Shown piece by piece: positions 1-64,000 of a DNA stretch of 64,000 nucleotides; position 1 is the first letter of the stretch; every line of letters starts with the position of its first letter. The stretch covers positions 1-64,000 of the forward strand of contig NZ_JAAEDM010000003.1 in assembly GCF_018129065.1 (NCBI RefSeq), in the 5' to 3' direction. The DNA is from Neoroseomonas soli. Its GTDB lineage: Bacteria > Pseudomonadota > Alphaproteobacteria > Acetobacterales > Acetobacteraceae. The position numbers and the translations under genes are program-made. The notes beneath the pieces were generated by a model that saw only the letters and a program-made list of their open reading frames with translations, was not told the origin of the DNA and did no database searches.

Positions 1-1118
1 ACCGGCGCCAGCGCCGCGCCCGCGCCGATCAGCGCCGCCCGCGCCAGCCGCGCCGGCGCCCGGTCGTCCGTGTAGAGCCGGGCGATCGCGTTGGTCCCCA
101 GGAACATCGGCAGCGTCGCCCGCCGGTGGGCCGAGGCGTAACCGGCCAGCACCCCGGCCTCGCCCGGATCGGCGGCCCGGCGGATTCGCGCCGCCAGCAC
201 CTCCGCCCCCGAAAGCCCGAAATTGAACCCGTGCGCCGTGACGGGATGCATGCCCACCGCGGCATCCCCCAGCAGCGCGAAGCGCCGTCCGGCGAAGCGG
301 TGCGCATAGACTGCCACCAGCGGATAGGCATGCCGCGTCGCCACCAGGCGCATCTGCCCGAGCCGCGCCTCGTAGCGCTTCGTCACCTCGGCGCCGAACT
401 CCTCCGGCGTCATCGCCATCAGCCGTTCCGCCTTGTGCGGCGGCAGGGTCAGCACGACAGAGGAGACCTCCCCGTTCAGCGGCAGCATGGCGATGGTCTG
501 CCCGTGGCCGAACCATTCCGTCGCGATGCCCTCGTGCGGCTGTTCGTGCGACACCCGCGCGACGATCATGGTGCGCCCGAAATCGAGCATGGCGGCGCCG
601 ATGCCCGCCCGCCGGCGCGATTCCGAAAAGCGGGAATCGGCGGCGACGACGAGGCGCGCCCGCACCTCCTGCCCGCCGTCGAGCGTCACGCGCGCCTCCT
701 TCGGCAGCAGCGCCAGCCCGGTGACGGACCGCCCGGCCACCAGCCGCGCGTCCTGTCCGGCCGCGGCGCAATCGAATAGCGCGCGGCGGATCAGGTGGTT
801 CGGCACCAGCCGGCCCAGCGGCTCGCCATCCGCCCCCGGCGCGAAGTGCAGCGCCAGCGGGGAGGCGCCATTGATCACCTTCGCCTCGCGCAATGGCGCC
901 GTCTCGGCGGCCGGGATGCGCTCCCAGGCACCGACGTCGCGCAGGATGGCCTGGGAACGGTGGGTCAGCGCGATCTCACGCCCGTCGAAGGCGGGGTCGG
1001 CGATCGCGGCCTCCGGCGCCCGTTCCAGCAGCGTGACCTTGAGCCCGCTGCCCTCGAGCGCGCAGGCCAGCGCCAGCCCCGCCGGCCCCGCCCCGATGAT
1101 CGCGACATCCGTGTCCAT
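1..1118 (-). CDS. UbiH/UbiF/COQ6-family FAD-dependent hydroxylase (UbiM-like), 3' end cut by the window
   Basis: The frame is open from an ATG at 1118 to the window edge, giving 372 residues without a stop, so the C-terminus is missing. The N-terminus has the FAD dinucleotide-binding GAGPAG fingerprint (residues 10-15), followed by an acidic end to the second strand (LLERAP). A second FAD motif, GDAAVGMHPVTAHGFN, lies near residue 285. This pattern is typical of aromatic-ring hydroxylases of ubiquinone biosynthesis. The VGMHPVTAHG variant recalls the UbiM-like branch rather than classical UbiH, but assignment to C1, C5 or C6 hydroxylation cannot be made from sequence. It would act at the cytoplasmic membrane face on polyprenyl-phenol substrates with O2 and NAD(P)H. 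It lies just downstream of the VTT gene on the same strand. Confidence 0.85.
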   Translation of the reverse strand, partial: MDTDVAIIGAGPAGLALACALEGSGLKVTLLERAPEAAIADPAFDGREIALTHRSQAILRDVGAWERIPAAETAPLREAKVINGASPLALHFAPGADGEPLGRLVPNHLIRRALFDCAAAGQDARLVAGRSVTGLALLPKEARVTLDGGQEVRARLVVAADSRFSESRRRAGIGAAMLDFGRTMIVARVSHEQPHEGIATEWFGHGQTIAMLPLNGEVSSVVLTLPPHKAERLMAMTPEEFGAEVTKRYEARLGQMRLVATRHAYPLVAVYAHRFAGRRFALLGDAAVGMHPVTAHGFNFGLSGAEVLAARIRRAADPGEAGVLAGYASAHRRATLPMFLGTNAIARLYTDDRAPARLARAALIGAGAALAP

Positions 1119-1180
1119 GCCGTCCCATCCCCCCGGACGGCCCGCGCCGTCCATGATCCAGCGCAACCGGCGCCTTGGCC

Positions 1181-1876
1181 CTACTCGTCCTCGTCCATCG
1201 CCTGCCCGGCGCGGTGCCGTCGCAGCAGCGCGAAACCGAGCGCCGCCGACACCACGAAAAGCCCCGCCGCCAGCGCAAGCTGCCACGCCCCATCCACCCG
1301 GACGCCCTTGCCGAGCAACGCGAAGACCACCGTCTGCGGCAGGTACCCGATGGCCGAGGCCGCCAGGAAGGGCCAGGCGCTGATCGCCGCCATCCCCGCC
1401 AGCAGGTTCAGCGCGAGGTTGTTGCCGATCGGCAGCAGCCGCAGCGCCAGCGTCGCGTTGAAGGGGCTGCCCGCCAGCACGTCCCGCAGCGGCCGCAGCC
1501 GGTGTCCGTAGCGGCCGGCCAGCCGGCGTTCCGCCCAGCCCCGCCCGACCGCCCTCGCCCAGCCATAGGACAGGCCGCAGCCCGCCACCTGCGCGATCAG
1601 CGAAAGCAGCGTGCCCTCCACCGCCCCGAAAGCGTAGCCCGCGAGGAACGCCACCCCCTGGCGCGGCGCGCCGGCGGCGGTGACGGCAGCCCCGATCGCG
1701 ATGAAGACCAGGTCCCCGAGCAGCCCCTGCCCGAGCACCCAGCGGTCCACCCAGTCCGTGCCCGGCGCCAGGCCGATGCCGCGCAACAGGAACCCCGCCG
1801 CCACCAGCCCGGCCGCGAGGGTGGCCAGTTTCAGCAGCGCCGCGCGGCGCCGGGCCGCCGCCGCCAGGGCGGTCAT
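1181..1876 (-). CDS. VTT-domain (TVP38/TMEM64, DedA-like) membrane protein
   Basis: This 231-residue protein has about five hydrophobic segments. A central VTT/SNARE-associated core contains the glycine-rich stretch FLAGYAFGAVEGTLLS (about 77-92), and the conserved LRLLPIGNNLALNLLAG motif (about 146-162) is recognisable as the TVP38/TMEM64 signature. Family members are integral membrane proteins linked to lipid scrambling or membrane homeostasis; the exact role here is unknown. Its ATG overlaps the stop of the upstream glycosyltransferase (ATGA at 1873-1876), implying translational coupling, so the two may act together on lipid-linked substrates. The C-terminus is short and acidic (MDEDE). 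Confidence 0.85.
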   Translation of the reverse strand: MTALAAAARRRAALLKLATLAAGLVAAGFLLRGIGLAPGTDWVDRWVLGQGLLGDLVFIAIGAAVTAAGAPRQGVAFLAGYAFGAVEGTLLSLIAQVAGCGLSYGWARAVGRGWAERRLAGRYGHRLRPLRDVLAGSPFNATLALRLLPIGNNLALNLLAGMAAISAWPFLAASAIGYLPQTVVFALLGKGVRVDGAWQLALAAGLFVVSAALGFALLRRHRAGQAMDEDE

Positions 1877-2661
1877 GGCCCCTCGTCGCGCTCGATCACC
1901 GGCCGGCGGCCGCGCCGCTGCAGCCAGGCCACGCCGACCAGGTCGAACAGGCCGACCATCAGCCGGTCCAGCGTGCCGTAGTTGGACGCGCCGCGCACGC
2001 GCGGCCGGTGATTCACCGGCTCGCTGACCACGGTGCCGCCGGCGCGCAGGGTGAGCGCCGGCAGGTAGCGGTGCATGTGGTCGAACTGCGGGAATTCGAG
2101 GAACAGGTCCCGCGGGAAGACCTTCAGCCCGCAGCCGGTATCCGGCGTCGCGTCCTTCAGCAGGCGCGACCGCACGGCGTTGGCGATGCGGCTGGTGTAG
2201 CGCTTCATCCCGCTGTCCCGCCGGTTCACCCGGTGGCCGGCGACCAGGGTGCGGCGCCCTGCGGCGGCCTCGGCCTCGGCGCGGGCGAGCAGGCGGGGGA
2301 TGTCGGCGGGGTCGTTCTGCCCGTCCCCGTCCAGGGTTGCGATCCAGCGGCCGCGCGCGGCCTTCACCCCGGTCACGACGGCGGCGGACTGGCCGCAGGA
2401 GTCGCGGTGGCGGATCGCGCGCACCGGCGCGCCGGCGGCCCGTGCCTCGCGCAACGCATCGGGCGTGCCGTCGGTCGATCCGTCGTCGACATAGACGATC
2501 TCATGCGGAACTGGCCCGAGCGCGGCCTCGATCTCGGCCACCAGGGGCGCGATGTTGGGCGCCTCGTTGCGGACGGGGATGACGACGGACAGCAGAGGGG
2601 GCGCGACGATATCCGGCGCCGCCTCGGCGGGCACGGAACCGGCGCTGGGCGCGGGAACCAT
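1873..2661 (-). CDS. Family 2 glycosyltransferase (polyprenyl-phosphate sugar transferase-like)
   Basis: The start chosen is the ATG at 2661 (262 residues). A longer open frame runs upstream, but it covers the divergent ctaA gene. After a short Ala/Pro-rich leader the GT-A fold begins with LLSVVIPVRNEAPNIAPLV (about 24-42), followed by YVDDGSTDGT and the metal-binding DGDGQNDP (DxD equivalent). These are hallmarks of the dolichyl- or undecaprenyl-phosphate glycosyltransferase group. There are no C-terminal membrane helices, so it resembles the soluble DPM1-like type. It likely moves a sugar from a nucleotide donor to a polyprenyl phosphate at the inner membrane; the sugar cannot be told. It is coupled to the VTT gene and divergent from ctaA, 99 bp away. 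Confidence 0.85.
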   Translation of the reverse strand: MVPAPSAGSVPAEAAPDIVAPPLLSVVIPVRNEAPNIAPLVAEIEAALGPVPHEIVYVDDGSTDGTPDALREARAAGAPVRAIRHRDSCGQSAAVVTGVKAARGRWIATLDGDGQNDPADIPRLLARAEAEAAAGRRTLVAGHRVNRRDSGMKRYTSRIANAVRSRLLKDATPDTGCGLKVFPRDLFLEFPQFDHMHRYLPALTLRAGGTVVSEPVNHRPRVRGASNYGTLDRLMVGLFDLVGVAWLQRRGRRPVIERDEGP

Positions 2662-2760
2662 GCGGCGGGCGGTAGCAGCCCGGCCCCGCCCCCGCAAGCA
2701 GCCCGGACGAACGGGGCACCCCCCGTGCGTCGGGCCGGCGCCTCCCCTATATCGCGCGGC

Positions 2761-3849
2761 ATGCCCTTCGATCCCCGCAGCCAGACCCTCCCTTCCGCCG
2801 AGGATTCCGCCGACCGTCGCCGCGCCGTGGCGCGCTGGCTCCTCTTCGTTGCGGGGTTGGTCTGGATCATGATCGCGATCGGTGGGGCCACGCGGCTGAC
2901 CGGTTCCGGCCTGTCCATCATGGAATGGGCGCCGATCACGGGCTTCCTGCCGCCGCTCTCGGACGCGGAATGGAACCGCCTTTACGATCTGTACCGGACC
3001 ATTCCGCAGTATCAGCTCATGAACCAGGGCTTCGGGTTGGAAGGGTTCAAGGAAATCTTCTGGCTGGAATGGATCCACCGCTTCTGGGGACGGCTGATCG
3101 GCATCGCCTATGTGGCGGGGTTGGCGTGGTTCTGGCTGCGCGGACGGGTGCCGGCGGAGCTTAAGCCGCGGCTGCTGCTGCTGCTGGCGCTCGGCGGCCT
3201 GCAAGGGGCGGTGGGCTGGTTCATGGTCGCCTCGGGCTTCGAGGCCGACCGCACCGCAGTTTCCCCATATCGCCTGGTGATCCATCTCGGCATGGCGCTG
3301 CTGCTTTATGCCGTGCTCCTCTGGACCGCCTTGACCCTTGTGCGACCCGCGCCCGAGCCCAACCCCGCCCCGCCCGCGCTGCGCCGCTGGGCGCATGCTG
3401 CGGCTGGGCTCGCGCTGCTCGCCATGCTGGCGGGCGGCTTCGTTGCAGGCATCCGGGCCGGTTTCGACTACAATACCTTCCCATTGATGGAGGGACGCCT
3501 GGTGCCCGAAGGCTATTGGCGCCTGGAACCGGCGTGGACAAACCTCGCGACCAATATCGCGGCGGTGCAGTTCAACCACCGGCTGCTCGCGACGGCGGCG
3601 CTTGCCGCTTCCGCGTGGGCCGCGCTGCTGGCTTGGCGCAGCCTGCCGCGCGGGCGCGTCCGCGGCGCGGTGACGGGCCTCGGGATCGCCATCGTGCTGC
3701 AATACTCGCTCGGCGTTGCCACGCTGCTCGCCGTGGTGCCGGTCTGGCTCGGCACGCTGCACCAGGCCGTCGCCGTGCTGGTGCTGACCGGCGCCATCCT
3801 GGCCATGCACGCGCTTCGCCGCCCGGCGGCGACGGTCCCCTCCGGGTGA
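2761..3849 (+). CDS. ctaA: Heme A synthase, COX15 type
   Basis: The product has 362 residues and about eight membrane helices in two related halves. It converts heme O to heme A for aa3-type cytochrome oxidase in the inner membrane. The signature GGATRLTGSGLS (41-52) follows helix 1. Four heme-ligand histidines fall at the expected places: His106 (EWIHRFWG), His175 (LVIHLGMA), His273 (QFNHRLLA) and His334 (GTLHQAVA). The loop cysteine pair of Bacillus CtaA is absent, as in the alphaproteobacterial/mitochondrial COX15 type. The start ATG at 2761 gives the usual short cytoplasmic N-terminus. Its stop overlaps the GTG of the histidine kinase (GTGA at 3846-3849). Confidence 0.95.
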   Translation: MPFDPRSQTLPSAEDSADRRRAVARWLLFVAGLVWIMIAIGGATRLTGSGLSIMEWAPITGFLPPLSDAEWNRLYDLYRTIPQYQLMNQGFGLEGFKEIFWLEWIHRFWGRLIGIAYVAGLAWFWLRGRVPAELKPRLLLLLALGGLQGAVGWFMVASGFEADRTAVSPYRLVIHLGMALLLYAVLLWTALTLVRPAPEPNPAPPALRRWAHAAAGLALLAMLAGGFVAGIRAGFDYNTFPLMEGRLVPEGYWRLEPAWTNLATNIAAVQFNHRLLATAALAASAWAALLAWRSLPRGRVRGAVTGLGIAIVLQYSLGVATLLAVVPVWLGTLHQAVAVLVLTGAILAMHALRRPAATVPSG

Positions 3850-6482
3850 CGGCGGAAAACGCCGCGCTGCGGGCCCTCGGGGCCCTGCCACACCCAGTCC
3901 TCGTGATGGATGGCGAGGATCGGCTGATCCTGGCCAATGGCGCGCTGTGGCGGGAGGTCGGCGCCGATCCCGCCCGCTTCCCTGCCGGTACGCCGCTGCG
4001 TGACATCCTTAGTCTCCTCGCCTTCCGCGGGCTGCTCGGCCCGGGCGACCCCGCCGCGCTGGCGGCCGAAGCGCTGGCGCAGGACCGCAGCACCGCGCGT
4101 GTCTGGCACAAGTGCAGCGCCGACGGCGCGCGCCTCGCGGAGGTCACGACCCTGCCGCTGCCCGGCGGCGGCTTCGTGCTCTGCTCGATCGACATCACCA
4201 CCCTGCAGCGCGCCGAGGGCCATGCGCGCGCCACAGCGGCGCTGCTGGAACGCGTGCTCGGAGCCCAGCGCGGCGGCGTCGCCCTGTTCGACAAGGCGCA
4301 GCGCCTGGTCCTGCACAACCCCGCCTATCGACGCCATTCGGGCGCCACGCCGGAGCTCCTGGCCGGCCACCCGACCCTGCGCGAGATCATGGAAGGCCTG
4401 GCAAAAGCCGGCGAGTTCCTCACCAGCGAAGGTCGCGAACATTTCGCCACCGGCGTCTCCGCCGACCGCCGCAAGCCGCGCGTCGCCGAGCGCGAGCGCG
4501 CGGATGGCTTGATCGTGCGCTTCGCAAGTTCGCCGCAGTCCGATGGCGGCTTCCTGATCGAGGCCGACGACGTCACCGAACTGCGCCGCACCGAGGACGA
4601 GGCCCGCCGCCGCGCCGCCCTCATCGACGGCGTGCTCGAGGCGCTGCCCCACGGCATCTGCGTCTGGACGCACGACCGGCGCGTGGCGCGGTTCAACACC
4701 GCCTATGTCCGGCTGATGGAAGGCGCGCCGCTGTGGGTCGGCGACACGCTGCAGGATGTCATCCGCCGTCGCGCCGAAGCCTGCGAATACGGACCGGGCG
4801 AGGCGGCGGAGGTCTATGCGCGGGAGATTGCGCGCGACACCTCCCGCCCGCAGGAACGGCGACGCCTGCGCCCCAACGGCACCACGCTCGACGTCCGCAC
4901 CGCACCGCTGCCCGATGGCGGGCACGTCTCCGTCATCACCGACATCACCGCCGTCTGGCGGGCCGAGGAGGAGGCGCGCCGGCGCGCCGCGGTGCTGGAA
5001 ACCGCGATGGCCTCCATGCGGCACGGCCTCATCGTCTACGGCCCCGACCGGAAGGTGATCACCGCGAATGCGCTCGCCGGCGCGCTGGCCGGGCACGAGC
5101 CCGGCGAGATCCGCCCGGGGCGGAGCGTCGACGACCTGGTCACGCTGCTTCACGTCACGGGACGTCTCGGGCCGGATGGCGACCGGCTGGCGCGCGCGGC
5201 GCTGGAACTCGACCGCAGCAAACCCTATCGCGGCGTGCGGAAGACGCCCGAGGGGCGCGTGCTCGAGGTCTCCTCCGACCCGACGCCCGATGGCGGCTTC
5301 GTCGTCACCCATGTCGACATCACCGCGCTCGCCACGGCGCAGGCGGAGGCCGAGCGCCGCGCCGGCATCCTGCAGGTGATGCTCGACAACATCCGTCACG
5401 GCATCTGCCTTTTCGACGCCGAGGGGCGGGTGGTCATGGCCAATGCCCTGGCCGCCGCCATGACCGGCCTGCAGCCGGAGGCCTTCCGCCCCGGCCGGAC
5501 CGTCTTCGAACTGCGGCAGGATCAGATCCGCGCGGGCGAATACGTCTCGAACAGGGACATGGAGGTGGTCCTCGGCGAGCGCCTGGCGGACCCGCTGCGC
5601 GCCCCGGACCGGTATATCCGTCGCCGCGCCAACGGCCTCATCGTTGAGGTGACGACCGACCGCACGCCCGATGGCGGCTACGTGCGCACCTACAGCGACG
5701 TCACGGAGGACTGGCGCATCCGCGACGAACTCGAAAGCGCCCGCATCGCGGCCGAGGCGGCCAGCCAGGCGAAGTCCCGCTTCCTCGCGACCATGAGCCA
5801 CGAGTTGCGCACCCCCCTCTCGGCCGTCATCGGCTTCGCCGAGACCCTCCTGGCCGACCCGGCACCGGAGCAGGTCGCCGAATACGCCGAAGCGGTGCGC
5901 GACGCCGGGCGGCAATTGCTCTCGCTGATCGAGGACATCCTCGACGTCGCCCGCGCCGCCGGCCCGCAGGACGCGGCGGCCCGGATGCCGGTCGATGTCG
6001 TCGCGCTCGCCGCCTCGCTCCGCGAGGCGATGCGGAGCGCGGCAACGGAGGCGCACCTCACGCTCGACGTCGAGGCCACGCCGGACCTGCCGCATGCCGT
6101 CTGCGACGAGCGGCGGCTGCGCCGCATCCTGCTCGCCCTGCTCGACAACGCGGTGAAATTCACCCCGCCAGGCGGGCGGGCCAGCATCACGGTGACACCG
6201 GAGGAAGGGGGCGGCCTCGCCTTCCGAATCACGGACACCGGCATCGGCATGCCGCCCGAGCAGATCCCGCGCGCCTTCGAGCCGTTCACCCAGCTCGAAT
6301 CCTCCCATGCGCGGCGCTTCGCCGGATCCGGCCTCGGCCTGCATCTGTCGCAGGTGCTGGCAGAAGCCATGGGCGCGACCCTCAACCTGGAGAGCGCCCC
6401 CGGCCACGGCACCACCGCCACCCTTCGCCTGCCGCCGGGGATCACCATCTCCCCGACAGCCGCGACCCAGGAGACGACATGA
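3846..6482 (+). CDS. Orphan sensor histidine kinase with five tandem PAS modules
   Basis: The start is taken as GTG at 3846, overlapping the ctaA stop, because PAS-1 begins within a few residues; an ATG at 3906 would cut into it. The 878-residue protein has five PAS-7-like modules starting near residues 5, 132, 258, 382 and 507. The last four are spaced about 125 residues apart, and most modules end in an RAEE/ARRRA coiled linker. HisKA follows (MSHELRTPLSAV, phospho-acceptor His652), then HATPase_c with N box LLDNAVKFTPP (about 765), G1 DTGIGMPP and G2 GSGLGL. No membrane helix or receiver domain is seen, so it is probably a cytosolic sensor of redox, ligand or cofactor state with an unlinked partner regulator. 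It is coupled to tldD by ATGA (6479-6482). Confidence 0.9.
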   Translation: MTAENAALRALGALPHPVLVMDGEDRLILANGALWREVGADPARFPAGTPLRDILSLLAFRGLLGPGDPAALAAEALAQDRSTARVWHKCSADGARLAEVTTLPLPGGGFVLCSIDITTLQRAEGHARATAALLERVLGAQRGGVALFDKAQRLVLHNPAYRRHSGATPELLAGHPTLREIMEGLAKAGEFLTSEGREHFATGVSADRRKPRVAERERADGLIVRFASSPQSDGGFLIEADDVTELRRTEDEARRRAALIDGVLEALPHGICVWTHDRRVARFNTAYVRLMEGAPLWVGDTLQDVIRRRAEACEYGPGEAAEVYAREIARDTSRPQERRRLRPNGTTLDVRTAPLPDGGHVSVITDITAVWRAEEEARRRAAVLETAMASMRHGLIVYGPDRKVITANALAGALAGHEPGEIRPGRSVDDLVTLLHVTGRLGPDGDRLARAALELDRSKPYRGVRKTPEGRVLEVSSDPTPDGGFVVTHVDITALATAQAEAERRAGILQVMLDNIRHGICLFDAEGRVVMANALAAAMTGLQPEAFRPGRTVFELRQDQIRAGEYVSNRDMEVVLGERLADPLRAPDRYIRRRANGLIVEVTTDRTPDGGYVRTYSDVTEDWRIRDELESARIAAEAASQAKSRFLATMSHELRTPLSAVIGFAETLLADPAPEQVAEYAEAVRDAGRQLLSLIEDILDVARAAGPQDAAARMPVDVVALAASLREAMRSAATEAHLTLDVEATPDLPHAVCDERRLRRILLALLDNAVKFTPPGGRASITVTPEEGGGLAFRITDTGIGMPPEQIPRAFEPFTQLESSHARRFAGSGLGLHLSQVLAEAMGATLNLESAPGHGTTATLRLPPGITISPTAATQETT

Positions 6483-7909
6483 GCGCCCTTGCCACCACCG
6501 ATGCCCTGTTCTTCGGCATGCTCGACCGCGATGCGGCCGAGCGCCGCCTGCGCGAGGCGACGGCGGGCTGCGAGGACGGCGAGCTCTTCCTGGAATACCG
6601 CGAGAGCGAGGCGATCTCGCTCGAGGACGGGCGCATCCGCTCCGCCTCCTACGACGCGACGCGCGGCTTCGGCCTGCGCGCCGTGGCGGGTGAGGCGGCG
6701 GGCTACGCCCATGCCGGCGAACTCTCCGACGCCGCGCTCGCCCGCGCGGCGGAGACGGTGAGGACAGTGCGCCAGGGCCGCTCCGGCACGCTGGAGACCG
6801 GGCCGCGCGCGACCAATGCCCGCCTCTATTCCGACGCCAATCCGCTTCCGGCGATGGATTTCGCCGCCAAGACCACGCTGCTGCAGGAGATCGACGCCTT
6901 CGCCCGCGCGCGCGACCCGCGGGTGGTGCAGGTGATGGCCTCGATCTCCGGGGAATGGCAGGCGGTGCAGATCCTGCGTCCGGACGGCCAGCGCGTGGCG
7001 GACCTGCGCCCGCTGGTGCGCATGAACGTCTCGGTCGTGGTGGAGGCCAACGGGCGGCGCGAGACCGGATCCTTCGGCACCGGCGGCCGCTTCGACTACG
7101 GCCGCATCCTCTCGGAGGCGCAGTGGAAGGCCGCGGTGGAGGAAGCCTTGCGCCAGGCACTGGTGAACCTCGACAGCGTCCCCGCCCCGGCGGGCGAGAT
7201 GGAGGTGGTGCTCGGCCCCGGCTGGCCCGGCATCCTGCTGCACGAGGCGATCGGCCACGGGCTGGAGGGCGACTTCAACCGCAAGAAGACCTCCGCCTTC
7301 GCCGGGTTGCTCGGCCAGCGCATCGCTTCCCCCGGCGTGACGGTGGTCGATGACGGCACCCTCCCCGACCGGCGCGGTTCGATCACGGTGGATGACGAGG
7401 GCACCCCCTCCGGCCGCACCGTGCTGATCGAGGACGGCATCCTGACCGGCTTCCTGCAGGACCGGCAGAATGCGCGGCTGATGGGCGTGGCGCCGACCGG
7501 CAACGGCCGCCGCCAGTCCCACGCGCATATCCCGATGCCGCGCATGACCAACACGGTGATGCTCGGCGGCGCCCATACTCCGCAGGACGTTCTGGCGAGC
7601 GTGAAGCGCGGCCTCTACGCCGTGAACTTCGGCGGCGGGCAGGTGGACATCACCAGCGGCAAGTTCGTGTTCAGCGCATCCGAGGCCTATCTGATCGAGA
7701 ACGGCAGGATCGGCGCGCCGGTGAAGGGCGCGACGCTGATCGGCAACGGACCGGATGCGCTGACCAAGGTGACGATGGTGGCCAACGACATGGCGCTCGA
7801 CCCCGGCATCGGCACCTGCGGCAAGCAAGGCCAGGGGGTGCCGGTAGGCGTGGGGCAGCCGACGCTCAAGATGGCCGGGCTGACGGTGGGCGGCACGGCC
7901 GTCCGCTGA
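6479..7909 (+). CDS. tldD: Metalloprotease TldD
   Basis: This 476-residue TldD family protein overlaps the kinase stop by ATGA. The zinc-binding HEAIGHGLEGD motif starts at His255 (His255, Glu256, His259). The downstream conserved region includes SPGVTVVDDG, DDEGTPSGRT and the C-terminal FGGGQVDITSGKF. TldD normally forms a heterodimeric protease with TldE/PmbA, which degrades or matures small peptides such as modified RiPP precursors. No pmbA gene lies in this window, so the partner must be encoded elsewhere. The length and motifs look fully intact. Confidence 0.95.
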   Translation: MSALATTDALFFGMLDRDAAERRLREATAGCEDGELFLEYRESEAISLEDGRIRSASYDATRGFGLRAVAGEAAGYAHAGELSDAALARAAETVRTVRQGRSGTLETGPRATNARLYSDANPLPAMDFAAKTTLLQEIDAFARARDPRVVQVMASISGEWQAVQILRPDGQRVADLRPLVRMNVSVVVEANGRRETGSFGTGGRFDYGRILSEAQWKAAVEEALRQALVNLDSVPAPAGEMEVVLGPGWPGILLHEAIGHGLEGDFNRKKTSAFAGLLGQRIASPGVTVVDDGTLPDRRGSITVDDEGTPSGRTVLIEDGILTGFLQDRQNARLMGVAPTGNGRRQSHAHIPMPRMTNTVMLGGAHTPQDVLASVKRGLYAVNFGGGQVDITSGKFVFSASEAYLIENGRIGAPVKGATLIGNGPDALTKVTMVANDMALDPGIGTCGKQGQGVPVGVGQPTLKMAGLTVGGTAVR

Positions 7910-8087
7910 CGCGTTTCCTCGCGGCGGATGCAACGCAGTGCGGAGACCGGCACGGTTCCGAGGGGCGAGGATTATCCCGACCCCGCCGCAGTCGATGCCG
8001 CGGCGGATGGCACTCCCGGGGCCATGGTCAAAACCTGCCACCTGGCGCGGTGGTTGGTCAGGTGGAGAGCGCGGCACTCATAGGAAC

Positions 8088-8178
8088 TGGCGGACAGGGA
8101 GGGATTCGAACCCTCGATACGCTTTTGACGTATACGCACTTTCCAGGCGCGCGCCTTCGACCGCTCGGCCACCTGTCC
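8088..8178 (-). tRNA. tRNA-Ser(GGA)
   Basis: Read on the minus strand, a class II tRNA folds from 8178 to 8091. The acceptor arm GGACAGG pairs with CCTGTCC and the discriminator base is G. The TGGCCGAGCGG D-arm start is typical of serine tRNAs. The anticodon loop is CTGGAAA (anticodon GGA), there is a long variable arm (TACG/CGTA), and the T arm has GGTTCGAATCC. The CCA tail is encoded (8090-8088). It decodes UCC/UCU and sits between the divergently placed tldD and the Bug-protein gene. Confidence 0.97.
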
Positions 8179-8242
8179 GGAGGGCGCGGAACATAATCAG
8201 GCTGCGGCCGCAGGGCAACCCACCAACCGCAGCCTTTTCACA

Positions 8243-9232
8243 TCAATCTGCGAACTGCCCCGCCGCCTGGATCAGCGGCCGCCACTTGGCGATATCCGCC
8301 TGCCAGAACTCGCGGTGGATCTGCGGCGTCGCCCGCGCCACAGGCACCGGCGCCGTGCCGAGATCGGCGAAACGCCGCGCAATCCCTTCATCCTGCAGCG
8401 CCTTCACCAGCGCCTGGTTCAACCGCGCGACGATCGGCGCCGGCGTGCCCTTCGGCGCATAGAGGCCATGCCACACGCTCACCTCGAAGCCCGGCAGGCC
8501 GCCCTGCGCGGAGGTCGGCAGATCAGGCAGCGCGGCGATTCGCTCGGGCGTCGTCACCGCGAAGGCGCGCACCGTGCCGGCGCGGATCTGCTCGGTCGTG
8601 TTGGTGGTCTGGTCGCACATGATATCCACCGTGCCGGCGACCAGGTCGTTCATTGCCGGGCCCGTGCCGCGATAGGGCACGGTCGTCATGCGCGTATCGA
8701 CCGCCTTCATCAGCAGCAGGCCACAGAGGTGGCTCGCGGCGCCGATGCCGGCATTGGCGTAGTTCAATCCCTCACCGCGCCGGCGGATCAACGCGACCAG
8801 CTCGGCCAGGCTGTTCGCCTCGATGTTGCGGCGGGCGATTAGCGTCATCGGCACCTCGGTCACCAGGCCGAGAGTCTCGAAGCCGCCCACCGGGTCGTAG
8901 GAGAGGCGGCGGTAGAGCGTCGGGATCGTCGCCATGCCGATGTGATGCAGCAGGACGGTATGGCCATCCGGCCGCGCCTGCGCGACGCGCTGCGCGCCGA
9001 GCGTGCCGCCGGCGCCGCCGACATTCTCCACCACCACCGGCTGGCCGAGCTCGGCGCTCATGGCCTGCGCGATCAGCCGGCCGACCGTGTCCGTCGGGCC
9101 GCCGGCCGCGAAGGGGATCACCATCGTGACCGGACGGGACGGGAAGGCCTGCTGGGCCAGGGCCGGTGCGGCGAGCGCGCCGGACGCCGTAATGGCGAGC
9201 GCGGCCAGGCCGCGGCGTGAGAGATGAAGCAT
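8243..9232 (-). CDS. Bug-family tripartite tricarboxylate transporter (TTT) solute-binding protein
   Basis: The 329-residue protein has a Sec signal peptide (about 1-26, cleaved after ALA). The mature part has the Bug/TctC signatures: PSRPVTMVIPFAAGGPTDT near the start, then VVENVGGAGG, and YANAGIGAASHLCG later. Such proteins bind carboxylates or other small organics in the periplasm for a TctAB permease. No tctA or tctB is adjacent, as is common for the many orphan Bug genes of Acetobacteraceae and Burkholderiales. The ligand cannot be predicted. It stands alone, downstream of lepA on the same strand after a 161-bp gap. Confidence 0.93.
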   Translation of the reverse strand: MLHLSRRGLAALAITASGALAAPALAQQAFPSRPVTMVIPFAAGGPTDTVGRLIAQAMSAELGQPVVVENVGGAGGTLGAQRVAQARPDGHTVLLHHIGMATIPTLYRRLSYDPVGGFETLGLVTEVPMTLIARRNIEANSLAELVALIRRRGEGLNYANAGIGAASHLCGLLLMKAVDTRMTTVPYRGTGPAMNDLVAGTVDIMCDQTTNTTEQIRAGTVRAFAVTTPERIAALPDLPTSAQGGLPGFEVSVWHGLYAPKGTPAPIVARLNQALVKALQDEGIARRFADLGTAPVPVARATPQIHREFWQADIAKWRPLIQAAGQFAD

Positions 9233-9393
9233 GATGTCTCCTCGGCGACGGGCTTGCGTGGCCCGTGATTGTTCTTTGATTCGTCAATGGGTACTCAGCC
9301 ACCCGGCGTCAAGTCACACGGGCGGGTGGCGCCGATCCGTCGCCGGTCTCGCCCCCCGATCAACCCGATGCCAGGCGACCGGGAGGCGACGGC

Positions 9394-11199
9394 TCAGGCG
9401 TCCATCTTCAGCGCGGCGATGAAGGCGCTCTGCGGGATCTCGACCTTGCCGAACTGCCGCATGCGCTTCTTGCCCTCCTTCTGCTTCTCGAGGAGCTTGC
9501 GCTTGCGGCTGATGTCGCCGCCATAGCACTTCGCGGTGACGTCCTTCGACAGGGCGGAAATCGTTTCGCGCGCGATGACGCGCCCGCCGATCGCCGCCTG
9601 GATCGGGATCTTGAAGAGCTGGCGGGGGATCAGTTCCTTCAGCTTCTCGCAGATCTGCCGGCCGCGGCGTTCCGACTGGCTGCGGTGCGCCATGAACGAC
9701 AGCGCATCCACCGGCTCGTTGTTCACGAGGATGGAGATCTTCACGAGGTCGCCCTCGGCATAGCCGTCCATCTGGTAGTCGAAGGAAGCGTAGCCGCGGC
9801 TGACCGACTTCAGCCGGTCGTAGAAGTCGAACACCACCTCATTCAACGGCAGGCGATAGACCAGCATGGCGCGCGCGCCGACATAGGTCAGTTCCACCTG
9901 CTGGCCCCGGCGTTCGTTGCACAGCGCGAGCACCGGGCCGAGGTAGTCGTCCGGCAGCATGATGGTCGCCTTGATCCACGGCTCCTCGATGTGGTCGAGC
10001 AGGCTGCCATCCGGCATGTCGGCCGGGTTGTGCAACTCGTACATCTCGCCGCTGGTCTTGTGCACCTTGTAGACGACCGAGGGCGCCGTCGCGATCAGGT
10101 CGAGGTCGAACTCGCGCGACAGGCGTTCCTGGATGATTTCCAGGTGCAGCAGGCCGAGGAATCCGCAGCGGAAGCCGAAGCCGAGCGCGGCAGAGGTTTC
10201 CATCTCGAAGTGGAAGGAGGCGTCGTTGAGCCGCAGCTTCGCCAGCGACTCACGCAGCTTCTCGAAGTCGTCCGCATCCACCGGATAGAGGCCGCACCAC
10301 ACCACGGGAATGGAGGGCTTGAAGCCCGGCAGCGGCTCGTCCGCGGGACTGCGGTCGTCGGTGATGGTGTCGCCGACATTGGTGTCGGCCACCGTCTTGA
10401 TGGCGGCGGTGACGTAGCCCACCTCGCCCGGCCCGAGGCTGTCCATCGGCGTCAGCTTCGGCTTGAAGACGCCGACCTGCTCGATGGTGTGCACCGCGCC
10501 GTTCGACATCATGCGGATGCGCTGGCCCTTCTTCAGGTGCCCGTCCTTCACCCGCACCAGGATCACCACGCCGAGATAGGCGTCGTACCAGGAATCGACG
10601 AGCAGCGCCTTGGTGGTGGTGCTGGCGTCGCCCTTCGGCGGCGGCAGGCGCTGCACGATGGCCTCGAGCACGCCCTCGATGTTCAGGCCGGTCTTGGCGC
10701 TGATCATCACCGCGTCGGAGGTGTCGAGGCCGATCACATCCTCGATCTGCTGCTTCACGCGGTCGGGCTCGGCCGCCGGGAGGTCGATCTTGTTCAGGAC
10801 CGGCACGATCTCGTGCCCCGCATCGATCGCCTGATAGACGTTGGCGAGCGTCTGCGCCTCGACCCCCTGGGAGGCATCGACCACCAGCAGGGACCCCTCG
10901 CAGGCCGCGAGCGAGCGGCTCACCTCATAGGCGAAGTCCACATGGCCCGGCGTGTCCATCAGGTTCAGGACGTAGGTCTTGCCGTCCTTCGCCGGATAGG
11001 TCAGGCGCACGGTCTGCGCCTTGATGGTGATGCCGCGCTCGCGCTCGATGTCCATGTTGTCGAGTATCTGCTCCTTCATCTCGCGCTGGGTCAGCGCGCC
11101 GGTCTGCTGGATCAGACGGTCGGCGAGCGTGGACTTCCCATGATCGATATGGGCGATGATGGAGAAGTTGCGGATCAGTTCGAGCGGCGTGTCGGTCAT
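9394..11199 (-). CDS. lepA: Elongation factor 4 (LepA), ribosomal back-translocase GTPase
   Basis: This 601-residue protein is full length for LepA. GTPase motifs are [14 protein letters not shown] (G1, about 16-29), DTPGHVDF (G3) and [10 protein letters not shown] (G4). EF-G-like domains II, III and V follow. The C-terminal LepA-specific domain contains the conserved [21 protein letters not shown] region (near 570-590). LepA binds the ribosome and affects initiation or elongation under ionic stress. It appears monocistronic. Confidence 0.97.
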
Positions 11200-11311
11200 G
11201 GGAATCCGAGGAAGGGCCGGCGCCGGGTGACGCTCGGCCGTCTGCGCGGGGAGATAAGGCAGAAGTGCCGCGAGTCCAACCTTTCCGGCGCCATTCGGTG
11301 CGGGTTCGGAC

Positions 11312-12493
11312 CTACCCGGCGGCCGGGCGCGGCAGCATCGGCGCCAGCCGCCACATCGCCACCGCCCCGAGCAGCGGCCCGATGCCCAGCAGCGCGAAGC
11401 CCCAACCCGGCCCGAGCTCCGCCATGGCGACAGGCAGCAGCGCGATGGTCCCCGCCGTCAGCAGGAAGCCCAGGGAGGTCTGCACCGTCAGCATGGTCCC
11501 GACGTAATCCGGCGGGGACAGGCTGACGATGCAGGCCGAGAATTGCGCCGAATCCGCCACCACCGTGAACCCCCAGAGGAACGCCAGACCCAGCGCCAGC
11601 GCGGGCCAGGCCGAAGCCGGCCCGATCAGCACCGCGCAGGATCCCGACGCCACCATGCAGAGCGCGGCGACCCTCGCCCGGTTCCACCGGTCCGCCACCA
11701 GTCCCGCCAGCACGCAGCCAGCGGCGCCCGCCGCCAGCACGCCGAACACCCAGGTCCCGACATACGGCCGCCCCAACATCGAGGCCAGGAACACCCCGAT
11801 CCAGGCCCACATGGCATAGAGTTCCCACATGTGCCCGAGGTAGCCGAGGTTCGCGAGGCGCAATCCCCGGTTGCGCCAAGCCTCCAGCACCTGCGCCGGG
11901 TGGAAGGGCGGGCGGGCGCCGAGCAGCGGCCCCGCCCGGAATGGCAGGATCAGCGCCCCGCCCGCCGCCGCCAGCACCCCGGCCCCGGCATAGGCGGTGC
12001 GCCAGTCGAGGCTGCCTGCAACCTCCGGCAGCAGATGCGGCAATCCGGAACCCAGCGTGACCGCCCCGACCACGATGCCGATCAGCAGCCCGAGATCGCC
12101 CTTCGCCCAGGACGCCGCCAGCTTCATGCCCACGGGATAGACGCCGGCCATGGCCGCACCGGCCACGAAGCGCAGGGCGAAGGCCGCCCCGCCCGCCGGC
12201 GCCGCCTGCGTCTGCGCCAGCGTCGCGACCGCGGCGAGCAGCGCGCAACCAAGGAACAGCCGCCGTGCGTCCATCCGGTCGGCCAGCGACAGCACCGCGC
12301 TGACCAGCGTTCCGGCGACGAAGCCGAGTTGCACGCAGGCCGTCAGCCAGGCCGCCCGGCCCGGCGAGATGAGCCCCTGCCCGATCAGCGACGGCACCGC
12401 GACCGTCCCGGCGAACCAGACCGACAGCACCAGCACGATCGCCGCGGCCAGCAGCGCCAGGTTCAGGCGCTTGCCGTCCGCGGCGGCGGTCAT
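11312..12493 (-). CDS. MFS transporter
   Basis: The start is the ATG at 12493, overlapping the pheT stop (ATGA at 12490-12493); a longer open frame upstream is only pheT read out of frame. The 393-residue protein has about twelve hydrophobic helices. A major-facilitator loop 2-3 motif ([12 protein letters not shown], about 64-75) is repeated in the second half ([16 protein letters not shown]). The substrate is unknown. It lacks the extra N- or C-terminal domains of drug exporters. Co-translation with pheT is probably an accident of packing rather than a functional link. Confidence 0.85.
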
Positions 12494-14985
12494 GCGCGGA
12501 GCACCGCCCCGGTGGCCTTGGCAACCGCCGCCACCACGCGGTCCGCGACGGATTCGATCTGCGCGTCGGTCAGCGTGGCTTCCCGCGGCTGGATCGTGAC
12601 CTGGACGGCGAGGCTCTTCGACCCCTCCGGCACGCCCTTGCCCTGGTAGACGTCGAACAGCGAGACCTCGGCGATCAGCGCCTTGTCCGCCCCGCGCGCG
12701 GCGCGCAGCACGGCTTCGGCGGCGACCTTGTCCTCCACGATGAAGGCGAAGTCGCGCCGCAGCGGCTGGAAGGCCGGCAGGTCGGGGGCACCCTTCTTGC
12801 GACGCTTCGGCTCGGGGACGGCGTCGAGAAAGACCTCGAAGGCCACCGCCGGACCCGGCAGGTCGAGGGCGGCGAGCACCTTCGGGTGGATCTCGCCGAA
12901 GGTGGCGAGCACCGTCTTCGGCCCCTGGCGGACCACGCCGGAACGGCCGGGATGGTAGAAGCCCGGCGCGTCCGTCGTCACCTGCAGCGCCGCCATCGGC
13001 ACGCCGAGCGCGGTGAGCACCGCCAGCGCGTCGCCCTTCGCGTCCAGCGCATCGACGCCGCGCGACGCTTCCGCCCAGTGGCGCGGCGTGGAGCCGTGAC
13101 GTACGCCCGCCGCCACCGAGGCCTGACCGTCCGGCGTGACGTCGCGATAGGCGGCGCCGAGCTCGCACAGCGCCACATCCGCGAAGCCGCGCGCCGCATT
13201 GCGGGATGCCGCGAGCAGCAGGGAGGCGACCGGCGTCGGCCGCATCTGGTCGAGATCGGCGGCGATCGGGTTGACCAGCCGCAGGGCCTCGGGCGTGGCG
13301 CCGAACAGGGCGGCGGTCTTCGCCTCCATGAAGGCAAAGGTGACGCTTTCCTGCATGCCGCGCGCAGCCAGCACGCGGCGGGCGAGCGCGGCGCGCGCCT
13401 GCTTCGGCGTGAAGGCCGGCGGCGGGATGACGGCGAGCGCCGGCAGCGAGACCGCCGGCACGGCATCGAGACCGCCGAGGCGCAGCACTTCCTCGACCAG
13501 GTCGCATTCCGGCTCGATGGCGGCGCAGCCCTCGGCGGCCTTGGCGGCGCGGGCCGGGTCGAGGCCCGCGAACTGCGCCAGGGCACCGCCCCCAGCACGG
13601 TAGGAGGAGAGGTCGGAGGCCACGTCGTTGCGCCAGGACGGCACCGCGACGGTGACGCTCGCCGCATCCCGCGCCTGCACGGCGAAGCCGAGGCGCTGCA
13701 GGCGCGCGACGGATTCATCCGCCGGCAGGTCGAGGCCGCCGTAGTCGCGCACGCGGTCGAAGCGCAGCGTGGCGGAACGCTTCCAGGACGGCTGCGCGCC
13801 CGCTTCAGACACTTCGCTCGCCTCGCCGCCGCAAAGCTCGATGATCATGCGCGTCGCCGCTTCCAGCGCATCGGGCAGGAAGGCCGGGTCGAGGCCGCGC
13901 TCGAAGCGCGCGCGGGCGTCGGTGCGGACATCATGGCGACGGCCGGACAGCGCGATGCGCACCGGATCGAACAGCGCGCATTCGATGAAGCATTCGGTCG
14001 TCGTCTCGTCGCAGCCCGAATGCTCGCCGCCGATGACGCCGCCGAGGGCTTCCGCACCAGCCGCGTCCGCGATCACGCCATCCTCGGCCGTCAGCGCGTA
14101 TTCCTTGCCGTTCAGCGCGGTCAGCGTCTCGCCGTCCCGCGCCATGCGCATGGTCAGGTCGGTGCCCTTCACCTTCGCCACGTCGAAGACATGCAGCGGG
14201 CGGCCGAGGTCGAAGGTGAAGAAGTTGGTGATGTCCACCAGCGCGGAAATCGGGCGCAGGCCGATCGCGGTCAGGCGGTCCTGCAGCCACTTCGGCGAAG
14301 GCCCGTTCTTCACGCCACGAACGGCGCGACCGAGCACCCAGAGGCAGGCGCGCGGATCCTCGATCTTCCAGTTCAGCGGCGACTTGTAGGCCGGCGCCGC
14401 CGCCGGAGCCGACCACGGCTTCAGCGTGCCGAGACCCGCCGCCGCCAGGTCCCGCGCGACGCCGCGCACGGACAGTGCATCGCCACGGTTCGGCGTGACG
14501 CTGATCTCGATGATCGGATCATCGAGCCCCGCCCACTTCACGTAGGATTCGCCGAGCGGCGCATCGGCCGGCAGGTCCACGATGCCGGAGTGATCGTCGC
14601 CGAGGCCCATCTCGCGGGCCGAGAGCATCATCGCTTCCGACTTCACGCCGCGGATCTCGCCGACCTTCAGCGTGACGCCAGTGCCGGGGACGTATTCGCC
14701 CGGCAGCGCGGCGACGCCCATCATGCCCGTGCGCGCATTCGGCGCGCCGCAGACGACGGAACGCTCGACGCCGTCGCCGATATCGACGCGCAGGTGGCGC
14801 AGCCGGTCGGCATTCGGGTGCTGCACCGCCTCGATGACGCGGGCGATGCGGAAGGTGGCGAGCGCGGCGCCGCGATCCTCGATGCCTTCGACCTCGAGGC
14901 CGATGGCGTTGAGCGTGCGGGCGATCTCGTCGATGCCGGCCTCGGTGTCGAGGTGGTCGCGCAGCCAGGAGAGAGTAAACTTCAT
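12490..14985 (-). CDS. pheT: Phenylalanyl-tRNA synthetase beta subunit
   Basis: The start is the ATG at 14985 (MKFTLSWLRDHL, the family's usual N-terminus); the frame stays open 18 codons further into the REP element. At 831 residues it is slightly longer than the E. coli protein. The order is an N-terminal EMAP-type tRNA-binding OB fold (about 38-150), the B3/B4 editing domain, B5, a catalytic-like core and a C-terminal FDX-ACB anticodon-binding domain (about 735-831). It forms the alpha2-beta2 enzyme with PheS. The pheS-pheT gap of 177 bp is unusually long and is filled by a REP pair. Confidence 0.96.
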   Translation of the reverse strand: MKFTLSWLRDHLDTEAGIDEIARTLNAIGLEVEGIEDRGAALATFRIARVIEAVQHPNADRLRHLRVDIGDGVERSVVCGAPNARTGMMGVAALPGEYVPGTGVTLKVGEIRGVKSEAMMLSAREMGLGDDHSGIVDLPADAPLGESYVKWAGLDDPIIEISVTPNRGDALSVRGVARDLAAAGLGTLKPWSAPAAAPAYKSPLNWKIEDPRACLWVLGRAVRGVKNGPSPKWLQDRLTAIGLRPISALVDITNFFTFDLGRPLHVFDVAKVKGTDLTMRMARDGETLTALNGKEYALTAEDGVIADAAGAEALGGVIGGEHSGCDETTTECFIECALFDPVRIALSGRRHDVRTDARARFERGLDPAFLPDALEAATRMIIELCGGEASEVSEAGAQPSWKRSATLRFDRVRDYGGLDLPADESVARLQRLGFAVQARDAASVTVAVPSWRNDVASDLSSYRAGGGALAQFAGLDPARAAKAAEGCAAIEPECDLVEEVLRLGGLDAVPAVSLPALAVIPPPAFTPKQARAALARRVLAARGMQESVTFAFMEAKTAALFGATPEALRLVNPIAADLDQMRPTPVASLLLAASRNAARGFADVALCELGAAYRDVTPDGQASVAAGVRHGSTPRHWAEASRGVDALDAKGDALAVLTALGVPMAALQVTTDAPGFYHPGRSGVVRQGPKTVLATFGEIHPKVLAALDLPGPAVAFEVFLDAVPEPKRRKKGAPDLPAFQPLRRDFAFIVEDKVAAEAVLRAARGADKALIAEVSLFDVYQGKGVPEGSKSLAVQVTIQPREATLTDAQIESVADRVVAAVAKATGAVLRA

Positions 14986-15004
14986 CGGGTCAGCCTCGTC
15001 TTCC

Positions 15005-15159
15005 TGGAGGGGCCTTGCCCCTCCAGACCACCCCACCAAAGGCCGAAAGGCCTTTGGAAACCATCACATGGCGCCCCACCGCCGAGGGTGGCGCGGTATC
15101 GGGTTCCGAGGGCCTTTCGGCCCTCGGCGGGGGAGCGCGAGGGGGCGGCGCCCCCTCGC
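15005..15159. repeat. REP pair (family 1), inverted arms, between pheS and pheT
   Basis: Four hairpins lie in a row: 15005-15025 (stem TGGAGGGG), 15036-15057 (stem CCAAAGGCC, loop GAAA), 15106-15127 (stem CCGAGGGCC, loop TTTC) and 15137-15159 (stem GCGAGGGGGC). The right two are the reverse-complement version of the left two, so on the minus strand the third hairpin also has a GAAA tetraloop. Each arm is therefore an outer GC hairpin, a ~10-nt spacer rich in C, and a GAAA-capped hairpin. The same design recurs at 24104-24266 and as a single arm at 39461-39514. Confidence 0.85.
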
Positions 15160-15162
15160 ACG

Positions 15163-16242
15163 TCACACCCCTTCATGCAGCGTCGCCGGCGCCAGCGGAT
15201 CCGCGCCGTAATGCCGCAGCCAGCGGATATCGGCCTCATAGAACGGCCGCAGGTCCGGGATGCCGTGCTTGAGCATGGTGATGCGCTCGATCCCCATGCC
15301 GAAGGCGAAGCCCTGCCACTCGCGCGGGTCGATGCCGCAATTCGCCAGCACCTTCGGGTGGACCATGCCGGAGCCCAGGATCTCCAGCCAGTCGCCGCCC
15401 TTGCCGAGTTCGCCGGTCTTCCGGCTCCAGCCGATGTCCACCTCCATGGAGGGCTCGGTGAACGGGAAGTAGGACGACCGGAACCGCACCGGCAGGTCGG
15501 CGATGCCGAAGAAGGCGCGCAGGAAGTCGATCAGGCAGCCCTTGAGATGCCCGAGCGTGATGCCGCGGTCGATCACCAGCCCCTCGACCTGGTGGAACAT
15601 CGGCGAATGCGTCGCGTCATGGTCGGCGCGGTAGGTGCGGCCGGGAACGATGACGCGGATCGGCGGTTCCTGCGCGATCATGGTGCGGATCTGCACCGGG
15701 GATGTGTGGGTGCGCAGCACCGGGCGCTTCCCGTCCGCTTCCGGCAGGTAGAAGGTGTCGTGATCCTGCCGCGCCGGGTGGTGGTCGGGGATGTTGAGCG
15801 CGCCGAAATTGTACCAGTCGCCCTCGATGTCCGGCCCCTCGGCGACCTTGAAGCCCATGGCGCCGAACAGGGCGGTCAGTTCCTCCATGGTCCGCGCGAT
15901 GGGGTGGATGCCGCCATCGGATGCAGTGCCGGCTGCGAAGGGGCGCGGCGGCAGCGTCACGTCCATGCGCTCGGCGGCGAGGCGCGCGTCCAGCGCCGCG
16001 GCATCCAGCACCAAGCGGCGGGCGTCGATCGCCGCCTCGATCGCTGTCTTCAGCCGGTTCAGCGCGGCGCCGCGCTCCTTGCGCTGGTCGGCGGGGACGG
16101 CGCCCAGCCCCTTGAGCAGCGCGGTCAGGCTGCCGGACTTGCCCATCACCCCCACGCGCACGGCATCGAGCGCACGGAGGTCGGCGGCGGCCGCGAGTGC
16201 GGCCTCGGTCTCGGCCTGCAGGGAAGCAAGGTCGTCGGTCAT
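15163..16242 (-). CDS. pheS: Phenylalanyl-tRNA synthetase alpha subunit
   Basis: The product has 359 residues from the ATG at 16242 (MTDDLASL); an ATG three codons upstream (16251) is also possible. There is an N-terminal coiled coil (about 1-85), then the class II aminoacyl-tRNA synthetase core. Motif 2 contains the region [12 protein letters not shown] and [21 protein letters not shown]. Motif 3 is [14 protein letters not shown] near 325. It charges tRNA-Phe together with PheT. It lies downstream of rplT after a 250-bp leader full of inverted repeats, which could control read-through into pheST. Confidence 0.96.
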
Positions 16243-16267
16243 TGGCACCATGTCCGGAAAGCACGAA

Positions 16268-16491
16268 GGGCCGCGCCCCGTCGCCGGGAAGCGGCCCTTT
16301 GCTAAACGCTGAGGAGGCCCGGGGGAACCCCCGGATGACGAGACACGCCTGAGCCGGTTTCGCGAAACCTGCGGCTCGCCGATCGGCGAGCCGAGGCCGC
16401 GAATGCGGCCCGCGGCTAGTGCCGCGAGGCCAAGGCGGCCGGATGGCCGCCGCCCGGCGCCTGAGGGGCGCGCGCGGTGCGCGCGCGCACC
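16268..16491 (-). promoter_or_regulatory. Palindrome-rich leader between rplT and pheS
   Basis: Five inverted repeats are packed into this stretch: 16476-16491 (a GC-alternating 16-mer), 16373-16392 (GGCTCGCC and its complement), 16356-16369 (GGTTTCG/CGAAACC), 16319-16334 (CCGGGGG, loop AA) and 16268-16297. The last one, read toward pheS, has stem GGGCCGC/GCGGCCC and is followed by TTCGTGCTTT, a weak terminator shape. Attenuation of pheST is known in enterics. Here the arrangement suggests, but does not prove, conditional termination before pheS. No Phe-rich leader peptide was found. Confidence 0.4.
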
Positions 16492-16492
16492 A

Positions 16493-16849
16493 TCAAGCCA
16501 GCTTCGCCTTCGCCTTCTCGACCAGCGCCGCGAAGGCCGCCGGTTCGTCGAAGGCCAGCGCCGCCATCACCTTGCGGTCCATCTCGATCCCCGCCGCCTT
16601 GATGCCGGCGATGAAGCGGGAATAGGTCAGGCCGTGCTCACGGACCGCGGCGTTGATGCGCTGGATCCACAGGCCGCGGAACTCGCGCTTCCGGTTGCGG
16701 CGGTCGCGATAGGCGTACTGCAGCGCCTTCTCGACGCGCTCGAGCGCGGGGCGGTAGGCGGTCGAGGACCGGCCGACATAACCCTCGGCGAGCTTGAGAA
16801 CCTTCTTGTGACGGGCGTGCTTGGTGACGCCGCGCTTTACACGAGCCAT
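16493..16849 (-). CDS. rplT: 50S ribosomal protein L20
   Basis: The 118-residue protein matches L20 throughout. It has a basic N-terminus ([15 protein letters not shown], 2-16) followed by the [17 protein letters not shown] region, [22 protein letters not shown] and the C-terminal helical domain. L20 is essential early in 50S assembly and binds 23S rRNA. It follows rpmI with a 15-bp gap, the usual rpmI-rplT order; infC is not adjacent. Confidence 0.98.
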
Positions 16850-16864
16850 GGTGCGTCCCCTTCC

Positions 16865-17071
16865 TTACCGATCCAGCCCGTAGGGCAGCCACTGCTTCAC
16901 GGTATCGCCATCCTGCTTGTCCAGGACGTACATGCCGCGATTCTGGCGCTTCATCTTGTTGGTCTTGGCTGTCAGCATGTGGCGCTTGTTGCCGGCGCCG
17001 GCCTTGACCTTGCCCGTGGCGGTCAGTCGGAAGCGCTTCTTCACGCTCGACTTCGTCTTCATCTTGGACAT
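16865..17071 (-). CDS. rpmI: 50S ribosomal protein L35
   Basis: The start is the ATG at 17071, giving 68 residues ([15 protein letters not shown]...), preceded by a strong GGAGGG ribosome-binding site. The open frame extends further upstream without a sensible start. Typical L35 features are the basic [11 protein letters not shown]-terminus, the [12 protein letters not shown] turn and the lysine-rich middle. It heads the rpmI-rplT-(leader)-pheS-pheT run, and its promoter should lie within 17072-17259. Confidence 0.97.
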
Positions 17072-17259
17072 TTGGCCCTCCTGTGGGGTCGGCACGTCCC
17101 GCTTCGCTCCCGGCAGGCCGGGGCCGCACCATGCGGCGGGGACGCGTGTTCCCGGCCGGGCATGTCCATGGGGCCACGACGCGGGAGGCGGGCGTATAGA
17201 CCCCGGCGCCGACTGCCGCAACCCTGCCCCCCCCCGCAACGGAGCCTTTATCTTCCGAG

Positions 17260-17889
17260 GTGTCTGATGGGTGCGCCCCCTTTCCCGAGGCCAGCCCCTT
17301 GCCGCCCGAGACCGCCGAGACGATCCGCACCGCCCTCGCCCCCGACTTCGCCGCGCTGCGCGCCTTCATGGACCGCCGCATCGCGGAACTCAGCGCGGAG
17401 GTCGCTGCCTCCGTCCAGTTGCTGGGGATGAGCGAGGAGAACCTCGCCGCCCGCATCACGGAGGTCCAGGCCCAGATCGCCCGGCTGATCGCCATCCCGG
17501 CCTCCGGCGCCCGCAATTCCGGCCTGGAGCTCGAAGCCGTGGTCCAGGCCACCGAAACCGCGGCCGAGACCATCCTCGAAGCCGCCGAGGCGATCCAGTC
17601 CTGGCTGGACGATGCCCCACAGGATGCCGCCTCGCTCGCCGTGCTGACCGAACGGGTGAACGCCATCTTCCAGGCGTGCTCCTTCCAGGACCTGACGGGC
17701 CAGCGCATCCGCCGCGCCATCCGCCAGTTGCAGCAGGTGGAAACCATCCTGGACGGCCTGGTGCCGGGCCTCGTGCCGGCCGATGCCCCACGGCTCGAGG
17801 TCCACGGCGCCGCACCCACCATCGCCGACCCCGCCACCGCCGGCCCGGACCTCGCCCAGGCCGAGATCGACCGGTTGCTGAACGGCTGA
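17260..17889 (+). CDS. CheZ-like protein phosphatase
   Basis: The 209-residue protein starts at GTG 17260; the ATG at 17267 is in another frame. It is almost entirely helical. The core [16 protein letters not shown] (141-156) matches the CheZ active-site helix, with Asp144 and Gln148 at the positions of the catalytic Asp/Gln of CheZ (Asp143, Gln147 in E. coli). The last residues, [10 protein letters not shown], resemble the C-terminal CheY-binding peptide of CheZ, joined by a Pro/Ala-rich linker (about 168-198). It would dephosphorylate a CheY-like response regulator. No che or fla genes are nearby, and it is divergent from rpmI. Confidence 0.8.
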
Positions 17890-17960
17890 ACGCCGCGCGT
17901 GGCAGTCCCGCGCGCTAAGCCCTTGGATCGCGAGGCCCGGCGGGGCATATCGACCCCGTG

Positions 17961-18791
17961 ATGGTCCCCTTCCGCAAGATGCACGGCCTGGGCAACGACT
18001 TCGTCGTGCTGGACGCGCGCGCCGGCGCCCTGCCGGTCACCCCCGCCCGCGCCGCCGCCATCGCCGACCGCCATTTCGGCATCGGCTGCGACCAGTTCAT
18101 CATCATGGAGAAGCCGCCGCCCGGCGCCGACGTCTTCATGCGCATCCGCAACCCGGACGGCTCCGAGGCCGGCGCCTGCGGCAATGCCACGCGCTGCATC
18201 GCCTCCCTGGTGGCGGAGGAGGCCGGCAAGGACCGCGTGGTGGTCCGCACCATCGCCGGCGACCTGCCGGTGGAGCGCCTGCCGGGTGGCCTCTGGCGCG
18301 CCGACATGGGCCCCGCCCGGCTGCGCTGGGACGACGTGCCGCTGGCCCGCAAGGTGGATACGCTGCACGTGCCGCTCTCCCTCGGGCCGGTGTCGGGCCC
18401 CGCGGCCTGCTCCATGGGCAATCCGCACGCGACCTTCTTCGTGGAGGACCTCGACGCCATCCCGGTGGCCGAACTCGGCCCGAAGCTCGAACGCGATCCG
18501 ATCTTCCCGGACCGCGCCAATATCGGCTTCGCGCAGGTGCTCTCGCCCGCGCATATCCGGCTGGTGATCTGGGAACGCGGCGCGGGGCTGACGCTCGCCT
18601 GCGGCTCGGGCGCCTGCGCGACGGTGGTGAACGCCGCGCGCCGCGGCCTGACCGGGCGGCGCGCGACCGTGTCCCTGCCCGGCGGCGACCTTGTGATCGA
18701 ATGGCGTGAAGCCGACGGCCACGTGCTGATGACCGGCCCGGTCGCCACCGCATTTTCCGGCACGCTGGACCTCGGGGCCTACGGCGCATGA
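17961..18791 (+). CDS. dapF: Diaminopimelate epimerase
   Basis: The 276-residue protein starts at ATG 17961 ([14 protein letters not shown]); a GTG lies immediately before it. It interconverts LL- and meso-diaminopimelate for lysine and peptidoglycan synthesis in the cytosol. The two catalytic cysteines of the pseudosymmetric domains are visible: Cys73 in GACGNATRC and Cys214 in [10 protein letters not shown]. The substrate-binding NDF and MGNPH motifs are present. The stop overlaps the mtaB start by ATGA (18788-18791). Confidence 0.97.
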
Positions 18792-20056
18792 CGGTCGAGG
18801 TCCTCACCTTCGGATGCCGCCTCAACACCTATGAATCCGAGGCGATGCGCGACCTTGCGTCCCGCGCCCTCGCGGGCGACGCCACCAAGGCCGGGCAGAC
18901 GGGCGCCATCGTCGTGAACACCTGCGCCGTCACCGCCGAGGCCGAGCGCCAGGCCCGCCAGGCCATCCGCAAGGCACACCGCGACAATCCCGGCGCCCGC
19001 ATCATCGTCACCGGCTGCGCCGCGCAGATCGCGCCGGAGAAGTGGTCCGCCCTGCCCGGCGTCGATCGCGTGATCGGCAATGCCGACAAGCTGAAGCCCG
19101 AGACCTGGGCCGCGCTGGACGCCCCCCCTGCCCCGGTCAGCGACATCATGGCGGCGACCGAGACGGCGGCGCATCTCGTCACCGAATTCGCCGGACGCGC
19201 GCGGGCCTTCGTGCAGGTCCAGCAGGGCTGCGACCACCGCTGCACCTTCTGCGTCATCCCCTTCGGCCGCGGGCCGTCGCGCTCGGTGCCGATCGGCGCG
19301 GTGGTGGAGCAGGTGCGCGCGCTGGTGCAGGCCGGCTATCGCGAGGTCGTGCTGACCGGGGTGGACATCACCTCCTACGGCCCCGACCTGCCGGGCAGGC
19401 CGAGCCTCGGCCAGATGGTGCGGCGGCTGCTCGCGCTGGTGCCGGAACTGCCGCGGCTGCGGCTGTCCTCGCTGGATCCGGTCGAGGTGGACGAGGATCT
19501 CTGGCGCCTGATCGCCGAGGAACCGCGGCTGATGCCGCACCTGCATCTTTCCTTGCAGCATGGCGCGGACCTGATCCTCAAGCGCATGAAGCGCCGCCAC
19601 CTGCGCGCGGACGCCATCGCGCTGGCCGAGCGCGCCCGCCGCCTGCGCCCCGGCATGGTCTTCGGCGCCGACCTGATCGCCGGCTTCCCGACCGAGACGG
19701 AAGAACACTTCGCCGATACCCTCGCCCTGGTCGAGGATTGCGGCCTGAGCTTCCTGCACGTCTTCCCGTATTCCGAGCGTCCCGACACGCCCGCCGCGCG
19801 CATGCCGCAACTGCCCGTGCCCTTACGCAAGGAACGCGCAGCCAGGCTGCGCGAAGCCGGCGCCCGCGCCGCCGCGCGGCTGTTCAACGCCCGCATCGGC
19901 CAGGAGGAGGCAGTGCTGTTCGAACACGCCGACCGTGGCCACACGGAACACTTCGCGCCCCTGCGCCTCGCGCGCGGCACCGCCACCCCCGGCGAGATCC
20001 GCCGCCTGCGCGTGACCGGCGCGACCCCTGACGCCCTGCTGGCGGAGGCCGCCTGA
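18788..20056 (+). CDS. mtaB: tRNA t6A37 C2-methylthiotransferase MtaB
   Basis: This 422-residue radical SAM methylthiotransferase has three N-terminal cysteines for the auxiliary cluster (FGCRLN, VNTCAVT, VTGCAAQ). The radical-SAM CxxxCxxC is in [21 protein letters not shown], and this [10 protein letters not shown] tail marks the MtaB branch rather than MiaB or RimO. It converts t6A to ms2t6A at position 37 of ANN-decoding tRNAs. The C-terminal TRAM-like region is short. It sits between dapF and ftsY with 4-bp and 1-bp overlaps, a gene order common in Alphaproteobacteria. Confidence 0.95.
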
Positions 20057-21603
20057 TGGTCCTCAAATCCCTCTTCAGCCGTTTCCGCTCCCGCGGGGAG
20101 GAGGCTCCCTCCGATCCCCAGCGCCCGCCGGAACTCCCCATCCCCGGCCCGCCGGAGGCCCCGCCCTCCGGCCCCGAGACGCCTGAACCCGGCCCCGCCG
20201 AGACGCCGCCCTTCATCCCCGACCCGTCGCCGGAGCCGATGCCGGTCGAGATCCCGCCACCCAGCGGGGGTGCGCCCGTCGTCGAGGCCTGGGCACCGGC
20301 AAGCATCGCCACCCCGCCCGCGCCGGTCGCCGATGCCGGGCGTCCCTCCGACGCCACGCGCCAGCCGGCGACCGCCAGGGCTGCGCCGCCCGTGCCTGCC
20401 GCCGAGGCCGCATGGTCCGCGCCCCTCGTGGAAACGCTGCCACGTCCGGAGGTCGCACCAGCCGCCGAGGCCGCGTCCGGGACCGCATTCTACGCACCTC
20501 TCGCGGAAGCCCCGCCTCGCCCGCCGCTCGCGCCCTCGGCGCCTGCCCCCGCGGCCCTTCCGGCCGCCTCGCCGAGCGAGCCCGCCGCCGTCGCAACCAC
20601 GGCCCCGCTACCGGCCGGCCACACCGCGACCTCTGCCGACACGACTGCGGCTGCCCCCGCGCCGCAGCCAGGCACGGAGCCGCGCCAGGGCTGGTTCTCC
20701 CGCCTCAAGGCCGGCCTGGCGCGTTCCACCGCGAAGCTGACCGACAGCGTCACCACCCTATTTCGCAAGCGCCGCCTCGATGAGGAAGCGCTGGAGGAAC
20801 TCGAGGAAACGCTGATCGCCGCCGACCTCGGCGTCGCCGCCTCCCGCCGCATCGTCGAGGGCTTCCGCAAGACGCGCTTCGGCAAGGAAGTGACGGATGA
20901 GGAAGTGAAGGCGACGCTGGCCGAGGAGATCGCCGCCATCCTCGCCCCGGTCGCGCAGCCGCTGGTGATCGAGCCCGCCCGCGCGCCGCATGTCGTGCTG
21001 GTGGTCGGCGTGAACGGCACCGGCAAGACGACGACCATCGCCAAGCTCGGCCGGCAGTACCGCGAGGCCGGGCTGAAGACCGGCTTCGTCGCCGGCGACA
21101 CCTTCCGCGCCGCGGCCGTCGAGCAGTTGCAGGTCTGGGCTGACCGCACCGGGGCTCGCTTCTTCCCGCCCGCAAAGCCCGGCGCGGACGCCGCCGGCCT
21201 CGCCTTCGACGCGCTGGGCACGGCGCGGGCGGAGGGCCTCGACGTGCTGCTGGTCGATACCGCCGGCCGCCTGCACAACAAGTCCGCGCTGATGGAGGAA
21301 CTGCGGAAGGTCATCCGCGTCATCCGCCGCGTGGACGAGACCGCGCCGCATTCCGTCCTGCTCGTGCTGGACGCCACCACCGGCCAGAACGCCGTCCAGC
21401 AGGTGAAGGTGTTCAAGGAGATGGTGGACGTCTCCGGCCTTGCGGTTACGAAGCTCGACGGCTCGGCCAAGGGCGGCGTCGTCGTCGCGCTGGCGCAGGA
21501 ATTCGGCCTGCCGGTGCACGTGGTCGGCGTTGGCGAGAAGGCCGAGGACCTGCGGCCCTTCGAGGCAAGGGACTACGCGCGCGGGCTGCTCGGGCTCGAA
21601 TGA
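20056..21603 (+). CDS. ftsY: Signal recognition particle receptor FtsY
   Basis: The product has 515 residues. The first ~215 are a low-complexity Pro/Ala/Glu-rich A domain, longer in proline than usual, which probably mediates membrane contact. The N domain follows (about 216-310), then the G domain with GVNGTGKTTTIAKLG (G1), DTFRAAAVEQL (insertion box), DTAGRLHNKSALMEEL (G3) and TKLDGSAKGG (G4). It docks SRP-ribosome complexes at the inner membrane. The start overlaps the mtaB stop by one base (TGATG). Confidence 0.97.
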   Translation: MVLKSLFSRFRSRGEEAPSDPQRPPELPIPGPPEAPPSGPETPEPGPAETPPFIPDPSPEPMPVEIPPPSGGAPVVEAWAPASIATPPAPVADAGRPSDATRQPATARAAPPVPAAEAAWSAPLVETLPRPEVAPAAEAASGTAFYAPLAEAPPRPPLAPSAPAPAALPAASPSEPAAVATTAPLPAGHTATSADTTAAAPAPQPGTEPRQGWFSRLKAGLARSTAKLTDSVTTLFRKRRLDEEALEELEETLIAADLGVAASRRIVEGFRKTRFGKEVTDEEVKATLAEEIAAILAPVAQPLVIEPARAPHVVLVVGVNGTGKTTTIAKLGRQYREAGLKTGFVAGDTFRAAAVEQLQVWADRTGARFFPPAKPGADAAGLAFDALGTARAEGLDVLLVDTAGRLHNKSALMEELRKVIRVIRRVDETAPHSVLLVLDATTGQNAVQQVKVFKEMVDVSGLAVTKLDGSAKGGVVVALAQEFGLPVHVVGVGEKAEDLRPFEARDYARGLLGLE

Positions 21604-22058
21604 TCCCGCGCGGCGGCCGGCGAGCCTTTCTGCTGGCCGCGCTGCCCGTCCTCACCGCGCAGGCGGGCGGGGACTTCATCGAGATCTCGCCCGGCCTCGG
21701 CACCCGGCCCGTGCTGATCGCGGCAAGCCAGGTGGTGCGGATCGGCCGTGCCGAGGGCTACACGGTGGTGGACACCACCGCCTGGGTGCAGCAGCGCACG
21801 GTCGAGCCATTGGAAGCCATCGCGCAGCGGGTCGCCGCGACCGGACAGCGGCTCATCCCGCTGACCGACCTCAACGGCCAGCGCATCTACATCGCCGCCG
21901 ACCGCGTCGTGCTGGTCCGGGAATCGCAGGAACGCCACGCCGCCGGGGCGCGCGCGGCTATCGTGATGGTCGGGCTGCGCTTCAACACCGACGTCGCCGT
22001 GCGCGAGACGCCGGAGGACGTGATGGCCGCGCTGCGGGGCGCGGCGCCGCCCCGCTGA
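21600..22058 (+). CDS. Exported small protein with two FlbD-like repeats, function unknown
   Basis: The 152-residue ORF starts at ATG 21600, overlapping the ftsY stop. A hydrophobic N-terminus (RRAFLLAALPVLTAQAGG, 7-24) could be a signal peptide. Two similar units follow: PVLIAASQVVRIGRAEGYTV with EPLEAIAQRV (about 37-81), and LTDLNGQRIYIAADRVVLVRE with VRETPEDVMAAL (about 88-145). The second resembles the short flagellar regulator FlbD (L-x-x-LNG...NAD...V-x-ES...). The resemblance is structural pattern only, and no flagellar gene is near. I do not recognise a function. Confidence 0.6.
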   Translation: MIPRGGRRAFLLAALPVLTAQAGGDFIEISPGLGTRPVLIAASQVVRIGRAEGYTVVDTTAWVQQRTVEPLEAIAQRVAATGQRLIPLTDLNGQRIYIAADRVVLVRESQERHAAGARAAIVMVGLRFNTDVAVRETPEDVMAALRGAAPPR

Positions 22059-22126
22059 CCGCCCACCCCTTGCCAGGGGCGGCGGGTGGCGCGACATCCT
22101 CGGGGCAGGAACTCCAGGACCAGGCC

Positions 22127-22702
22127 ATGCCCAAGACCCGCCCGATCGCCCGCACGCCCATCCCCGACCTGAACACCCTGCCGGATGACATCCGCACCCG
22201 GATCCTGAAGGTGCAGGAGAAGTCGGGCTTCATCCCGAACGTCTTCCTGATGCTCGCGCATCGGCCGGAAGAGTTCCGCGCCTTCATGGCCTACCACGAC
22301 ACGCTGATGGACAAGTCGGAAGGCGTGACCAAGGCGGAGCGCGAGATGATCGTCGTCGCGGTGTCGTCGCGGAACCAATGCCAGTACTGCGTGGTGGCGC
22401 ACGGGGCCATTCTGCGTATCCGCGCCAAGAACCCGCTGATCGCCGACCAGGTCACCGCCAACTGGCGCAAGGCCGACATCACCGACAAGCAGAAGGCGAT
22501 GCTGGAATTCGCCATGAAGGTGAACGACCGCGCCAACGAGGTGAACGAGGCCGACCACGAGGCGCTGCGCAAGGCCGGCTTCAACGATGAGGCGATCTGG
22601 GACATCGCCGCCATCGCCGCCTTCTTCGGCATGTCCAACCGGCTGGCGAACGTGACCAGCCTGCGCCCGAACGACGAGTTCTACGCGATGGGGAGGGGCT
22701 GA
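22127..22702 (+). CDS. AhpD-fold peroxidase-related protein (carboxymuconolactone decarboxylase family)
   Basis: The start ATG at 22127 follows GGAC/CAGG and gives 191 residues; the frame is open upstream but overlaps ftsY and its follower. It belongs to the 'uncharacterised peroxidase-related' branch of the CMD/AhpD superfamily. The redox motif is NQCQYCVVAHG with Cys85, Cys88 and His92, preceded by LTKAERE-like SEGVTKAEREMIVVAVS. Such proteins reduce hydroperoxides with thiol donors, or act as thiol-disulfide relays. It is followed within one base by the creatininase-family gene. Confidence 0.88.
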   Translation: MPKTRPIARTPIPDLNTLPDDIRTRILKVQEKSGFIPNVFLMLAHRPEEFRAFMAYHDTLMDKSEGVTKAEREMIVVAVSSRNQCQYCVVAHGAILRIRAKNPLIADQVTANWRKADITDKQKAMLEFAMKVNDRANEVNEADHEALRKAGFNDEAIWDIAAIAAFFGMSNRLANVTSLRPNDEFYAMGRG

Positions 22703-22703
22703 G

Positions 22704-23501
22704 ATGACCGAGGTCCGCTGGGAACGCCTGACGGCGCCGGAACTGCGCGCGCTCGCCGAACGCGACGCCGTGGTGGTGGTGCCGGTCGCGAGCATCGAGC
22801 AGCACGGCCCACACCTGCCGGTCTGGACCGACAGCTTCATCGGCCATTCGGTCAGCATCCGCGCGGCGGAACTTTGCGAAGACCTGCCGGCGGTGGTGCT
22901 GCCGCCGATGTGGCTCGGCCTGTCCGAGCACCACTTCCCCTTCGGCGGCACGATCAGCGTGGACTACGCGACCTTCGCCGGCATCCTGCGCTGCATCGTG
23001 CGCTCGCTGCTGGCGGATGGCTTCTCGAAGGTGATGTTCTTCAACAGCCATGGCGGCAATGCAGACCCGCTTGCGGTGGCCACGCGCGAACTGGCGCATG
23101 AGTTCGGCATCCCGGTGCTGACCACTGCCATCACGCGCGTCGCGCCGAAGGAGATCGCGGCAGCCCTCACCGCGCAGCCCGGCATCCATCACGCCTGCGA
23201 GGGCGAGACGAGCCTCTGGATGCATCTCGACCCGAACCAGGTGCGGACGGCGGAGATCGCGAATTCCGTCTCGCCCGGGAACTTCGACGCATCCAGCCAG
23301 GCCGTCACGCGCTTCTGGTCCTTCTCCGAACGTGCGCCGGTGACCGGCGTGCGCGGCGATGCGCGCGCCGCGACGCCGGAAAAGGGCAAGGCCATCTTCG
23401 AGGCGATGGCCGCCGGCCTGGCGCGCGAACTGCGTGACCCGGCCAACTGGTCGAAGCCCGACGATGTGTGGCGGCGCGGGCGGGCCCAGGGGCCGCGGTG
23501 A
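22704..23501 (+). CDS. Creatininase-family amidohydrolase
   Basis: The 265-residue protein has the creatininase fold motifs: PVASIEQHGPHLPVWTDSF (about 27-45, metal-binding Glu/His/Asp), GLSEHHFPFGGTIS, FFNSHGGNADPL and ACEGETSLWMH. The metal ligands Glu, two His, Asp and Glu are all present, so it should be active. Family members cleave cyclic amides such as creatinine or formamidopyrimidine intermediates; which substrate is used here cannot be told. Its stop overlaps the GTG of the next gene, indicating a paired function with the C39-like protein. Confidence 0.88.
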   Translation: MTEVRWERLTAPELRALAERDAVVVVPVASIEQHGPHLPVWTDSFIGHSVSIRAAELCEDLPAVVLPPMWLGLSEHHFPFGGTISVDYATFAGILRCIVRSLLADGFSKVMFFNSHGGNADPLAVATRELAHEFGIPVLTTAITRVAPKEIAAALTAQPGIHHACEGETSLWMHLDPNQVRTAEIANSVSPGNFDASSQAVTRFWSFSERAPVTGVRGDARAATPEKGKAIFEAMAAGLARELRDPANWSKPDDVWRRGRAQGPR

Positions 23502-24100
23502 TCCCGCCCTTCTTCGGGCAGTGGGAATCCGCCGAGCGGATCGGCGACATCCTCTCGGGCGCGCTGCGCGCGGAGGATGATCCGCTCTGGCCTCGATCCG
23601 GCGCGCGCGACGCAGCGGAATACGCGGAGTGGGCGGACCATCTCTGCGGCGTGGCGTGCCTGCGCATGGCGCTCGGCGCACGCGGCATCGCGCCGCCGCG
23701 CGCCTTCGACCTCGCACGCGAACTGACCACGCGCGGCGGCTACGTCGTGCAGCCGGACGGCTTCATCCGCGGGCTGATCTACGCGCCGGCCGCTTCCTGG
23801 CTGGCCGAGGCGCACGGCATCGCCGCCGAGGTCCGCGTGGACATGCCGGCCGAGGCGATCCCGGCCCTGGTGGCGAAGGGCGGGATGTTCGTCGCCTCAG
23901 TGCATCCCTGGGTGCGCTGGCAGGAACGCGAACCGCCCTCGCGCGGGGGGCATCTCGTGCTGGTCTTCGCGGCCGCGGGCGACGTGCTGCGCTTTCACAA
24001 CCCCTCGGGCCACTCGCCGGCAGCACAAGCGGATACACGCCTGCCGGTGGCGGATTTCGCGCGCTTCTATGCGGGGCGTGGGATCTGGCTTCCGGGGTGA
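23498..24100 (+). CDS. C39-like papain-fold cysteine peptidase
   Basis: The start is taken as GTG 23498, overlapping the creatininase stop (GTGA), giving 200 residues. It has no signal peptide. A papain-like triad is visible: Cys50 in DHLCGVACLRMAL, His152 in SRGGHLVLVF and Asn168 in FHNPSGH. The usual oxyanion Gln before the Cys is not obvious; Asp47/His48 lie there instead. The arrangement matches peptidase C39-like proteins of bacterial cytosol or export systems. The substrate is unknown. The coupling to a creatininase-family amidohydrolase suggests successive hydrolysis of the same compound. Confidence 0.7.
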   Translation: MIPPFFGQWESAERIGDILSGALRAEDDPLWPRSGARDAAEYAEWADHLCGVACLRMALGARGIAPPRAFDLARELTTRGGYVVQPDGFIRGLIYAPAASWLAEAHGIAAEVRVDMPAEAIPALVAKGGMFVASVHPWVRWQEREPPSRGGHLVLVFAAAGDVLRFHNPSGHSPAAQADTRLPVADFARFYAGRGIWLPG

Positions 24101-24103
24101 TTG

Positions 24104-24266
24104 CCGGAGGGGCGCTGCCCCTCCGGACCTCCCCGGCAAAGGCCGAAAGGCCTTTGCGAACCATCACCTGGTATCGACGCAGACCGACGCCCGCTGCTCC
24201 CGGTAACGGGCTCCGAGGGCCTTTCGGCCCTCGGCAGGGTGGCGCGGAGGGGCGGCGCCCCTCCGC
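24104..24266. repeat. REP pair (family 1) between the C39-like gene and fdhD
   Basis: This is the second inverted pair of the family. Hairpins are 24104-24126 (stem CCGGAGGGGC), 24136-24157 (stem GCAAAGGCC, loop GAAA), 24213-24234 (stem CCGAGGGCC, loop TTTC) and 24244-24266 (stem GCGGAGGGGC). The inner 22-bp hairpin at 24213-24234 is identical to that at 15106-15127. The middle 55 bp differs between the pairs, as expected for two REP arms around a non-conserved spacer. It starts four bases after the C39-like stop. Confidence 0.85.
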
Positions 24267-24301
24267 TTGCTTCGCATCGCGCGATCGCCCATCTGCCTCG
24301 T

Positions 24302-25198
24302 ATGGATGACCTCCTCCGCGTCAAGCCCGACCCCACCGATCCGCGCCTGACGCGCCGCGTTGCCGGCGTGGATCACACCGGTGCCCCGATCGAGACCAGC
24401 GTCACCGTGGAGCGCCCGCTGACGCTGTTCCTCAATGGCCAGGAGATCGTCACGATGATGACGATCGGCGACCGGCCGGAGGACCTCGCGATCGGCTACC
24501 TGCTGAACCAGGGCATGCTGAAGCCGGATGCCGTGGTGACGGGCGTGGACTACGACGACGACCTCGGCGTGGTGGTTGTGCGCACGCCGGAGCGCACCGA
24601 CTTCGAGGCGAAGCTGCGCAAGAAGACGCTCACCTCCGGCTGCGCGCAGGGCACCGCCTTCGGCGACCTGATGGAGGGCTTCGCGCAGGTCCGCCTGCCG
24701 AGGACGGAGTTGCGCACGACCTGGCTCTACCGCCTGCTCCACCGCATCAACACGCTGCCGACGCTGTATCTGGAAGCCGGCGCGATCCACGGCTGCGCGC
24801 TGTGCTGGCAGGACCAGCCGGTCGTCTACATGGAGGATGTCGGCCGCCACAACGCGGTGGACAAGATCGCGGGCTGGATGTTCCGCAACCACGAGGCGCC
24901 CGGCGACAAGATCTTCTACACGACCGGGCGCCTGACCTCGGAGATGGTCATCAAGACCGTGCGCATGGGCATCCCGATCCTGGTCTCGCGCTCGGGCTTC
25001 ACCGCCTGGGGCGTGGAACTGGCGCGCGAGGCGGGGCTGACGCTGATCGGCCGCTGCAAGGGCAAGCGCTTCGTCGCACTCTCGGGGCAGGAGCGCATCG
25101 TCTTCGACGCCGACCTGACCTACGTCGAGGAGGAATCCGCGAAGCACTGGCGCAAGAACAGCGCCGAGGCGATGGCGGCGACCGACGATGCGGGCTGA
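24302..25198 (+). CDS. fdhD: Formate dehydrogenase accessory sulfurtransferase FdhD
   Basis: The 298-residue protein starts at ATG 24302. FdhD moves sulfur from IscS to the bis-MGD cofactor before it enters formate dehydrogenase. The region aligned with the E. coli CxxC loop reads TSGCAQGT, leaving a single cysteine (Cys114). A separate CALC (Cys165, Cys168) precedes the conserved EDVGRHNAVDKI motif (178-189). The C-terminal SRSGFTAWGVELAREAGLTLIG is typical. It overlaps mobA by 11 bp and lies opposite the moeA-mobB-fdh genes it serves. Confidence 0.95.
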   Translation: MDDLLRVKPDPTDPRLTRRVAGVDHTGAPIETSVTVERPLTLFLNGQEIVTMMTIGDRPEDLAIGYLLNQGMLKPDAVVTGVDYDDDLGVVVVRTPERTDFEAKLRKKTLTSGCAQGTAFGDLMEGFAQVRLPRTELRTTWLYRLLHRINTLPTLYLEAGAIHGCALCWQDQPVVYMEDVGRHNAVDKIAGWMFRNHEAPGDKIFYTTGRLTSEMVIKTVRMGIPILVSRSGFTAWGVELAREAGLTLIGRCKGKRFVALSGQERIVFDADLTYVEEESAKHWRKNSAEAMAATDDAG

Positions 25199-25889
25199 CA
25201 CGCAGGGCATCGCGCAGCAGGCGCGCGGGACGCTCGGTTGCGTGCTCGCGGGCGGTCTCGCGCGGCGGATGGGCGGCGGGGACAAGCCGCTGCGGCTGCT
25301 CGGCGGAAAGCCGATGCTGGACCACGCGCTGGATCGGCTCTCGCCGCAGGTGGCGGCGATGGTGATCAACGCGAACGGCGACCCTGCGCGCTTCGCGGGC
25401 TACGGCCTGCCGGTGGTGGCGGATGGGCTGCCGGACTATCCGGGGCCCCTCGCGGGCATCCTCGCCGCGCTGGACTGGGCCGCGGCGAAGCGGCCGGACC
25501 TGCCCTGGGTGGCGTCCGTGCCCGGCGATTCCCCTTTCATCCCCCTGGACCTCGTGGCGCGGCTGCATGCGGCGCGGGAGGAGGCGGGCGTGCCGCTCGC
25601 CTGCGCGCGTTCCGCCGGCCAGGCGCATCCGCCGGTCGGCCTCTGGCCCGTCGCGCTGCGGGAGGACCTGCGCGCCGCCCTGACCGGCGGGGAACGCAAG
25701 ATCGACCGCTGGACCGCCCGCCACGGCTGCGCCCATGCCGACTGGCCGGACAGCCCCGTGGACCCCTTCTTCAACGCCAATTCGCCCGCGGAACTCGAGG
25801 CCGCCCAGGCCCTCCTGCCGCTGTTGCAATCGGCCGGTGGCAACGCCATAGACAATACCGATCACGCTTGCGGGGAGCGCCAGACATGA
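25188..25889 (+). CDS. mobA: Molybdenum cofactor guanylyltransferase
   Basis: The 233-residue MobA attaches GMP to Mo-MPT, giving the (bis-)MGD cofactor used by the formate dehydrogenase in this window. The nucleotide-binding LAGGLARRMGGGDKPL loop (about 20-35) is present, followed by DYPGPLAGILAALDWA and the metal-binding PGDSPF. The C-terminal PFFNANSPAELEAA (about 202-215) is the family's NxNTPxDL equivalent. It overlaps fdhD by 11 bp and the next small gene by ATGA. Confidence 0.95.
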   Translation: MRADTQGIAQQARGTLGCVLAGGLARRMGGGDKPLRLLGGKPMLDHALDRLSPQVAAMVINANGDPARFAGYGLPVVADGLPDYPGPLAGILAALDWAAAKRPDLPWVASVPGDSPFIPLDLVARLHAAREEAGVPLACARSAGQAHPPVGLWPVALREDLRAALTGGERKIDRWTARHGCAHADWPDSPVDPFFNANSPAELEAAQALLPLLQSAGGNAIDNTDHACGERQT

Positions 25890-26011
25890 AGGCCATCATC
25901 ACCGGCATCGTCATCGCGGTCATTGTCGCGGTGGGCGCAGCCTATGTGCTCGACACCAAGGTGCAGCAGACCGCCGAGGTTGCCTTCACCACATCCGGCG
26001 CGCGGCTGTAG
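25886..26011 (+). CDS. 41-residue single-pass membrane protein
   Basis: This ORF overlaps the mobA stop by ATGA (25886-25889). The product is a short cytoplasmic start (MKA), one hydrophobic segment IITGIVIAVIVAVGAAYVL (4-22) and a polar tail DTKVQQTAEVAFTTSGARL. The coupling to mobA and the coding-like composition support a real gene. I do not know a function. It could anchor a maturation factor at the membrane. It converges with the interrupted gene downstream of moeA, whose remnant stop is four bases away. Confidence 0.7.
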   Translation: MKAIITGIVIAVIVAVGAAYVLDTKVQQTAEVAFTTSGARL

Positions 26012-26014
26012 GTC

Positions 26015-26472
26015 TCAGCCCCAGCCCTCGCGGATAACGAGGGCGATCGGCACGACGCCCCAGGGCAGCCGGAACCGGAGTAGGCCGCAGACATCGAAGG
26101 CCGTGCGCGGCGCACGCGGATCATGCGGCACAACCACCCGCATGGGCGCGCTCGCGGGACTTCCGCTGGGGGCCCGGTTCACCGGGACGCTAGAGCGGTT
26201 TCCGTTCGCCTCAGCTCACGAACACCGCTCCAGGCCTTTGTTTTTTCGAGCATCTTCACCCGATCAGGTGATTCCACCTGATCGGGATCTGCTCTAGCCG
26301 CTTCCCCATTCGGCAGGGCATGGTCCACGCTTGCGATATCGCCGATCCCCGTCCGCCGGGTGACGACGCCCTGCGCCCGCTCCCAGCCAAACCGCCGCAC
26401 CAGGCTCCGCAGGTCCGGCTGCTGGAACATCATGCCGAGGCCGCAGAGAAAGTGACCGTAGCCCCCTGTCAA
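26015..26472 (-). pseudogene. Gene downstream of moeA split by a MITE-like element
   Basis: An N-terminal part starts at TTG 26472, overlapping the moeA stop (TTGA), and reads MTGGYGHFLCGLGMMFQQ... to PNGEAA at the element. A C-terminal part in another frame reads VPVNRAPSGSPASAP... to LPWGVVPIALVIREGWG and stops at 26015. Removing one 104-bp unit with one TA/CTAG copy joins them in a single 117-residue frame (...GEAASVPVNR...). I do not recognise the intact protein. Its coupling to moeA suggests a molybdoenzyme-related role that is probably lost or altered here. Confidence 0.7.
26191..26296 (+). mobile_element. MITE-like two-hairpin element, copy A, inserted in a gene
   Basis: It is bounded by CTAG at 26190-26193 and 26294-26297, with TA as the likely 2-bp duplication 104 bp apart. 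The ends are inverted: CTAGAGC and GCTCTAG. Inside are a first stem GAGCGGT/ACCGCTC around a CCGTTCGCC...GCTCACG loop, a T-rich spacer, and a second perfect 12-bp stem CCCGATCAGGTG/CACCTGATCGGG with loop ATTC (26259-26286). No coding capacity. The TA target within CTAG is typical of IS630/mariner-type transposition, which would have to be supplied in trans. Confidence 0.75.
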
Positions 26473-27746
26473 AGCAGGCCGGTGAAGGGCATCACCATCA
26501 CGCGGTCCCCGGGAGCCACCTCGGTCACCTCCTCCGGCAGTTCGGCAAAGCCGTCCGACTGCGTCAGGGAGGAGAGGAGCCCTGCCCCCTCGCGCGGGAA
26601 TTTCCGCGCCCTCGTCACGCCATCCGCCGTAACCAGCGTGACCCGCACGTATTCGCGCCGCCCGGCCTTCTTGCGATAGGCGAAATCCGCGGTGGCGACG
26701 AAGCGCGCCGGCGCTTCCCCCGCCGCGCCGGCGAGGCGCAGCACCAGCGGCCGGGCCAGGTGCAGGAAGCAGACCACCGCCGCGACCGGGTTGCCCGGCA
26801 ATCCCACCACCGGCGTACCGCCCGCGGCGAAATCGCCGCCCGACTTCGGCAGGACGCCCATCGCCGCCGGCCGGCCCGGCTTCACCGCGAGCCGCCAGAA
26901 CACCAGCCGGCCGCCCGTCTCGATGGCGGCGCGGACATGGTCCTCCTCCCCCGTCGAGACGCCGCCGCTGGTCAGCAGCAGGTCATGGTCGCGCGCGGCC
27001 TCGGCCAGCGCCGCGGAAGTGCGTTCCGCATCGTCGGGCAGGATGCCGAGATCGGTCGCCACGCAGGGCAGGCCCGCGAGCATCGCGAGCAGGGTGAAGC
27101 GGTTGCTGTCGTAGGTCTGCGCCGGACCGAGCGGCACGCCCGGCTCGGCCAGTTCGTCGCCGGTGGAAAAGACCCCCACGCGCGGCAGCGGCCGAACGGG
27201 AAGCGCCCGCTGGCCGAGTGCCGCGGCCAGCCCGAGTTCCGCCGCGCCGAGGATGGTCCCGGCGACGAGCGCCACCGCCCCGCGCGCCACGTCCTCCCCG
27301 GCCGGGCGGGCATTGGCGCCGCGCTTCAGCCCGGGAGGGACAAGGATGGCGCCGCCCTCGCGCCGCACATCCTCCTGCATCACGCAGGTATCCGTGCCGG
27401 GGGGCATGGGTGCTCCGGTGAAGACGCGCACCGCCTCCCCCGGCCCCACCGGGCGCGCGTTCAGGTGGCCGGCGGCGATCCGCCCGGCCTCGATGAAGCG
27501 CGTCGGCGCGCCTTCCACCAGGTCGACATGGCGAAAGGCCCATCCGTCCACCGCGGCATTGAAGAAGGGCGGCAGCGGCATCGGGGCGACGAGGTCCCGC
27601 GCCAGCACGCGGCCGCGCGCGGCCATGAGCGGCACCTCCTCCTCGCCCTCGGGAGCGGGAATGCGCGCGGCGATCAGCGCCTGCGCCTCCTCCACCGGCA
27701 TCAGTGCGCCGCCGAAGGCGAAGCAGTCGTCGCTGAGCTGCGCCAT
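26469..27746 (-). CDS. moeA: Molybdopterin molybdenumtransferase
   Basis: The 425-residue MoeA inserts molybdate into adenylylated molybdopterin. The N-terminal ARGRVLARDLVAPMPLPPFFNAAVDGWAF region (near 44-72) is conserved. The MPT-binding domain has GVFSTGDELAEPG, TYDSNRFTL, LLTSGGVSTGEEDHV and GLPGNPVAAVVCF. The C-terminal beta-barrel domain is complete. It directly abuts mobB (mobB stop 27747, moeA start 27746), so the two are one transcription unit downstream of the FDH subunits. Confidence 0.96.
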   Translation of the reverse strand: MAQLSDDCFAFGGALMPVEEAQALIAARIPAPEGEEEVPLMAARGRVLARDLVAPMPLPPFFNAAVDGWAFRHVDLVEGAPTRFIEAGRIAAGHLNARPVGPGEAVRVFTGAPMPPGTDTCVMQEDVRREGGAILVPPGLKRGANARPAGEDVARGAVALVAGTILGAAELGLAAALGQRALPVRPLPRVGVFSTGDELAEPGVPLGPAQTYDSNRFTLLAMLAGLPCVATDLGILPDDAERTSAALAEAARDHDLLLTSGGVSTGEEDHVRAAIETGGRLVFWRLAVKPGRPAAMGVLPKSGGDFAAGGTPVVGLPGNPVAAVVCFLHLARPLVLRLAGAAGEAPARFVATADFAYRKKAGRREYVRVTLVTADGVTRARKFPREGAGLLSSLTQSDGFAELPEEVTEVAPGDRVMVMPFTGLL

Positions 27747-28277
27747 TCAGCCCTCCTGCCGCGTCGCCCAGGCGATCGACGCAAGGGGCACGGCATGCGC
27801 CAGCACCAGCTCCGCGATGGCCTCCACGTCGTCGAGCCCGGCCCGCGGCAGGTCGTAGGGCGGCGGCACGTCGGAGGCGACGGCGACGATGCCCGGCATG
27901 TCCGGCCGCATCCACGGCTTCTCGTTGGCCGCGCGGTGGATCTCGATCTTCGGGTGGGCGTCGCGCTTGAAGCCCTCGACGATGATGAGGTCCACCGGGT
28001 CCATCCGCGCGACCAGTTCCGGCAGGCTCGGCTCCCGCGCGGTGCGGAGTTCCGTCATCAGCGCCCAGCGCGCGCCGGAAGCGACCATCACCTGCCGCGC
28101 GCCGGCCTTGCGGTGCTCGTAGGAATCCTTGCCCGGCACGTCCACGTCGAAGCGATGATGCGCGTGCTTGAGCGTGGAGACGGAAACGCCCCGCCCGATC
28201 AGGCAGGGCAGCAGCTTGACCATCAGCGTGGTCTTGCCGGCCCCGCTCCAGCCCGCGAGGCCGATGATGCGCGTCAC
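27747..28277 (-). CDS. mobB: Molybdopterin-guanine dinucleotide biosynthesis adaptor MobB
   Basis: The 176-residue P-loop protein has GLAGWSGAGKTTLMVKL (Walker A, about 6-22), STLKHAHHRFDVD and the Walker B-like DLIIVEGFKRDAHPKIEI. MobB binds GTP and helps MobA make MGD, though it is dispensable in E. coli. It lies 79 bp downstream of the FDH gamma subunit and abuts moeA, placing cofactor assembly with its user enzyme. Confidence 0.95.
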   Translation of the reverse strand: MTRIIGLAGWSGAGKTTLMVKLLPCLIGRGVSVSTLKHAHHRFDVDVPGKDSYEHRKAGARQVMVASGARWALMTELRTAREPSLPELVARMDPVDLIIVEGFKRDAHPKIEIHRAANEKPWMRPDMPGIVAVASDVPPPYDLPRAGLDDVEAIAELVLAHAVPLASIAWATRQEG

Positions 28278-28356
28278 GTGTGCGATCCCCTCAAAAGCGA
28301 CGGGCGCACGGCCTTCGCCATGCGCCCGCGTGTCATGGCAGCGATGGGCGGCGCGG

Positions 28357-29352
28357 TCAGTCCGCGCCGGCCGGCCTCGCGGCGGGGGGCGGAGTCGCGG
28401 TGCGGCCCTTCGCCAGTTCCTGCTCGACCCACAGGTTGTGGTGCTGCTTCGCCCAGTTGAGATCCACCTGGCCGGTGCTCATGGCATCGATCGCACCCTC
28501 CATGCCCACCGTGCCGATGTAGATGTGGGCCAGCATCACGGCGATCATCAGCGCTGCGATGATGCTGTGGATCATGTGGCTGAGCTGCATGCCGGCGATG
28601 TCGGTGAAGAAGAAGGGGAAGACCAGCATGTAGCCGGTGACGGCCACCGCCGCGCCGCCGAGCACGGTGATCCAGAAGATCCCCTTCTGCCCCGCGTTGA
28701 ACCGCCCGCTGTCCGGATGCGCGTTGCCGATGAGGCCGCCGCCCGCCTTCACCCAGCGGATGTCGGTCCCGTTCGGGATGTTGTCCTTGATCCAGACCAG
28801 CAGCATCAGCACGAGGCCGAGGGTGAACGGGAAGGCCAGGAAGTTGTGGGCGTACTTGCCCCATTGGCTGACCGCGGTGAACGCCTCCGGCCCTACCACC
28901 GGCAGCAGCACGTGCCGTCCGAAGGTGAGGTTCAGCCCCGACAGCGCGAGGATGATGAAGCAGGACGCCACCATCCAGTGGTTCGCGCGCTCAAACCCAT
29001 TGAAGCGCTGGATGGTGCGGCCGGACGGGCCGCCCTCGATCGGGATGCGCCCCTTGGCGAGGCGGAACACGACCAGGATGGCCAGCATGCCCAGCACCGC
29101 GATGCCGCCCACCCAGGCGAGCGTCACGTTGTGGAACTCACGCCATTCGCGGCCCTGGGGCTGGATCAGGTTGGCCGCGCGCTGGTCCGGGATGGTGATG
29201 CGGCCATGCACGGTCTCGCCGCGCAGGAGAGCCTGGATCGCCATCTCGTCGGCCAGCGACGGCGCCTGCTGCGCCGTCCCCTGCGCGAGGGCCGGCAGCC
29301 CCGCCGCGCCGATGAACAGCGCGGCGAGCAGGGCGAGGATGCGGATCTTCAT
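28357..29352 (-). CDS. Formate dehydrogenase gamma subunit, cytochrome b556
   Basis: The 331-residue protein starts at ATG 29352 after a GGGAGG site. A signal-like segment (1-23, ending ALA) is followed by a periplasmic stretch and about five membrane helices. Histidines suited to heme b ligation occur in FERANHWMVAS, WGKYAHNFLAF, SHMIHSIIAA and MLAHIYIG. It anchors the periplasmic catalytic dimer and passes electrons to the quinone pool, as in the FdoI/FdnI family. Its periplasmic N-terminal extension is longer than the E. coli subunit, as is usual in this FDH type. Confidence 0.94.
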   Translation of the reverse strand: MKIRILALLAALFIGAAGLPALAQGTAQQAPSLADEMAIQALLRGETVHGRITIPDQRAANLIQPQGREWREFHNVTLAWVGGIAVLGMLAILVVFRLAKGRIPIEGGPSGRTIQRFNGFERANHWMVASCFIILALSGLNLTFGRHVLLPVVGPEAFTAVSQWGKYAHNFLAFPFTLGLVLMLLVWIKDNIPNGTDIRWVKAGGGLIGNAHPDSGRFNAGQKGIFWITVLGGAAVAVTGYMLVFPFFFTDIAGMQLSHMIHSIIAALMIAVMLAHIYIGTVGMEGAIDAMSTGQVDLNWAKQHHNLWVEQELAKGRTATPPPAARPAGAD

Positions 29353-29366
29353 CTTGCTGCCCTCCC

Positions 29367-29963
29367 TCAGATCGCGACCGTTTCGCGGTACGCCGTGCGC
29401 CAGCCCCAGGCGCCCGACCCGTAGCCGCGCTTCTGCACGCGCTCGCGGTAGATCTGGGCAATGATCTCCCCGTCGCCGGCGAGCAGCGCCTTGGTCGAGC
29501 ACATCTCCGCGCAGAGCGGCAGCTTGCCCTCCGCGATGCGGTTGGCGCCGTACTGGATGTACTCGGCTTCCGTGTTGTCGGCCTGCGGGCCGCCGGCGCA
29601 ATAGGTGCACTTGTCCATCTTGCCGCGGCTGCCGAAGTTGCCGACGCGCGGATATTGCGGCGCGCCGAAGGGGCAGGCGTAGAAGCAGTAGCCGCAGCCG
29701 ATGCACAGGTCCTTGTCGTGCAGCACGATCGCATCCGCGGTCGTGTAGAAGCACGACACCGGGCAGACCGCCGCGCAGGGCGCGTCGGTGCAGTGCATGC
29801 AGGCCATCGAGATCGAGCGTTCCCCCGGCTTGCCGTCATTGATGGTGACGACGCGCCGGCGGTTGATGCCCCAGGGCACCTCGTTCTCGTTCTTGCATGC
29901 GGTGACGCAGGCGTTGCACTCGATGCAGCGCTCGGCGTCGAGAAGGAACTTCATGCGGGCCAT
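29367..29963 (-). CDS. Formate dehydrogenase beta subunit, four [4Fe-4S] clusters
   Basis: The 198-residue ferredoxin-like protein has four cysteine sets: CIECNACVTAC (Cys13, 16, 19, 23), CMHCTDAPCAAVC, CIGCGYCFYAC, and the split set CTYC with LCAEMC. These carry electrons from the alpha subunit to cytochrome b. There is no C-terminal membrane anchor, unlike E. coli FdnH, so docking to the gamma subunit must be through protein contacts. It lacks a signal and is presumably carried through Tat with the alpha subunit. Gaps to its neighbours are 14-15 bp. Confidence 0.95.
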   Translation of the reverse strand: MARMKFLLDAERCIECNACVTACKNENEVPWGINRRRVVTINDGKPGERSISMACMHCTDAPCAAVCPVSCFYTTADAIVLHDKDLCIGCGYCFYACPFGAPQYPRVGNFGSRGKMDKCTYCAGGPQADNTEAEYIQYGANRIAEGKLPLCAEMCSTKALLAGDGEIIAQIYRERVQKRGYGSGAWGWRTAYRETVAI

Positions 29964-29978
29964 CTTCGTGGTCCTCCC

Positions 29979-32900
29979 TTACGCCGCGCGGATCTGGCAG
30001 AGCGTGACCTTCGTCTCCTGCATGAAGGTCACCGGGTCGTAGCCGTAGGTCGTCACGGTGTTCACGCTTTCGCCAAGGACGTAGGGGTCCGACCCCTGCG
30101 GGTAGCGGCTGCGCTGGTCCTCCTGCATGAACCATCCGGCGAAGTGGAAGGGCATCCAGGCGACGCCCGGGCCCACGCGCTCGGTCACCAGCGCCTTGAC
30201 GCGCACCTGCTTGTCGCGCGGCATCTCCGGCCCCTGCACGAGCACCCAGGCGCCGTCGCGGATGTTCCGCGCCGCGGCGTCGCGCGGGTTGATCTCGACG
30301 AACATGTCCTGCTGCAGTTCGGCAAGCCACTTGTTGGAGCGCGTCTCCTCGCCGCCGCCCTCGTACTCCACCAGCCGGCCGGAGGAGAGGATGATCGGGA
30401 AGTTCGGCGCCACCTGCGGCATGCGGTTCTGCAGGGACTGGCCGAGATGCGGCAGGCGGAAGGCCCGCCGGTCCGGCAGCGTCGGGTATTGCGCGATCAG
30501 GTCGGTGCGCGGCGTGTAGATCGGCTCGCGGTGCACCGGCACGGGGTCGGGCAGGTTCCAGGCATTGGCGCGGGCCTTGGCGTTGCCGTAGGGCACGCAG
30601 CCATGCTCCATGGCGACGCGGATGATGCCGGCGGACAGGTCGGTGGCCCAGGATGCCGTGCCGCCCTGCCGCGCGATCTGCGCCTTCTCCGCTTCGGTCA
30701 GCTGGTCGTACCAGCCGAGGCGCTGCAGGACGGCCGTGGTGAATTCGGGATAGCCGTCCGTCAGTTCCGAGCCCTTGGAATAGGACCCCTCGGCGAGCAG
30801 CGAGACGCCGTTGCGCTCCACGCCGAAGCGCGCGCGGAAGGTGCCGCCGCCTTCCTTCACGTGCAGGTTGGTGTTGTAGAGGATATGCGTGCCGGGATGC
30901 TTCATCTCCGGCGTGCCCCAGCAGGGCCAGGGCAGGCCGTAGAATTCGCCGGCGACCGGCGTGCCTTCCTTGCCGCGCAGGGTCACCAGGTCGAAATGCT
31001 CCTGGTTCGCCATGTGCAGCTTCAGCCGCTCCGGCGACTGGCCGGAATAGCCGGTGCTGAGCGCGCCGCGGTTCATCTCCTTCAGGATGCTTTCCGAGGT
31101 CGGGCCTTCAGGCCCGATCTCGTAGGTCTTGAAGCATTCCGCCTGGAGGCGGAAGGCCATGTTGCGCCGTTCCGCCGCGCGGTCGAGCGCGCCGGCGAAG
31201 CGATACATCGCCTCGTAGTCGTTCTTCGATTCGAAGATCGGCTTGACGATCTGCTCGCCCCACTGGAGCGAACGGTTCGACGCCGTCCTGCTGCCCGTGC
31301 ATTCGAGCTGGGTGCAGATCGGCAGGAGATAGGTGTTGTCCTGCCGGTTCGCGAGCACGGCGAAGGTGGTCGGCACCGGGTCGGCCACCACCAGCAGGTC
31401 GAGCTTCTCGAGCCCGCGGGCCACTTCCGGCATGCGGGTGACGGTGTTGCCGCCATGGCCGAACACCACCATGCCCTTCAGGTTGTCGCGCTGCTGCACC
31501 TGGTCCTTCGGCAGCAGCACGGCATCGAAGTAGCGCGTCGACGGGATGCCCGGCGTCTCGGCCATCTGCGGGCTGTCGAAGCGCGCCATCATGCTTTCGT
31601 AGGAGACTTCCCACACGCGCGACCAGTGCCGCCAGGCATTCGCGTCGAGGCCGTAGTAGTGCGGCAGGGTCACGACATCGAGCCCGACATCGGTGGCGCC
31701 CTGCACGTTGCAGTGGCCGCGGAAGATGTTGGCGCCGTTGCCGTTGCCGCCGACATTGCCGGTCGCCAGCAGCAGCGTGCAGAAGGCGCGCACGTTGGCG
31801 GTGCCTACCGAGTGCTGGGTCGCGCCCATGCACCAGATGAGCGTCGCCGGCTTCTCCTTCGCGAAGGTCTCCGCGACCTTGCGCAGCTGCGCCTCCGGCA
31901 CGCCGGTGACCCGCTCGACCTCCTGCGGGTTCCACTTCGCGACCTCGGTGCGGACGTCGTCCATGCCGTAGACGCGCTGGCGGATGAAGTCCTTGTCCTC
32001 CCAGCCGTTCTGGAAGATGTGCCAGAGCATGCCCCAGATCACGGGGATGTCGGTGCCCGGCCGGATGCGCACGTATTCGGTCGCGTGCGCCGCCGTGCGC
32101 GTGAAGCGCGGGTCGATGACGATCATGTTGGCGCGGTTCATCTCCTTGCCCGACAGCAGGTGCTGGAGCGAGACCGGATGCGCCTCGGCGGGGTTGCCGC
32201 CCATGATGATCATCGTCTTGGAAGTGCGGATGTCGTTGTAGCTGTTCGTCATCGCGCCGTAGCCCCAGGTGTTGGCTACGCCGGCGACGGTCGTCGAATG
32301 GCAGATGCGCGCCTGGTGGTCGACGTTGTTCGTCCCCCAGAAGGCGGCGAACTTCCGCATCAGGTAGGCGCCCTCGTTCGACTGCTTGGCGCTGCCGAGC
32401 CAGAAGACCGCATCCGGCCCGCTCGCCTGGCGGATCGCCATCAGCTTGTCGGCGATCTCATTCAGCGCGGTGTCCCAGTCGATCCGCTGCCACTGCCCGT
32501 TGACCTTCTTCATCGGGTACTTGAGGCGCCGGTCGCCGTGCACCAGCTCGCGGATCGCGGCACCCTTCGCGCAATGCGTGCCGCGGTTGATCGGGCTGTC
32601 CCAGGACGGCTCCTGGCCGACCCAGACACCGTTCTGCACCTCGGCCGTCACCGTGCAGCCGACGGAGCAATGCGTGCAGATGTTCTTGATGCGCGTGATC
32701 GGCTGGGCGAAATTGGTTGGCCCGGCCGCCGCCGGCCGCACCGTGGTCAGCGGAATGGCGCCGAGCGCGGACAGCCCGACGCCGGTCAGCCCGGCCTGCT
32801 TCAGGAAGGCGCGGCGGTCGAGCCCGCCCGCGGACAGCCCGGCATAGGCCGCGGCGAGACGCTGCTTTCCGGCGCGAGCCTCGGAACGCTTGATCAGCAT
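29979..32900 (-). CDS. Formate dehydrogenase alpha subunit (Mo/W-bis-MGD), Tat-exported, Cys-type
   Basis: This is the 973-residue catalytic subunit. The twin-arginine signal DRRAFLKQAGLTG has Arg29-Arg30 and a hydrophobic run to about 50. The N-terminal [4Fe-4S] ligands are Cys75, Cys78, Cys82 and Cys110 (CTHCSVGC ... THCAKG). The metal-binding position is cysteine, Cys200, followed by catalytic His201 (ARICHSTTVAG), where E. coli FdnG has selenocysteine. The C-terminal molybdopterin-dinucleotide domain (about 820-973) is complete. It oxidises formate to CO2 in the periplasm, feeding quinone through the beta and gamma subunits. Confidence 0.97.
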   Translation of the reverse strand: MLIKRSEARAGKQRLAAAYAGLSAGGLDRRAFLKQAGLTGVGLSALGAIPLTTVRPAAAGPTNFAQPITRIKNICTHCSVGCTVTAEVQNGVWVGQEPSWDSPINRGTHCAKGAAIRELVHGDRRLKYPMKKVNGQWQRIDWDTALNEIADKLMAIRQASGPDAVFWLGSAKQSNEGAYLMRKFAAFWGTNNVDHQARICHSTTVAGVANTWGYGAMTNSYNDIRTSKTMIIMGGNPAEAHPVSLQHLLSGKEMNRANMIVIDPRFTRTAAHATEYVRIRPGTDIPVIWGMLWHIFQNGWEDKDFIRQRVYGMDDVRTEVAKWNPQEVERVTGVPEAQLRKVAETFAKEKPATLIWCMGATQHSVGTANVRAFCTLLLATGNVGGNGNGANIFRGHCNVQGATDVGLDVVTLPHYYGLDANAWRHWSRVWEVSYESMMARFDSPQMAETPGIPSTRYFDAVLLPKDQVQQRDNLKGMVVFGHGGNTVTRMPEVARGLEKLDLLVVADPVPTTFAVLANRQDNTYLLPICTQLECTGSRTASNRSLQWGEQIVKPIFESKNDYEAMYRFAGALDRAAERRNMAFRLQAECFKTYEIGPEGPTSESILKEMNRGALSTGYSGQSPERLKLHMANQEHFDLVTLRGKEGTPVAGEFYGLPWPCWGTPEMKHPGTHILYNTNLHVKEGGGTFRARFGVERNGVSLLAEGSYSKGSELTDGYPEFTTAVLQRLGWYDQLTEAEKAQIARQGGTASWATDLSAGIIRVAMEHGCVPYGNAKARANAWNLPDPVPVHREPIYTPRTDLIAQYPTLPDRRAFRLPHLGQSLQNRMPQVAPNFPIILSSGRLVEYEGGGEETRSNKWLAELQQDMFVEINPRDAAARNIRDGAWVLVQGPEMPRDKQVRVKALVTERVGPGVAWMPFHFAGWFMQEDQRSRYPQGSDPYVLGESVNTVTTYGYDPVTFMQETKVTLCQIRAA

Positions 32901-32924
32901 GGGGTTTCGCTCCCTCTTCTCGGC

Positions 32925-33161
32925 TCAGCCGCCGTAGCGGTTGGTGCGGTAATAGGCCTGGATGTGGGCGCTGTTCGGCTGGTAGCGCGCCTTGAGGCGG
33001 TCGGCCTCACTCTCCTTGCGCGCGGTGCCGGCGGGCACGGCGTCGGCCCGCTGGGGGCCGGCGGCTTCCGCGACACCCGCGGCGGCGGCGCCGCCCGCGG
33101 CCAAGCCCAGCGCCTTCAGGAACCCACGACGTTCGGCCACTTCCTTGTCTCTCGTGCTCAT
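32925..33161 (-). CDS. Small Tat-signal protein of formate dehydrogenase loci
   Basis: The 78-residue ORF starts at ATG 33161. It has a clear Tat signal, ERRGFLKALGLAAGGAAAAG (10-29), and a short polar remainder ending AHIQAYYRTNRYGG. This matches the 'formate dehydrogenase region TAT target' family, which is nearly always encoded just before the alpha subunit. The role is unproven; suggestions include escorting or occupying the Tat machinery for the FDH complex. Gaps are 24 bp to fdhA and 25 bp to torD. Confidence 0.9.
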   Translation of the reverse strand: MSTRDKEVAERRGFLKALGLAAGGAAAAGVAEAAGPQRADAVPAGTARKESEADRLKARYQPNSAHIQAYYRTNRYGG

Positions 33162-33186
33162 CTCGCGGCTCTCCCCGGTCCAGTTC

Positions 33187-33789
33187 CTAAGCCGGCAGCC
33201 CAAGGGCCGCCTGCTCGATCTCCACTGCCACGCGCCCGAGCTGCCCGACGGCGCGGTAGAACCGCCCCGCCTCGGCCTTCTCGAGATCGGCGAAGAACCT
33301 GCCGGCCCAGGGCCGCAGGTGCTTCCCGAAGAACGCCTCGGCTTCCGCCGCGCCGCCCTCGAAGCTGCCCGAGAGCAGCCCGGCATAGACTTCGCACTCC
33401 GAGCCGACGTGGTCTTCCGGCTCGGAAACGCCAGCGGCGCGCTCGAGCCCGAGCCGGACGAGGTCGCCGCGCAGCTCGGCCAGCGGCCGCTCATGCAGGA
33501 ATCCGGTCAGGTAGTAGGAGGCGAAGGGCAGCAGCTCGCCGCGCCCGAGGCCGATGAAAAGGTCATGGAACTCGCGCTCGACGGTCACGGGGTCGGTGGC
33601 GGCGGCGGCCTCGGCCAGCGCGCCATAGGTTTCGCCGAGCGGGGTGCGGTCCCCGCGCAGGCCTTGCAGGGCGGCGAGCAGTCCCGCATCCGGAGCGGCC
33701 ACCAGGAGTCGCCCGAGGAGCGCGAAGAGCCTCGCCCGCTCGGTCGTCAGCGCGTCCCGCGCTATGTCGGCGGTGGCCTCCGTGGACAT
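33187..33789 (-). CDS. TorD/DmsD-family molybdoenzyme chaperone
   Basis: The start is the ATG at 33789 (MSTEATADIARDAL), giving 200 residues; the frame is open a further 25 codons upstream, but that part crosses the promoter. It is all-helical, with the family's EREFHDLFIGLGRGELLPFASYYLTGF stretch (near 75-101) and a later VGSECEVYAGLL motif in place of the usual E/D-x-x-x-x-E chaperone signature. It should bind the FDH alpha-subunit Tat signal until bis-MGD is inserted. It is first in the unit torD-tat-fdhA-fdhB-fdhC-mobB-moeA. Confidence 0.88.
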   Translation of the reverse strand: MSTEATADIARDALTTERARLFALLGRLLVAAPDAGLLAALQGLRGDRTPLGETYGALAEAAAATDPVTVEREFHDLFIGLGRGELLPFASYYLTGFLHERPLAELRGDLVRLGLERAAGVSEPEDHVGSECEVYAGLLSGSFEGGAAEAEAFFGKHLRPWAGRFFADLEKAEAGRFYRAVGQLGRVAVEIEQAALGLPA

Positions 33790-33825
33790 GCCGTGACTGG
33801 CCTCCCTCTCCCCCGATTTCCGACT

Positions 33826-33855
33826 ATTATACTCCGAAAATCCGAAACGGGACAA
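33826..33855 (-). promoter_or_regulatory. Sigma-70-type promoter of the formate dehydrogenase operon
   Basis: Read on the minus strand, TTGTCC (33855-33850), an 18-bp spacer and a perfect TATAAT (33831-33826) lie 36 bp upstream of the torD ATG. The spacer holds a direct repeat of TTTCGGA (CGTTTCGGATTTTCGG), a possible activator site. This is the only near-consensus -10 seen next to the formate island. It separates the accessory DUF block (ending at 33935) from torD and the structural genes. Confidence 0.65.
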
Positions 33856-33934
33856 TTCCTGCAAGTCGTCGTCCTTTTCGTGGCTAAGGGGCGCAAGTCC
33901 CGGGTGGCGCGCATGGCTGTCGTGGGAGCGTCCC

Positions 33935-34543
33935 TCAACAGGGAAGGGCCGAGCCGTGCCGCCGCGGCGCCAATGGGGCCTCGGCCGTCACGGCCGCGCC
34001 ACTGCCGGTTTCCTCCGCGACGACCGGCGCCGCGGGCTCGGGCTCGGGCTCGGGCTCGGGTGCCGACGGGGCGGCGGCGACGTCCTCCTCCACCGCGGCG
34101 GCCCTTGCCGCGGCCTCGCGCGCTGCCTCGGCCGCTTCCTCGTCGCGTTCGAGGCCGATGGCCTGGGCCAGCAACTGCTTCACGTCGCCGCCGAGTTCGA
34201 GTGAGAAGCCCGGCACGCCGTCCGGGGCGTTGTAATCCCACGCGTAGTCGGCAGGGCCGACGAAGTCGCGGATCGCGGGGTCGAGCGCCCAGGCCTTCCG
34301 CAGCGCCGCCCGCTTCAGCGCCTCCGGCACTTCCTTGCGGAGGAAGGCGGCGAAGTCGCTCTCGATCGTCAGCGAGTCGACCGGGGGCAGGCTGGCGGGA
34401 TCGAAGGCGGGTTCCTCCGGCGCGGCGGGTGCTGGCGCGGGCGCTTCGGACAGGGGAACGACAGCCGGCTCCGGCGCCGGCTGCCCTGCCTCGGCCGCAC
34501 GCTTGCGGCGCGACCAGCGTGAGAGGAAGCCCTCGTCGCTCAT
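33935..34543 (-). CDS. DUF3306 protein of formate dehydrogenase loci
   Basis: The 202-residue protein begins with the DUF3306 hallmark FLSRWSRRKRAA (6-17). A Pro/Ala-rich linker and a conserved core follow, including PVDSLTIESDFAAFLRKEVPEALKRAALRKAW and DYAWDYNAPDG. A Glu/Ala coiled coil and an acidic EPEPEPEP run end it. The family co-occurs with periplasmic FDH genes, but the biochemical role is unknown. Its start overlaps the DUF3305 stop by ATGA. Confidence 0.85.
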   Translation of the reverse strand: MSDEGFLSRWSRRKRAAEAGQPAPEPAVVPLSEAPAPAPAAPEEPAFDPASLPPVDSLTIESDFAAFLRKEVPEALKRAALRKAWALDPAIRDFVGPADYAWDYNAPDGVPGFSLELGGDVKQLLAQAIGLERDEEAAEAAREAAARAAAVEEDVAAAPSAPEPEPEPEPAAPVVAEETGSGAAVTAEAPLAPRRHGSALPC

Positions 34544-35052
34544 GTTTCCTCCACCCGCGTGCGGCGGCCGAGTCCCTGGGTGTCCGCGCGGTCGCGCTTG
34601 CGCTTGTGGAATTCGCGCACCTTGTGGTGCTCGGCGACGAAGCGTTCGAGCAACAGGCGCAGGCTGGGCGGCATCGGCAGCGCCTCGAGCAGGTCGGAGC
34701 CGGAATCCGCGTAGAGTTCCGCCTCCCCCGCATCGACCGTCGCGGTGTGCAGGGCGAAGCCGGGCGCCGCCTCGACCGGGCGCAGGACCACCCAGATGCG
34801 TGGCGGATCCTGCTGCAGGTTGTGGATGTAGTTGTCGGTGTCGGTCGGGTAGATCGCGACCTCGGCATTGCCGGCGAAGAACAGCGTGCGGCCGCCGTCC
34901 TCGCGCAGCACGCTCCAGGGCGGGACCGGCGGCGCGTCCTCCAGCACCTCGCGCGCCGCCCAGACGTGCTCGGCCCAGGGCGTGACGCCGGGGCGGCGTT
35001 CCACGACCACGCCGACGGGGATGCGGATCGTGCCGGGAACCTCGAGCGTCAT
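34540..35052 (-). CDS. DUF3305 protein of formate dehydrogenase loci
   Basis: The 170-residue protein starts at ATG 35052, overlapping the upstream stop. It has IPVGVVVERRPGVTPWAEHVWAAREVL (about 11-37) and the core YPTDTDNYIHNLQQDPPRIWVVLRP, both characteristic of DUF3305. It ends in a basic helix (HHKVREFHKRKRDRADTQG). No enzymatic motif is seen. It is always paired with DUF3306 and FDH genes in related genomes, so a maturation or assembly role is likely but unproven. Confidence 0.85.
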   Translation of the reverse strand: MTLEVPGTIRIPVGVVVERRPGVTPWAEHVWAAREVLEDAPPVPPWSVLREDGGRTLFFAGNAEVAIYPTDTDNYIHNLQQDPPRIWVVLRPVEAAPGFALHTATVDAGEAELYADSGSDLLEALPMPPSLRLLLERFVAEHHKVREFHKRKRDRADTQGLGRRTRVEET

Positions 35053-36089
35053 GCGGCTTCCTCCTTCGCCACCAGCGGCAGGCCGGAGACCAGGTTCTGC
35101 GGCTTCATCCGCACCCGGTTCGCCGCATCCATCGCCAGCGCGAGATAGACCGGCCGCCCCGCGACGCGCGGCAGCACGCGCGAGGCATCGCCGAATTCCA
35201 TCACGCCGAGCCAGAGGATGCGCGCCAGCCGTTCCTGCTTCACCTTCTTGCCCTGCCAGAGATCGTTGGCGATCGCCGTCGCCTCGGCGTCGAGGCCGAC
35301 ATGCCAGGTCCAGTTGGAATCCTCGATGACCGGCACGGGGCGGATCGCGACCTCCTCCGCGAAGATGTGGCGGATGAAGCGTTCCAGCGCGCGCGCCAGG
35401 CCGCGCTGCCCGTCGCGGCCCTCGGCGATGTCGAGGGCGAAGTCGTGCGCGTCCGAACGCCCGGCATAGAGCGGGCCGTTCGCCTCGGTCAGCACGTCGA
35501 GTTCCACCTCGCGCGGCGGCGCGCCGGCCTCGGTCAGCAACTGCCCGATCGCGCCGAAGCCGCCGTCGCGGCCGCGCATCTCGACCACCTCCTCGTCGGC
35601 GAGCAGCAGCGCGCCCTGGTGGATGGCGGCGCGCTGCGGACGGTAGAGCAATTCCCCGGCGCGCAGCGCGAAGGGATCGCCCTCCCCTTCCAGCGCCGCC
35701 CGCGCGACGAGATGCGTGAGCATCTGCAGCAGGATCGGCGGGATGCCCGTGACCCCCTCGCGGTACAGCGCGAGCCACGCCGCTTCCAGCGAGGGCTGCG
35801 CCGCGACGCGATCACGAAAGCGCAGGAAATGCGTGAAGTTGTCCCGCGCATCGGCATCGGCCAGCGCCGCGATGCGCGTGGGTTCCACCGCCTGCCGCGG
35901 ATCCTCCATCAAGGCCGCGTGCAGCGTGCGCTCCGCGTCGCAGGCTTCCTCCGGCGGCACGAGTTCCGGCCGCGCAAGGAAGGCGCGCCACAAATCCGGC
36001 GTCGCGCCAAGCCGGCCATGTTCCATCTCGTCGCAGAGATGATGGCCGGAGGCGACCCAGAAATCGCCGGGGGAGAGCAGCCCGCTCAT
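35049..36089 (-). CDS. Conserved FDH-locus protein (DUF6352-like)
   Basis: The 346-residue protein starts at ATG 36089, inside a 4-bp overlap. The opening LSPGDFWVASGHHLCDEMEHGRL (4-26) and middle LADEEVVEMRGRDGGFGAIGQLL are recognisable from formate dehydrogenase neighbourhoods, where the family is named DUF6352; I assign that name from memory of gene context. A later segment, VIEDSNWTWHVGLDAEATAIANDLW, is well conserved. No signal peptide or cofactor motif is visible, so it is probably a cytosolic assembly factor. Function unknown. Confidence 0.65.
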   Translation of the reverse strand: MSGLLSPGDFWVASGHHLCDEMEHGRLGATPDLWRAFLARPELVPPEEACDAERTLHAALMEDPRQAVEPTRIAALADADARDNFTHFLRFRDRVAAQPSLEAAWLALYREGVTGIPPILLQMLTHLVARAALEGEGDPFALRAGELLYRPQRAAIHQGALLLADEEVVEMRGRDGGFGAIGQLLTEAGAPPREVELDVLTEANGPLYAGRSDAHDFALDIAEGRDGQRGLARALERFIRHIFAEEVAIRPVPVIEDSNWTWHVGLDAEATAIANDLWQGKKVKQERLARILWLGVMEFGDASRVLPRVAGRPVYLALAMDAANRVRMKPQNLVSGLPLVAKEEAA

Positions 36090-36634
36090 CGGTTCGTCCT
36101 TGCCATGCGCGCGAGGTCGGGACGGATCGGGTCCTCCTCCTCGCCTTCGACGCTGACGGTCGCGAAGACGGGCAGCGTCTCGAAGGCGCGGTGCTCGCGC
36201 GGACGTTCGTGCAGGGTGCGGAAGCGTTCGCGCTGCTCGCCACCCTCCGCGCTGCGCGCCAGCGCGACCAGTGTGCCAGGCGGGTGCTCGCAGAGGGATT
36301 CCGCGAAGGCGATCTCCTCCTCCGCAGCAGCGCGGGCGGTGGCCTCGTCCGGCGCGCCGAAGGCCGCGCGCAGATGCGCGGCGAGTGCCGCCACCGCGGC
36401 GGCGCGTTCCGCCGGGCCTGCCTCCGCCACCTCGACCAGCGTGGACCACCCGAAGGAGGACAGGCCGAGGAACCCCGCGCGGAAGGCCTGGCGACGCCTG
36501 CCCTCCATCCTTGCCGGGTCCTCGTCCCAGAAGCAGAAGCCGCCGGGCACGGCCCATTCGCCCGGTTCGGCCGCGCGCGGGAAGACCAGCGCGTCGGAAG
36601 GGTCGAGCCGCACCGTGCGCAGCAGCCGCGTCAT
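36086..36634 (-). CDS. Conserved FDH-locus protein (DUF6505-like)
   Basis: The 182-residue protein starts at ATG 36634. The N-terminus LLRTVRLDPSDALVFPRAAEPGEWAVPGGFCFWD (4-37) is typical of a small family coded beside DUF3305/3306 in formate dehydrogenase clusters (named DUF6505, to my recollection). A helical middle has FRAGFLGLSSFGWSTLVEV, and a charged tail follows. There are no catalytic motifs. The four-base overlaps on both sides show that it is made together with the ligase-like and DUF6352-like proteins. Confidence 0.65.
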   Translation of the reverse strand: MTRLLRTVRLDPSDALVFPRAAEPGEWAVPGGFCFWDEDPARMEGRRRQAFRAGFLGLSSFGWSTLVEVAEAGPAERAAAVAALAAHLRAAFGAPDEATARAAAEEEIAFAESLCEHPPGTLVALARSAEGGEQRERFRTLHERPREHRAFETLPVFATVSVEGEEEDPIRPDLARMARTNR

Positions 36635-37326
36635 GCCGCCACCGCCTCGGCGAGCGGCCGCCGCTCGCGCTGCCCGTCGCGCTCGATGACGAGGTCGCCC
36701 GTGGCCGGGTCGATGCCGCGCCGCCCGCCCTCCCCCACCGCGGGGTCGAGCCGCGCCAGGTAGCGATCCGCCACCGTCCGCACGCCGCGCCCCTGCCAGT
36801 CCGCGAGCGTCGCCATCAGGTGGCGCGCCCAGGATGCGGTGAGCTCGGCGGGCGTGACGTCGGCATAGCCTTCCTCGAACAGCGTGGTGCGGCCCGGGTC
36901 GCGGCCGGGGTCGCCATCCGCGGAGTCGGCGAAGCGGGCCTCGATGCCGACGACGATCCAGTCCGGCACCGAATCTTCCGTGCAGCCGGGCGGCGCGATC
37001 AGGCGCGCGGCGCCGACGACGCCGCCATTGACGCGGATGCCCGCGGGCCAGTCGAAGGTCAGTGGCACCTCGGGCGGGCCGTGGGTGCCGGCGGCATCGG
37101 CGAAGGCGCTCATCGCCGCGAGCAGCGCGGGGCGCGCGGCAGCCAGAGTCTGCTCCGGCTCGAGCACCACGGCGACTTCGACCCGCGCCCAGGACCGCAC
37201 CCAGACGAGTGTGCCCGCGCCATGCTGCGGCGCCATCGCGACCGCGCGTTCCACCGCGTCGCCGCCTTCGCGCAGGGCGACGATGGGCGTGAACACGCTC
37301 GGCAGGTCGGGCAGGCCCTCGGACAC
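36631..37326 (-). CDS. Biotin/lipoate ligase-like protein without the catalytic signature
   Basis: The start is placed at GTG 37326, which has AGGGAG five bases upstream (231 residues). An ATG at 37359 would leave only 2 bp to the first plus-strand ATG. The fold follows the biotin/lipoate ligase core (WPAGIRVNGGVVGAARLI; DWIVVGIEARF) with a DUF4444-like tail. The usual GRGRxG loop reads GAGTLVWVRSW, WPND is WPAG, and the catalytic lysine of GRKxxG is replaced (NGGVVG). It is therefore probably a binding protein rather than a ligase. It is first in the five-gene accessory block. Confidence 0.7.
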   Translation of the reverse strand: MSEGLPDLPSVFTPIVALREGGDAVERAVAMAPQHGAGTLVWVRSWARVEVAVVLEPEQTLAAARPALLAAMSAFADAAGTHGPPEVPLTFDWPAGIRVNGGVVGAARLIAPPGCTEDSVPDWIVVGIEARFADSADGDPGRDPGRTTLFEEGYADVTPAELTASWARHLMATLADWQGRGVRTVADRYLARLDPAVGEGGRRGIDPATGDLVIERDGQRERRPLAEAVAA

Positions 37327-37353
37327 CTCGCTCCCTCGCAACTCCGTCAACTG

Positions 37354-37367
37354 GGGCATATATGCCC
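37354..37367. promoter_or_regulatory. Perfect 14-bp palindrome in the divergent accessory/Fe-S promoter region
   Basis: GGGCATATATGCCC lies between the accessory block (GTG at 37326) and the Fe-S protein gene (ATG at 37416). Its symmetry makes an ATG in each direction, which explains apparent longer starts on both sides. As a dyad centred in a short divergent intergenic region it is a candidate operator; no known regulator consensus fits. Confidence 0.35.
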
Positions 37368-37415
37368 GCAGCCCCGGACTTCCCAGCGGGGCAGGTCGGG
37401 AGGTTTGTTCGGTCG

Positions 37416-39455
37416 ATGAGCGGAACGGACGGTCGCATCGCCTTGGTGTGCAGTTGCGAGGACACGATGCGCCTCGACGAGAAGGCCATCGCCCGCGGCT
37501 GCGGAGCGGAGCTGCGCACCGCGGAGCAGCTTTGCATGAAGCAGCTCGACCGCTTCATGGCAGCGCTCGCCACCGGGCGTCCGCTGACGGTCGCCTGCAC
37601 CGCCCAGGCGCCGCTCTTTGGCCAGGAAGCGGAGCAGGCGCAGGCCGCGACGCCCACCTTCGTCAATGTCCGCGAGCACGCCGGCTGGTCGGCCGAGGGC
37701 AAGGCGGCCGGCGCCAAGATGGCCGCGCTGATCGCCGCCGCCGCCGAGCCGATGCCCGCGACGCCCCTCGTGCCGCTGGAAAGCGGCGGCGTCACCCTCG
37801 TGCTCGGCCGCGACGCGGTGGCGCTGGACGTCGCTGCGCGGCTGCAGGACAGGTTGGACCTGACCGTCCTGCTGACCGGCACCGAGGACGTCACCCCGCC
37901 CCGTGCCGTGCCTTTCCCGGTGATGAAGGGCCACGCCCGCGCCGCCACCGGATACCTCGGCGCCTTCGAGGTGACGGTGGACGGTGCGGCGATGCCGCGC
38001 CCGTCCTCCCGCGCGCGCTACGAATGGGGGCCTGGCAAGGACGGCGCGACCAGCCACGCCGATGTGGTGCTGGACCTGACCGGCAACCCGCCGCTGTTCC
38101 CGACGCACGAGGTCCGCCAGGGCTACCTGCGCGCGGACCCGGCCGACGCGCTCGCCGTGGAGCGCGCCATCGCCGCCGCCGCGGATCTCCTCGGCACCTT
38201 CGACAAGCCGCGCTTCATCACCTTCGACGCCGCGCTCTGCGCGCATTCGCGCAACAGGCGGACGGGCTGCACGCGCTGCCTCGACCTCTGTCCCACCGGC
38301 GCGATCACGCCGGGCATCGGTCCGCAGAAGGACCAGGTCGTCATCAGCGCGGAGATCTGCGCCGGCTGCGGCGCCTGCGCCGCCGTCTGCCCGACCGGGG
38401 CCGCGACCTATACCCTGCCGCCCGCGGCCGCGCTCGCGCGCCGCATCCGCACGTTGCTGCTCGCGTACCGGGAAGCCGGCGGCGAGGCACCCGTGCTGCT
38501 GCTGCACGACGAGGCGCAGGGCGAACCGATGCTCGACGCCCTCGGCCGCCACGGCGACGGCCTGCCCGCCCGCGTGCTGCCGCTGCTCGTGAACGAACCG
38601 ACGGCGCTGGATCTTTCGCTGCTCGCCGGCGCCCTCGCCTGGGGCGCTTCCGCCGTGCGCGTGCTGCTGCCAGGCAAGCGCAGGCACGGCGCCGAGGGCG
38701 TGTTCCGCAACATCGACTACGTCAACGCCGCGCTTGACGGACTCGGCCTCGGCCACGCCACCGCGCGCGCCGCGGCGATCGAGACGGACGATCCCTTCAC
38801 CCTCGGCGAGACGCTCGCCGCCCTGCCCCGCGCGCCCTTCGCCTTCGCGCCCTCCACCCACCAGGCGATCGGCGCGCCGCGGGAGATGGCGCTGCAGGCC
38901 CTCCGCGCCCTGCGCACGGCCGCGAATGCCCGCGTCGAGATCGTGCCGATGCCGGCCCTCGCGCCCTTCGGCGTCGCGCATGTGAACGCGGCGGGATGCA
39001 CGCTGTGCCTCGCCTGCACCAGCGTCTGCCCGACCTCGGCCTTTTCCGCGAACCCGGAGACGCCGCAACTCCGCTTCCTCGAGGATGCCTGCGTGCAGTG
39101 CGGCCTCTGCGCCGCGACCTGCCCGGAGAAGGTCATCACCCTCGAGCCGCGGCTGAACTTCAGCGAGGCCGCCGCGGTGCCCCGCGTGGTGAAGGAGGAA
39201 GAACCCGCCGCCTGCCCGCGCTGCGGCAAGCTGTTCGGCACCAAGGCCTCCATCGCGCGGGTGAAGGCGAAACTCTCGGCGCACTGGATGTTCGGCGACC
39301 CGAAGAAGCTCGCACTGCTGGAACTCTGCGAGGACTGCCGCATCACCGAGGCGACGATGGGCGGGCTCGATCCCTATGCGGGGGCGGAACGGCCGGCGGT
39401 GAAGACGACGGAAGACTACCTGCGCGAAGCCGAACGGTCGAAGAAGACGCAGTAG
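37416..39455 (+). CDS. Multi-[4Fe-4S] ferredoxin-type protein of the formate island
   Basis: The 679-residue protein starts at ATG 37416 (MSGTDGRIALVCSCEDT). An N-terminal domain with Cys12 and Cys14 is followed by four ferredoxin motifs: CTRCLDLCPTG (about 284), CAGCGACAAVCPTG (about 313), CTLCLACTSVCPTS (about 526) and CVQCGLCAATCPEK (about 558). A zinc-ribbon-like pair (CPRCGKLFG ... CEDCR) ends the chain. Residues 325-520 resemble a reductase-associated domain with no cofactor motif I can name. It is probably a cytosolic electron carrier tied to FDH maturation. It is divergent from the accessory block. Confidence 0.85.
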   Translation: MSGTDGRIALVCSCEDTMRLDEKAIARGCGAELRTAEQLCMKQLDRFMAALATGRPLTVACTAQAPLFGQEAEQAQAATPTFVNVREHAGWSAEGKAAGAKMAALIAAAAEPMPATPLVPLESGGVTLVLGRDAVALDVAARLQDRLDLTVLLTGTEDVTPPRAVPFPVMKGHARAATGYLGAFEVTVDGAAMPRPSSRARYEWGPGKDGATSHADVVLDLTGNPPLFPTHEVRQGYLRADPADALAVERAIAAAADLLGTFDKPRFITFDAALCAHSRNRRTGCTRCLDLCPTGAITPGIGPQKDQVVISAEICAGCGACAAVCPTGAATYTLPPAAALARRIRTLLLAYREAGGEAPVLLLHDEAQGEPMLDALGRHGDGLPARVLPLLVNEPTALDLSLLAGALAWGASAVRVLLPGKRRHGAEGVFRNIDYVNAALDGLGLGHATARAAAIETDDPFTLGETLAALPRAPFAFAPSTHQAIGAPREMALQALRALRTAANARVEIVPMPALAPFGVAHVNAAGCTLCLACTSVCPTSAFSANPETPQLRFLEDACVQCGLCAATCPEKVITLEPRLNFSEAAAVPRVVKEEEPAACPRCGKLFGTKASIARVKAKLSAHWMFGDPKKLALLELCEDCRITEATMGGLDPYAGAERPAVKTTEDYLREAERSKKTQ

Positions 39456-39460
39456 TCGTC

Positions 39461-39514
39461 GTGGAGGGGCGCCGCACCTCCACACCACCCCGCCAAAGGC
39501 CGAAAGGCCTTTGG
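39461..39514 (+). repeat. Single REP arm (family 1) after the Fe-S gene
   Basis: A lone arm: outer hairpin 39461-39483 (stem GTGGAGG/CCTCCAC), C-rich spacer ACCACCCCG, then hairpin 39493-39514 (stem CCAAAGGCC, loop GAAA), identical to that at 15036-15057. It begins six bases after the Fe-S gene stop, so it may protect or end that transcript. The inverted partner arm is absent. Confidence 0.8.
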
Positions 39515-39560
39515 AAACCGGGATTTTTAAGGTTTTAGGACTTTAGGTGCTTTAGCCCTT

Positions 39561-39666
39561 TAGAGCAGGTCCCGATCTGGTGGAGTCACCTGATCGGGTG
39601 AAGATGCTCGTAAAAACAAAGGCCTGGAGCGGTGCTCGTGAGCCGAGGCGAACGGAAAACGCTTTA
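39561..39666 (-). mobile_element. MITE-like two-hairpin element, copy B
   Basis: This is the same element as at 26191-26296, in the opposite orientation. The flanking TA pairs (39561-39562 and 39665-39666) are again exactly 104 bp apart. The second hairpin is degraded (CCCGATCAGGTG against CACCAGATCGGG) and the first is partly lost, so this is an older copy. The shared spacer CAGGCCTTTGTTTT and ACGAGCATCTTCAC are intact. It lies in intergenic DNA beside a REP arm. Confidence 0.75.
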
Positions 39667-40019
39667 GGCCGGGGTCCGACAGCATATCCGGGACGTGGCT
39701 GTCGGTGTTGATGAGAATATTGTCCCGCACCGAGGCGCCAGTTGCAACCCTCGGCGGAGGTTCGGCGGCCCCAGGCGGAGCGCGTGGTGGAGCCTCGCCC
39801 TCATGCCACGCGACAGGCGTCTCGCCATGGCGGCCAGTGCAGCGGCACGCGAGGTCGAACGGCCGGCGCAATCTCCGCAGAACTCGCTCCTTCGCGGAGC
39901 CCATCTCATGAACCGAGCCAGGCCGGCGCCTTCATCTCCAAGGCTCGGCGGCATGTCGCGGAGCGGCCGTGCGCAGGACGAAAGGCTTTGATACCAGGCA
40001 GCGGAATGGAAGGCCGGTC
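39667..40019. other. Intergenic stretch with no recognisable gene
   Basis: About 350 bp between copy B of the MITE-like element and the aroC stop. A minus-strand frame (about 39668-39904, ending VRDNILINTDSHVPDMLSDPG) runs into the element and looks partly protein-like, but I cannot match it. It may be a worn gene remnant. I see no tRNA, promoter or terminator here. Confidence 0.4.
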
Positions 40020-41126
40020 TCAGTTCCTCGGCAGCCGCGCGACCGAAGGCGCATCCGGATTCTGCGCCCGGTGCCGCAGCAGGTGGTCCGCCAGCACGAT
40101 CGCCAGCATCGCCTCGCCCACCGGAACCGCGCGGATGCCGACGCAGGGGTCGTGGCGGCCCTTGGTCTGCACCTCGACCTCCTGCCCCTGGCGGTCCACC
40201 GAGGCGCGCGGCGTCAGGATCGAAGACGTCGGCTTGACCGCGAAGCGCGCGACGATCGGCTGGCCGGTGCTGATGCCGCCCAGGATCCCGCCGGCATGGT
40301 TGGCCTGGTAGGCCACCGTGCCGTCGGCGTTCATGCGCATCTCGTCGGCGTTCTCCTCGCCGGTCAGCGCGGCGGCGCCGAAGCCGTCGCCGATCTCGAC
40401 GCCCTTTACCGCGTTGATCGACATCAGCGCGGCGGCGAGGTCCGCATCGAGCTTGCCGTAGATCGGCGCGCCGAGGCCGGGGGGCACGCCCTCGGCCACC
40501 ACCTCGATGACGGCACCGACGGAATTGCCGGATTTGCGCAGGTCCAGCAGGCGTTCTTCCCACCGCACGGCGGCGGCGCGGTCGGGGCAGAAGAAGGCGT
40601 TCTCCTCCACCGCCGCCCAGTCCCAGGCGGCGGGATCCACCCAGTCGCCACCCATCGCCACCAGTGCGCCGCGGATGCGGACCTCGGGGCCGAGCACCTT
40701 GCGCGCCACCGCGCCGGCGGCGACGCGCATCGCCGTCTCGCGCGCGGAGGACCGGCCGCCGCCGCGATAGTCGCGGATGCCGTATTTCAGTTCGTAGGTG
40801 ATGTCGGCATGGCCGGGGCGGAAGCGCTCGGCGATCTCGGAATAGTCCTTGGATCGCTGGTCGGTGTTCTCGATGTGCAGCGCGATGGGCGTGCCGGTGG
40901 TCAGGCCCTCGAACACGCCGGAGAGGATGCGGACCTGGTCCGGTTCCTGGCGCTGGGTGACGAACTTCGACTGGCCGGGGCGGCGGCGGTCGAGGAAGGG
41001 CTGGATGTCGGCCTCGGTCAGCGCGAGGCGCGGCGGCACGCCGTCCACGACGCAGCCGATCGCTGGCCCGTGGGATTCGCCCCAGGTGGTGAAGCGGAAG
41101 AGGTGGCCGAAGGTGTTGTGGCTCAT
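40020..41126 (-). CDS. aroC: Chorismate synthase
   Basis: The 368-residue protein is full length. It converts EPSP to chorismate with reduced FMN, the last shikimate-pathway step. The N-terminal signature [23 protein letters not shown] (7-29) is intact, with [28 protein letters not shown] and the catalytic-histidine context [14 protein letters not shown]. The C-terminal segments are also complete. It follows fabI with a 19-bp gap on the minus strand. Confidence 0.97.
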
Positions 41127-41145
41127 TGCCCCTTGTCCCGGGCGA

Positions 41146-41988
41146 TCAGCTCTTCTCGATCGTTAGGTCCGGCGCGTCCGGGTTCTTCATCCCCACGATG
41201 TGGTAGCCGGAATCGACGTGGTGGACCTCGCCCGTCACGCCCTGCGCCAGGTCCGAAAGCAGGTAGAGGCCCGAGCCGCCCACTTCCTCGATCGTCACGT
41301 TCCGGCGCAGCGGCGAATTGTACTGGTTCCACTTCAGGATGTAGCGGAAGTCGCCGATGCCGCTCGCCGCCAGCGTCTTGATCGGCCCGGCGGAGATCGC
41401 GTTCACGCGGATGCCGCGGTCGCCGAGGTCGGCCGCCATGTAGCGCACGCTGGCTTCCAGCGCCGCCTTGGCCACGCCCATGACGTTGTAGTGCGGCTGC
41501 ACGCGCTCGGCGCCCAGGTAGGTCAGCGTCAGCAGCGACCCGCCCTCGGACATCAGCGCCGCCGCCCGCTGCCCGGCGGCGACGAAGGAGAAGCAGGAGA
41601 TGTCCATCGCCTGCAGGAAGGCCTCCCGCGGCGTATCCAGGTAGCGGCCGCGCAGGAACTGCTTGTCGGCATAGCCGATGGCATGGACGAGGAAGTCGAG
41701 CTTCCCCCACGCCTTGCCCACCGCGTCGAAGGCCGCGTCCATGCTGGCGTCGTCGGCGACGTCGCAGGGCAGCATGATGGAGGAGCCGACGCTCTCGGCC
41801 AGCGGGCGGACGCGCTTTTCCAGCGCCTCCCCCTGGTAGGTGAAGGCGACCTCGCCGCCCTGGGCGGCGACGGCGCGGGCGATGCCCCAGGCAATGGAGC
41901 GGTCGTTCGCCACGCCCATGATCAACCCGCGCTTGCCTTTCATGAGGCTGCCCGTGGCGATGCTGGGCTCCGGCGCGGCGTCATTCAT
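41146..41988 (-). CDS. fabI: Enoyl-[acyl-carrier-protein] reductase, FabI type
   Basis: The 280-residue SDR starts at ATG 41988 with a 15-residue leader before [22 protein letters not shown], whose glycine pattern binds NAD(H). The active-site [12 protein letters not shown] carries the Tyr-x6-Lys spacing of Fab[17 protein letters not shown] and [17 protein letters not shown] complete the family marks. It reduces trans-2-enoyl-ACP in fatty acid elongation and is the classic triclosan target. It shares the minus strand with aroC and is divergent from pdxH (168 bp between starts). Confidence 0.96.
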
Positions 41989-42156
41989 CACGTTCAGGAG
42001 ACCCGAGAGGTTGCAGTCATGCGGGGGTGGTGCCATGGCGGGGGGCGCCGGGCAAGAGGTTCCGGTCCCCGCCGCCGCCCGCGCAGGGCCGCATCCCCCG
42101 CCGCCCCTTGCCGCCACGGCCGGCGCACCGATACAGGCGGGCACGAGGAGCACCCC

Positions 42157-42741
42157 ATGCCCACCACCGACGACCCCATCGCTACCTTCGAGGCCTGGTT
42201 GGCGGAGGCCGCGACGAGCGAGCCGAGCGACCCCAACGCCGTCTGCCTGGCCACCGCGACGCCCGAGGGCCTGCCATCGGCCCGCATGGTGCTGCTCAAG
42301 GGCGTCGATGAGCGGGGCTTCGTCTTCTACACCAACCTCGAGAGCCGCAAGGGCGGGGAACTGGCCCGCAACCCCCATGCGGCGCTCTGCTTCCACTGGA
42401 AGACGCTGGCCCGCAGCGTGCGCGTCGAAGGGCCGGTCGAGCTCGTGAGCGAGGAGGAGGCCGACTCCTACTATGCCAGCCGGGCACGGACCTCGCGCCT
42501 CGGCGCCTGGGCGTCGAAGCAGTCCCGGCCCCTCGAATCGCGCTTCGCGCTGGAGAAGGCGGTGGCGGAATACGGGCTGCGATACGCGATCGGCGAGATC
42601 CCGCGCCCGGCGCACTGGTCCGGCTTCCGCGTGCTGCCGAAGCGGGTCGAGCTGTGGCGGGACATGCCCTTCCGCCTGCACGAGCGCCGCGTCTTCCACC
42701 GCGAGGGGAAAGGTTGGCGGATGGAAACGCTGTATCCCTGA
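42157..42741 (+). CDS. pdxH: Pyridoxamine/pyridoxine 5'-phosphate oxidase
   Basis: The 194-residue protein starts at ATG 42157 with a GAGGAG ribosome-binding site. It makes pyridoxal 5'-phosphate with FMN and O2. The conserved segments are [21 protein letters not shown] (about 41-61), [25 protein letters not shown] and the C-terminal [16 protein letters not shown]. The C-terminal RLHER arginine and histidine close the active site. It is complete and apparently monocistronic. Confidence 0.97.
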
Positions 42742-42759
42742 TGGCCGCGCATGCAGGAC

Positions 42760-42893
42760 GGTCGGGGGGAGGGAACTCCCCCCGATCCCCCCTCCTTCTC
42801 TGGATACCTGGCACTGACCGCGGCCGCCGGTGCCAAGTGACCAAGGAAGGGAGGGGGTTCGGGGGAGGTTCCCCTCCCCCGGCCTTGTCGCCG
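42760..42893. repeat. Inverted-repeat element (family 3) abutting the next start codon
   Basis: Two arms of about 56 bp face each other. The left arm is GGTCGGGGGGAGGGAACTCC then CCCCGATCCCCCCTCC. The right arm, read in reverse complement, is GGCCGGGGGAGGGGAACCTC then CCCCGAACCCCCTCCC. Each arm holds a GGGGGAGG/CCTCCCCC-type hairpin, and the outer arms also pair with each other (CTGGCAC with GTGCCAAG). A second copy lies at 55066-55200. The conserved block extends to CCGCCATGA, which includes the ATG of the following gene. Confidence 0.75.
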
Positions 42894-42895
42894 CC

Positions 42896-44350
42896 ATGAT
42901 CCCCCCGGACCAGCGCGAGGCGGCGGCACTGCTTGCCCGCCTCTCCGGGGCCGAGCCGGTCGAGACGCACGTCTCCGCCGTTTTCGTCGGCCGCGACACC
43001 GCCTGGAAGATGAAGAAGGCGGTCGCGCTCGACTTCCTCGACTTCACGACACTCGCGGCGCGGGAGCATTTCTGCCGGCGGGAACTGGAACTCAACAGGC
43101 CGCATGCGCCGGAACTCTACCGCGACGTGGTGCCCCTCACCCGCGGGCCGGACGGGGCCTTGCGCGAGGGCGGCGACGGTCCGGCGGTGGAATGGGCCTT
43201 GCGCATGGCGCCCGTGCCCGCGGGGGATTTCCTGGACGCCGTCGCGGCGCGCGAAGGCCTCGCGCCGCCGCTGCTCGACGCCATGGCCGATGCCGTTGCC
43301 GCGATGCACGCATGCGCGCCGCGCGCGGAGACCGATCCGCCCGCGGTGACGTCATCGATCCTGGAGGGGAACATTCCCTCCGCCCGGCAGGCGGGCCTCG
43401 ATTCCGCGCGGGTGGAGGCCTGGGCGGCCGCGGCGCGGGTGGAACTCGCGCGCGTCGCGCCCGTGCTCGCCGCCCGCGGGGCCGCGGGCTTCGTCCGCCG
43501 CTGCCATGGCGACCTGCACCTCGGGAACCTCTGCCTCCTCGAAGGCCGCCCGACGCCCTTCGACGCGCTGGAATTCGACGAGGCGCTGGCGCGCATCGAC
43601 GTCGGCTACGACCTGGCGTTCCTGCTGATGGACCTCGACCTGCGGCTGGGCCGCGGGGCGGCGAACCGAGTGCTCAATCGCTACGTCGCGCGGACGGGCG
43701 ACACGGGGCTGCTCGCCGGGCTGCCGCTGTGGCTGTCCCTGCGCGCCATGATCCGCACCCATGTGGAGGCGACGCGCGGGCGGGACTGGCAGGCACTGTT
43801 CGCGGCGGCCGAGGCGCACCTCGTTCCGGCCCCCGCGCGCCTGGTCGCGGTGGGTGGCTTGCAGGGCACGGGGAAGTCCACGCTTGCGCGGGCGATCGCC
43901 CCGCACCTCGGCCGCGCCCCCGGCGCGCTGGTGCTGCGCACGGATGAGATCCGCAAGCGCCGCTTCGGTGTCGCGCCGGAGGAACGGCTGCCGCCCGAAG
44001 CCTATGCGGAAGGCGTCAGCGCCGCGGTCCATGGGGAGATGTTCGCCATGGCGGCAAGCGCGCTCGCCGCCGGCCAGGCCGTGGCGCTGGATGCCGTCTT
44101 CCTCGACCCCGCCCATCGCGGGCAGGCCGAGGCGGTGGCGCGTGCGGCGGGGCTTCGATTCGACGGCATCTGGCTGGAGGCGCCGCTCGAGGTGCTGCGC
44201 GCGCGCCTCGCCGCCCGGACCGGGGATGCCTCGGACGCGACGGAGGCGGTGCTGCTGCGCGCCGCCGCCGTCGATCCCGGCCCGATGGCATGGCACCGCG
44301 TGGCGGCCGACGAGGGTGCCGTCATCGCCTCGCTGAGCGCATTGGCATGA
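42896..44350 (+). CDS. Two-domain kinase: APH-like domain plus P-loop kinase
   Basis: The 484-residue protein starts at ATG 42896, immediately after a family-3 repeat, with no clear ribosome-binding site. The N-terminal half is an aminoglycoside-phosphotransferase-like fold with a catalytic loop CHGDLHLGNL (near 203-212) and a metal-binding DALEFDEALARIDVGYD stretch. The C-terminal half (about 318-484) is a P-loop NTPase with GLQGTGKSTLARAIA and a downstream LRTDEIRKRRFG. This fused arrangement is a known family of unassigned kinases; the substrate is unknown. Confidence 0.85.
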   Translation: MIPPDQREAAALLARLSGAEPVETHVSAVFVGRDTAWKMKKAVALDFLDFTTLAAREHFCRRELELNRPHAPELYRDVVPLTRGPDGALREGGDGPAVEWALRMAPVPAGDFLDAVAAREGLAPPLLDAMADAVAAMHACAPRAETDPPAVTSSILEGNIPSARQAGLDSARVEAWAAAARVELARVAPVLAARGAAGFVRRCHGDLHLGNLCLLEGRPTPFDALEFDEALARIDVGYDLAFLLMDLDLRLGRGAANRVLNRYVARTGDTGLLAGLPLWLSLRAMIRTHVEATRGRDWQALFAAAEAHLVPAPARLVAVGGLQGTGKSTLARAIAPHLGRAPGALVLRTDEIRKRRFGVAPEERLPPEAYAEGVSAAVHGEMFAMAASALAAGQAVALDAVFLDPAHRGQAEAVARAAGLRFDGIWLEAPLEVLRARLAARTGDASDATEAVLLRAAAVDPGPMAWHRVAADEGAVIASLSALA

Positions 44351-44417
44351 ATACGCATTCCATGTGCTAGGCTTTCGCTCCTGGTAACTAGAAGGGCGAG
44401 GAAGGGAGCTTCTCCAC

Positions 44418-45296
44418 ATGGCCTATCGCCGCCTGCTGCTGCCGCTGACCGGAACCACCGCCGGTGAGGCAGCGCTCGCCACCGCCCTGATCGCCGCGCG
44501 CGTCTGGGGCGCGCATGTCCATTGCCTGCATGTCCGGGTCGACGCGCGCGACGTTGCGCCGCTCGCCGGCGAAGGGCTCTCGGGCGCCATGATCGAGGAG
44601 ATGATGGCCGCGACCGAGCGCGAGAGCGGCGAGCGCGCCGAGCGCGTGCGCACGCTGTTCGACAAGTTCACCTCCGGCCTCGGCGGCGTGACCCTGGCGG
44701 ACAACCCCGACACCGCGGCCAAGAGCGGCGGCCCGACCCTGTCCTTCGAATCCATCGCGGGGCGGGAGGAGGACATCGTCGCCCAGCAGTCGCGCCTGTA
44801 CGACATGGCGGTGGTGCCGCATCCGGAGGCGGGCGAGGACGTGTCCTCCTCCGACGCGCTGCACGCCATCCTGTTCGATTCCGGCCGCCCGGTGCTGATC
44901 GCCCCGCGCGTCGCGCCACCGGATATCGGCACGCGCGTCTGCGTCGCCTGGAACGGCACCGCCGAGAGCGCGGCCGCCGTCGCCGCCGCGCTGCCCTGGC
45001 TGCACAAGGCGAGCGCGGTGCGCATCCTCTGCTCCGACGAATACCAGCGGCGCGGCCCGAAGGCCGAGGGCATCCAGGCCTATCTGCGCTGGCATTCCAT
45101 CGATGCCGAGATCATCCCCTTCAAGCCGCAGACGCGCGAAGTCGGCGCCGGGCTGCTCGGCGCGGCGCGGGATTTCGGCGCCGACCTGCTGACCATGGGC
45201 GCCTATTCCCATTCCCGCCTGCGCCAGCTGATCCTGGGCGGCGTGACGCGCCATGTGCTGGAGAATGCCGAGATCCCCGTGCTGATGTGCCGCTGA
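44418..45296 (+). CDS. Universal stress protein, two Usp units
   Basis: The 292-residue protein has two Usp folds. The first (1-140) begins YRRLLLPLTGTTAGEAAL; the second (about 157-292) begins RVCVAWNGTAESAAAV and ends LTMGAYSHSRLRQLILGGVTRHVLENAEIPVLM. In the second unit the G-x2-S/H-x9-G-S/V-type ATP-binding tail is present with GGVT in place of GSVT. Such cytosolic proteins help survival during stress. A ribosome-binding run GGAAGGGAG precedes the ATG. Confidence 0.9.
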   Translation: MAYRRLLLPLTGTTAGEAALATALIAARVWGAHVHCLHVRVDARDVAPLAGEGLSGAMIEEMMAATERESGERAERVRTLFDKFTSGLGGVTLADNPDTAAKSGGPTLSFESIAGREEDIVAQQSRLYDMAVVPHPEAGEDVSSSDALHAILFDSGRPVLIAPRVAPPDIGTRVCVAWNGTAESAAAVAAALPWLHKASAVRILCSDEYQRRGPKAEGIQAYLRWHSIDAEIIPFKPQTREVGAGLLGAARDFGADLLTMGAYSHSRLRQLILGGVTRHVLENAEIPVLMCR

Positions 45297-45422
45297 CCGC
45301 GGCATCATCACCATACTGAATGGCCGCGATCAGGGCCCGCGCGTGGCGGGCCCCCGGCAGGGCGCCTATCTCCGCTTGCGAACGGAAGCCCGCACCGCGG
45401 GCACAGCAGACGGAGCGCCACG

Positions 45423-46133
45423 ATGATCGAGATCCGCCCCTTCGCGAGCCTGGGCAAGGCGAATTTCGGCTGGCTCAATGCCAACCACCACTTCTCCTTC
45501 GGCAACTACATGGACCAGTCCCGGATGAACTGGGGCCGGCTGCGCGTGTGGAACGACGACGAGATCGCCGCCGGCACGGGCTTCGACCCGCACCCGCACC
45601 GCGACATGGAGATCATCACCTACGTCCGCGAGGGTGCCATCACCCACAAGGACAACATGGGCAACGAGGGCCGCACCGAGGCCGGCGACGTGCAGATCAT
45701 GTCGGCCGGCACCGGGGTGGTGCATGCGGAATACAACCTCGAGCCCACGACGACGCGCATCTTCCAGATCTGGATCATGCCCGACCGCCGCGGCGTGAAG
45801 CCCGCCTGGGGCGCGAAGCAGTTCCCCAAGGAGAAGCGGGACGCGTCCTTCGAGGTGCTGGCCTCCGGCCGGGCGCAGGATGCCGGCAACGGCGCGCTGC
45901 CGATCAACGTCGATGGCGCGGTGATGGCCGCGACGCTGAAGAAGGGCCAGACGCTGGTGCAGCCGCTCGCAGAGGGGCGCGCCGCCTACATCGTGTCGGC
46001 GAAGGGCACCGTCACGGTGAACGGCGTGGCCGCCGCCGCGCGCGACGGCATCGCGGTGCGGGAGGAGAAGGACATCTCCATCACCGCGACCGAGGATGCG
46101 GAACTGGTGATGGTGGAAGTCGCCGACGCCTGA
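45423..46133 (+). CDS. Pirin-family cupin (YhhW/quercetinase-like)
   Basis: The 236-residue two-cupin protein has the N-terminal metal site: FDPHPHRDMEIITYV (about 54-68) gives two histidines, and GTGVVHAEYNLEP (near 100) gives the third histidine and a glutamate, as in E. coli YhhW. RIFQIWIMPDRRGVKP is the typical pirin linker. The second cupin lacks metal residues. Family members can cleave quercetin or act as redox sensors; the physiological role is unknown. Confidence 0.9.
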   Translation: MIEIRPFASLGKANFGWLNANHHFSFGNYMDQSRMNWGRLRVWNDDEIAAGTGFDPHPHRDMEIITYVREGAITHKDNMGNEGRTEAGDVQIMSAGTGVVHAEYNLEPTTTRIFQIWIMPDRRGVKPAWGAKQFPKEKRDASFEVLASGRAQDAGNGALPINVDGAVMAATLKKGQTLVQPLAEGRAAYIVSAKGTVTVNGVAAAARDGIAVREEKDISITATEDAELVMVEVADA

Positions 46134-46265
46134 TGGCAGGCAGGGCGCCGCGCAGCGGGAGGCATCCCCTGCGCCGCGTCCTGCCGGACGCGCAAGGGAT
46201 GAACCCTTGCCCGCCTGGTATCCGCAGCCTGGTCCTGCGCGCCTTCGCCCCGACGGCCCCGCGCG

Positions 46266-46754
46266 TCATGCGTCGCGCGGCGGCTCGGCGGGCCCAGGCA
46301 ATGCGCGGCGGCGGAAGCGCCAGCCCGCGGCGCCGAGCCCGCGGCTCAGGTCGATGAGCGGAAAATCGAGCCAGGTCAGCGCCACGGCGCGCATGAAGGG
46401 CGCGAGCGCCTCGGCGGGCCGATCGGCGCCGGCGGCGGCCTCGGCAATGGCGTAGAGCAGCAGCGCCTCGTCCGGCGAGAGCCGCTCGCAATGCGGGCAG
46501 CCGATGACGACCTCGCGCAGGGACTGCATCGCAACGCCGTACATCAGGGCATTGACGGAAAGCGCCACATCAGCCGGCCCGCCGGCCTCGGCGATGGTGG
46601 CACGCACCTCCGGCAGGGGATCCACCCCGCAACGCATCGCGTTGACCCATGGCCGCAGGCCGCGCCTGAGGACGAACTCCGCCGTCCGATCAAGCTCCTT
46701 CGCCCGATCCGGCCATGGCATGGCGGAGCGGCGGAAATGCACGACATCGCCCAT
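46266..46754 (-). CDS. Hypothetical cytosolic protein with a CxxC pair
   Basis: The 162-residue ORF starts at ATG 46754 (MGDVVHFRRSAMPW). It is helical, with one CPHC motif (IGCPHCERLSPDEALLLYAIAEAAAGA, centre about 92-118) that could bind a metal or be redox-active, and the basic tail WRFRRRALPG. I do not recognise the family. Codon bias matches the neighbours, supporting a real gene. It converges with pirin and is divergent from the aldo/keto reductase (187 bp between starts). Confidence 0.65.
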   Translation of the reverse strand: MGDVVHFRRSAMPWPDRAKELDRTAEFVLRRGLRPWVNAMRCGVDPLPEVRATIAEAGGPADVALSVNALMYGVAMQSLREVVIGCPHCERLSPDEALLLYAIAEAAAGADRPAEALAPFMRAVALTWLDFPLIDLSRGLGAAGWRFRRRALPGPAEPPRDA

Positions 46755-46941
46755 GCGCAGTCTGGCCCCCGATGCGCCGGCACGCTTGGACGCGACGCGC
46801 GATTCGCGCGAAGTATTGCATGCTCCCGCATATGTCACGAGGTGGTGATCGGCGGCCCGCTCCACGGCCGGCCGGCTCGGCGCTTCGTCGCCTTCCTGGT
46901 GCGGGAGTAGGCTTGCGCGGCAAGGTTCAGGAGACGCCTTC

Positions 46942-47766
46942 ATGCCCACGCTGCCCGATGGCACCAGGGTGCCTGCCCTCGGCCAGGGAACCTGGCACAT
47001 GGGGGAGGATGCGCGGGCGCGAAAGGCGGAGGCCGATGCGCTGCGCCTCGGGCTCGACCTCGGGCTGACGCTGATCGACACCGCCGAGATGTATGGCGAG
47101 GGCGGCGCGGAGGACGTGGTCGGCGACGCCATCGCCGGGCGGCGGGACGGCGTGTTCCTCGTCTCCAAGGTCTATCCGCACAATGCGTCCCGCCGCGGCG
47201 CCGTCGCCGCCTGCGAGCGCAGCCTGAAGCGGATGCGCGTCGAGACCATCGACCTCTATCTGCTCCATTGGCGGGGATCGGTGCCGCTGGCGGAAACCGT
47301 GGAGGGCTTCGAGGCGCTGCGGCGCGCCGGCAAGATCCGCCACTGGGGCGTGTCCAACTGCGACGTGGACGACCTGGAGGAACTCGGCCCCGCGCTGGCG
47401 GACTGCGCGACGGACCAGGTGCTCTACAGCCTGGAGCATCGCGGGGTGGAATTCGACCTGCTGCCCTTCTGCGCGCGGCACCGCATGCCGGTGATGGCCT
47501 ATTCGCCGATCGGCCAGGGCGGGCGGCTGCTGCGGACGCGCGCGCTGGGCGAGGTCGCGGCGCGACACTCCGTCACGCCGGCGCAGGCGGCGCTCGCCTG
47601 GACGCTGCGCGACCCGAACGTGATCAGCATCCCGAAGTCGGCCGACCCTGCGCATGTGCGGCAGAACGCCGCGGCAAGGGAGATCAGGCTGACGGCGGAA
47701 GACCTGGCGACGCTCGATGCCGCCTTCGCGCCGCCGGCGCGCAAGCGCGGGCTCGCGATGCTGTAG
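46942..47766 (+). CDS. Aldo/keto reductase
   Basis: The 274-residue TIM-barrel protein has the complete catalytic tetrad: Asp46 and Tyr51 (LIDTAEMYGEG), Lys76 (FLVSKVYPHN) and His109 (DLYLLHWRG). The NADPH-binding C-terminal part has ISIPKSADPAHVRQNAAA. It should reduce aldehydes or ketones in the cytosol; the natural substrate is not predictable. A hairpin at 47768-47797 follows the stop. Confidence 0.92.
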   Translation: MPTLPDGTRVPALGQGTWHMGEDARARKAEADALRLGLDLGLTLIDTAEMYGEGGAEDVVGDAIAGRRDGVFLVSKVYPHNASRRGAVAACERSLKRMRVETIDLYLLHWRGSVPLAETVEGFEALRRAGKIRHWGVSNCDVDDLEELGPALADCATDQVLYSLEHRGVEFDLLPFCARHRMPVMAYSPIGQGGRLLRTRALGEVAARHSVTPAQAALAWTLRDPNVISIPKSADPAHVRQNAAAREIRLTAEDLATLDAAFAPPARKRGLAML

Positions 47767-47767
47767 C

Positions 47768-47797
47768 GCGGCGGGGAGGGCCCTGCCCTCCCGCCGC
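47768..47797. terminator. Likely bidirectional terminator between convergent genes
   Basis: GCGGCGGGGAGGG faces CCCTCCCGCCGC with one bulged base and a short loop, in the 42-bp gap between the stops of the aldo/keto reductase and the TRAP large permease. There is no T-run on either side, so its efficiency is uncertain. Confidence 0.5.
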
Positions 47798-47808
47798 ACC
47801 GCGCGCCC

Positions 47809-49221
47809 CTACCGGAACACCGGCACCGCGTTGTCGTCCGACTGGTCCGGCAGCGGCACTTCGATCCGCACGGTGGACGGGTCTACGCCCGTGCCCTTGT
47901 CGAGCCAGTAGGTCACGCTCTCCGGCCAGACGATGACGATCGCCACCAACAGCAATTGCAGGCACAGCCACGGCACGGCGCCCCAGTAGATGTCGCGGCT
48001 CAGCACTTCCTTGGGCGCGATGCCGCGCAGGTAGAACAGCGCGAAGCCGAAGGGCGGGTGCATGAACGACGTCTGCATGTTGATGCACAGCAGCACCCCG
48101 AACCACACCAGGTCGATGTCGAGCTTGGCCGCGACGGGCGCCAGCAGCGGGATGACGATGAAGGCGATCTCGAAGAAGTCGAGGAAGAACGCCAGGAAGA
48201 AGATGAAGACATTGACGAAGACCAGGAAGCCCGTCTGGCCGCCCGGCAGGTGGGACAGCAGGTATTCGATCCAGTGCGACCCGTCCACGCCCTGGAACAC
48301 CAGGCTGAAGACCGTCGCGCCGATCAGGATGAAGATCACCATGGCGGTGATGCGCATGGTGTTCGACATCGCCTCGCGCAGCAGCTTCCAGGAGAAGCGG
48401 CCATTCATCACGGCCAGCGCGACGGCCCCGACCGCGCCCATCGCACCGGCTTCCGTCGGCGTGGCGAGCCCGAGGAAGATCGTGCCGAGCACGAGGAAGA
48501 TCAGCACGACCGAAGGCACCATGCCCTTGAGCACGCGCCACCACAGCGACCAGCCGCGCGGCACCAGCGCCTCGGGCGGCAGGGGGGGCACCTTGTGCGG
48601 GGCGAAGATCGACACGCCGGCGATGAAGGCGATGAACAGGAAGACCTGCAGGAAGGACGGTCCGATCGCGCCCGCGTACATGTCGCCGACCGACTTGCCG
48701 AGCTGGTCGCCCAGCACGATCAGCACCAGCGACGGCGGGATGACCTGCGTGATGGTGCCCGAGGCCGCGATCACGCCCGTCGCGATCCGCATGTCGTAGC
48801 CGTAGCGCATCATGATCGGCAGGGAGATCATGCCCATGGCGATGACCGAGGCCGCGACCGTGCCGGTGATGGCCCCCAGCACCGCGCCCACCAGGATGAC
48901 GGCGTAGGCGAGGCCGCCGGGCACCTTGCCGAACAACTGGCCGGTGCCTTCGAGCAGGTCTTCCGCCAGCCCGCATCGTTCCAGGATCGCGCCCATCAGC
49001 GTGAAGAACGGGATCGCGAGCAGCAGGTCGTTCGACAGGATGCCGAAGACGCGCAGCGGCAGGTTGCCGAGGTAGGCGGTGGTGAAGAAGCCCATCTCGA
49101 TCGACAGGAAGCCGAAGAACAGCCCGACCGCCGACAGCGAGAACGCCACCGGGAAGCCCATCAGCAGGAACACCACCAGGCCGCCGAACATCAGCGGCGG
49201 CATGATCTCGAGGCTCAGCAT
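47809..49221 (-). CDS. TRAP transporter large permease (DctM family)
   Basis: The 470-residue protein has about twelve to thirteen hydrophobic helices. DctM hallmarks include LMGFPVAFSLSAVGLFFGF (about 20-38), AIPFFTLMGAILERCGLAEDL and LGAITGTVAASVIAMGMISLPIM. A longer polar loop (about 205-225) and C-terminus put it in the larger DctM subgroup. It moves carboxylate-type solutes with Na+ when paired with a periplasmic binding protein. The small permease lies four bases upstream; no dctP is present. Confidence 0.94.
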   Translation of the reverse strand: MLSLEIMPPLMFGGLVVFLLMGFPVAFSLSAVGLFFGFLSIEMGFFTTAYLGNLPLRVFGILSNDLLLAIPFFTLMGAILERCGLAEDLLEGTGQLFGKVPGGLAYAVILVGAVLGAITGTVAASVIAMGMISLPIMMRYGYDMRIATGVIAASGTITQVIPPSLVLIVLGDQLGKSVGDMYAGAIGPSFLQVFLFIAFIAGVSIFAPHKVPPLPPEALVPRGWSLWWRVLKGMVPSVVLIFLVLGTIFLGLATPTEAGAMGAVGAVALAVMNGRFSWKLLREAMSNTMRITAMVIFILIGATVFSLVFQGVDGSHWIEYLLSHLPGGQTGFLVFVNVFIFFLAFFLDFFEIAFIVIPLLAPVAAKLDIDLVWFGVLLCINMQTSFMHPPFGFALFYLRGIAPKEVLSRDIYWGAVPWLCLQLLLVAIVIVWPESVTYWLDKGTGVDPSTVRIEVPLPDQSDDNAVPVFR

Positions 49222-49225
49222 CCGC

Positions 49226-49774
49226 TCACTGCTCCGGCCGCTGGTATTCGGCGAGGTGGGCCGTCGCGGGATCGATGCCGCGCAGCGCCGCGATCCGCTT
49301 CACGAGTTCCGACAGCCCCTGCAGGGAGACCAGCGCGAAGCCGAGCGGCATCATGATCTTGACCGGCCAGCGGATCAGCCCGCCGGCATTGGGCGAGCCT
49401 TCGCCCCGGACGAGGGAATCCCAGAAGAAGGGCAGCGTCATCCAGGCCAGCAGCATCATGGCCGGCAACAGGAAGAAGATGATGCCGAAGACGTCGATCC
49501 AGAGCCGCGCCCGCGCGGAGACGCTGCCATAGACCAGGTCCACCCGCACATGCTCGTTGCGGTTCAGCGTATAGGCCGCGCCGAGCATCACCGTGCCGGC
49601 GAAGAGGTACCACTGCACCTCGAGCCAGGCGTTGGAGGACATCGAGAAGCCGTAGCGGACGACGGCGTTGCCGGCGCTGATCGCGCAGGCGGCAAGCACC
49701 ATCCAGTCGGCGATCCGGCCGAAGCCGCCAGTCACCCAGTCCACGGCGCGGCTGAAGGCGAGCAGCGCGCGCAT
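49226..49774 (-). CDS. TRAP transporter small permease (DctQ family)
   Basis: The 182-residue protein has four membrane helices. Family marks are EVQWYLFAGTVMLGAAYTLNRNEHVRVDLVYG (near 52-83) and the fourth-helix region before RIAALRGIDPATAHL. It partners DctM. The solute-binding dctP subunit is missing on both sides; the next gene upstream is the divergent hydrogenase-4-like operon, 196 bp away. The pair may use a binding protein encoded elsewhere. Confidence 0.93.
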   Translation of the reverse strand: MRALLAFSRAVDWVTGGFGRIADWMVLAACAISAGNAVVRYGFSMSSNAWLEVQWYLFAGTVMLGAAYTLNRNEHVRVDLVYGSVSARARLWIDVFGIIFFLLPAMMLLAWMTLPFFWDSLVRGEGSPNAGGLIRWPVKIMMPLGFALVSLQGLSELVKRIAALRGIDPATAHLAEYQRPEQ

Positions 49775-49970
49775 CTATCCCCTGACCCGGCCGCGCAGCG
49801 GCCCCCGATTCCGGCGCATTCCGCGCGGTCCCCCGTACGTGTCCGTGCCCCCCGACTGGCGGTCGATTCTCCTAGACCCGGCAGCGAACCAATGCAAACG
49901 GCGGCATATGTTTGTCGTTGCGGCGGGCGGGCGCCTATCCTGCCCGGGTGACTCGGCCCTTCCGCCGTCC

Positions 49971-51986
49971 ATGCTGACGGTCCTCGTCCTGCTGGTGGGA
50001 GCCCTGGCTGCGCTCGGCGGCGCCGCGATGCCGCTCGCGCGGAGTGCGGCGGGGGCAAGGCTCGTCCATGCCGGCTGCGTCGCGGCGGGGGTGGTGCTGG
50101 CGGCGGGCGGGCTGGCGGGGCTGCTCGGCGGGCCGGCGGCGCTCGAACTGCCCTTCGGCCCGCCCTGGGGGCCGGCGCGGCTCGCGCTCGATGCGCTGTC
50201 GTCGTGGTTCCTGCTGCCGCTCGGGATCGCGGTCGCCTGCGCCTCTCTCTTCGCGCTGGGGGGCGTGCATGGGGCGGTGCCGGCGCGGGAACTCGTGCCC
50301 TGGCCGCTCTTCGTCGCGGGCATGGCGCTGACGCTGCTCGCCGCCGACGGCTTCACCCTGCTGCTGGGGTTCGAGGCGATGTCCCTCGCCTCCTGGGTGT
50401 TGGTCGCGCATGACCACGCGCAGGCGGAGAACCGGCGGGCGGCGCGGATCTACCTGGTCTTCGCGGGCTTCGGTGGGCTGGCGCTGATCCTGGCCTGTGG
50501 GCTCATGGCGGGCGGGGCGGGGGATGTCGCCTTCGCGGCCTTCCGCGACGCGCCGCCGGAAGGCTGGCGCGCGGCGGCGGTGCTGGCGCTGGTGCTGGCG
50601 GGGGCTGGGTCCAAGGCGGGGCTGGCGCCGCTGCATGTGTGGCTGCCGCTCGCGCATCCGGCCGCGCCGAGCCATGTCTCGGCGGTGATGTCGGGGGCGA
50701 TGACCAAGGTGGCGCTCTATGTCCTGGCGCGCTTCGTCTTCGACCTGATGGGGCCGGCGCAGCCCTTCTGGCTGGGGGCGCCGCTGATCGCGCTGGGGGC
50801 CGCCTCCGCCGTGATCGGGGCGCTGCGGGCGAATCTGGAGGAAGACACCAAGACCCTGCTGGCCTGCTCGACCATCGAGAATGTCGGGCTGATCGCCATC
50901 GGGCTGGGGCTGGCGCTGGCCTTCCGCGGGGCGGACCTGCCGGCGCTGGCCGCGCTCGCCGCCGGGGCGGCGCTGCTGCACGTGCTGAACCATGCGGTGT
51001 TCAAGACGCTGCTGTTCCTGGCGGCGGGCGAGGTGCTGCACGGCGCGCTCTCCCGCCGGATCGACCGGCTGGGCGGGCTGATCCATCGCATGCCCTGGAC
51101 CGCCTGGGCGGCGCTGGCGGGGGTGGCGGCGGCGGCCGCGCTGCCGCCGCTTTCGGGGTTCGCCTCGGAATGGCTGCTGCTGCAGGCGCTGCTCTCGGCC
51201 TGGAGGGTGGGGGACCTCGCCTTCCAGATGGGGGCCGCGGCGGCGACGGCGCTTGCGGCGCTCGCGACGGCCCTGGCGGCGGCGGCGATGGTGCGGTTCT
51301 GGGGGCTGGTGTTCCTCGGCCGTCCGCGCACGCCGCGCGCGGCGGGGGCGGAGGAATCGGGCGGCGCGGTGCGGATCGCGCTGGTGGTCCCGGCCGTGCT
51401 GACCGTGCTGCTGGGGCTGGTGCCGGGGCTGATGCTGGACCTCGCGGAGCCCGCGCTGCGGCTGATGGCGGGGGCCGCCGCGCCGCGAGCGGACCTGCTG
51501 GCCGTCGGCGCGGCCGAGGGCGGGGCGCGCTACTGGCCGATCCTGGTCGCCGCGCTGGTCGCGGCGGCGATCGGGCTCGTGGTCTGGCTGGTCCGGCGCC
51601 GGGCGCCGGCGGGCGTGGCGCGCGGCCCGGCCTGGGATTGCGGCTTCATGGCCCCGCCGCACCACCTGCCCTTCGGCGACCCGGCGACCCAACCCAGCGC
51701 CGCGGGCTTCGGCCAGCCGCTGCGGCGGATGCTGGGCGAGAGCCTGCTCGCGGCGCGGGAGGGAGTGGCGATGCCCCCGCCGGGCGACACCCGGCCGGCA
51801 GTGCTGGAATCGGGCTTCCACGACCCGGCGCTCGCCGCGCTGGAAGGACCCCTGCCCCGCTGGCGGGAGGCCTTGGCGACGCAGGCGGAGAAGCTGCGCG
51901 ACCTGTCGATCCGGCAATGCCTCGGGCTGACCTTCGGGGCGGTGGTGCTGATGCTGGCGCTGCTCGCCTGGCTGGAGGGGCGCTGA
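49971..51986 (+). CDS. hyfB: Hydrogenase-4 component B-like proton-conducting subunit
   Basis: The 671-residue protein starts at ATG 49971; an in-frame ATG at 49908 is less likely because it precedes the first helix by a polar stretch. About sixteen hydrophobic segments include the NuoL/MrpA-type core AGSKAGLAPLHVWLPLAHPAAPSHVSAVMSG (near 210-240) with its conserved Lys and His, and HVLNHAVFKTLLFLAAGEV. A C-terminal helix anchor is present. It is an antiporter-like pump subunit. First in a six-gene unit with hyfC, E, F, G and I. Confidence 0.9.
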   Translation: MLTVLVLLVGALAALGGAAMPLARSAAGARLVHAGCVAAGVVLAAGGLAGLLGGPAALELPFGPPWGPARLALDALSSWFLLPLGIAVACASLFALGGVHGAVPARELVPWPLFVAGMALTLLAADGFTLLLGFEAMSLASWVLVAHDHAQAENRRAARIYLVFAGFGGLALILACGLMAGGAGDVAFAAFRDAPPEGWRAAAVLALVLAGAGSKAGLAPLHVWLPLAHPAAPSHVSAVMSGAMTKVALYVLARFVFDLMGPAQPFWLGAPLIALGAASAVIGALRANLEEDTKTLLACSTIENVGLIAIGLGLALAFRGADLPALAALAAGAALLHVLNHAVFKTLLFLAAGEVLHGALSRRIDRLGGLIHRMPWTAWAALAGVAAAAALPPLSGFASEWLLLQALLSAWRVGDLAFQMGAAAATALAALATALAAAAMVRFWGLVFLGRPRTPRAAGAEESGGAVRIALVVPAVLTVLLGLVPGLMLDLAEPALRLMAGAAAPRADLLAVGAAEGGARYWPILVAALVAAAIGLVVWLVRRRAPAGVARGPAWDCGFMAPPHHLPFGDPATQPSAAGFGQPLRRMLGESLLAAREGVAMPPPGDTRPAVLESGFHDPALAALEGPLPRWREALATQAEKLRDLSIRQCLGLTFGAVVLMLALLAWLEGR

Positions 51987-51987
51987 G

Positions 51988-52947
51988 ATGGCCGCCATCT
52001 GGTCCGTGCTCGCGCAACTGCTGCACATCGCGCTGATCCTTGCCGCGGCGCCGCTGCTGACCGGCGTGGTGCGCTGGCTGAAGGCGCGGATGATGGGACG
52101 GCGCGGGCCGCATCCGTTGCAGCCGGTGCGCGACCTGACGAAGCTGCTGCGCAAGCGGCCGGTGCTGGCGGAGAACGCCTCCGCAATCTCGCGCGCCGCG
52201 CCGTATGTCGCGGTGGGCGCGGCGATGGCGGCGGCGGCGCTGGTGCCATCCTTCGCGCGGGGCATGGTTTTCGCGCCGCTGGCGGATCTGATCCTGGTCG
52301 CGGGGCTGCTCGCCGTCGGGCGGGTGGCGATGGCGCTGGCGGGGATGGATGTGGGCACGCAATTCGGCGGGCTCGGCGCGGCGCGGGAGATGTCCTTCGC
52401 CGCAATCGCCGAACCGGCGCTGGTGATCGCGGCGCTGACGCTCGCGATCCTGGCGGGGACGACGAACCTCGATGCGATTGCGGGGGCGTTCCGGGAGGGC
52501 GGGCTGGGGCTGCGGGTCTCGCTCGGCCTCGCGCTGGTGGCGCTGCTGGCGGTGGCGGTCGCGGAGAATGCCCGCATCCCGGTGGACAATCCGGCGACGC
52601 ACCTGGAACTGACCATGGTGCATGAGGCGATGATCCTGGAAGCCTCGGGCCGCCACCTCGCGCTGTGGGATTATGCGGCGATGCTGCGGCTGACCCTGTG
52701 GCTCGCGCTGCTGGCGGCGGTCTTCCTGCCGTTCGGCCAGGCGCCGTCCGGCTCGGCGCCGCATGTCTGGGTGGTGGGGCTGCTCGCCTGGGTGGTGAAG
52801 ATGGGCGGGCTGGCGCTGGCGCTGGCCGGTTTCGAGAGCGCCATCGCCAAGATGCGCGTCTTCCGCGTGCCGGAATTCCTCGGCGCGGCGCTGCTGCTGG
52901 GGTTGCTTGGCGCGGTCTATCTGTTCGTCTCGACGGGGCTGTCGTGA
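51988..52947 (+). CDS. hyfC: Hydrogenase-4 component C-like membrane subunit (NuoH homologue)
   Basis: The 319-residue protein has about eight helices and lies one base after hyfB. NuoH/HycD features include MMGRRGPHPLQPVRDLTKLL (35-54), with its conserved cytosolic charges. Later comes AVAENARIPVDNPATHLELTMVHEAMILE, the strongly conserved acidic loop near the quinone or redox-module interface. It links the soluble arm to the pumping subunits. The stop overlaps the hyfE GTG. Confidence 0.92.
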   Translation: MAAIWSVLAQLLHIALILAAAPLLTGVVRWLKARMMGRRGPHPLQPVRDLTKLLRKRPVLAENASAISRAAPYVAVGAAMAAAALVPSFARGMVFAPLADLILVAGLLAVGRVAMALAGMDVGTQFGGLGAAREMSFAAIAEPALVIAALTLAILAGTTNLDAIAGAFREGGLGLRVSLGLALVALLAVAVAENARIPVDNPATHLELTMVHEAMILEASGRHLALWDYAAMLRLTLWLALLAAVFLPFGQAPSGSAPHVWVVGLLAWVVKMGGLALALAGFESAIAKMRVFRVPEFLGAALLLGLLGAVYLFVSTGLS

Positions 52948-53612
52948 GTTTCGGGCATCTTCCCTACGACGTGGCGCATCTGCTCGGCGGCGGGGTGCTG
53001 CTGCTGTCCTTCGTGCTGCTCTACCAGCGGCGCATCGGGGCGGTGATCAACGCCTTCGCGATGCAGGGCACGCTGCTGGCGCTGGCCGCGGCGTGGCAAG
53101 GGTATGTGCAGGGGGCGCCGGGGCTCTACCTGACCGCGGTGCTGGCGCTCGCGGCCAAGGGGGTGCTCATACCGCTCGCGCTGCATGCGATCGTCCGGCG
53201 GCTCGACCTGCATCGCACGGTGGAAACGGCGCTCGGCATCGGGCCGTCGCTGGTGGCCGGCGTCGGGCTGGTGGGGCTGGCGATCCTGGTGGTGCTGCCG
53301 GCGACCGAGGGCGCGCGGGCGCTGGCGCGCGAGGACCTGGCGCTGGCGCTTTCCGTCGTGCTGCTGGGCATGCTGATGATGATCTCGCGGCGCAACGCGA
53401 TCAGCCAGGTGATCGGGCTGCTGAGCCTGGAGAACGGGCTGATCCTCGCCGCCATCGGCGTGGCGGGGATGCCGCTGGTGGTGGAACTCTCGACCGCCGC
53501 GCTGGTGCTGATGGTCGCGGTGGTCGCCGCCGTCTTCGCCTTCCAGATCCGCGAGCGGTTCGACACGCTCGACACGCATCACCTCGAAGAACATCGCGGG
53601 GAGCGGCGCTGA
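52944..53612 (+). CDS. hyfE: Hydrogenase-4 component E-like membrane subunit (NuoK-like)
   Basis: The start is GTG 52944, overlapping the hyfC stop (222 residues). It has about seven hydrophobic helices. The NuoK-like part lies in the second half: MLMMISRRNAISQVIGLLSLENGLILAA (near 137-164), with a conserved membrane glutamate. The fused extra helices at the front are typical for HyfE. It should form part of the proton channel between the NuoH- and NuoN-like subunits. Confidence 0.9.
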   Translation: MSFGHLPYDVAHLLGGGVLLLSFVLLYQRRIGAVINAFAMQGTLLALAAAWQGYVQGAPGLYLTAVLALAAKGVLIPLALHAIVRRLDLHRTVETALGIGPSLVAGVGLVGLAILVVLPATEGARALAREDLALALSVVLLGMLMMISRRNAISQVIGLLSLENGLILAAIGVAGMPLVVELSTAALVLMVAVVAAVFAFQIRERFDTLDTHHLEEHRGERR

Positions 53613-55048
53613 TGCCCCTGCAATGGGTCATCGTCTTCTTCGCCTGGGGCGGCGCCGTGGTGCTGGCGGCGATCCCCAACTTGCGGCAGGCGACGCTGGC
53701 GAACATCGCGGTCAGTGCGGGGTCCTTCCTGCTGGCGCTGATGCTCGCCGCGCAGCCTTTCGCGGAACATGGCTGGACGCGCACCGACGCGCTGAACCTG
53801 CCCTTCATCCTGCTGTCCGCCTTCGTCGGGCTGACCACCTCGGTCTTCTCGGCGGCGACGCTCGACCAGGAAGGCTTCGACCACTGGCGCATCCGCGCCT
53901 ACCACGCCGCCTACCAGGTGTTCATGGGGGCGCAGACGCTGGCGCTGCTCGCGGACAATCTCGGCGTGATGTGGGTGGCGGTGGAGATCGCGACGCTCGC
54001 CACCGTCTCCATGGTCGCGGTCCACCGCACGCCGGCGGCCTTCGAGGCGGCGTGGAAGTTCTTCATCCTCTGCGGCGTCGGCATCGCGCTGGCCTTCTTC
54101 GGCACCGTCGTCCTCTACCTCGCGGCGCAGCCGCTGCTGAACGAGGAGACGGGCCTGTCCTGGGCCGCGCTGATGGGCGTGGCGGCGCAATGCGATCCGG
54201 GCACGCTGAACCTCGCCTTCGCCTTCCTGCTGCTGGGCTACGGCACCAAGGCAGGACTCGTGCCGCTGCATTCCTGGCTGCCGGATGCCCATGCGGAAGG
54301 GCCGGTGCCGATCTCGGCCGTGCTCTCGGGGCTGCTGCTGAATGCGGCGATGCTCGCGGTGCTGCGGGCGAAGTCCATCGTCGGCGCGCATCCGGAGGCG
54401 ATCGCGCCGGGGCCGTTCCTGCTCGCGCTCGGCCTTGCGTCCGTGCTGCTGGCGTCGGTGTCGCTCTGGCGGCGGCGGGACGCGCGGCGCTTCTTCGGGT
54501 GGTCGAGCATCGAGCACATGGGGATCGCGGCCTTCGCCTTCGGGCTCGGCGGCGCGGCGGCGAACCTCGCGGGGCTGCTGCACCTGCTCGGGCATTCGCT
54601 GGTGAAGAGCGCCGTGTTCTTCGGCGTCGGCCGCGCGGCGCAGGCCAAGGGCAGCCAGAAGATCGCCGATATCGGCGGGCTGGTGGCGACGCACCCGGCG
54701 CTCGGCTGGGGGCTGGCGCTGTCCATCGCGGCGATCGCGGGGATGCCGCCCTTCCTGCTCTTCGCCTCCGAGTTCCGGCTCTTGGCCACGGCGGCGGGAG
54801 AGGCACCCTGGCTCGCCCTGGCATTGGCGCTCGGGATGGTCACGGCGCTCGCGGCTCTCATCACGGTGCTGCAGGCGCTCTGCTTCGGGGTGCCGACACC
54901 GGATGCGGCGACGGCGCCGAACGGCTGGCGGGAAAACGCGGCGGCAGCGCCGCTCTGGCTGCACCTGGCGGTGGCCATGGGGCTGGGGCTCGCCATGCCG
55001 GGCGTCTTGGCGGCGATGCTCGCGGAAGCGGCGAGGGTGATCGGATGA
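53612..55048 (+). CDS. hyfF: Hydrogenase-4 component F-like proton-conducting subunit
   Basis: The 478-residue protein overlaps hyfE by one base (TGATG). It has about fourteen helices and the antiporter core GYGTKAGLVPLHSWLPDAHAEGPVPISAVLSGLLLN (near 210-245) with key Lys and His, plus SSIEHMGIAAFAFG and HLLGHSLVKSAVFFGVG. It is homologous to NuoN/NuoM. HyfD, the second antiporter subunit of E. coli hydrogenase 4, is absent. A family-3 repeat separates it from hyfG. Confidence 0.91.
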   Translation: MPLQWVIVFFAWGGAVVLAAIPNLRQATLANIAVSAGSFLLALMLAAQPFAEHGWTRTDALNLPFILLSAFVGLTTSVFSAATLDQEGFDHWRIRAYHAAYQVFMGAQTLALLADNLGVMWVAVEIATLATVSMVAVHRTPAAFEAAWKFFILCGVGIALAFFGTVVLYLAAQPLLNEETGLSWAALMGVAAQCDPGTLNLAFAFLLLGYGTKAGLVPLHSWLPDAHAEGPVPISAVLSGLLLNAAMLAVLRAKSIVGAHPEAIAPGPFLLALGLASVLLASVSLWRRRDARRFFGWSSIEHMGIAAFAFGLGGAAANLAGLLHLLGHSLVKSAVFFGVGRAAQAKGSQKIADIGGLVATHPALGWGLALSIAAIAGMPPFLLFASEFRLLATAAGEAPWLALALALGMVTALAALITVLQALCFGVPTPDAATAPNGWRENAAAAPLWLHLAVAMGLGLAMPGVLAAMLAEAARVIG

Positions 55049-55065
55049 GGCGGGATGCGAAAGGA

Positions 55066-55200
55066 AGGTCGGGGGAGGAGAACCTCCCCCGAGCCCCCTC
55101 CCTTCTTTGGATTCTTGGCGCTGGCCTCGGCAGTCAGTCTCCAAATGACAAGGAAGGTTGGGGGGTTCGGGGGGGAGTTCCCTTCCCCCCGACCTTTTCA
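55066..55200. repeat. Inverted-repeat element (family 3) between hyfF and hyfG
   Basis: This second copy of the family is equivalent to 42760-42893. The left arm is GGTCGGGGGAGGAGAACCTC then CCCCGAGCCCCCTCCC. The right arm in reverse complement is GGTCGGGGGGAAGGGAACTC then CCCCCCGAACCCCCC. It ends six bases before the hyfG ATG with CCTTTTCACCGCCATGA, matching CCTTGTCGCCGCCATGA of the first copy. It interrupts an otherwise overlapping operon. Confidence 0.75.
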
Positions 55201-55205
55201 CCGCC

Positions 55206-56717
55206 ATGACCGCCGCCGCCCTCATCCGCACCGGCGCCCCCCAGGGCGCGCACCCCTTCGAGCGCTTCCTGCTGGCCGCCGGAACCTGGGCCGGCCTGCC
55301 GGCGGCGCTGACCGCCGATCCTTCCCTCGCGTTCCTCGGCATGTGGGCCGAACCTGGCATGGTCCATGCCGCCTTCCTCGAGGAAGGCGCGAACGCCGTG
55401 CTGCTCGCCTCCGCCCCCGCGGAGTCCGGCCGCTACGCCGCGCTCTCCCCCGCCCGCCCCGGCGCCATCCGCTTCGAGCGCATGATCCGCGATCTCTGGG
55501 CGCTGACCGCCGAGGGCGCGGTGGACCTACGCCCCTGGCTCGATCATGGCCGCTGGGGCCTGGAAGGCCCGCTGTCCGGCCGCCCGGCTGCCATCCTGGG
55601 CGGGGAGCCGCCGCAGCCCGAATTCCTCCCCGCCGAGGGCGAGGGCATCCACCAGATCCCGGTCGGCCCGATCCATGCCGGAGTCATCGAGCCAGGCCAT
55701 TTCCGCTTCCACGTCCAGGGCGAGTTGGTGGTCCGGCTGGAGCAAAGGTTCGGCTACACGCACAAGGGCACGCTGTCGCTGATGCTCGGCAAGCCGGCGC
55801 GCGCGGCGGCGGCCTTCGCGGCGCGGCTGTCCGGCGATTCGACGGTGGCGCATGGCTGGGCCTTCGCCGCGGCGGCGGAAGCGGCGCTCGGCGTGGCGGT
55901 GCCGCCGCGCGCGGTGGCCCTGCGCGCGGTGATGGGCGAGCTGGAGCGCATCCACAACCACCTCAACGACTGGGGCTTCGTCTGCAACGACGCCGCCTTC
56001 GCCTATCCGCACGCGCGCTGCGGCTGGCTGCGGGAAGGCGTGCTGCGCGCCTGCGCGGCCGCCTTCGGCCACCGGCTGATGATGGACCGCGTGCTGCCCG
56101 GTGGGATCGCGCCCGACATCGCGCCGGGCGGGGCTGAGGCGATCCTCGCCGCGCTGGAAGCGGTGGAGCGTGAAACCCCCGCGCTGATGCGCATCTACGA
56201 GAGCCATGCCAGCCTGCAGGACCGCGTGGTGGGCACGGGCTTCCTCGACCCCGTGCTGGCGGCGCGCTTCGCCGCCGGCGGCTTCGTCGGGCGCGGTTCC
56301 GCCCGCCGCTTCGATGCGCGGCGCACGCCCGGCTACGCGCCCTATGACGCCATGGTGCCGGCGCTCGCGGTCGAAGCGGGTGGCGACGTCGACGCACGGG
56401 TGCGGGTGCGGGTGGCCGAGCTCGGCACTTCCATCTCCCTGGTGCGGCGCCTGCTGATGACGCTGCCGGAGGGCGAGACGCTGGTGCCGCTGCCCGCGCA
56501 GGCCGGCGAAGGCAGCGCGCTGATCGAAGGCTTCCGCGGGGAGTGCCTGGCCTGGCTGCGGCTCGACGAGGGCGGGCTGATCCGCGCCGTCTTCCTGCGC
56601 GACCCGTCCTGGCTGCAATGGCCGCTGCTCGAAGCCGCGATCGAGGGCAACATCGTCGCCGACTTCCCGATCTGCAACAAATCCTTCAACTGCTCCTATT
56701 CGGGGGTGGACCTCTGA
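55206..56717 (+). CDS. hyfG: Hydrogenase-4 large-subunit-like protein lacking N-terminal Ni ligands (Ehr type)
   Basis: The 503-residue protein joins a NuoC-like N-terminal part to a NuoD/HycE-like core (PVGPIHAGVIEPGHFRFHVQGE, 152-173). Where [NiFe] hydrogenases carry the first CxxC motif, it reads LSGDSTVAHGWAF (208-220), with no cysteine. At the C-terminus Cys490 and Cys496 remain (FPICNKSFNCSYSG), spaced unlike the CxxC of hydrogenases. A Ni-Fe site therefore cannot form in the standard way. This fits the energy-converting hydrogenase-related (Ehr) group. The redox partner is unknown. Confidence 0.88.
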   Translation: MTAAALIRTGAPQGAHPFERFLLAAGTWAGLPAALTADPSLAFLGMWAEPGMVHAAFLEEGANAVLLASAPAESGRYAALSPARPGAIRFERMIRDLWALTAEGAVDLRPWLDHGRWGLEGPLSGRPAAILGGEPPQPEFLPAEGEGIHQIPVGPIHAGVIEPGHFRFHVQGELVVRLEQRFGYTHKGTLSLMLGKPARAAAAFAARLSGDSTVAHGWAFAAAAEAALGVAVPPRAVALRAVMGELERIHNHLNDWGFVCNDAAFAYPHARCGWLREGVLRACAAAFGHRLMMDRVLPGGIAPDIAPGGAEAILAALEAVERETPALMRIYESHASLQDRVVGTGFLDPVLAARFAAGGFVGRGSARRFDARRTPGYAPYDAMVPALAVEAGGDVDARVRVRVAELGTSISLVRRLLMTLPEGETLVPLPAQAGEGSALIEGFRGECLAWLRLDEGGLIRAVFLRDPSWLQWPLLEAAIEGNIVADFPICNKSFNCSYSGVDL

Positions 56718-57250
56718 TGCTGTGGCCCCGCCTCGCCCGCGCGCTGCTCGGCAAGCCGCTGACGGACCCGGCGCCGCCGGTGCCGCAGGAGACGGTGGCC
56801 GCCCTGGGCGAGCGCCTGGCGGCGGCCGCGCGCACGCGGCTCGGCCGGAGCCTGTCGATCCGCGAGGTGGATTCCGGTTCCTGCAACGGCTGCGAACTGG
56901 AGGTGACCGCGCTGCAGAACGTCGCCTATGACCTCGAACGCTTCGGCCTGCGTTTCGTGGCCTCGCCGAAGCACGCCGACGTGCTGCTGGTGACCGGCCC
57001 CGCCTGCCGCAACATGACCGAGGCGATGCAGCGCGCGCTCGACTGCACGCCCGACCCGAAATGGGTGGTGGCGGTGGGCGACTGCGCGGTGGATGGCGGC
57101 GTCTTCAAGGGGTCCTACGCCGTGGAAGGCGGCGTCGGCGCGGTTCTGCCGGTCGATCTGCTGATCCCGGGCTGCCCCCCCTCCCCCGAACAGTTGCTGG
57201 AAGGGCTGCTGGCGCTGCTGGAGGCCGAGGCGGCGCCGGCCCCCAAATAA
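56717..57250 (+). CDS. hyfI: Hydrogenase-4 small-subunit-like protein (NuoB homologue)
   Basis: The 177-residue protein overlaps the hyfG stop by one base. All four [4Fe-4S] ligands are present: Cys56 and Cys59 (SGSCNGCELE), Cys123 (GDCAVDGG) and Cys153 (PGCPPSPEQLL). The proximal/N2-type cluster therefore should form even though the large subunit has no Ni site. No HyfH/NuoI or HyfA ferredoxin gene follows, so the operon codes only six subunits. Confidence 0.93.
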   Translation: MLWPRLARALLGKPLTDPAPPVPQETVAALGERLAAAARTRLGRSLSIREVDSGSCNGCELEVTALQNVAYDLERFGLRFVASPKHADVLLVTGPACRNMTEAMQRALDCTPDPKWVVAVGDCAVDGGVFKGSYAVEGGVGAVLPVDLLIPGCPPSPEQLLEGLLALLEAEAAPAPK

Positions 57251-57254
57251 AATT

Positions 57255-57282
57255 GGGCCGGCCGGATTGCTCCGACCGGCCC
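57255..57282 (-). terminator. Hairpin with T-rich tail, minus-strand direction
   Basis: GGGCCGG faces CCGGCCC, extended by CGG/CCG after one mismatch, around the loop ATTGCT. Read on the minus strand it is followed by AATTTTATTT, the form of an intrinsic terminator for transcripts coming from the DUF1489 side. It can also stop or protect the hyf transcript, whose stop codon is four bases away. Confidence 0.5.
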
Positions 57283-57603
57283 GAAAGCCCCTCCGAGGAG
57301 AGACCAGCCAAGCGGTGGCCTGCCGGGAATAAGCCACCGTGACGAGGGCAACTTGGCAGCCGTCGCCTCTCGGGGTCGTGGCAAGGTCCTTAAACTCCCG
57401 CAACTAATGGCTGTAGGGGCCCGGTCGCCGCCGGGGGGGGGCGGCCACGGCGGGGCACGCCGCCCGCCGGGCCGCGGTTCATGCGGGCGTCAACGATCGC
57501 GGCCTCGTGGCCGAGGGTCGCTGCCGTTCGTAACCCCATCTTCCTGCACGCGGCGGCCCCACCGGCCCGCGGGCGGATACGCCGGGCAACGATGCCGGGC
57601 ACC
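57283..57603. other. Intergenic stretch with a candidate structured RNA
   Basis: No gene is visible. Nested stems occur at 57298-57302/57367-57371 (GAGAG/CTCTC), 57307-57312/57352-57357 (GCCAAG/CTTGGC) and 57313-57319/57333-57339 (CGGTGGC/GCCACCG), with a 13-nt apical loop and a 12-nt one-sided bulge. The minus-strand version would run straight into the terminator at 57282-57255. I could not match it to a known riboswitch or small RNA. The remainder (57420-57600) is very GC-rich without clear features. Confidence 0.35.
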
Positions 57604-58029
57604 TCAGATCAGGCAGAGTTCCGCGAGATCCCGCCGCAGCTTCGGCGGCAGCAGGTCCAGCCCGCGCGCGGCGGGGCGTTCCTGGGACACGTCGGGCGGG
57701 GCTTCTTCGGGCTTCAGGTAGCGCCAGCCCTGGAAGGGCTTGGTCGGGCGCGCCTCCACCAGGACCAGGGTGGGGTCGAGCACCAGGGCGGCGCAGCGCG
57801 TGCCGTCGTCCCAGTCCTCCTCGCGGATCTCCAGGATGCGCTGGCGCACGCGCACGAAGCCGGCCACCACCCAGTAGATGGAGCCGCCGTCGGTGATCTC
57901 CCCGATCCGCTTGGGGAACATGCGCGTCCAGGCGCGCAGCGGCGGGTCGGTGCGCAGGCGCTCCTTCTGGATCGCAGCCAGCGCGGCGACGTCCTTGGGC
58001 CCGACGGAGAGCTTGATGAGGTGCAGCAC
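57604..58029 (-). CDS. DUF1489 family protein
   Basis: The start is taken as GTG 58029, which gives the family's usual opening (V/M)LHLIKLSVGPKD; 141 residues. The core includes RTDPPLRAWTRMFPKRIGEITDGGSIYWVVAGFVRVRQRILEI (near 25-67) and the later WRYLKPEEAPPD. DUF1489 is a compact alphaproteobacterial family of unknown function, probably cytosolic. No signal or cofactor motif is visible. It is divergent from the OpgC gene. Confidence 0.88.
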   Translation of the reverse strand: MLHLIKLSVGPKDVAALAAIQKERLRTDPPLRAWTRMFPKRIGEITDGGSIYWVVAGFVRVRQRILEIREEDWDDGTRCAALVLDPTLVLVEARPTKPFQGWRYLKPEEAPPDVSQERPAARGLDLLPPKLRRDLAELCLI

Positions 58030-58154
58030 GGCCCCTGCATGTCGCGCATGGGGGCGAGTCGGCAAGACCTATCCGTCGCGACGGCGCGTAACCCCCGTCC
58101 CGGCCGGCGCGAAACCAGGGATCAGCGCGCCAGGACGGCGCCGGAGACCACCGC

Positions 58155-59291
58155 ATGGCCCGCCCCGACACCGCCGCCGGAGACCGCCCCCGCCTGACGC
58201 GCCCGGCGCGCGACACGCGGCTCGACATCGTGCGCGGCTGGCTGCAGATCTCGATCTTCGGCGCCCATGCGGTGGGATCGGCCTTCGGCGCCTGGGGAAT
58301 CCATGCCGCCTGGGGGCTGTCGGACAGTTCGGAGCAGTTCCTCTTCCTCTCCGGCTTCGTGCTCGGCTCGGTTCATACGCTGAAGGAGCGGCGCGACGGG
58401 GCGGGCGCGGCGGGGCGGGACATCTGGCAGCGGGCGGGGCGGCTCTGGCTGACGCACCTCGTGCTGTTCTGCATGTTCGGCGCGATGATCCTGTGGGCGG
58501 AAATGGCCCTGCCCCTGCCGGGGGAGGTGGACCGGCTGGCCTGGCGGACCCTGGCCGACGCCCCCTGGGCGGCGCTGCCGGGGGCCGCGCTGCTGGTCTA
58601 CCTGCCGAACTACATCGACATCCTGCCGGTCTTCATTCTCGCCATGCTGGCCCTGCCCGGCTTCCTGTGGCTGGCCGGGCGGCTGGGTGCGGTGGCGCTG
58701 TTGGTGCCGGGGCTGCTCTGGGCCGGCGTGCAGGCCGGGCTATGGCACTACTGGTCCTGGCTACCGACCGGGCTCGACCCGCTCGCCTGGCAGTTCGTCT
58801 TCATGCTCGGCGCCTGGTTCGGGCGGCAGGCGCTGCTGCGCGGGGCGGCGATGGAGCGGCGCGGCTGGGGCATCGCGCTGGCCTTCGCGATCCTCGGCCT
58901 CGGCCTGTTCCAGCGCGTCGCGGAACATGTCGCGGGCGGCTTCGCGCTCGACGCGGAACTGGCCTGGGTGCTGGCGGGCAAGACGCATCTCGGGCCACTC
59001 GCGCTCGCGCACGGGCTGGCGCTCGCCTACCTCGTCGCGGTGCTGGTCCCGCGGGAGGCGGCCTGGATGCGCGCCGCCCCGGCCCAGGCCCTGACGGCGG
59101 TGGGGCGGCACAGCCTCAATGTCTTTTGCGTCGGGCTCTTCCTCTCCTGGGGGGTGACGGCGGCCTTCCGCCTGGCGCCGGGCGTGTGGTGGGTCGATCC
59201 GGTGCTGACGCTCGGCGGCATCGCGGTGCTGGTCGCCTGCGGCCTGGCGATGGAGCGGCGGCGCCTCGCGCCCGCGCCGGCGCGGCCATGA
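58155..59291 (+). CDS. OpgC-type membrane protein (succinyltransferase-like acyltransferase)
   Basis: The 378-residue protein has about ten hydrophobic segments. The N-terminal RDTRLDIVRGW (19-29) and SEQFLFLSGFVLG match the OpgC branch of membrane-bound acyltransferases. OpgC adds succinyl groups to periplasmic glucans in other bacteria. No opgG or opgH is in this window, so the actual acceptor is uncertain. The stop overlaps an ATG (59288) in the sigma factor frame, linking it to the ECF sigma unit. Confidence 0.85.
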   Translation: MARPDTAAGDRPRLTRPARDTRLDIVRGWLQISIFGAHAVGSAFGAWGIHAAWGLSDSSEQFLFLSGFVLGSVHTLKERRDGAGAAGRDIWQRAGRLWLTHLVLFCMFGAMILWAEMALPLPGEVDRLAWRTLADAPWAALPGAALLVYLPNYIDILPVFILAMLALPGFLWLAGRLGAVALLVPGLLWAGVQAGLWHYWSWLPTGLDPLAWQFVFMLGAWFGRQALLRGAAMERRGWGIALAFAILGLGLFQRVAEHVAGGFALDAELAWVLAGKTHLGPLALAHGLALAYLVAVLVPREAAWMRAAPAQALTAVGRHSLNVFCVGLFLSWGVTAAFRLAPGVWWVDPVLTLGGIAVLVACGLAMERRRLAPAPARP

Positions 59292-59353
59292 GCGCCTCGA
59301 CCTGGCCGGTCGGGCCGCCGCGCCGTTCCATCGCCGCACCGTGTCAGCCTAGG

Positions 59354-59935
59354 ATGCCCGCGCAATCGGGCGGGCGCGCCGTGGCAGCAGGGCAGGATGG
59401 GCGGTGGGAAGCCTGGATGGCGGCGGCGCAGGCCGGCGATGCGCGCGCCTACGACCTGTTGCTGCGCGATTGCCTGCCCCTGCTGCGCGCCATCGCACGC
59501 CGCCGCATCGCCGACCGGCACGAGGCCGAGGACGCCGTCCAGGACACGCTGCTGACCATCCACCGCATGCTCGCCACGTACGACCCCACCCGCCCTGCCC
59601 GCCCCTGGATCGCCGCCATCGCCGAGCGGCGCTGCGTGGACCGACTGCGCCGGCGCGGCCGCGGCGCCGGGCGGGAGGCGTCGATCGATGACCATGCCGA
59701 GAGCCTCGCCGCCCCGCCCGGGGCGACCGGGGAAGACCGCGTCGCCGCCCGCCAGCTCCGCGAGGCCGTGGCCGACCTGCCCGAAAGCCAGCGCACCGCG
59801 CTGCGCCTCGCCAAGCTCGAGGACCTGCCGCTGGCCGAGGCCGCCGCCCGGTCCGGCCTGTCGATCGGCGCGCTCAAGGTGGCGACGCACCGCGCGCTCA
59901 AGACCCTGCGGCGACGTTTCGGGGTGGAGGACTGA
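59354..59935 (+). CDS. ECF-type RNA polymerase sigma factor
   Basis: ATG 59354 gives 193 residues; an in-frame ATG at 59288, overlapping the OpgC stop, would add 22. Region 2 contains RYDxLL-like AYDLLLRDCLPLLRAIARRRI and HEAEDAVQDTLLTIHRM, and region 4 has DLPESQRTALRLAKLEDLPLAEAA and GALKVATHRALKTLRRR. It lacks regions 1 and 3, as all ECF factors do. It is two bases upstream of a gene for an NrsF-type anti-sigma membrane protein, its likely inhibitor. Confidence 0.9.
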   Translation: MPAQSGGRAVAAGQDGRWEAWMAAAQAGDARAYDLLLRDCLPLLRAIARRRIADRHEAEDAVQDTLLTIHRMLATYDPTRPARPWIAAIAERRCVDRLRRRGRGAGREASIDDHAESLAAPPGATGEDRVAARQLREAVADLPESQRTALRLAKLEDLPLAEAAARSGLSIGALKVATHRALKTLRRRFGVED

Positions 59936-59937
59936 CC

Positions 59938-60600
59938 GTGGACACCGAGGACCTGATCGGCCGCCTCGCCGCCGAACTCCGCCCCGTCCGGCGGCTGCCG
60001 CATCCCTTGCGGCGGGCGGCGACCTGGCTGGGTTTCGCGCTGCTGGCGGTCGCCGCCTGCGTCGCCTGGTTCGGCCCGCGCCACGACCTGATGGAGCGGC
60101 TCGAACGCCCGCATGAGGTGGCACAACTGCTCTTCGCCCTGGCGACCGGCGTGCTGGCGGCGGTCGCGGCCTTCGAACTCTCCCTGCCCGACCGATCCTC
60201 CCGCTGGGTGCTGCTGCCGTTGCCGGCGGCGGCGGCCTGGGTAGGGAGCCTCGGCATGGGATGCCTCGCGGATGTCGCGCGGATGGGGCCGCAGGCGCTG
60301 GTGCTCGGCACCTCCTGGGGCTGCTTCCGCTTCATCCTGCTGATGGGCGTGCCGCTGGCGCTTTCCCTGGTGTGGATGCTGCGCCATGCGGGACCGATCC
60401 GGCCGGTGCCGGTCGCGGTGCTGGGCGGGCTCGCCGGCGCGGCGATCAGCGCGGTCGGGCTGTCGCTGTTCCACCACCTCGACGCGGCGCTCATGGTGCT
60501 CGCCTGGCATGGCGGGACGACGCTGCTCGTGGTGGTGGCGGCGGTCTTCGCCGGGCGCGCCTGGCAGGAACGGGCGAGCGTGGGCTTCACGGCGGCTTAA
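59938..60600 (+). CDS. NrsF/DUF1109-type anti-sigma factor, six membrane helices
   Basis: The 220-residue protein starts at GTG 59938. A short cytosolic front (TEDLIGRLAAELRPVRRL) precedes six hydrophobic segments, the pattern of DUF1109 proteins such as Caulobacter NrsF, the membrane-bound inhibitor of the ECF factor SigF. Conserved cysteines occur at MGCLADVARM and WGCFRF, near helix ends, where NrsF family members sense oxidants or metals. It likely holds the sigma factor encoded just upstream. Confidence 0.85.
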   Translation: MDTEDLIGRLAAELRPVRRLPHPLRRAATWLGFALLAVAACVAWFGPRHDLMERLERPHEVAQLLFALATGVLAAVAAFELSLPDRSSRWVLLPLPAAAAWVGSLGMGCLADVARMGPQALVLGTSWGCFRFILLMGVPLALSLVWMLRHAGPIRPVPVAVLGGLAGAAISAVGLSLFHHLDAALMVLAWHGGTTLLVVVAAVFAGRAWQERASVGFTAA

Positions 60601-60648
60601 GGGCCTGCCCGTCAGGATCGGGTCTTCCGATCTACAGCCGGGGGTCCC

Positions 60649-62970
60649 ATGCGCGCCTTCCTGAACCTTCCTGTCGGCCTGAAGCTGGCCACTTCGGGGC
60701 TCGTCGCCCTGCTCATGCTTGGTGGCATCATCGGCGCCATCCTCTTCACCGGCAATGCGGTGCAGGAGCAGACATCCGAGCAGCAGCGCATCACCGAGGC
60801 AGGCGTGCTGCTGACCACGGCCTCCGCCGCCGCCGGGGAGGCGCCGCTCCATGCCCAGGCGCTGCGCGCCGCCAACCAGGCCGAGGAGGTCGAGGCTGCC
60901 CGCACCGCCGCGATCGCCGCGCTCGAGACCGCCGCCCGCCTCGCGCGGGAGGCCGCCGGCGCGATCGGGGAGGAGCAGGCCGCGCGCCTGATGACCGAGG
61001 TCGGCACGCGCGCCGAGGCCTACGGCACGGCCGTCACCGAGCTCGCGCAGCAGCGCCTCGCCATCCTGCGCGCGCGCGACGAGGTCTTCCTCCAGCGCGC
61101 CTCGGAATACGACCAGGCCTTCGAGGGCGCCAACGCGACCATCGAGTTCGACCTCTCCGGCCCGGTGCAGGAGGACGTGCGCAACCGCTTCATCGCCTTC
61201 CACCAGGGCGTGAACGACATGCGCGCCTCGGCGCTGCGCTACCTCGCCACCGGGGACGACCGGCAGGCGCAGCGGGCGCGGCGCAGCATGTCCCAGGCGC
61301 GGGTGCATGTGCGCGGCGCCGTCTCCGCCGCGCAGGCCAATGCCCGCGTCAAGGAGGAGCTGGAACGCATCGCCCGCCTCGCCGACCAGGCCGGCGAGGG
61401 CGCCATCGCCGCCATCGAGACCGGCACGGCGCTGCGCCGCTTCGCCGAGGAAACCGAGCGCCCGGCACGCGAGGGCTTCGGCGCTGCGGTCGCCACCGCC
61501 AACGGGCGGCTCGGGGAACTCGACGGCGCTGCCTCCTCCGCGATGTCCCGCGCGCTCGACCAGCAATCCACCATCGTCTTCAGCGTGGCGGGCGGCATCG
61601 CGCTGGTGCTGCTGCTCTCCGCCTGGGCCATGGCGCGGGCGATCGGCACGCCGCTGCGCCGCCTCGCCGAGGCGATCGCCGCGATCTCGGAAGGGCGCAG
61701 CGGGATCGAGGTGCCCGACCGCGGCCGGCGCGACGAGATCGGCCGCATCGCCGAGGCGCTGGAAGGCCTGCGCGGCAAGGTGGCGGACGCTTTCAGCCGC
61801 AGCCAGATGATCGAGCAGATGCCGATCGGCGTCATGGTGGCCGACCCGCATGACGAGTTCCGCATCACCTATGCGAACGCCTATTCGAAGGAACTCGTGC
61901 GCGGGATGGAGGCGACCACCCAGGTGCGGTCGGACGACGTCGTCGGGCAGAGCATCGACATCTTCCACAAGAATCCGGCGCGGGTGCGCGGCCTGCTCGC
62001 CGACCCGGCGAACCTGCCGCACAAGGCGCGGGTGCGGCTGGGCAGCGAGGTGCTGGACCTCAACGTCTCCGCGCTGCGTGACTCGGCCGGCGGCTATGCG
62101 GGCGCGATGCTTGCCTGGGCGCGGGTGACGGAGCAGGCGCGCCTTGCCGACACCTTCGAGGAGGAGGTCGGCGCAGTGGTGAATTCCGTCGCCGCCGCGG
62201 CGGCGCAGCTCCAGCAGGCGGCGAGCACGCTGACGGATTCGGCGGCCGAGGCGGGGCGCGAGGCCGTCGCGGTTTCCGAGGCCGGCGCCCAGGCCAATGC
62301 CGACGTGCAGGCGGTGGCCGCGGCGGCGGAGGAGATGGCGGCCTCGGTCGAGGAAATCACACGCCGCGTCTCCGAGGCCGCCGAGGTGGCGCGCCGCGCG
62401 GTGGCCGAGGCCAAGGCGACCGACACCACCGTGCGTGGCCTCGCGGAAGCGGCATCGCGCATCGGCGACGTGGTCCGCCTGATCGGCGAGATCGCGGGGC
62501 AGACCAACCTGCTGGCGCTCAATGCCACCATCGAGGCGGCGCGCGCGGGCGAGGCCGGCAAGGGCTTCGCCGTGGTGGCGAGCGAGGTGAAGAACCTCGC
62601 CGGCCAGACCGCCAAGGCGACCGAGGAGATCGGCCGCCAGATCGCCGAGATGCAGGCCGCCACCACCCAGGCGGTGGACGCGATCCGCGCCATCGGCACC
62701 ACGGTGGACCGCACCAGCGACATCGCCACCGCCATCGCCGCGGCGGTCGAGGAACAGGGTGCGACGACCCGGGAGATCGCGCGCAGCGCCTCCCAGGTCG
62801 CGCAGGCCACCGACACGGTGGCCCGCAAGATCGAGGGCATCCGGGCGGCCGCCGATTCCACCGGCGGGTCGGCCGGGGCGGTGTTGCAGGCCTCGGGCGC
62901 GCTGTCCGGCGATGCGGAGACGCTGCGGGCGCGGGCGGACGGCTTCCTGCGCGCCGTGCGGGTCGCCTGA
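60649..62970 (+). CDS. Methyl-accepting chemotaxis protein with internal PAS domain
   Basis: The 773-residue receptor has helix TM1 (about 13-35), a ~270-residue helical periplasmic domain, TM2 (about 309-330), HAMP (331-383) and a PAS domain (about 386-490, [18 protein letters not shown]). The cytosolic signalling domain has hairpin tip [31 protein letters not shown] near 612-642. The C-terminus has no CheR-tethering pentapeptide. The ligand is unknown. It stands alone without che genes, although a CheZ-like protein is coded at 17260. Confidence 0.95.
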
Positions 62971-63002
62971 TCGCGGGCGTTCCCGCCACGGCCGCCATGC
63001 CC

Positions 63003-63203
63003 GGGAGCGGTTTCCACACCGGTGGAAACCGCTCCCGCCATGTTTGGGCGGGCATCTTCACGCATACGGCTGATTCCAGTCGTACGCGCTCTGCTCTGGA
63101 GACGCTCCCGTTCGCCCTGGCTCACGGCAACGTCTCCAGACCTTTGTTTTAACGAGCATCTTCACCCGATCAGGTGATTCCACCTGATCGGGATCTGCTC
63201 TAG
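63003..63203. mobile_element. Two fused MITE-like two-hairpin elements, copies D and C
   Basis: Copy C (63097-63202) has the same spacer, tail and second hairpin as copy A, but its first stem is GGAGACG/CGTCTCC. Copy D (63003-63098) has a 15-bp first stem GGGAGCGGTTTCCAC/GTGGAAACCGCTCCC and a second hairpin CGCATACGGCTG/CAGTCGTACGCG with the same ATTC loop. The skeleton GCATCTTCAC ... TGATTCCA ... TCTGCTCT is shared by all. The right end is CTAG; the junction between them reads CTGG. It occupies most of the gap between the chemoreceptor gene and asd. Confidence 0.7.
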
Positions 63204-63251
63204 ACCCCCTCCGGGCGGCGCTGCGGCCGCGCGGAGGGTCAGGAGCAAGGC

Positions 63252-64000
63252 ATGGGCTACCGGGTCGCGGTCGTCGGCGCCACCGGCGCGGTGGGGCGGG
63301 AAATACTGAAGACCCTCGCCGAACGGGACTTCCCGGTGAGCGAGGTGGTGGCGCTGGCCTCAGGCCGCTCCGCCGGGGCGGAGATCTCCTTCGGCGAGAA
63401 AACCGTCCTCAAGGTGCGTGACCTGGAACGCTTCGACTTCACGGGCGTCGATGTCGCGCTGTTCTCGCCGGGGGCGGCGGTGTCTGCAATCCATGCGCCG
63501 CGGGCGGCGGCGGCGGGCTGCCTCGTCATCGACAACACGTCGCAGTTCCGCATGGAGCCGGGCGTGCCGCTGGTGGTGCCGGAGGTGAACCCGCACGCCA
63601 TCGCGAAGCGGCCGAAGAAGGGGATCATCGCCAATCCCAACTGCTCGACCATCCAGATGGTCGTCGCGCTGCACCCGCTGCACGACATCGCGAAGGTGAA
63701 GCGCGTGGTCGTGGCCACCTACCAGGCGGTCTCGGGCGCGGGGAAGGAGGCGATGGACGAGCTCTGGTCCCAGACACGCGCCGTCTTCGTCAACGACCCG
63801 CCGGTGGTCGAGCAGTTCACCAAGCCCATCGCCTTCAACGTCATCCCGCATATCGACCGCTTCATGGATGACGGCGCGACGAAGGAGGAATGGAAGATGG
63901 CGGTCGAGACGCGGAAGATCCTCGACCCCGACATCCAGGTGGTGGCGACCTGCGTGCGCGTGCCGGTGATGATTGGCCACGCGGAGGCAGTGCATGTAGA
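63252..64000 (+). CDS. asd: Aspartate-semialdehyde dehydrogenase, 3' end cut by the window
   Basis: The frame is open from ATG 63252 (AGGAGCAAGGC just upstream) to the window end, giving about 249 of the usual 340 residues. NADPH-binding VVGATGAVGREIL (7-19) is followed by the active-site NPNCSTIQM with Cys131, then TYQAVSGAGKEAMDEL and FNVIPHIDRF. It makes aspartate semialdehyde, the branch point to lysine, threonine and methionine, and so feeds DapF of this window. The last catalytic His region begins at RVPVMIGHAEAVHV. Confidence 0.96.
   Translation, partial: MGYRVAVVGATGAVGREILKTLAERDFPVSEVVALASGRSAGAEISFGEKTVLKVRDLERFDFTGVDVALFSPGAAVSAIHAPRAAAAGCLVIDNTSQFRMEPGVPLVVPEVNPHAIAKRPKKGIIANPNCSTIQMVVALHPLHDIAKVKRVVVATYQAVSGAGKEAMDELWSQTRAVFVNDPPVVEQFTKPIAFNVIPHIDRFMDDGATKEEWKMAVETRKILDPDIQVVATCVRVPVMIGHAEAVHV

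What the first reader, a model, noticed from the sequence alone, without database searches (positions are those of the whole stretch)
49971..57250. A hydrogenase-4-like operon whose large subunit cannot bind Ni-Fe normally (Ehr complex)
Seen: six genes, hyfB, C, E, F, G and I. HyfI keeps all four cluster cysteines. HyfG has no cysteine at the first ligand site (208-220), and its C-terminal pair is Cys490/Cys496, not CxxC. Known: Ehr complexes related to group 4 hydrogenases lack one or both ligand motifs, and their substrate is unsettled. Inference: this is an ion-pumping redox complex with an unknown electron donor or acceptor. A standard annotation would call it a hydrogenase, which is likely wrong.
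Basis: partly seen in the sequence, partly recalled or inferred. Interest (0 to 1): 0.75.

Follow-up and report, generated by a model that had tools for sequence, protein, structure and literature searches.

The report
Non-hydrogenase Ehr ion-pump operon
This six-gene operon looks like a hydrogenase but all four residues that would hold its nickel-iron centre are replaced, so it is most likely a member of the known but uncharacterised 'Ehr' family of electron-driven ion pumps related to respiratory complex I.

Summary
The operon hyfB-C-E-F-G-I (49971-57250) is real, in a probable Acetobacteraceae. Aligned to HycE, the four ligand cysteines are Ser209, Ser212, Ser497 and Gly500, and the gene ends where true enzymes have 32 more residues. 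The own genome lacks HypD. Among 299 Pseudomonadota genomes, 58 carry this type, 7 true CxxC enzymes, 2 a third type; HypD occurs in 21, 7 and 0. The emptied site is strictly conserved: Asp211 146/146; Lys492, Ser493, Gly500, Asp502 145/145. HyfI cluster cysteines are invariant in rows that have letters. No electron-input subunit or general partner gene was found nearby. Related operons fuse HyfI to a ferredoxin domain; 4 of the 5 fetched with an intact upstream region follow a fluoride riboswitch. Best reading: a ferredoxin-linked ion pump with a re-specified site, a new member of a known kind; donor, acceptor and pumping are untested.

The parts
49971..51986 (+). hyfB, antiporter-like membrane subunit (NuoL/Mrp-type), 671 aa
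   Evidence: E135 130/130, K215 130/131, K294 128/132, H341 136/136, K345 135/136 of rows with letters
51988..52947 (+). hyfC, NuoH-like membrane subunit, 319 aa
   Evidence: D100, E134, E142, E193 in every row with letters, of 107
52944..53612 (+). hyfE, HyfE-like membrane subunit, 222 aa, GTG start overlapping the hyfC stop
   Evidence: K72, E163, E181 in every row with letters, of 101
53612..55048 (+). hyfF, second antiporter-like subunit, 478 aa
   Evidence: NCBIfam 'hydrogenase 4 subunit F' 542 bits over cut-off 533; E126 135/136, K214 135/137
55049..55205 (+). intergenic palindromic repeat element between hyfF and hyfG
   Evidence: MFE -100.8 kcal/mol, z -6.6; 40 places in the own genome; by gap length absent from Roseomonas-type relatives
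55206..56717 (+). hyfG, large subunit (NuoC-like plus NuoD/HycE-like), 503 aa
   Evidence: model pLDDT 90.7, best PDB match FHL subunit 7z0s_E, TM 0.90
55830..55841 (+). codons 209-212 SGDS at the first Ni-Fe ligand site (CGIC in HycE); Asp211 invariant
56673..56714 (+). codons 490-503 CNKSFNCSYSGVDL at the second ligand site (HycE IIGSLDPCYSCTDR); the gene ends here, no tail
56717..57250 (+). hyfI, small subunit with one [4Fe-4S] site (C56, C59, C123, C153), 177 aa; start overlaps hyfG stop

Best explanation
A six-subunit Ehr (energy-converting hydrogenase-related) complex of the complex I superfamily. SHOWN by sequence: a hydrogenase-4-type membrane arm with two antiporter-like subunits, a NuoH-like and a HyfE-like subunit, with conserved charged residues; a small subunit with one [4Fe-4S] site; a large subunit with the HycE/NuoCD fold whose four Ni-Fe cysteines are Ser, Ser, Ser and Gly and whose vacated site carries its own strictly conserved residues (Asp211, Lys492, Asn495, with Ser493, Gly500, Asp502). 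INFERRED: a soluble two-cluster ferredoxin docks on HyfI in place of HyfA/HyfH and exchanges electrons with the single cluster; the redox change at the HyfG/HyfI/HyfC interface drives H+ or Na+ movement through HyfB and HyfF. NOT known: whether the acceptor is a quinone or a small polar substrate, and whether the complex runs forwards (making ion-motive force) or backwards (reducing ferredoxin). I expect it neither makes nor uses H2.
For: All four ligand positions replaced and no tail. HypD: none in own genome; 21 of 58 genomes with this type, 7 of 7 with true CxxC enzymes, 0 of 2 of a third type, 52 of 232 without a match. Site residues over 146 HyfG rows: D211 146/146; K492, S493, G500, D502 145/145; N495 144/145. 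HyfI cluster Cys 129/129, 129/129, 128/128, 127/127 of rows with letters; key pump residues 97-100%. No ferredoxin or maturation subunit gene beside the window-type operons in the stretches held, apart from weak 22-24 bit hits in L045 and L104 and HypC-like ORFs in L162 and L168, whereas all 7 true hydrogenase loci have HycB/HyfA, HycF/HyfH and HycI. HyfI fused to a ferredoxin domain in related operons. Best fold match is FHL HycE.
Against: No biochemical data. The ferredoxin fusion is in a sister group (26-30% identity to the window HyfG) and in one long-branched Variovorax operon (32%), not in the window type. The window type is not one clade in the tree: three changes of label are forced, with the Rhodococcus row on the other side of the midpoint and the third type nested inside. 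No named Ehr reference (Geobacter) was fetched, so clustering with it is untested. HypD is somewhat commoner with this type (21/58) than without a match (52/232), nominal p 0.04, kinship not corrected. A ligand column holds Cys in a few relatives: 209 in L050 and L126, 212 in L043 and L086. The repeat between hyfF and hyfG could impair expression here.
Confidence: 0.72

Rival explanations
1. A ferredoxin:quinone oxidoreductase: a minimal complex I whose acceptor is the membrane quinone at the HyfG/HyfI/HyfC interface (a sub-case of the best explanation).
For: HyfG keeps the His of the NuoD quinone site (H186, 146/146; role recalled); HyfG scores best against NuoD models in NCBIfam, though under their cut-offs; HyfC keeps several NuoH-type charged residues.
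Against: That His is also in HycE and HyfG of E. coli, so it is not diagnostic. The column of the quinone-binding Tyr (role recalled) is Tyr in NuoCD but Gly210 here. HyfI has hydrogenase-type CxxC, not the tandem Cys pair of NuoB.
Confidence: 0.3
2. A formate dehydrogenase-coupled complex (FDH-Ehr, or FHL-like without hydrogenase).
For: Ehr subunits of Geobacter are more abundant on formate (PMC7894505, passage read) and an FDH-Ehr complex was proposed for Riflemargulisbacteria (PMC6349859, passages read). The own genome has an FDH alpha gene over cut-off, on another contig.
Against: 18 of 58 genomes of this type have an FDH alpha over the TIGR01591 cut-off (counted by eye; other FDH types may fall under it). 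No FDH partner among the ten neighbour clusters annotated.
Confidence: 0.1
3. An ordinary [NiFe] group 4 hydrogenase with unusual ligands.
For: Membrane subunits are hydrogenase-4-like; borderline PF00374 match (25.4 under and 27.2 over the 25.8 cut-off); HypD in 21 of 58 carriers.
Against: All four ligand positions lost, no cleaved tail, no HycI beside it, no HypD in the own genome.
Confidence: 0.02
4. Redox-silent: the soluble arm is a scaffold or sensor and the complex acts as an Mrp-like antiporter.
For: Loss of the Ni-Fe site and of the electron-input subunits.
Against: The four cluster cysteines of HyfI are invariant in rows with letters, and related operons added a ferredoxin domain by fusion.
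Confidence: 0.1
5. Sulfane/polysulfide reductase or ferredoxin:NADP-type activity, as in archaeal Mbs/Mbx.
For: Mbx of Pyrococcus furiosus is described as a ferredoxin:NADP+ oxidoreductase in PMC6349859 (passage read). The 6u8y_L chain matches the HyfG profile at 1.8e-39; that 6u8y is Mbs is recalled.
Against: 6u8y_L ranks below FHL, Mbh and most complex I chains. No annotated sulfur or NADP-oxidoreductase partner beside the operons of L036, L037 and L038; not examined elsewhere.
Confidence: 0.06

Closest known systems
Ehr complexes (Methylacidiphilum ehrABCDLS; Sulfobacillus; Nitrospira; Geobacter GSU0739-45)
   Same: Antiporter-like subunits, HyfE-like subunit, large subunit without Ni-Fe motifs, small subunit (PMC6688271, PMC4378227, PMC10284858, PMC7894505; passages read).
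   Different: Geobacter's cluster spans seven locus numbers, one more than here. The vacated-site motif was not compared with those sequences (not fetched).
E. coli hydrogenase-4 (HyfA-J) and hydrogenase-3/FHL (HycB-I)
   Same: HyfB, C, E, F, G, I homologues; fold of HycE (TM 0.90).
   Different: No HyfA, D, H or J beside it, no protease, no CxxC motifs, no C-terminal tail, no HypD in the genome (HyfJ sought only as HycH).
Respiratory complex I (NuoBCDHLMNK)
   Same: Homologous core; NuoC-NuoD fusion as in E. coli NuoCD (7p7l_C, TM 0.90).
   Different: No NuoE, F or I beside it (NuoG not sought), no quinone Tyr, cluster Cys arranged as in hydrogenases.
Ferredoxin-fused, fluoride-riboswitch Ehr (L202, L203, L205, L206)
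   Same: Same six subunits; Ni-Fe ligands also lost.
   Different: HyfI carries an N-terminal Fer4 domain; HyfG sites RVSGxx[STG] and NEASFGL; RF01734 upstream.

Membership tests
Ehr complex | Group 4-type large subunit lacking the Ni-Fe ligand motifs | tested here: met
Ehr complex | Gene set with antiporter-like, NuoH-like and HyfE-like membrane subunits plus large and small subunits | tested here: met
Ehr complex | Clusters with named Ehr large subunits (e.g. Geobacter EhrL) in a tree | not tested
   no named Ehr sequence was fetched; the tree holds none
Ehr complex | Redox-driven ion translocation | not testable with these tools
   needs purified complex or vesicles; key pump residues are kept
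Group 4 [NiFe] hydrogenase | Two CxxC ligand motifs in the large subunit | tested here: not met
   CGIC to SGDS; CxxC to S497..G500
Group 4 [NiFe] hydrogenase | C-terminal tail removed by a protease after cofactor insertion (role recalled) | tested here: not met
   tail 0 against 32 residues in true enzymes; no HycI-like ORF in window 40001-64000
Group 4 [NiFe] hydrogenase | Hyp maturation genes in the genome | tested here: not met
   HypD none in own genome, 99.34% complete; other hyp genes not searched genome-wide
Group 4 [NiFe] hydrogenase | Ferredoxin-like subunits (HyfA/HycB, HyfH/HycF) | tested here: not met
   none in window 40001-64000
Complex I | NuoB-type tandem Cys and NuoD quinone Tyr (role recalled) | tested here: not met

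The most novel reading that the evidence does not exclude
The emptied Ni-Fe pocket is a third kind of working site in the complex I superfamily, beside the Ni-Fe and quinone sites: a metal-free pocket built around invariant Asp211, Lys492 and (near-invariant) Asn495, with Ser493 and Asp502, coupled to one [4Fe-4S] cluster and fed by ferredoxin. Bacteria would use such complexes as emergency ion pumps, with one branch placed under fluoride control to restore the ion gradient that drives fluoride export.
Probability: 0.25. Interest if true: 0.75.

Novelty: new member of a known kind. Interest (0 to 1): 0.48.

Why it matters
Ehr complexes recur in nitrite oxidisers, Geobacter, rhizobia and many other bacteria, carry misleading annotations, and their function is called unknown or uninvestigated in papers read here in passages (PMC4378227, PMC10284858, PMC7894505). 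A precise signature at the vacated site gives point mutations to test and separates them from hydrogenases in genome surveys, and the ferredoxin fusion plus fluoride riboswitch in related operons name a donor and a condition in which to look.

Tried and rejected
Nitrogenase supply (pump run backwards to reduce ferredoxin): nifH over cut-off in 9 of 58 carriers against 25 of 232 genomes without a match, not significant. Formate dehydrogenase as obligatory partner: over cut-off in 18 of 58 (counted by eye). Fluoride control of the window type: no RF01734 in the window; 9 of 58 window-type genomes have one (stricter filters), on another contig than the operon, except G139, where it is about 1.6 Mb away. 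Conserved partner gene: neighbour clustering gave lineage-limited or scattered neighbours (DctM, spermidine-synthase-like, YjdM, HTH-cupin, Asp/Glu racemase, purD and others); ten of the 45 clusters listed were scanned with Pfam, three of them without a match; clusters inside the operon span were taken for shadow frames. Viral contigs: no relative. The mycobacterial locus Rv0082-Rv0087 (same gene set, recalled) was searched in papers (listing only) and not pursued. Paper searches on fluoride with hydrogenase or Ehr: nothing seen on Ehr; 'formate hydrogen lyase' under crcB RNA is in Weinberg 2010 (PMC2864571, passages) and repeated in PMC8004769 (passage).
Full report
WHAT IS THERE. Six co-directional genes fill 49971-57250: hyfB, hyfC, hyfE, hyfF, hyfG, hyfI, with start/stop overlaps at hyfC/hyfE, hyfE/hyfF and hyfG/hyfI. 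Pfam and NCBIfam place them as two antiporter-like subunits, a NuoH-like, a HyfE-like, a NuoCD/HycE-like and a NuoB-like protein. Only HyfF passes a hydrogenase-4 cut-off. HyfG passes none in NCBIfam; in Pfam it passes Complex1_49kDa and is borderline for NiFeSe_Hases (25.4 bits, 27.2, cut-off 25.8). The nearest named relatives of HyfG are from Roseomonas, Paracraurococcus and Siccirubricoccus (69-73% identity), so the organism is probably an Acetobacteraceae; its genome is held unnamed.

THE LIGAND SITES. HyfG aligns with E. coli HycE (7z0s_E, 7.2e-44; profile 1.7e-91). HycE R-V-C-G-I-C-G-F-A-H faces R-L-S-G-D-S-T-V-A-H; HycE G-S-L-D-P-C-Y-S-C-T-D faces K-S-F-N-C-S-Y-S-G-V-D. The four ligand cysteines are thus S209, S212, S497 and G500. 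The gene stops 0 residues after the position where HycE and HyfG of E. coli have 32 more; that tail is what the maturation protease removes (recalled).

THE SITE IS RE-SPECIFIED. The 146 rows show H186 and D211 146/146, K492, S493, G500 and D502 145/145, N491 and N495 144/145. S209 is Ser in 143, Cys in 2 (L050, L126) and Val in 1; position 212 is Ser in 119 and Cys in 2 (L043, L086); 497 and 500 are never Cys. Caveats: two rows (L036, L145) are the same Rhizobium plasmid, L099 is cut before the C-terminus, L189 is a ferredoxin-fused operon, and 80 rows are the best 80 of 583 related stretches, hence biased to close relatives. The set includes a Nitrospirae MAG (L184), Rhodococcus (L185), Burkholderia (L186) and gammaproteobacteria (L179, L187). 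H186, S493 and D502 are also present in the E. coli enzymes; D211, K492 and N495 are the new ones (Ile, Gly, Asp in HycE).

GENOME TESTS. Own genome: no HypD; PF00374 over cut-off only at hyfG, the other match being E 0.36 with a stop inside; a normal complex I NuoD on another contig. Of 299 Pseudomonadota genomes 67 have a HyfG match at 1e-30: by motif 58 of the window type (own included; in G144 only the first site is on the contig), 7 true CxxC enzymes and 2 of a third type, G039 and G295. HypD over cut-off: 21 of 58, 7 of 7, 0 of 2, and 52 of the 232 genomes without a match. Among the 43 window-type genomes at least 90% complete and at most 5% contaminated, 19 have HypD. So this type does not need HypD, although HypD is slightly commoner with it (nominal p 0.04, kinship not corrected). 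That the phylum is Pseudomonadota is inferred from the named relatives.

OPERON CONTENT. In one search the 7 true hydrogenase loci carry HycB or HyfA, HycF or HyfH, HycG or HyfI, and HycI (HycH in 6). The window-type loci carry none of the ferredoxin or maturation genes within the stretch held, apart from weak HycF/HyfH-like hits (22-24 bits) in L045 and L104. In one search, which covers 143 loci (window, two third-type loci and one duplicate included), 109 show all six genes; the other 34 were not examined one by one, but several are cut by contig ends or have two genes in one open frame. Extras there: HycF-like in L045 and L104, HypC-like in L162 and L168, HyfD-like in L183. Neighbour clustering found no general partner. 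Rhodococcus carries the same six with hyfI first.

PUMP AND CLUSTER. HyfI C56, C59, C123 and C153 are Cys in 129/129, 129/129, 128/128 and 127/127 rows with letters. One search printed only charged residues at 95% or more; among them are ones shared with E. coli Hyf and Nuo subunits: HyfB E135, K215, K294, H341, K345; HyfF E126, K214; HyfC E142 (one search gives counts). Frames over 1.8 times the expected length, and hits under 60 bits, were dropped before these counts. The HyfG model (33-row alignment) has mean pLDDT 90.7, under 50 at 155-160 and 500-503, and matches 7z0s_E first (TM 0.90), with complex I chains close behind (7p7l_C, TM 0.90).

WHERE ELECTRONS MAY ENTER. Their HyfG also lacks the ligands: L189 keeps an NKSF site, the others have RVSGxx[STG] and NEASFGL. 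In the tree four of these form one fully supported group and L189 is a lone long branch. The same tree does not make the window type one clade: three changes are forced, the Rhodococcus row lies on the other side of the midpoint root and the third type is nested inside on a very long branch. So the order of loss and gain of Ni-Fe sites is open, and the ferredoxin partner of the window type is an inference from related groups.

FLUORIDE. Of six fused operons fetched, L204 is cut off upstream; of the other five, four have RF01734 upstream on the same strand: L202 and L203 about 240 bases before the first gene, L206 about 410 bases before its first open frame, L205 ahead of a CrcB-like ORF that precedes the operon (CrcB by eye). 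L189 has none. Three further fused plasmid records were not fetched. L203 sits among crcB, a CLC-family channel, DUF190 and inorganic diphosphatase genes. The window has no RF01734, and no window-type genome shows one near the operon. Weinberg 2010 listed 'formate hydrogen lyase' genes under the crcB RNA (PMC2864571, passages). That such operons lack Ni-Fe sites I saw in no paper listed. A 2024 review says fluoride entry lowers the proton-motive force and cells respond with Na+/H+ antiporters (PMC11139923, passages), which fits an ion pump.

THE REPEAT. The 157-base hyfF-hyfG gap is one copy of a near-perfect palindrome (-100.8 kcal/mol, z -6.6); 69 match rows merge to 40 places in the own genome (131 candidates, 40 scored). 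From hyfF stop to hyfG end the window has 1666 bases, five relatives (L105, L106, L108, L109, L176) 1493-1508, so they lack it. It may weaken or tune hyfG-hyfI expression in this strain.

KNOWN OR NEW. Ehr complexes without Ni-Fe motifs are in print (PMC4378227, PMC6349859, PMC10284858 passages; also PMC6688271, PMC7894505 passages; Coppi 2005 and Marreiros 2013 seen only as references). The window operon is a new member. The positional signature of the vacated site was not stated in the passages read; whether Marreiros 2013 gives it could not be checked.

Noticed in passing
window 55049-55205 and 42755-42895: Copies of a ~130-nt near-perfect palindromic repeat (MFE -100.8 kcal/mol for the first) found at 40 places in the own genome; one sits inside the operon and, by gap length, is absent from close relatives.
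   Followed up: partly
L202, L203, L205, L206: Ferredoxin-fused Ehr operons lie behind fluoride riboswitches (RF01734), in L203 among fluoride-resistance genes.
   Followed up: partly
L189:9960-17358 and L188:4648-11832 (Variovorax sp. PBL-E5 plasmid 3): Two Ehr operons about 3.4 kb apart on one plasmid, one with a ferredoxin-fused HyfI and no fluoride riboswitch, one of the window type.
   Followed up: partly
L051, L052 (genomes G039, G295, same family as the window): A third, very divergent HyfG (RINA[VL]DS / SFGxLxTGVDL, no Cys ligands) with hardly recognisable membrane subunits; it branches next to the window type on a very long branch, which may be an artefact.
   Followed up: no
L082, L089, L097, L108, L118, L185, L186: A YjdM (PhnA-domain) gene lies near Ehr operons in seven loci from at least two phyla; spermidine-synthase-like genes do so in eleven loci and DctM (TRAP) genes in nine, the window included.
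   Followed up: no
G000:C93:12364-12433: The window's genome has one fluoride riboswitch, on a different contig from the Ehr operon.
   Followed up: no
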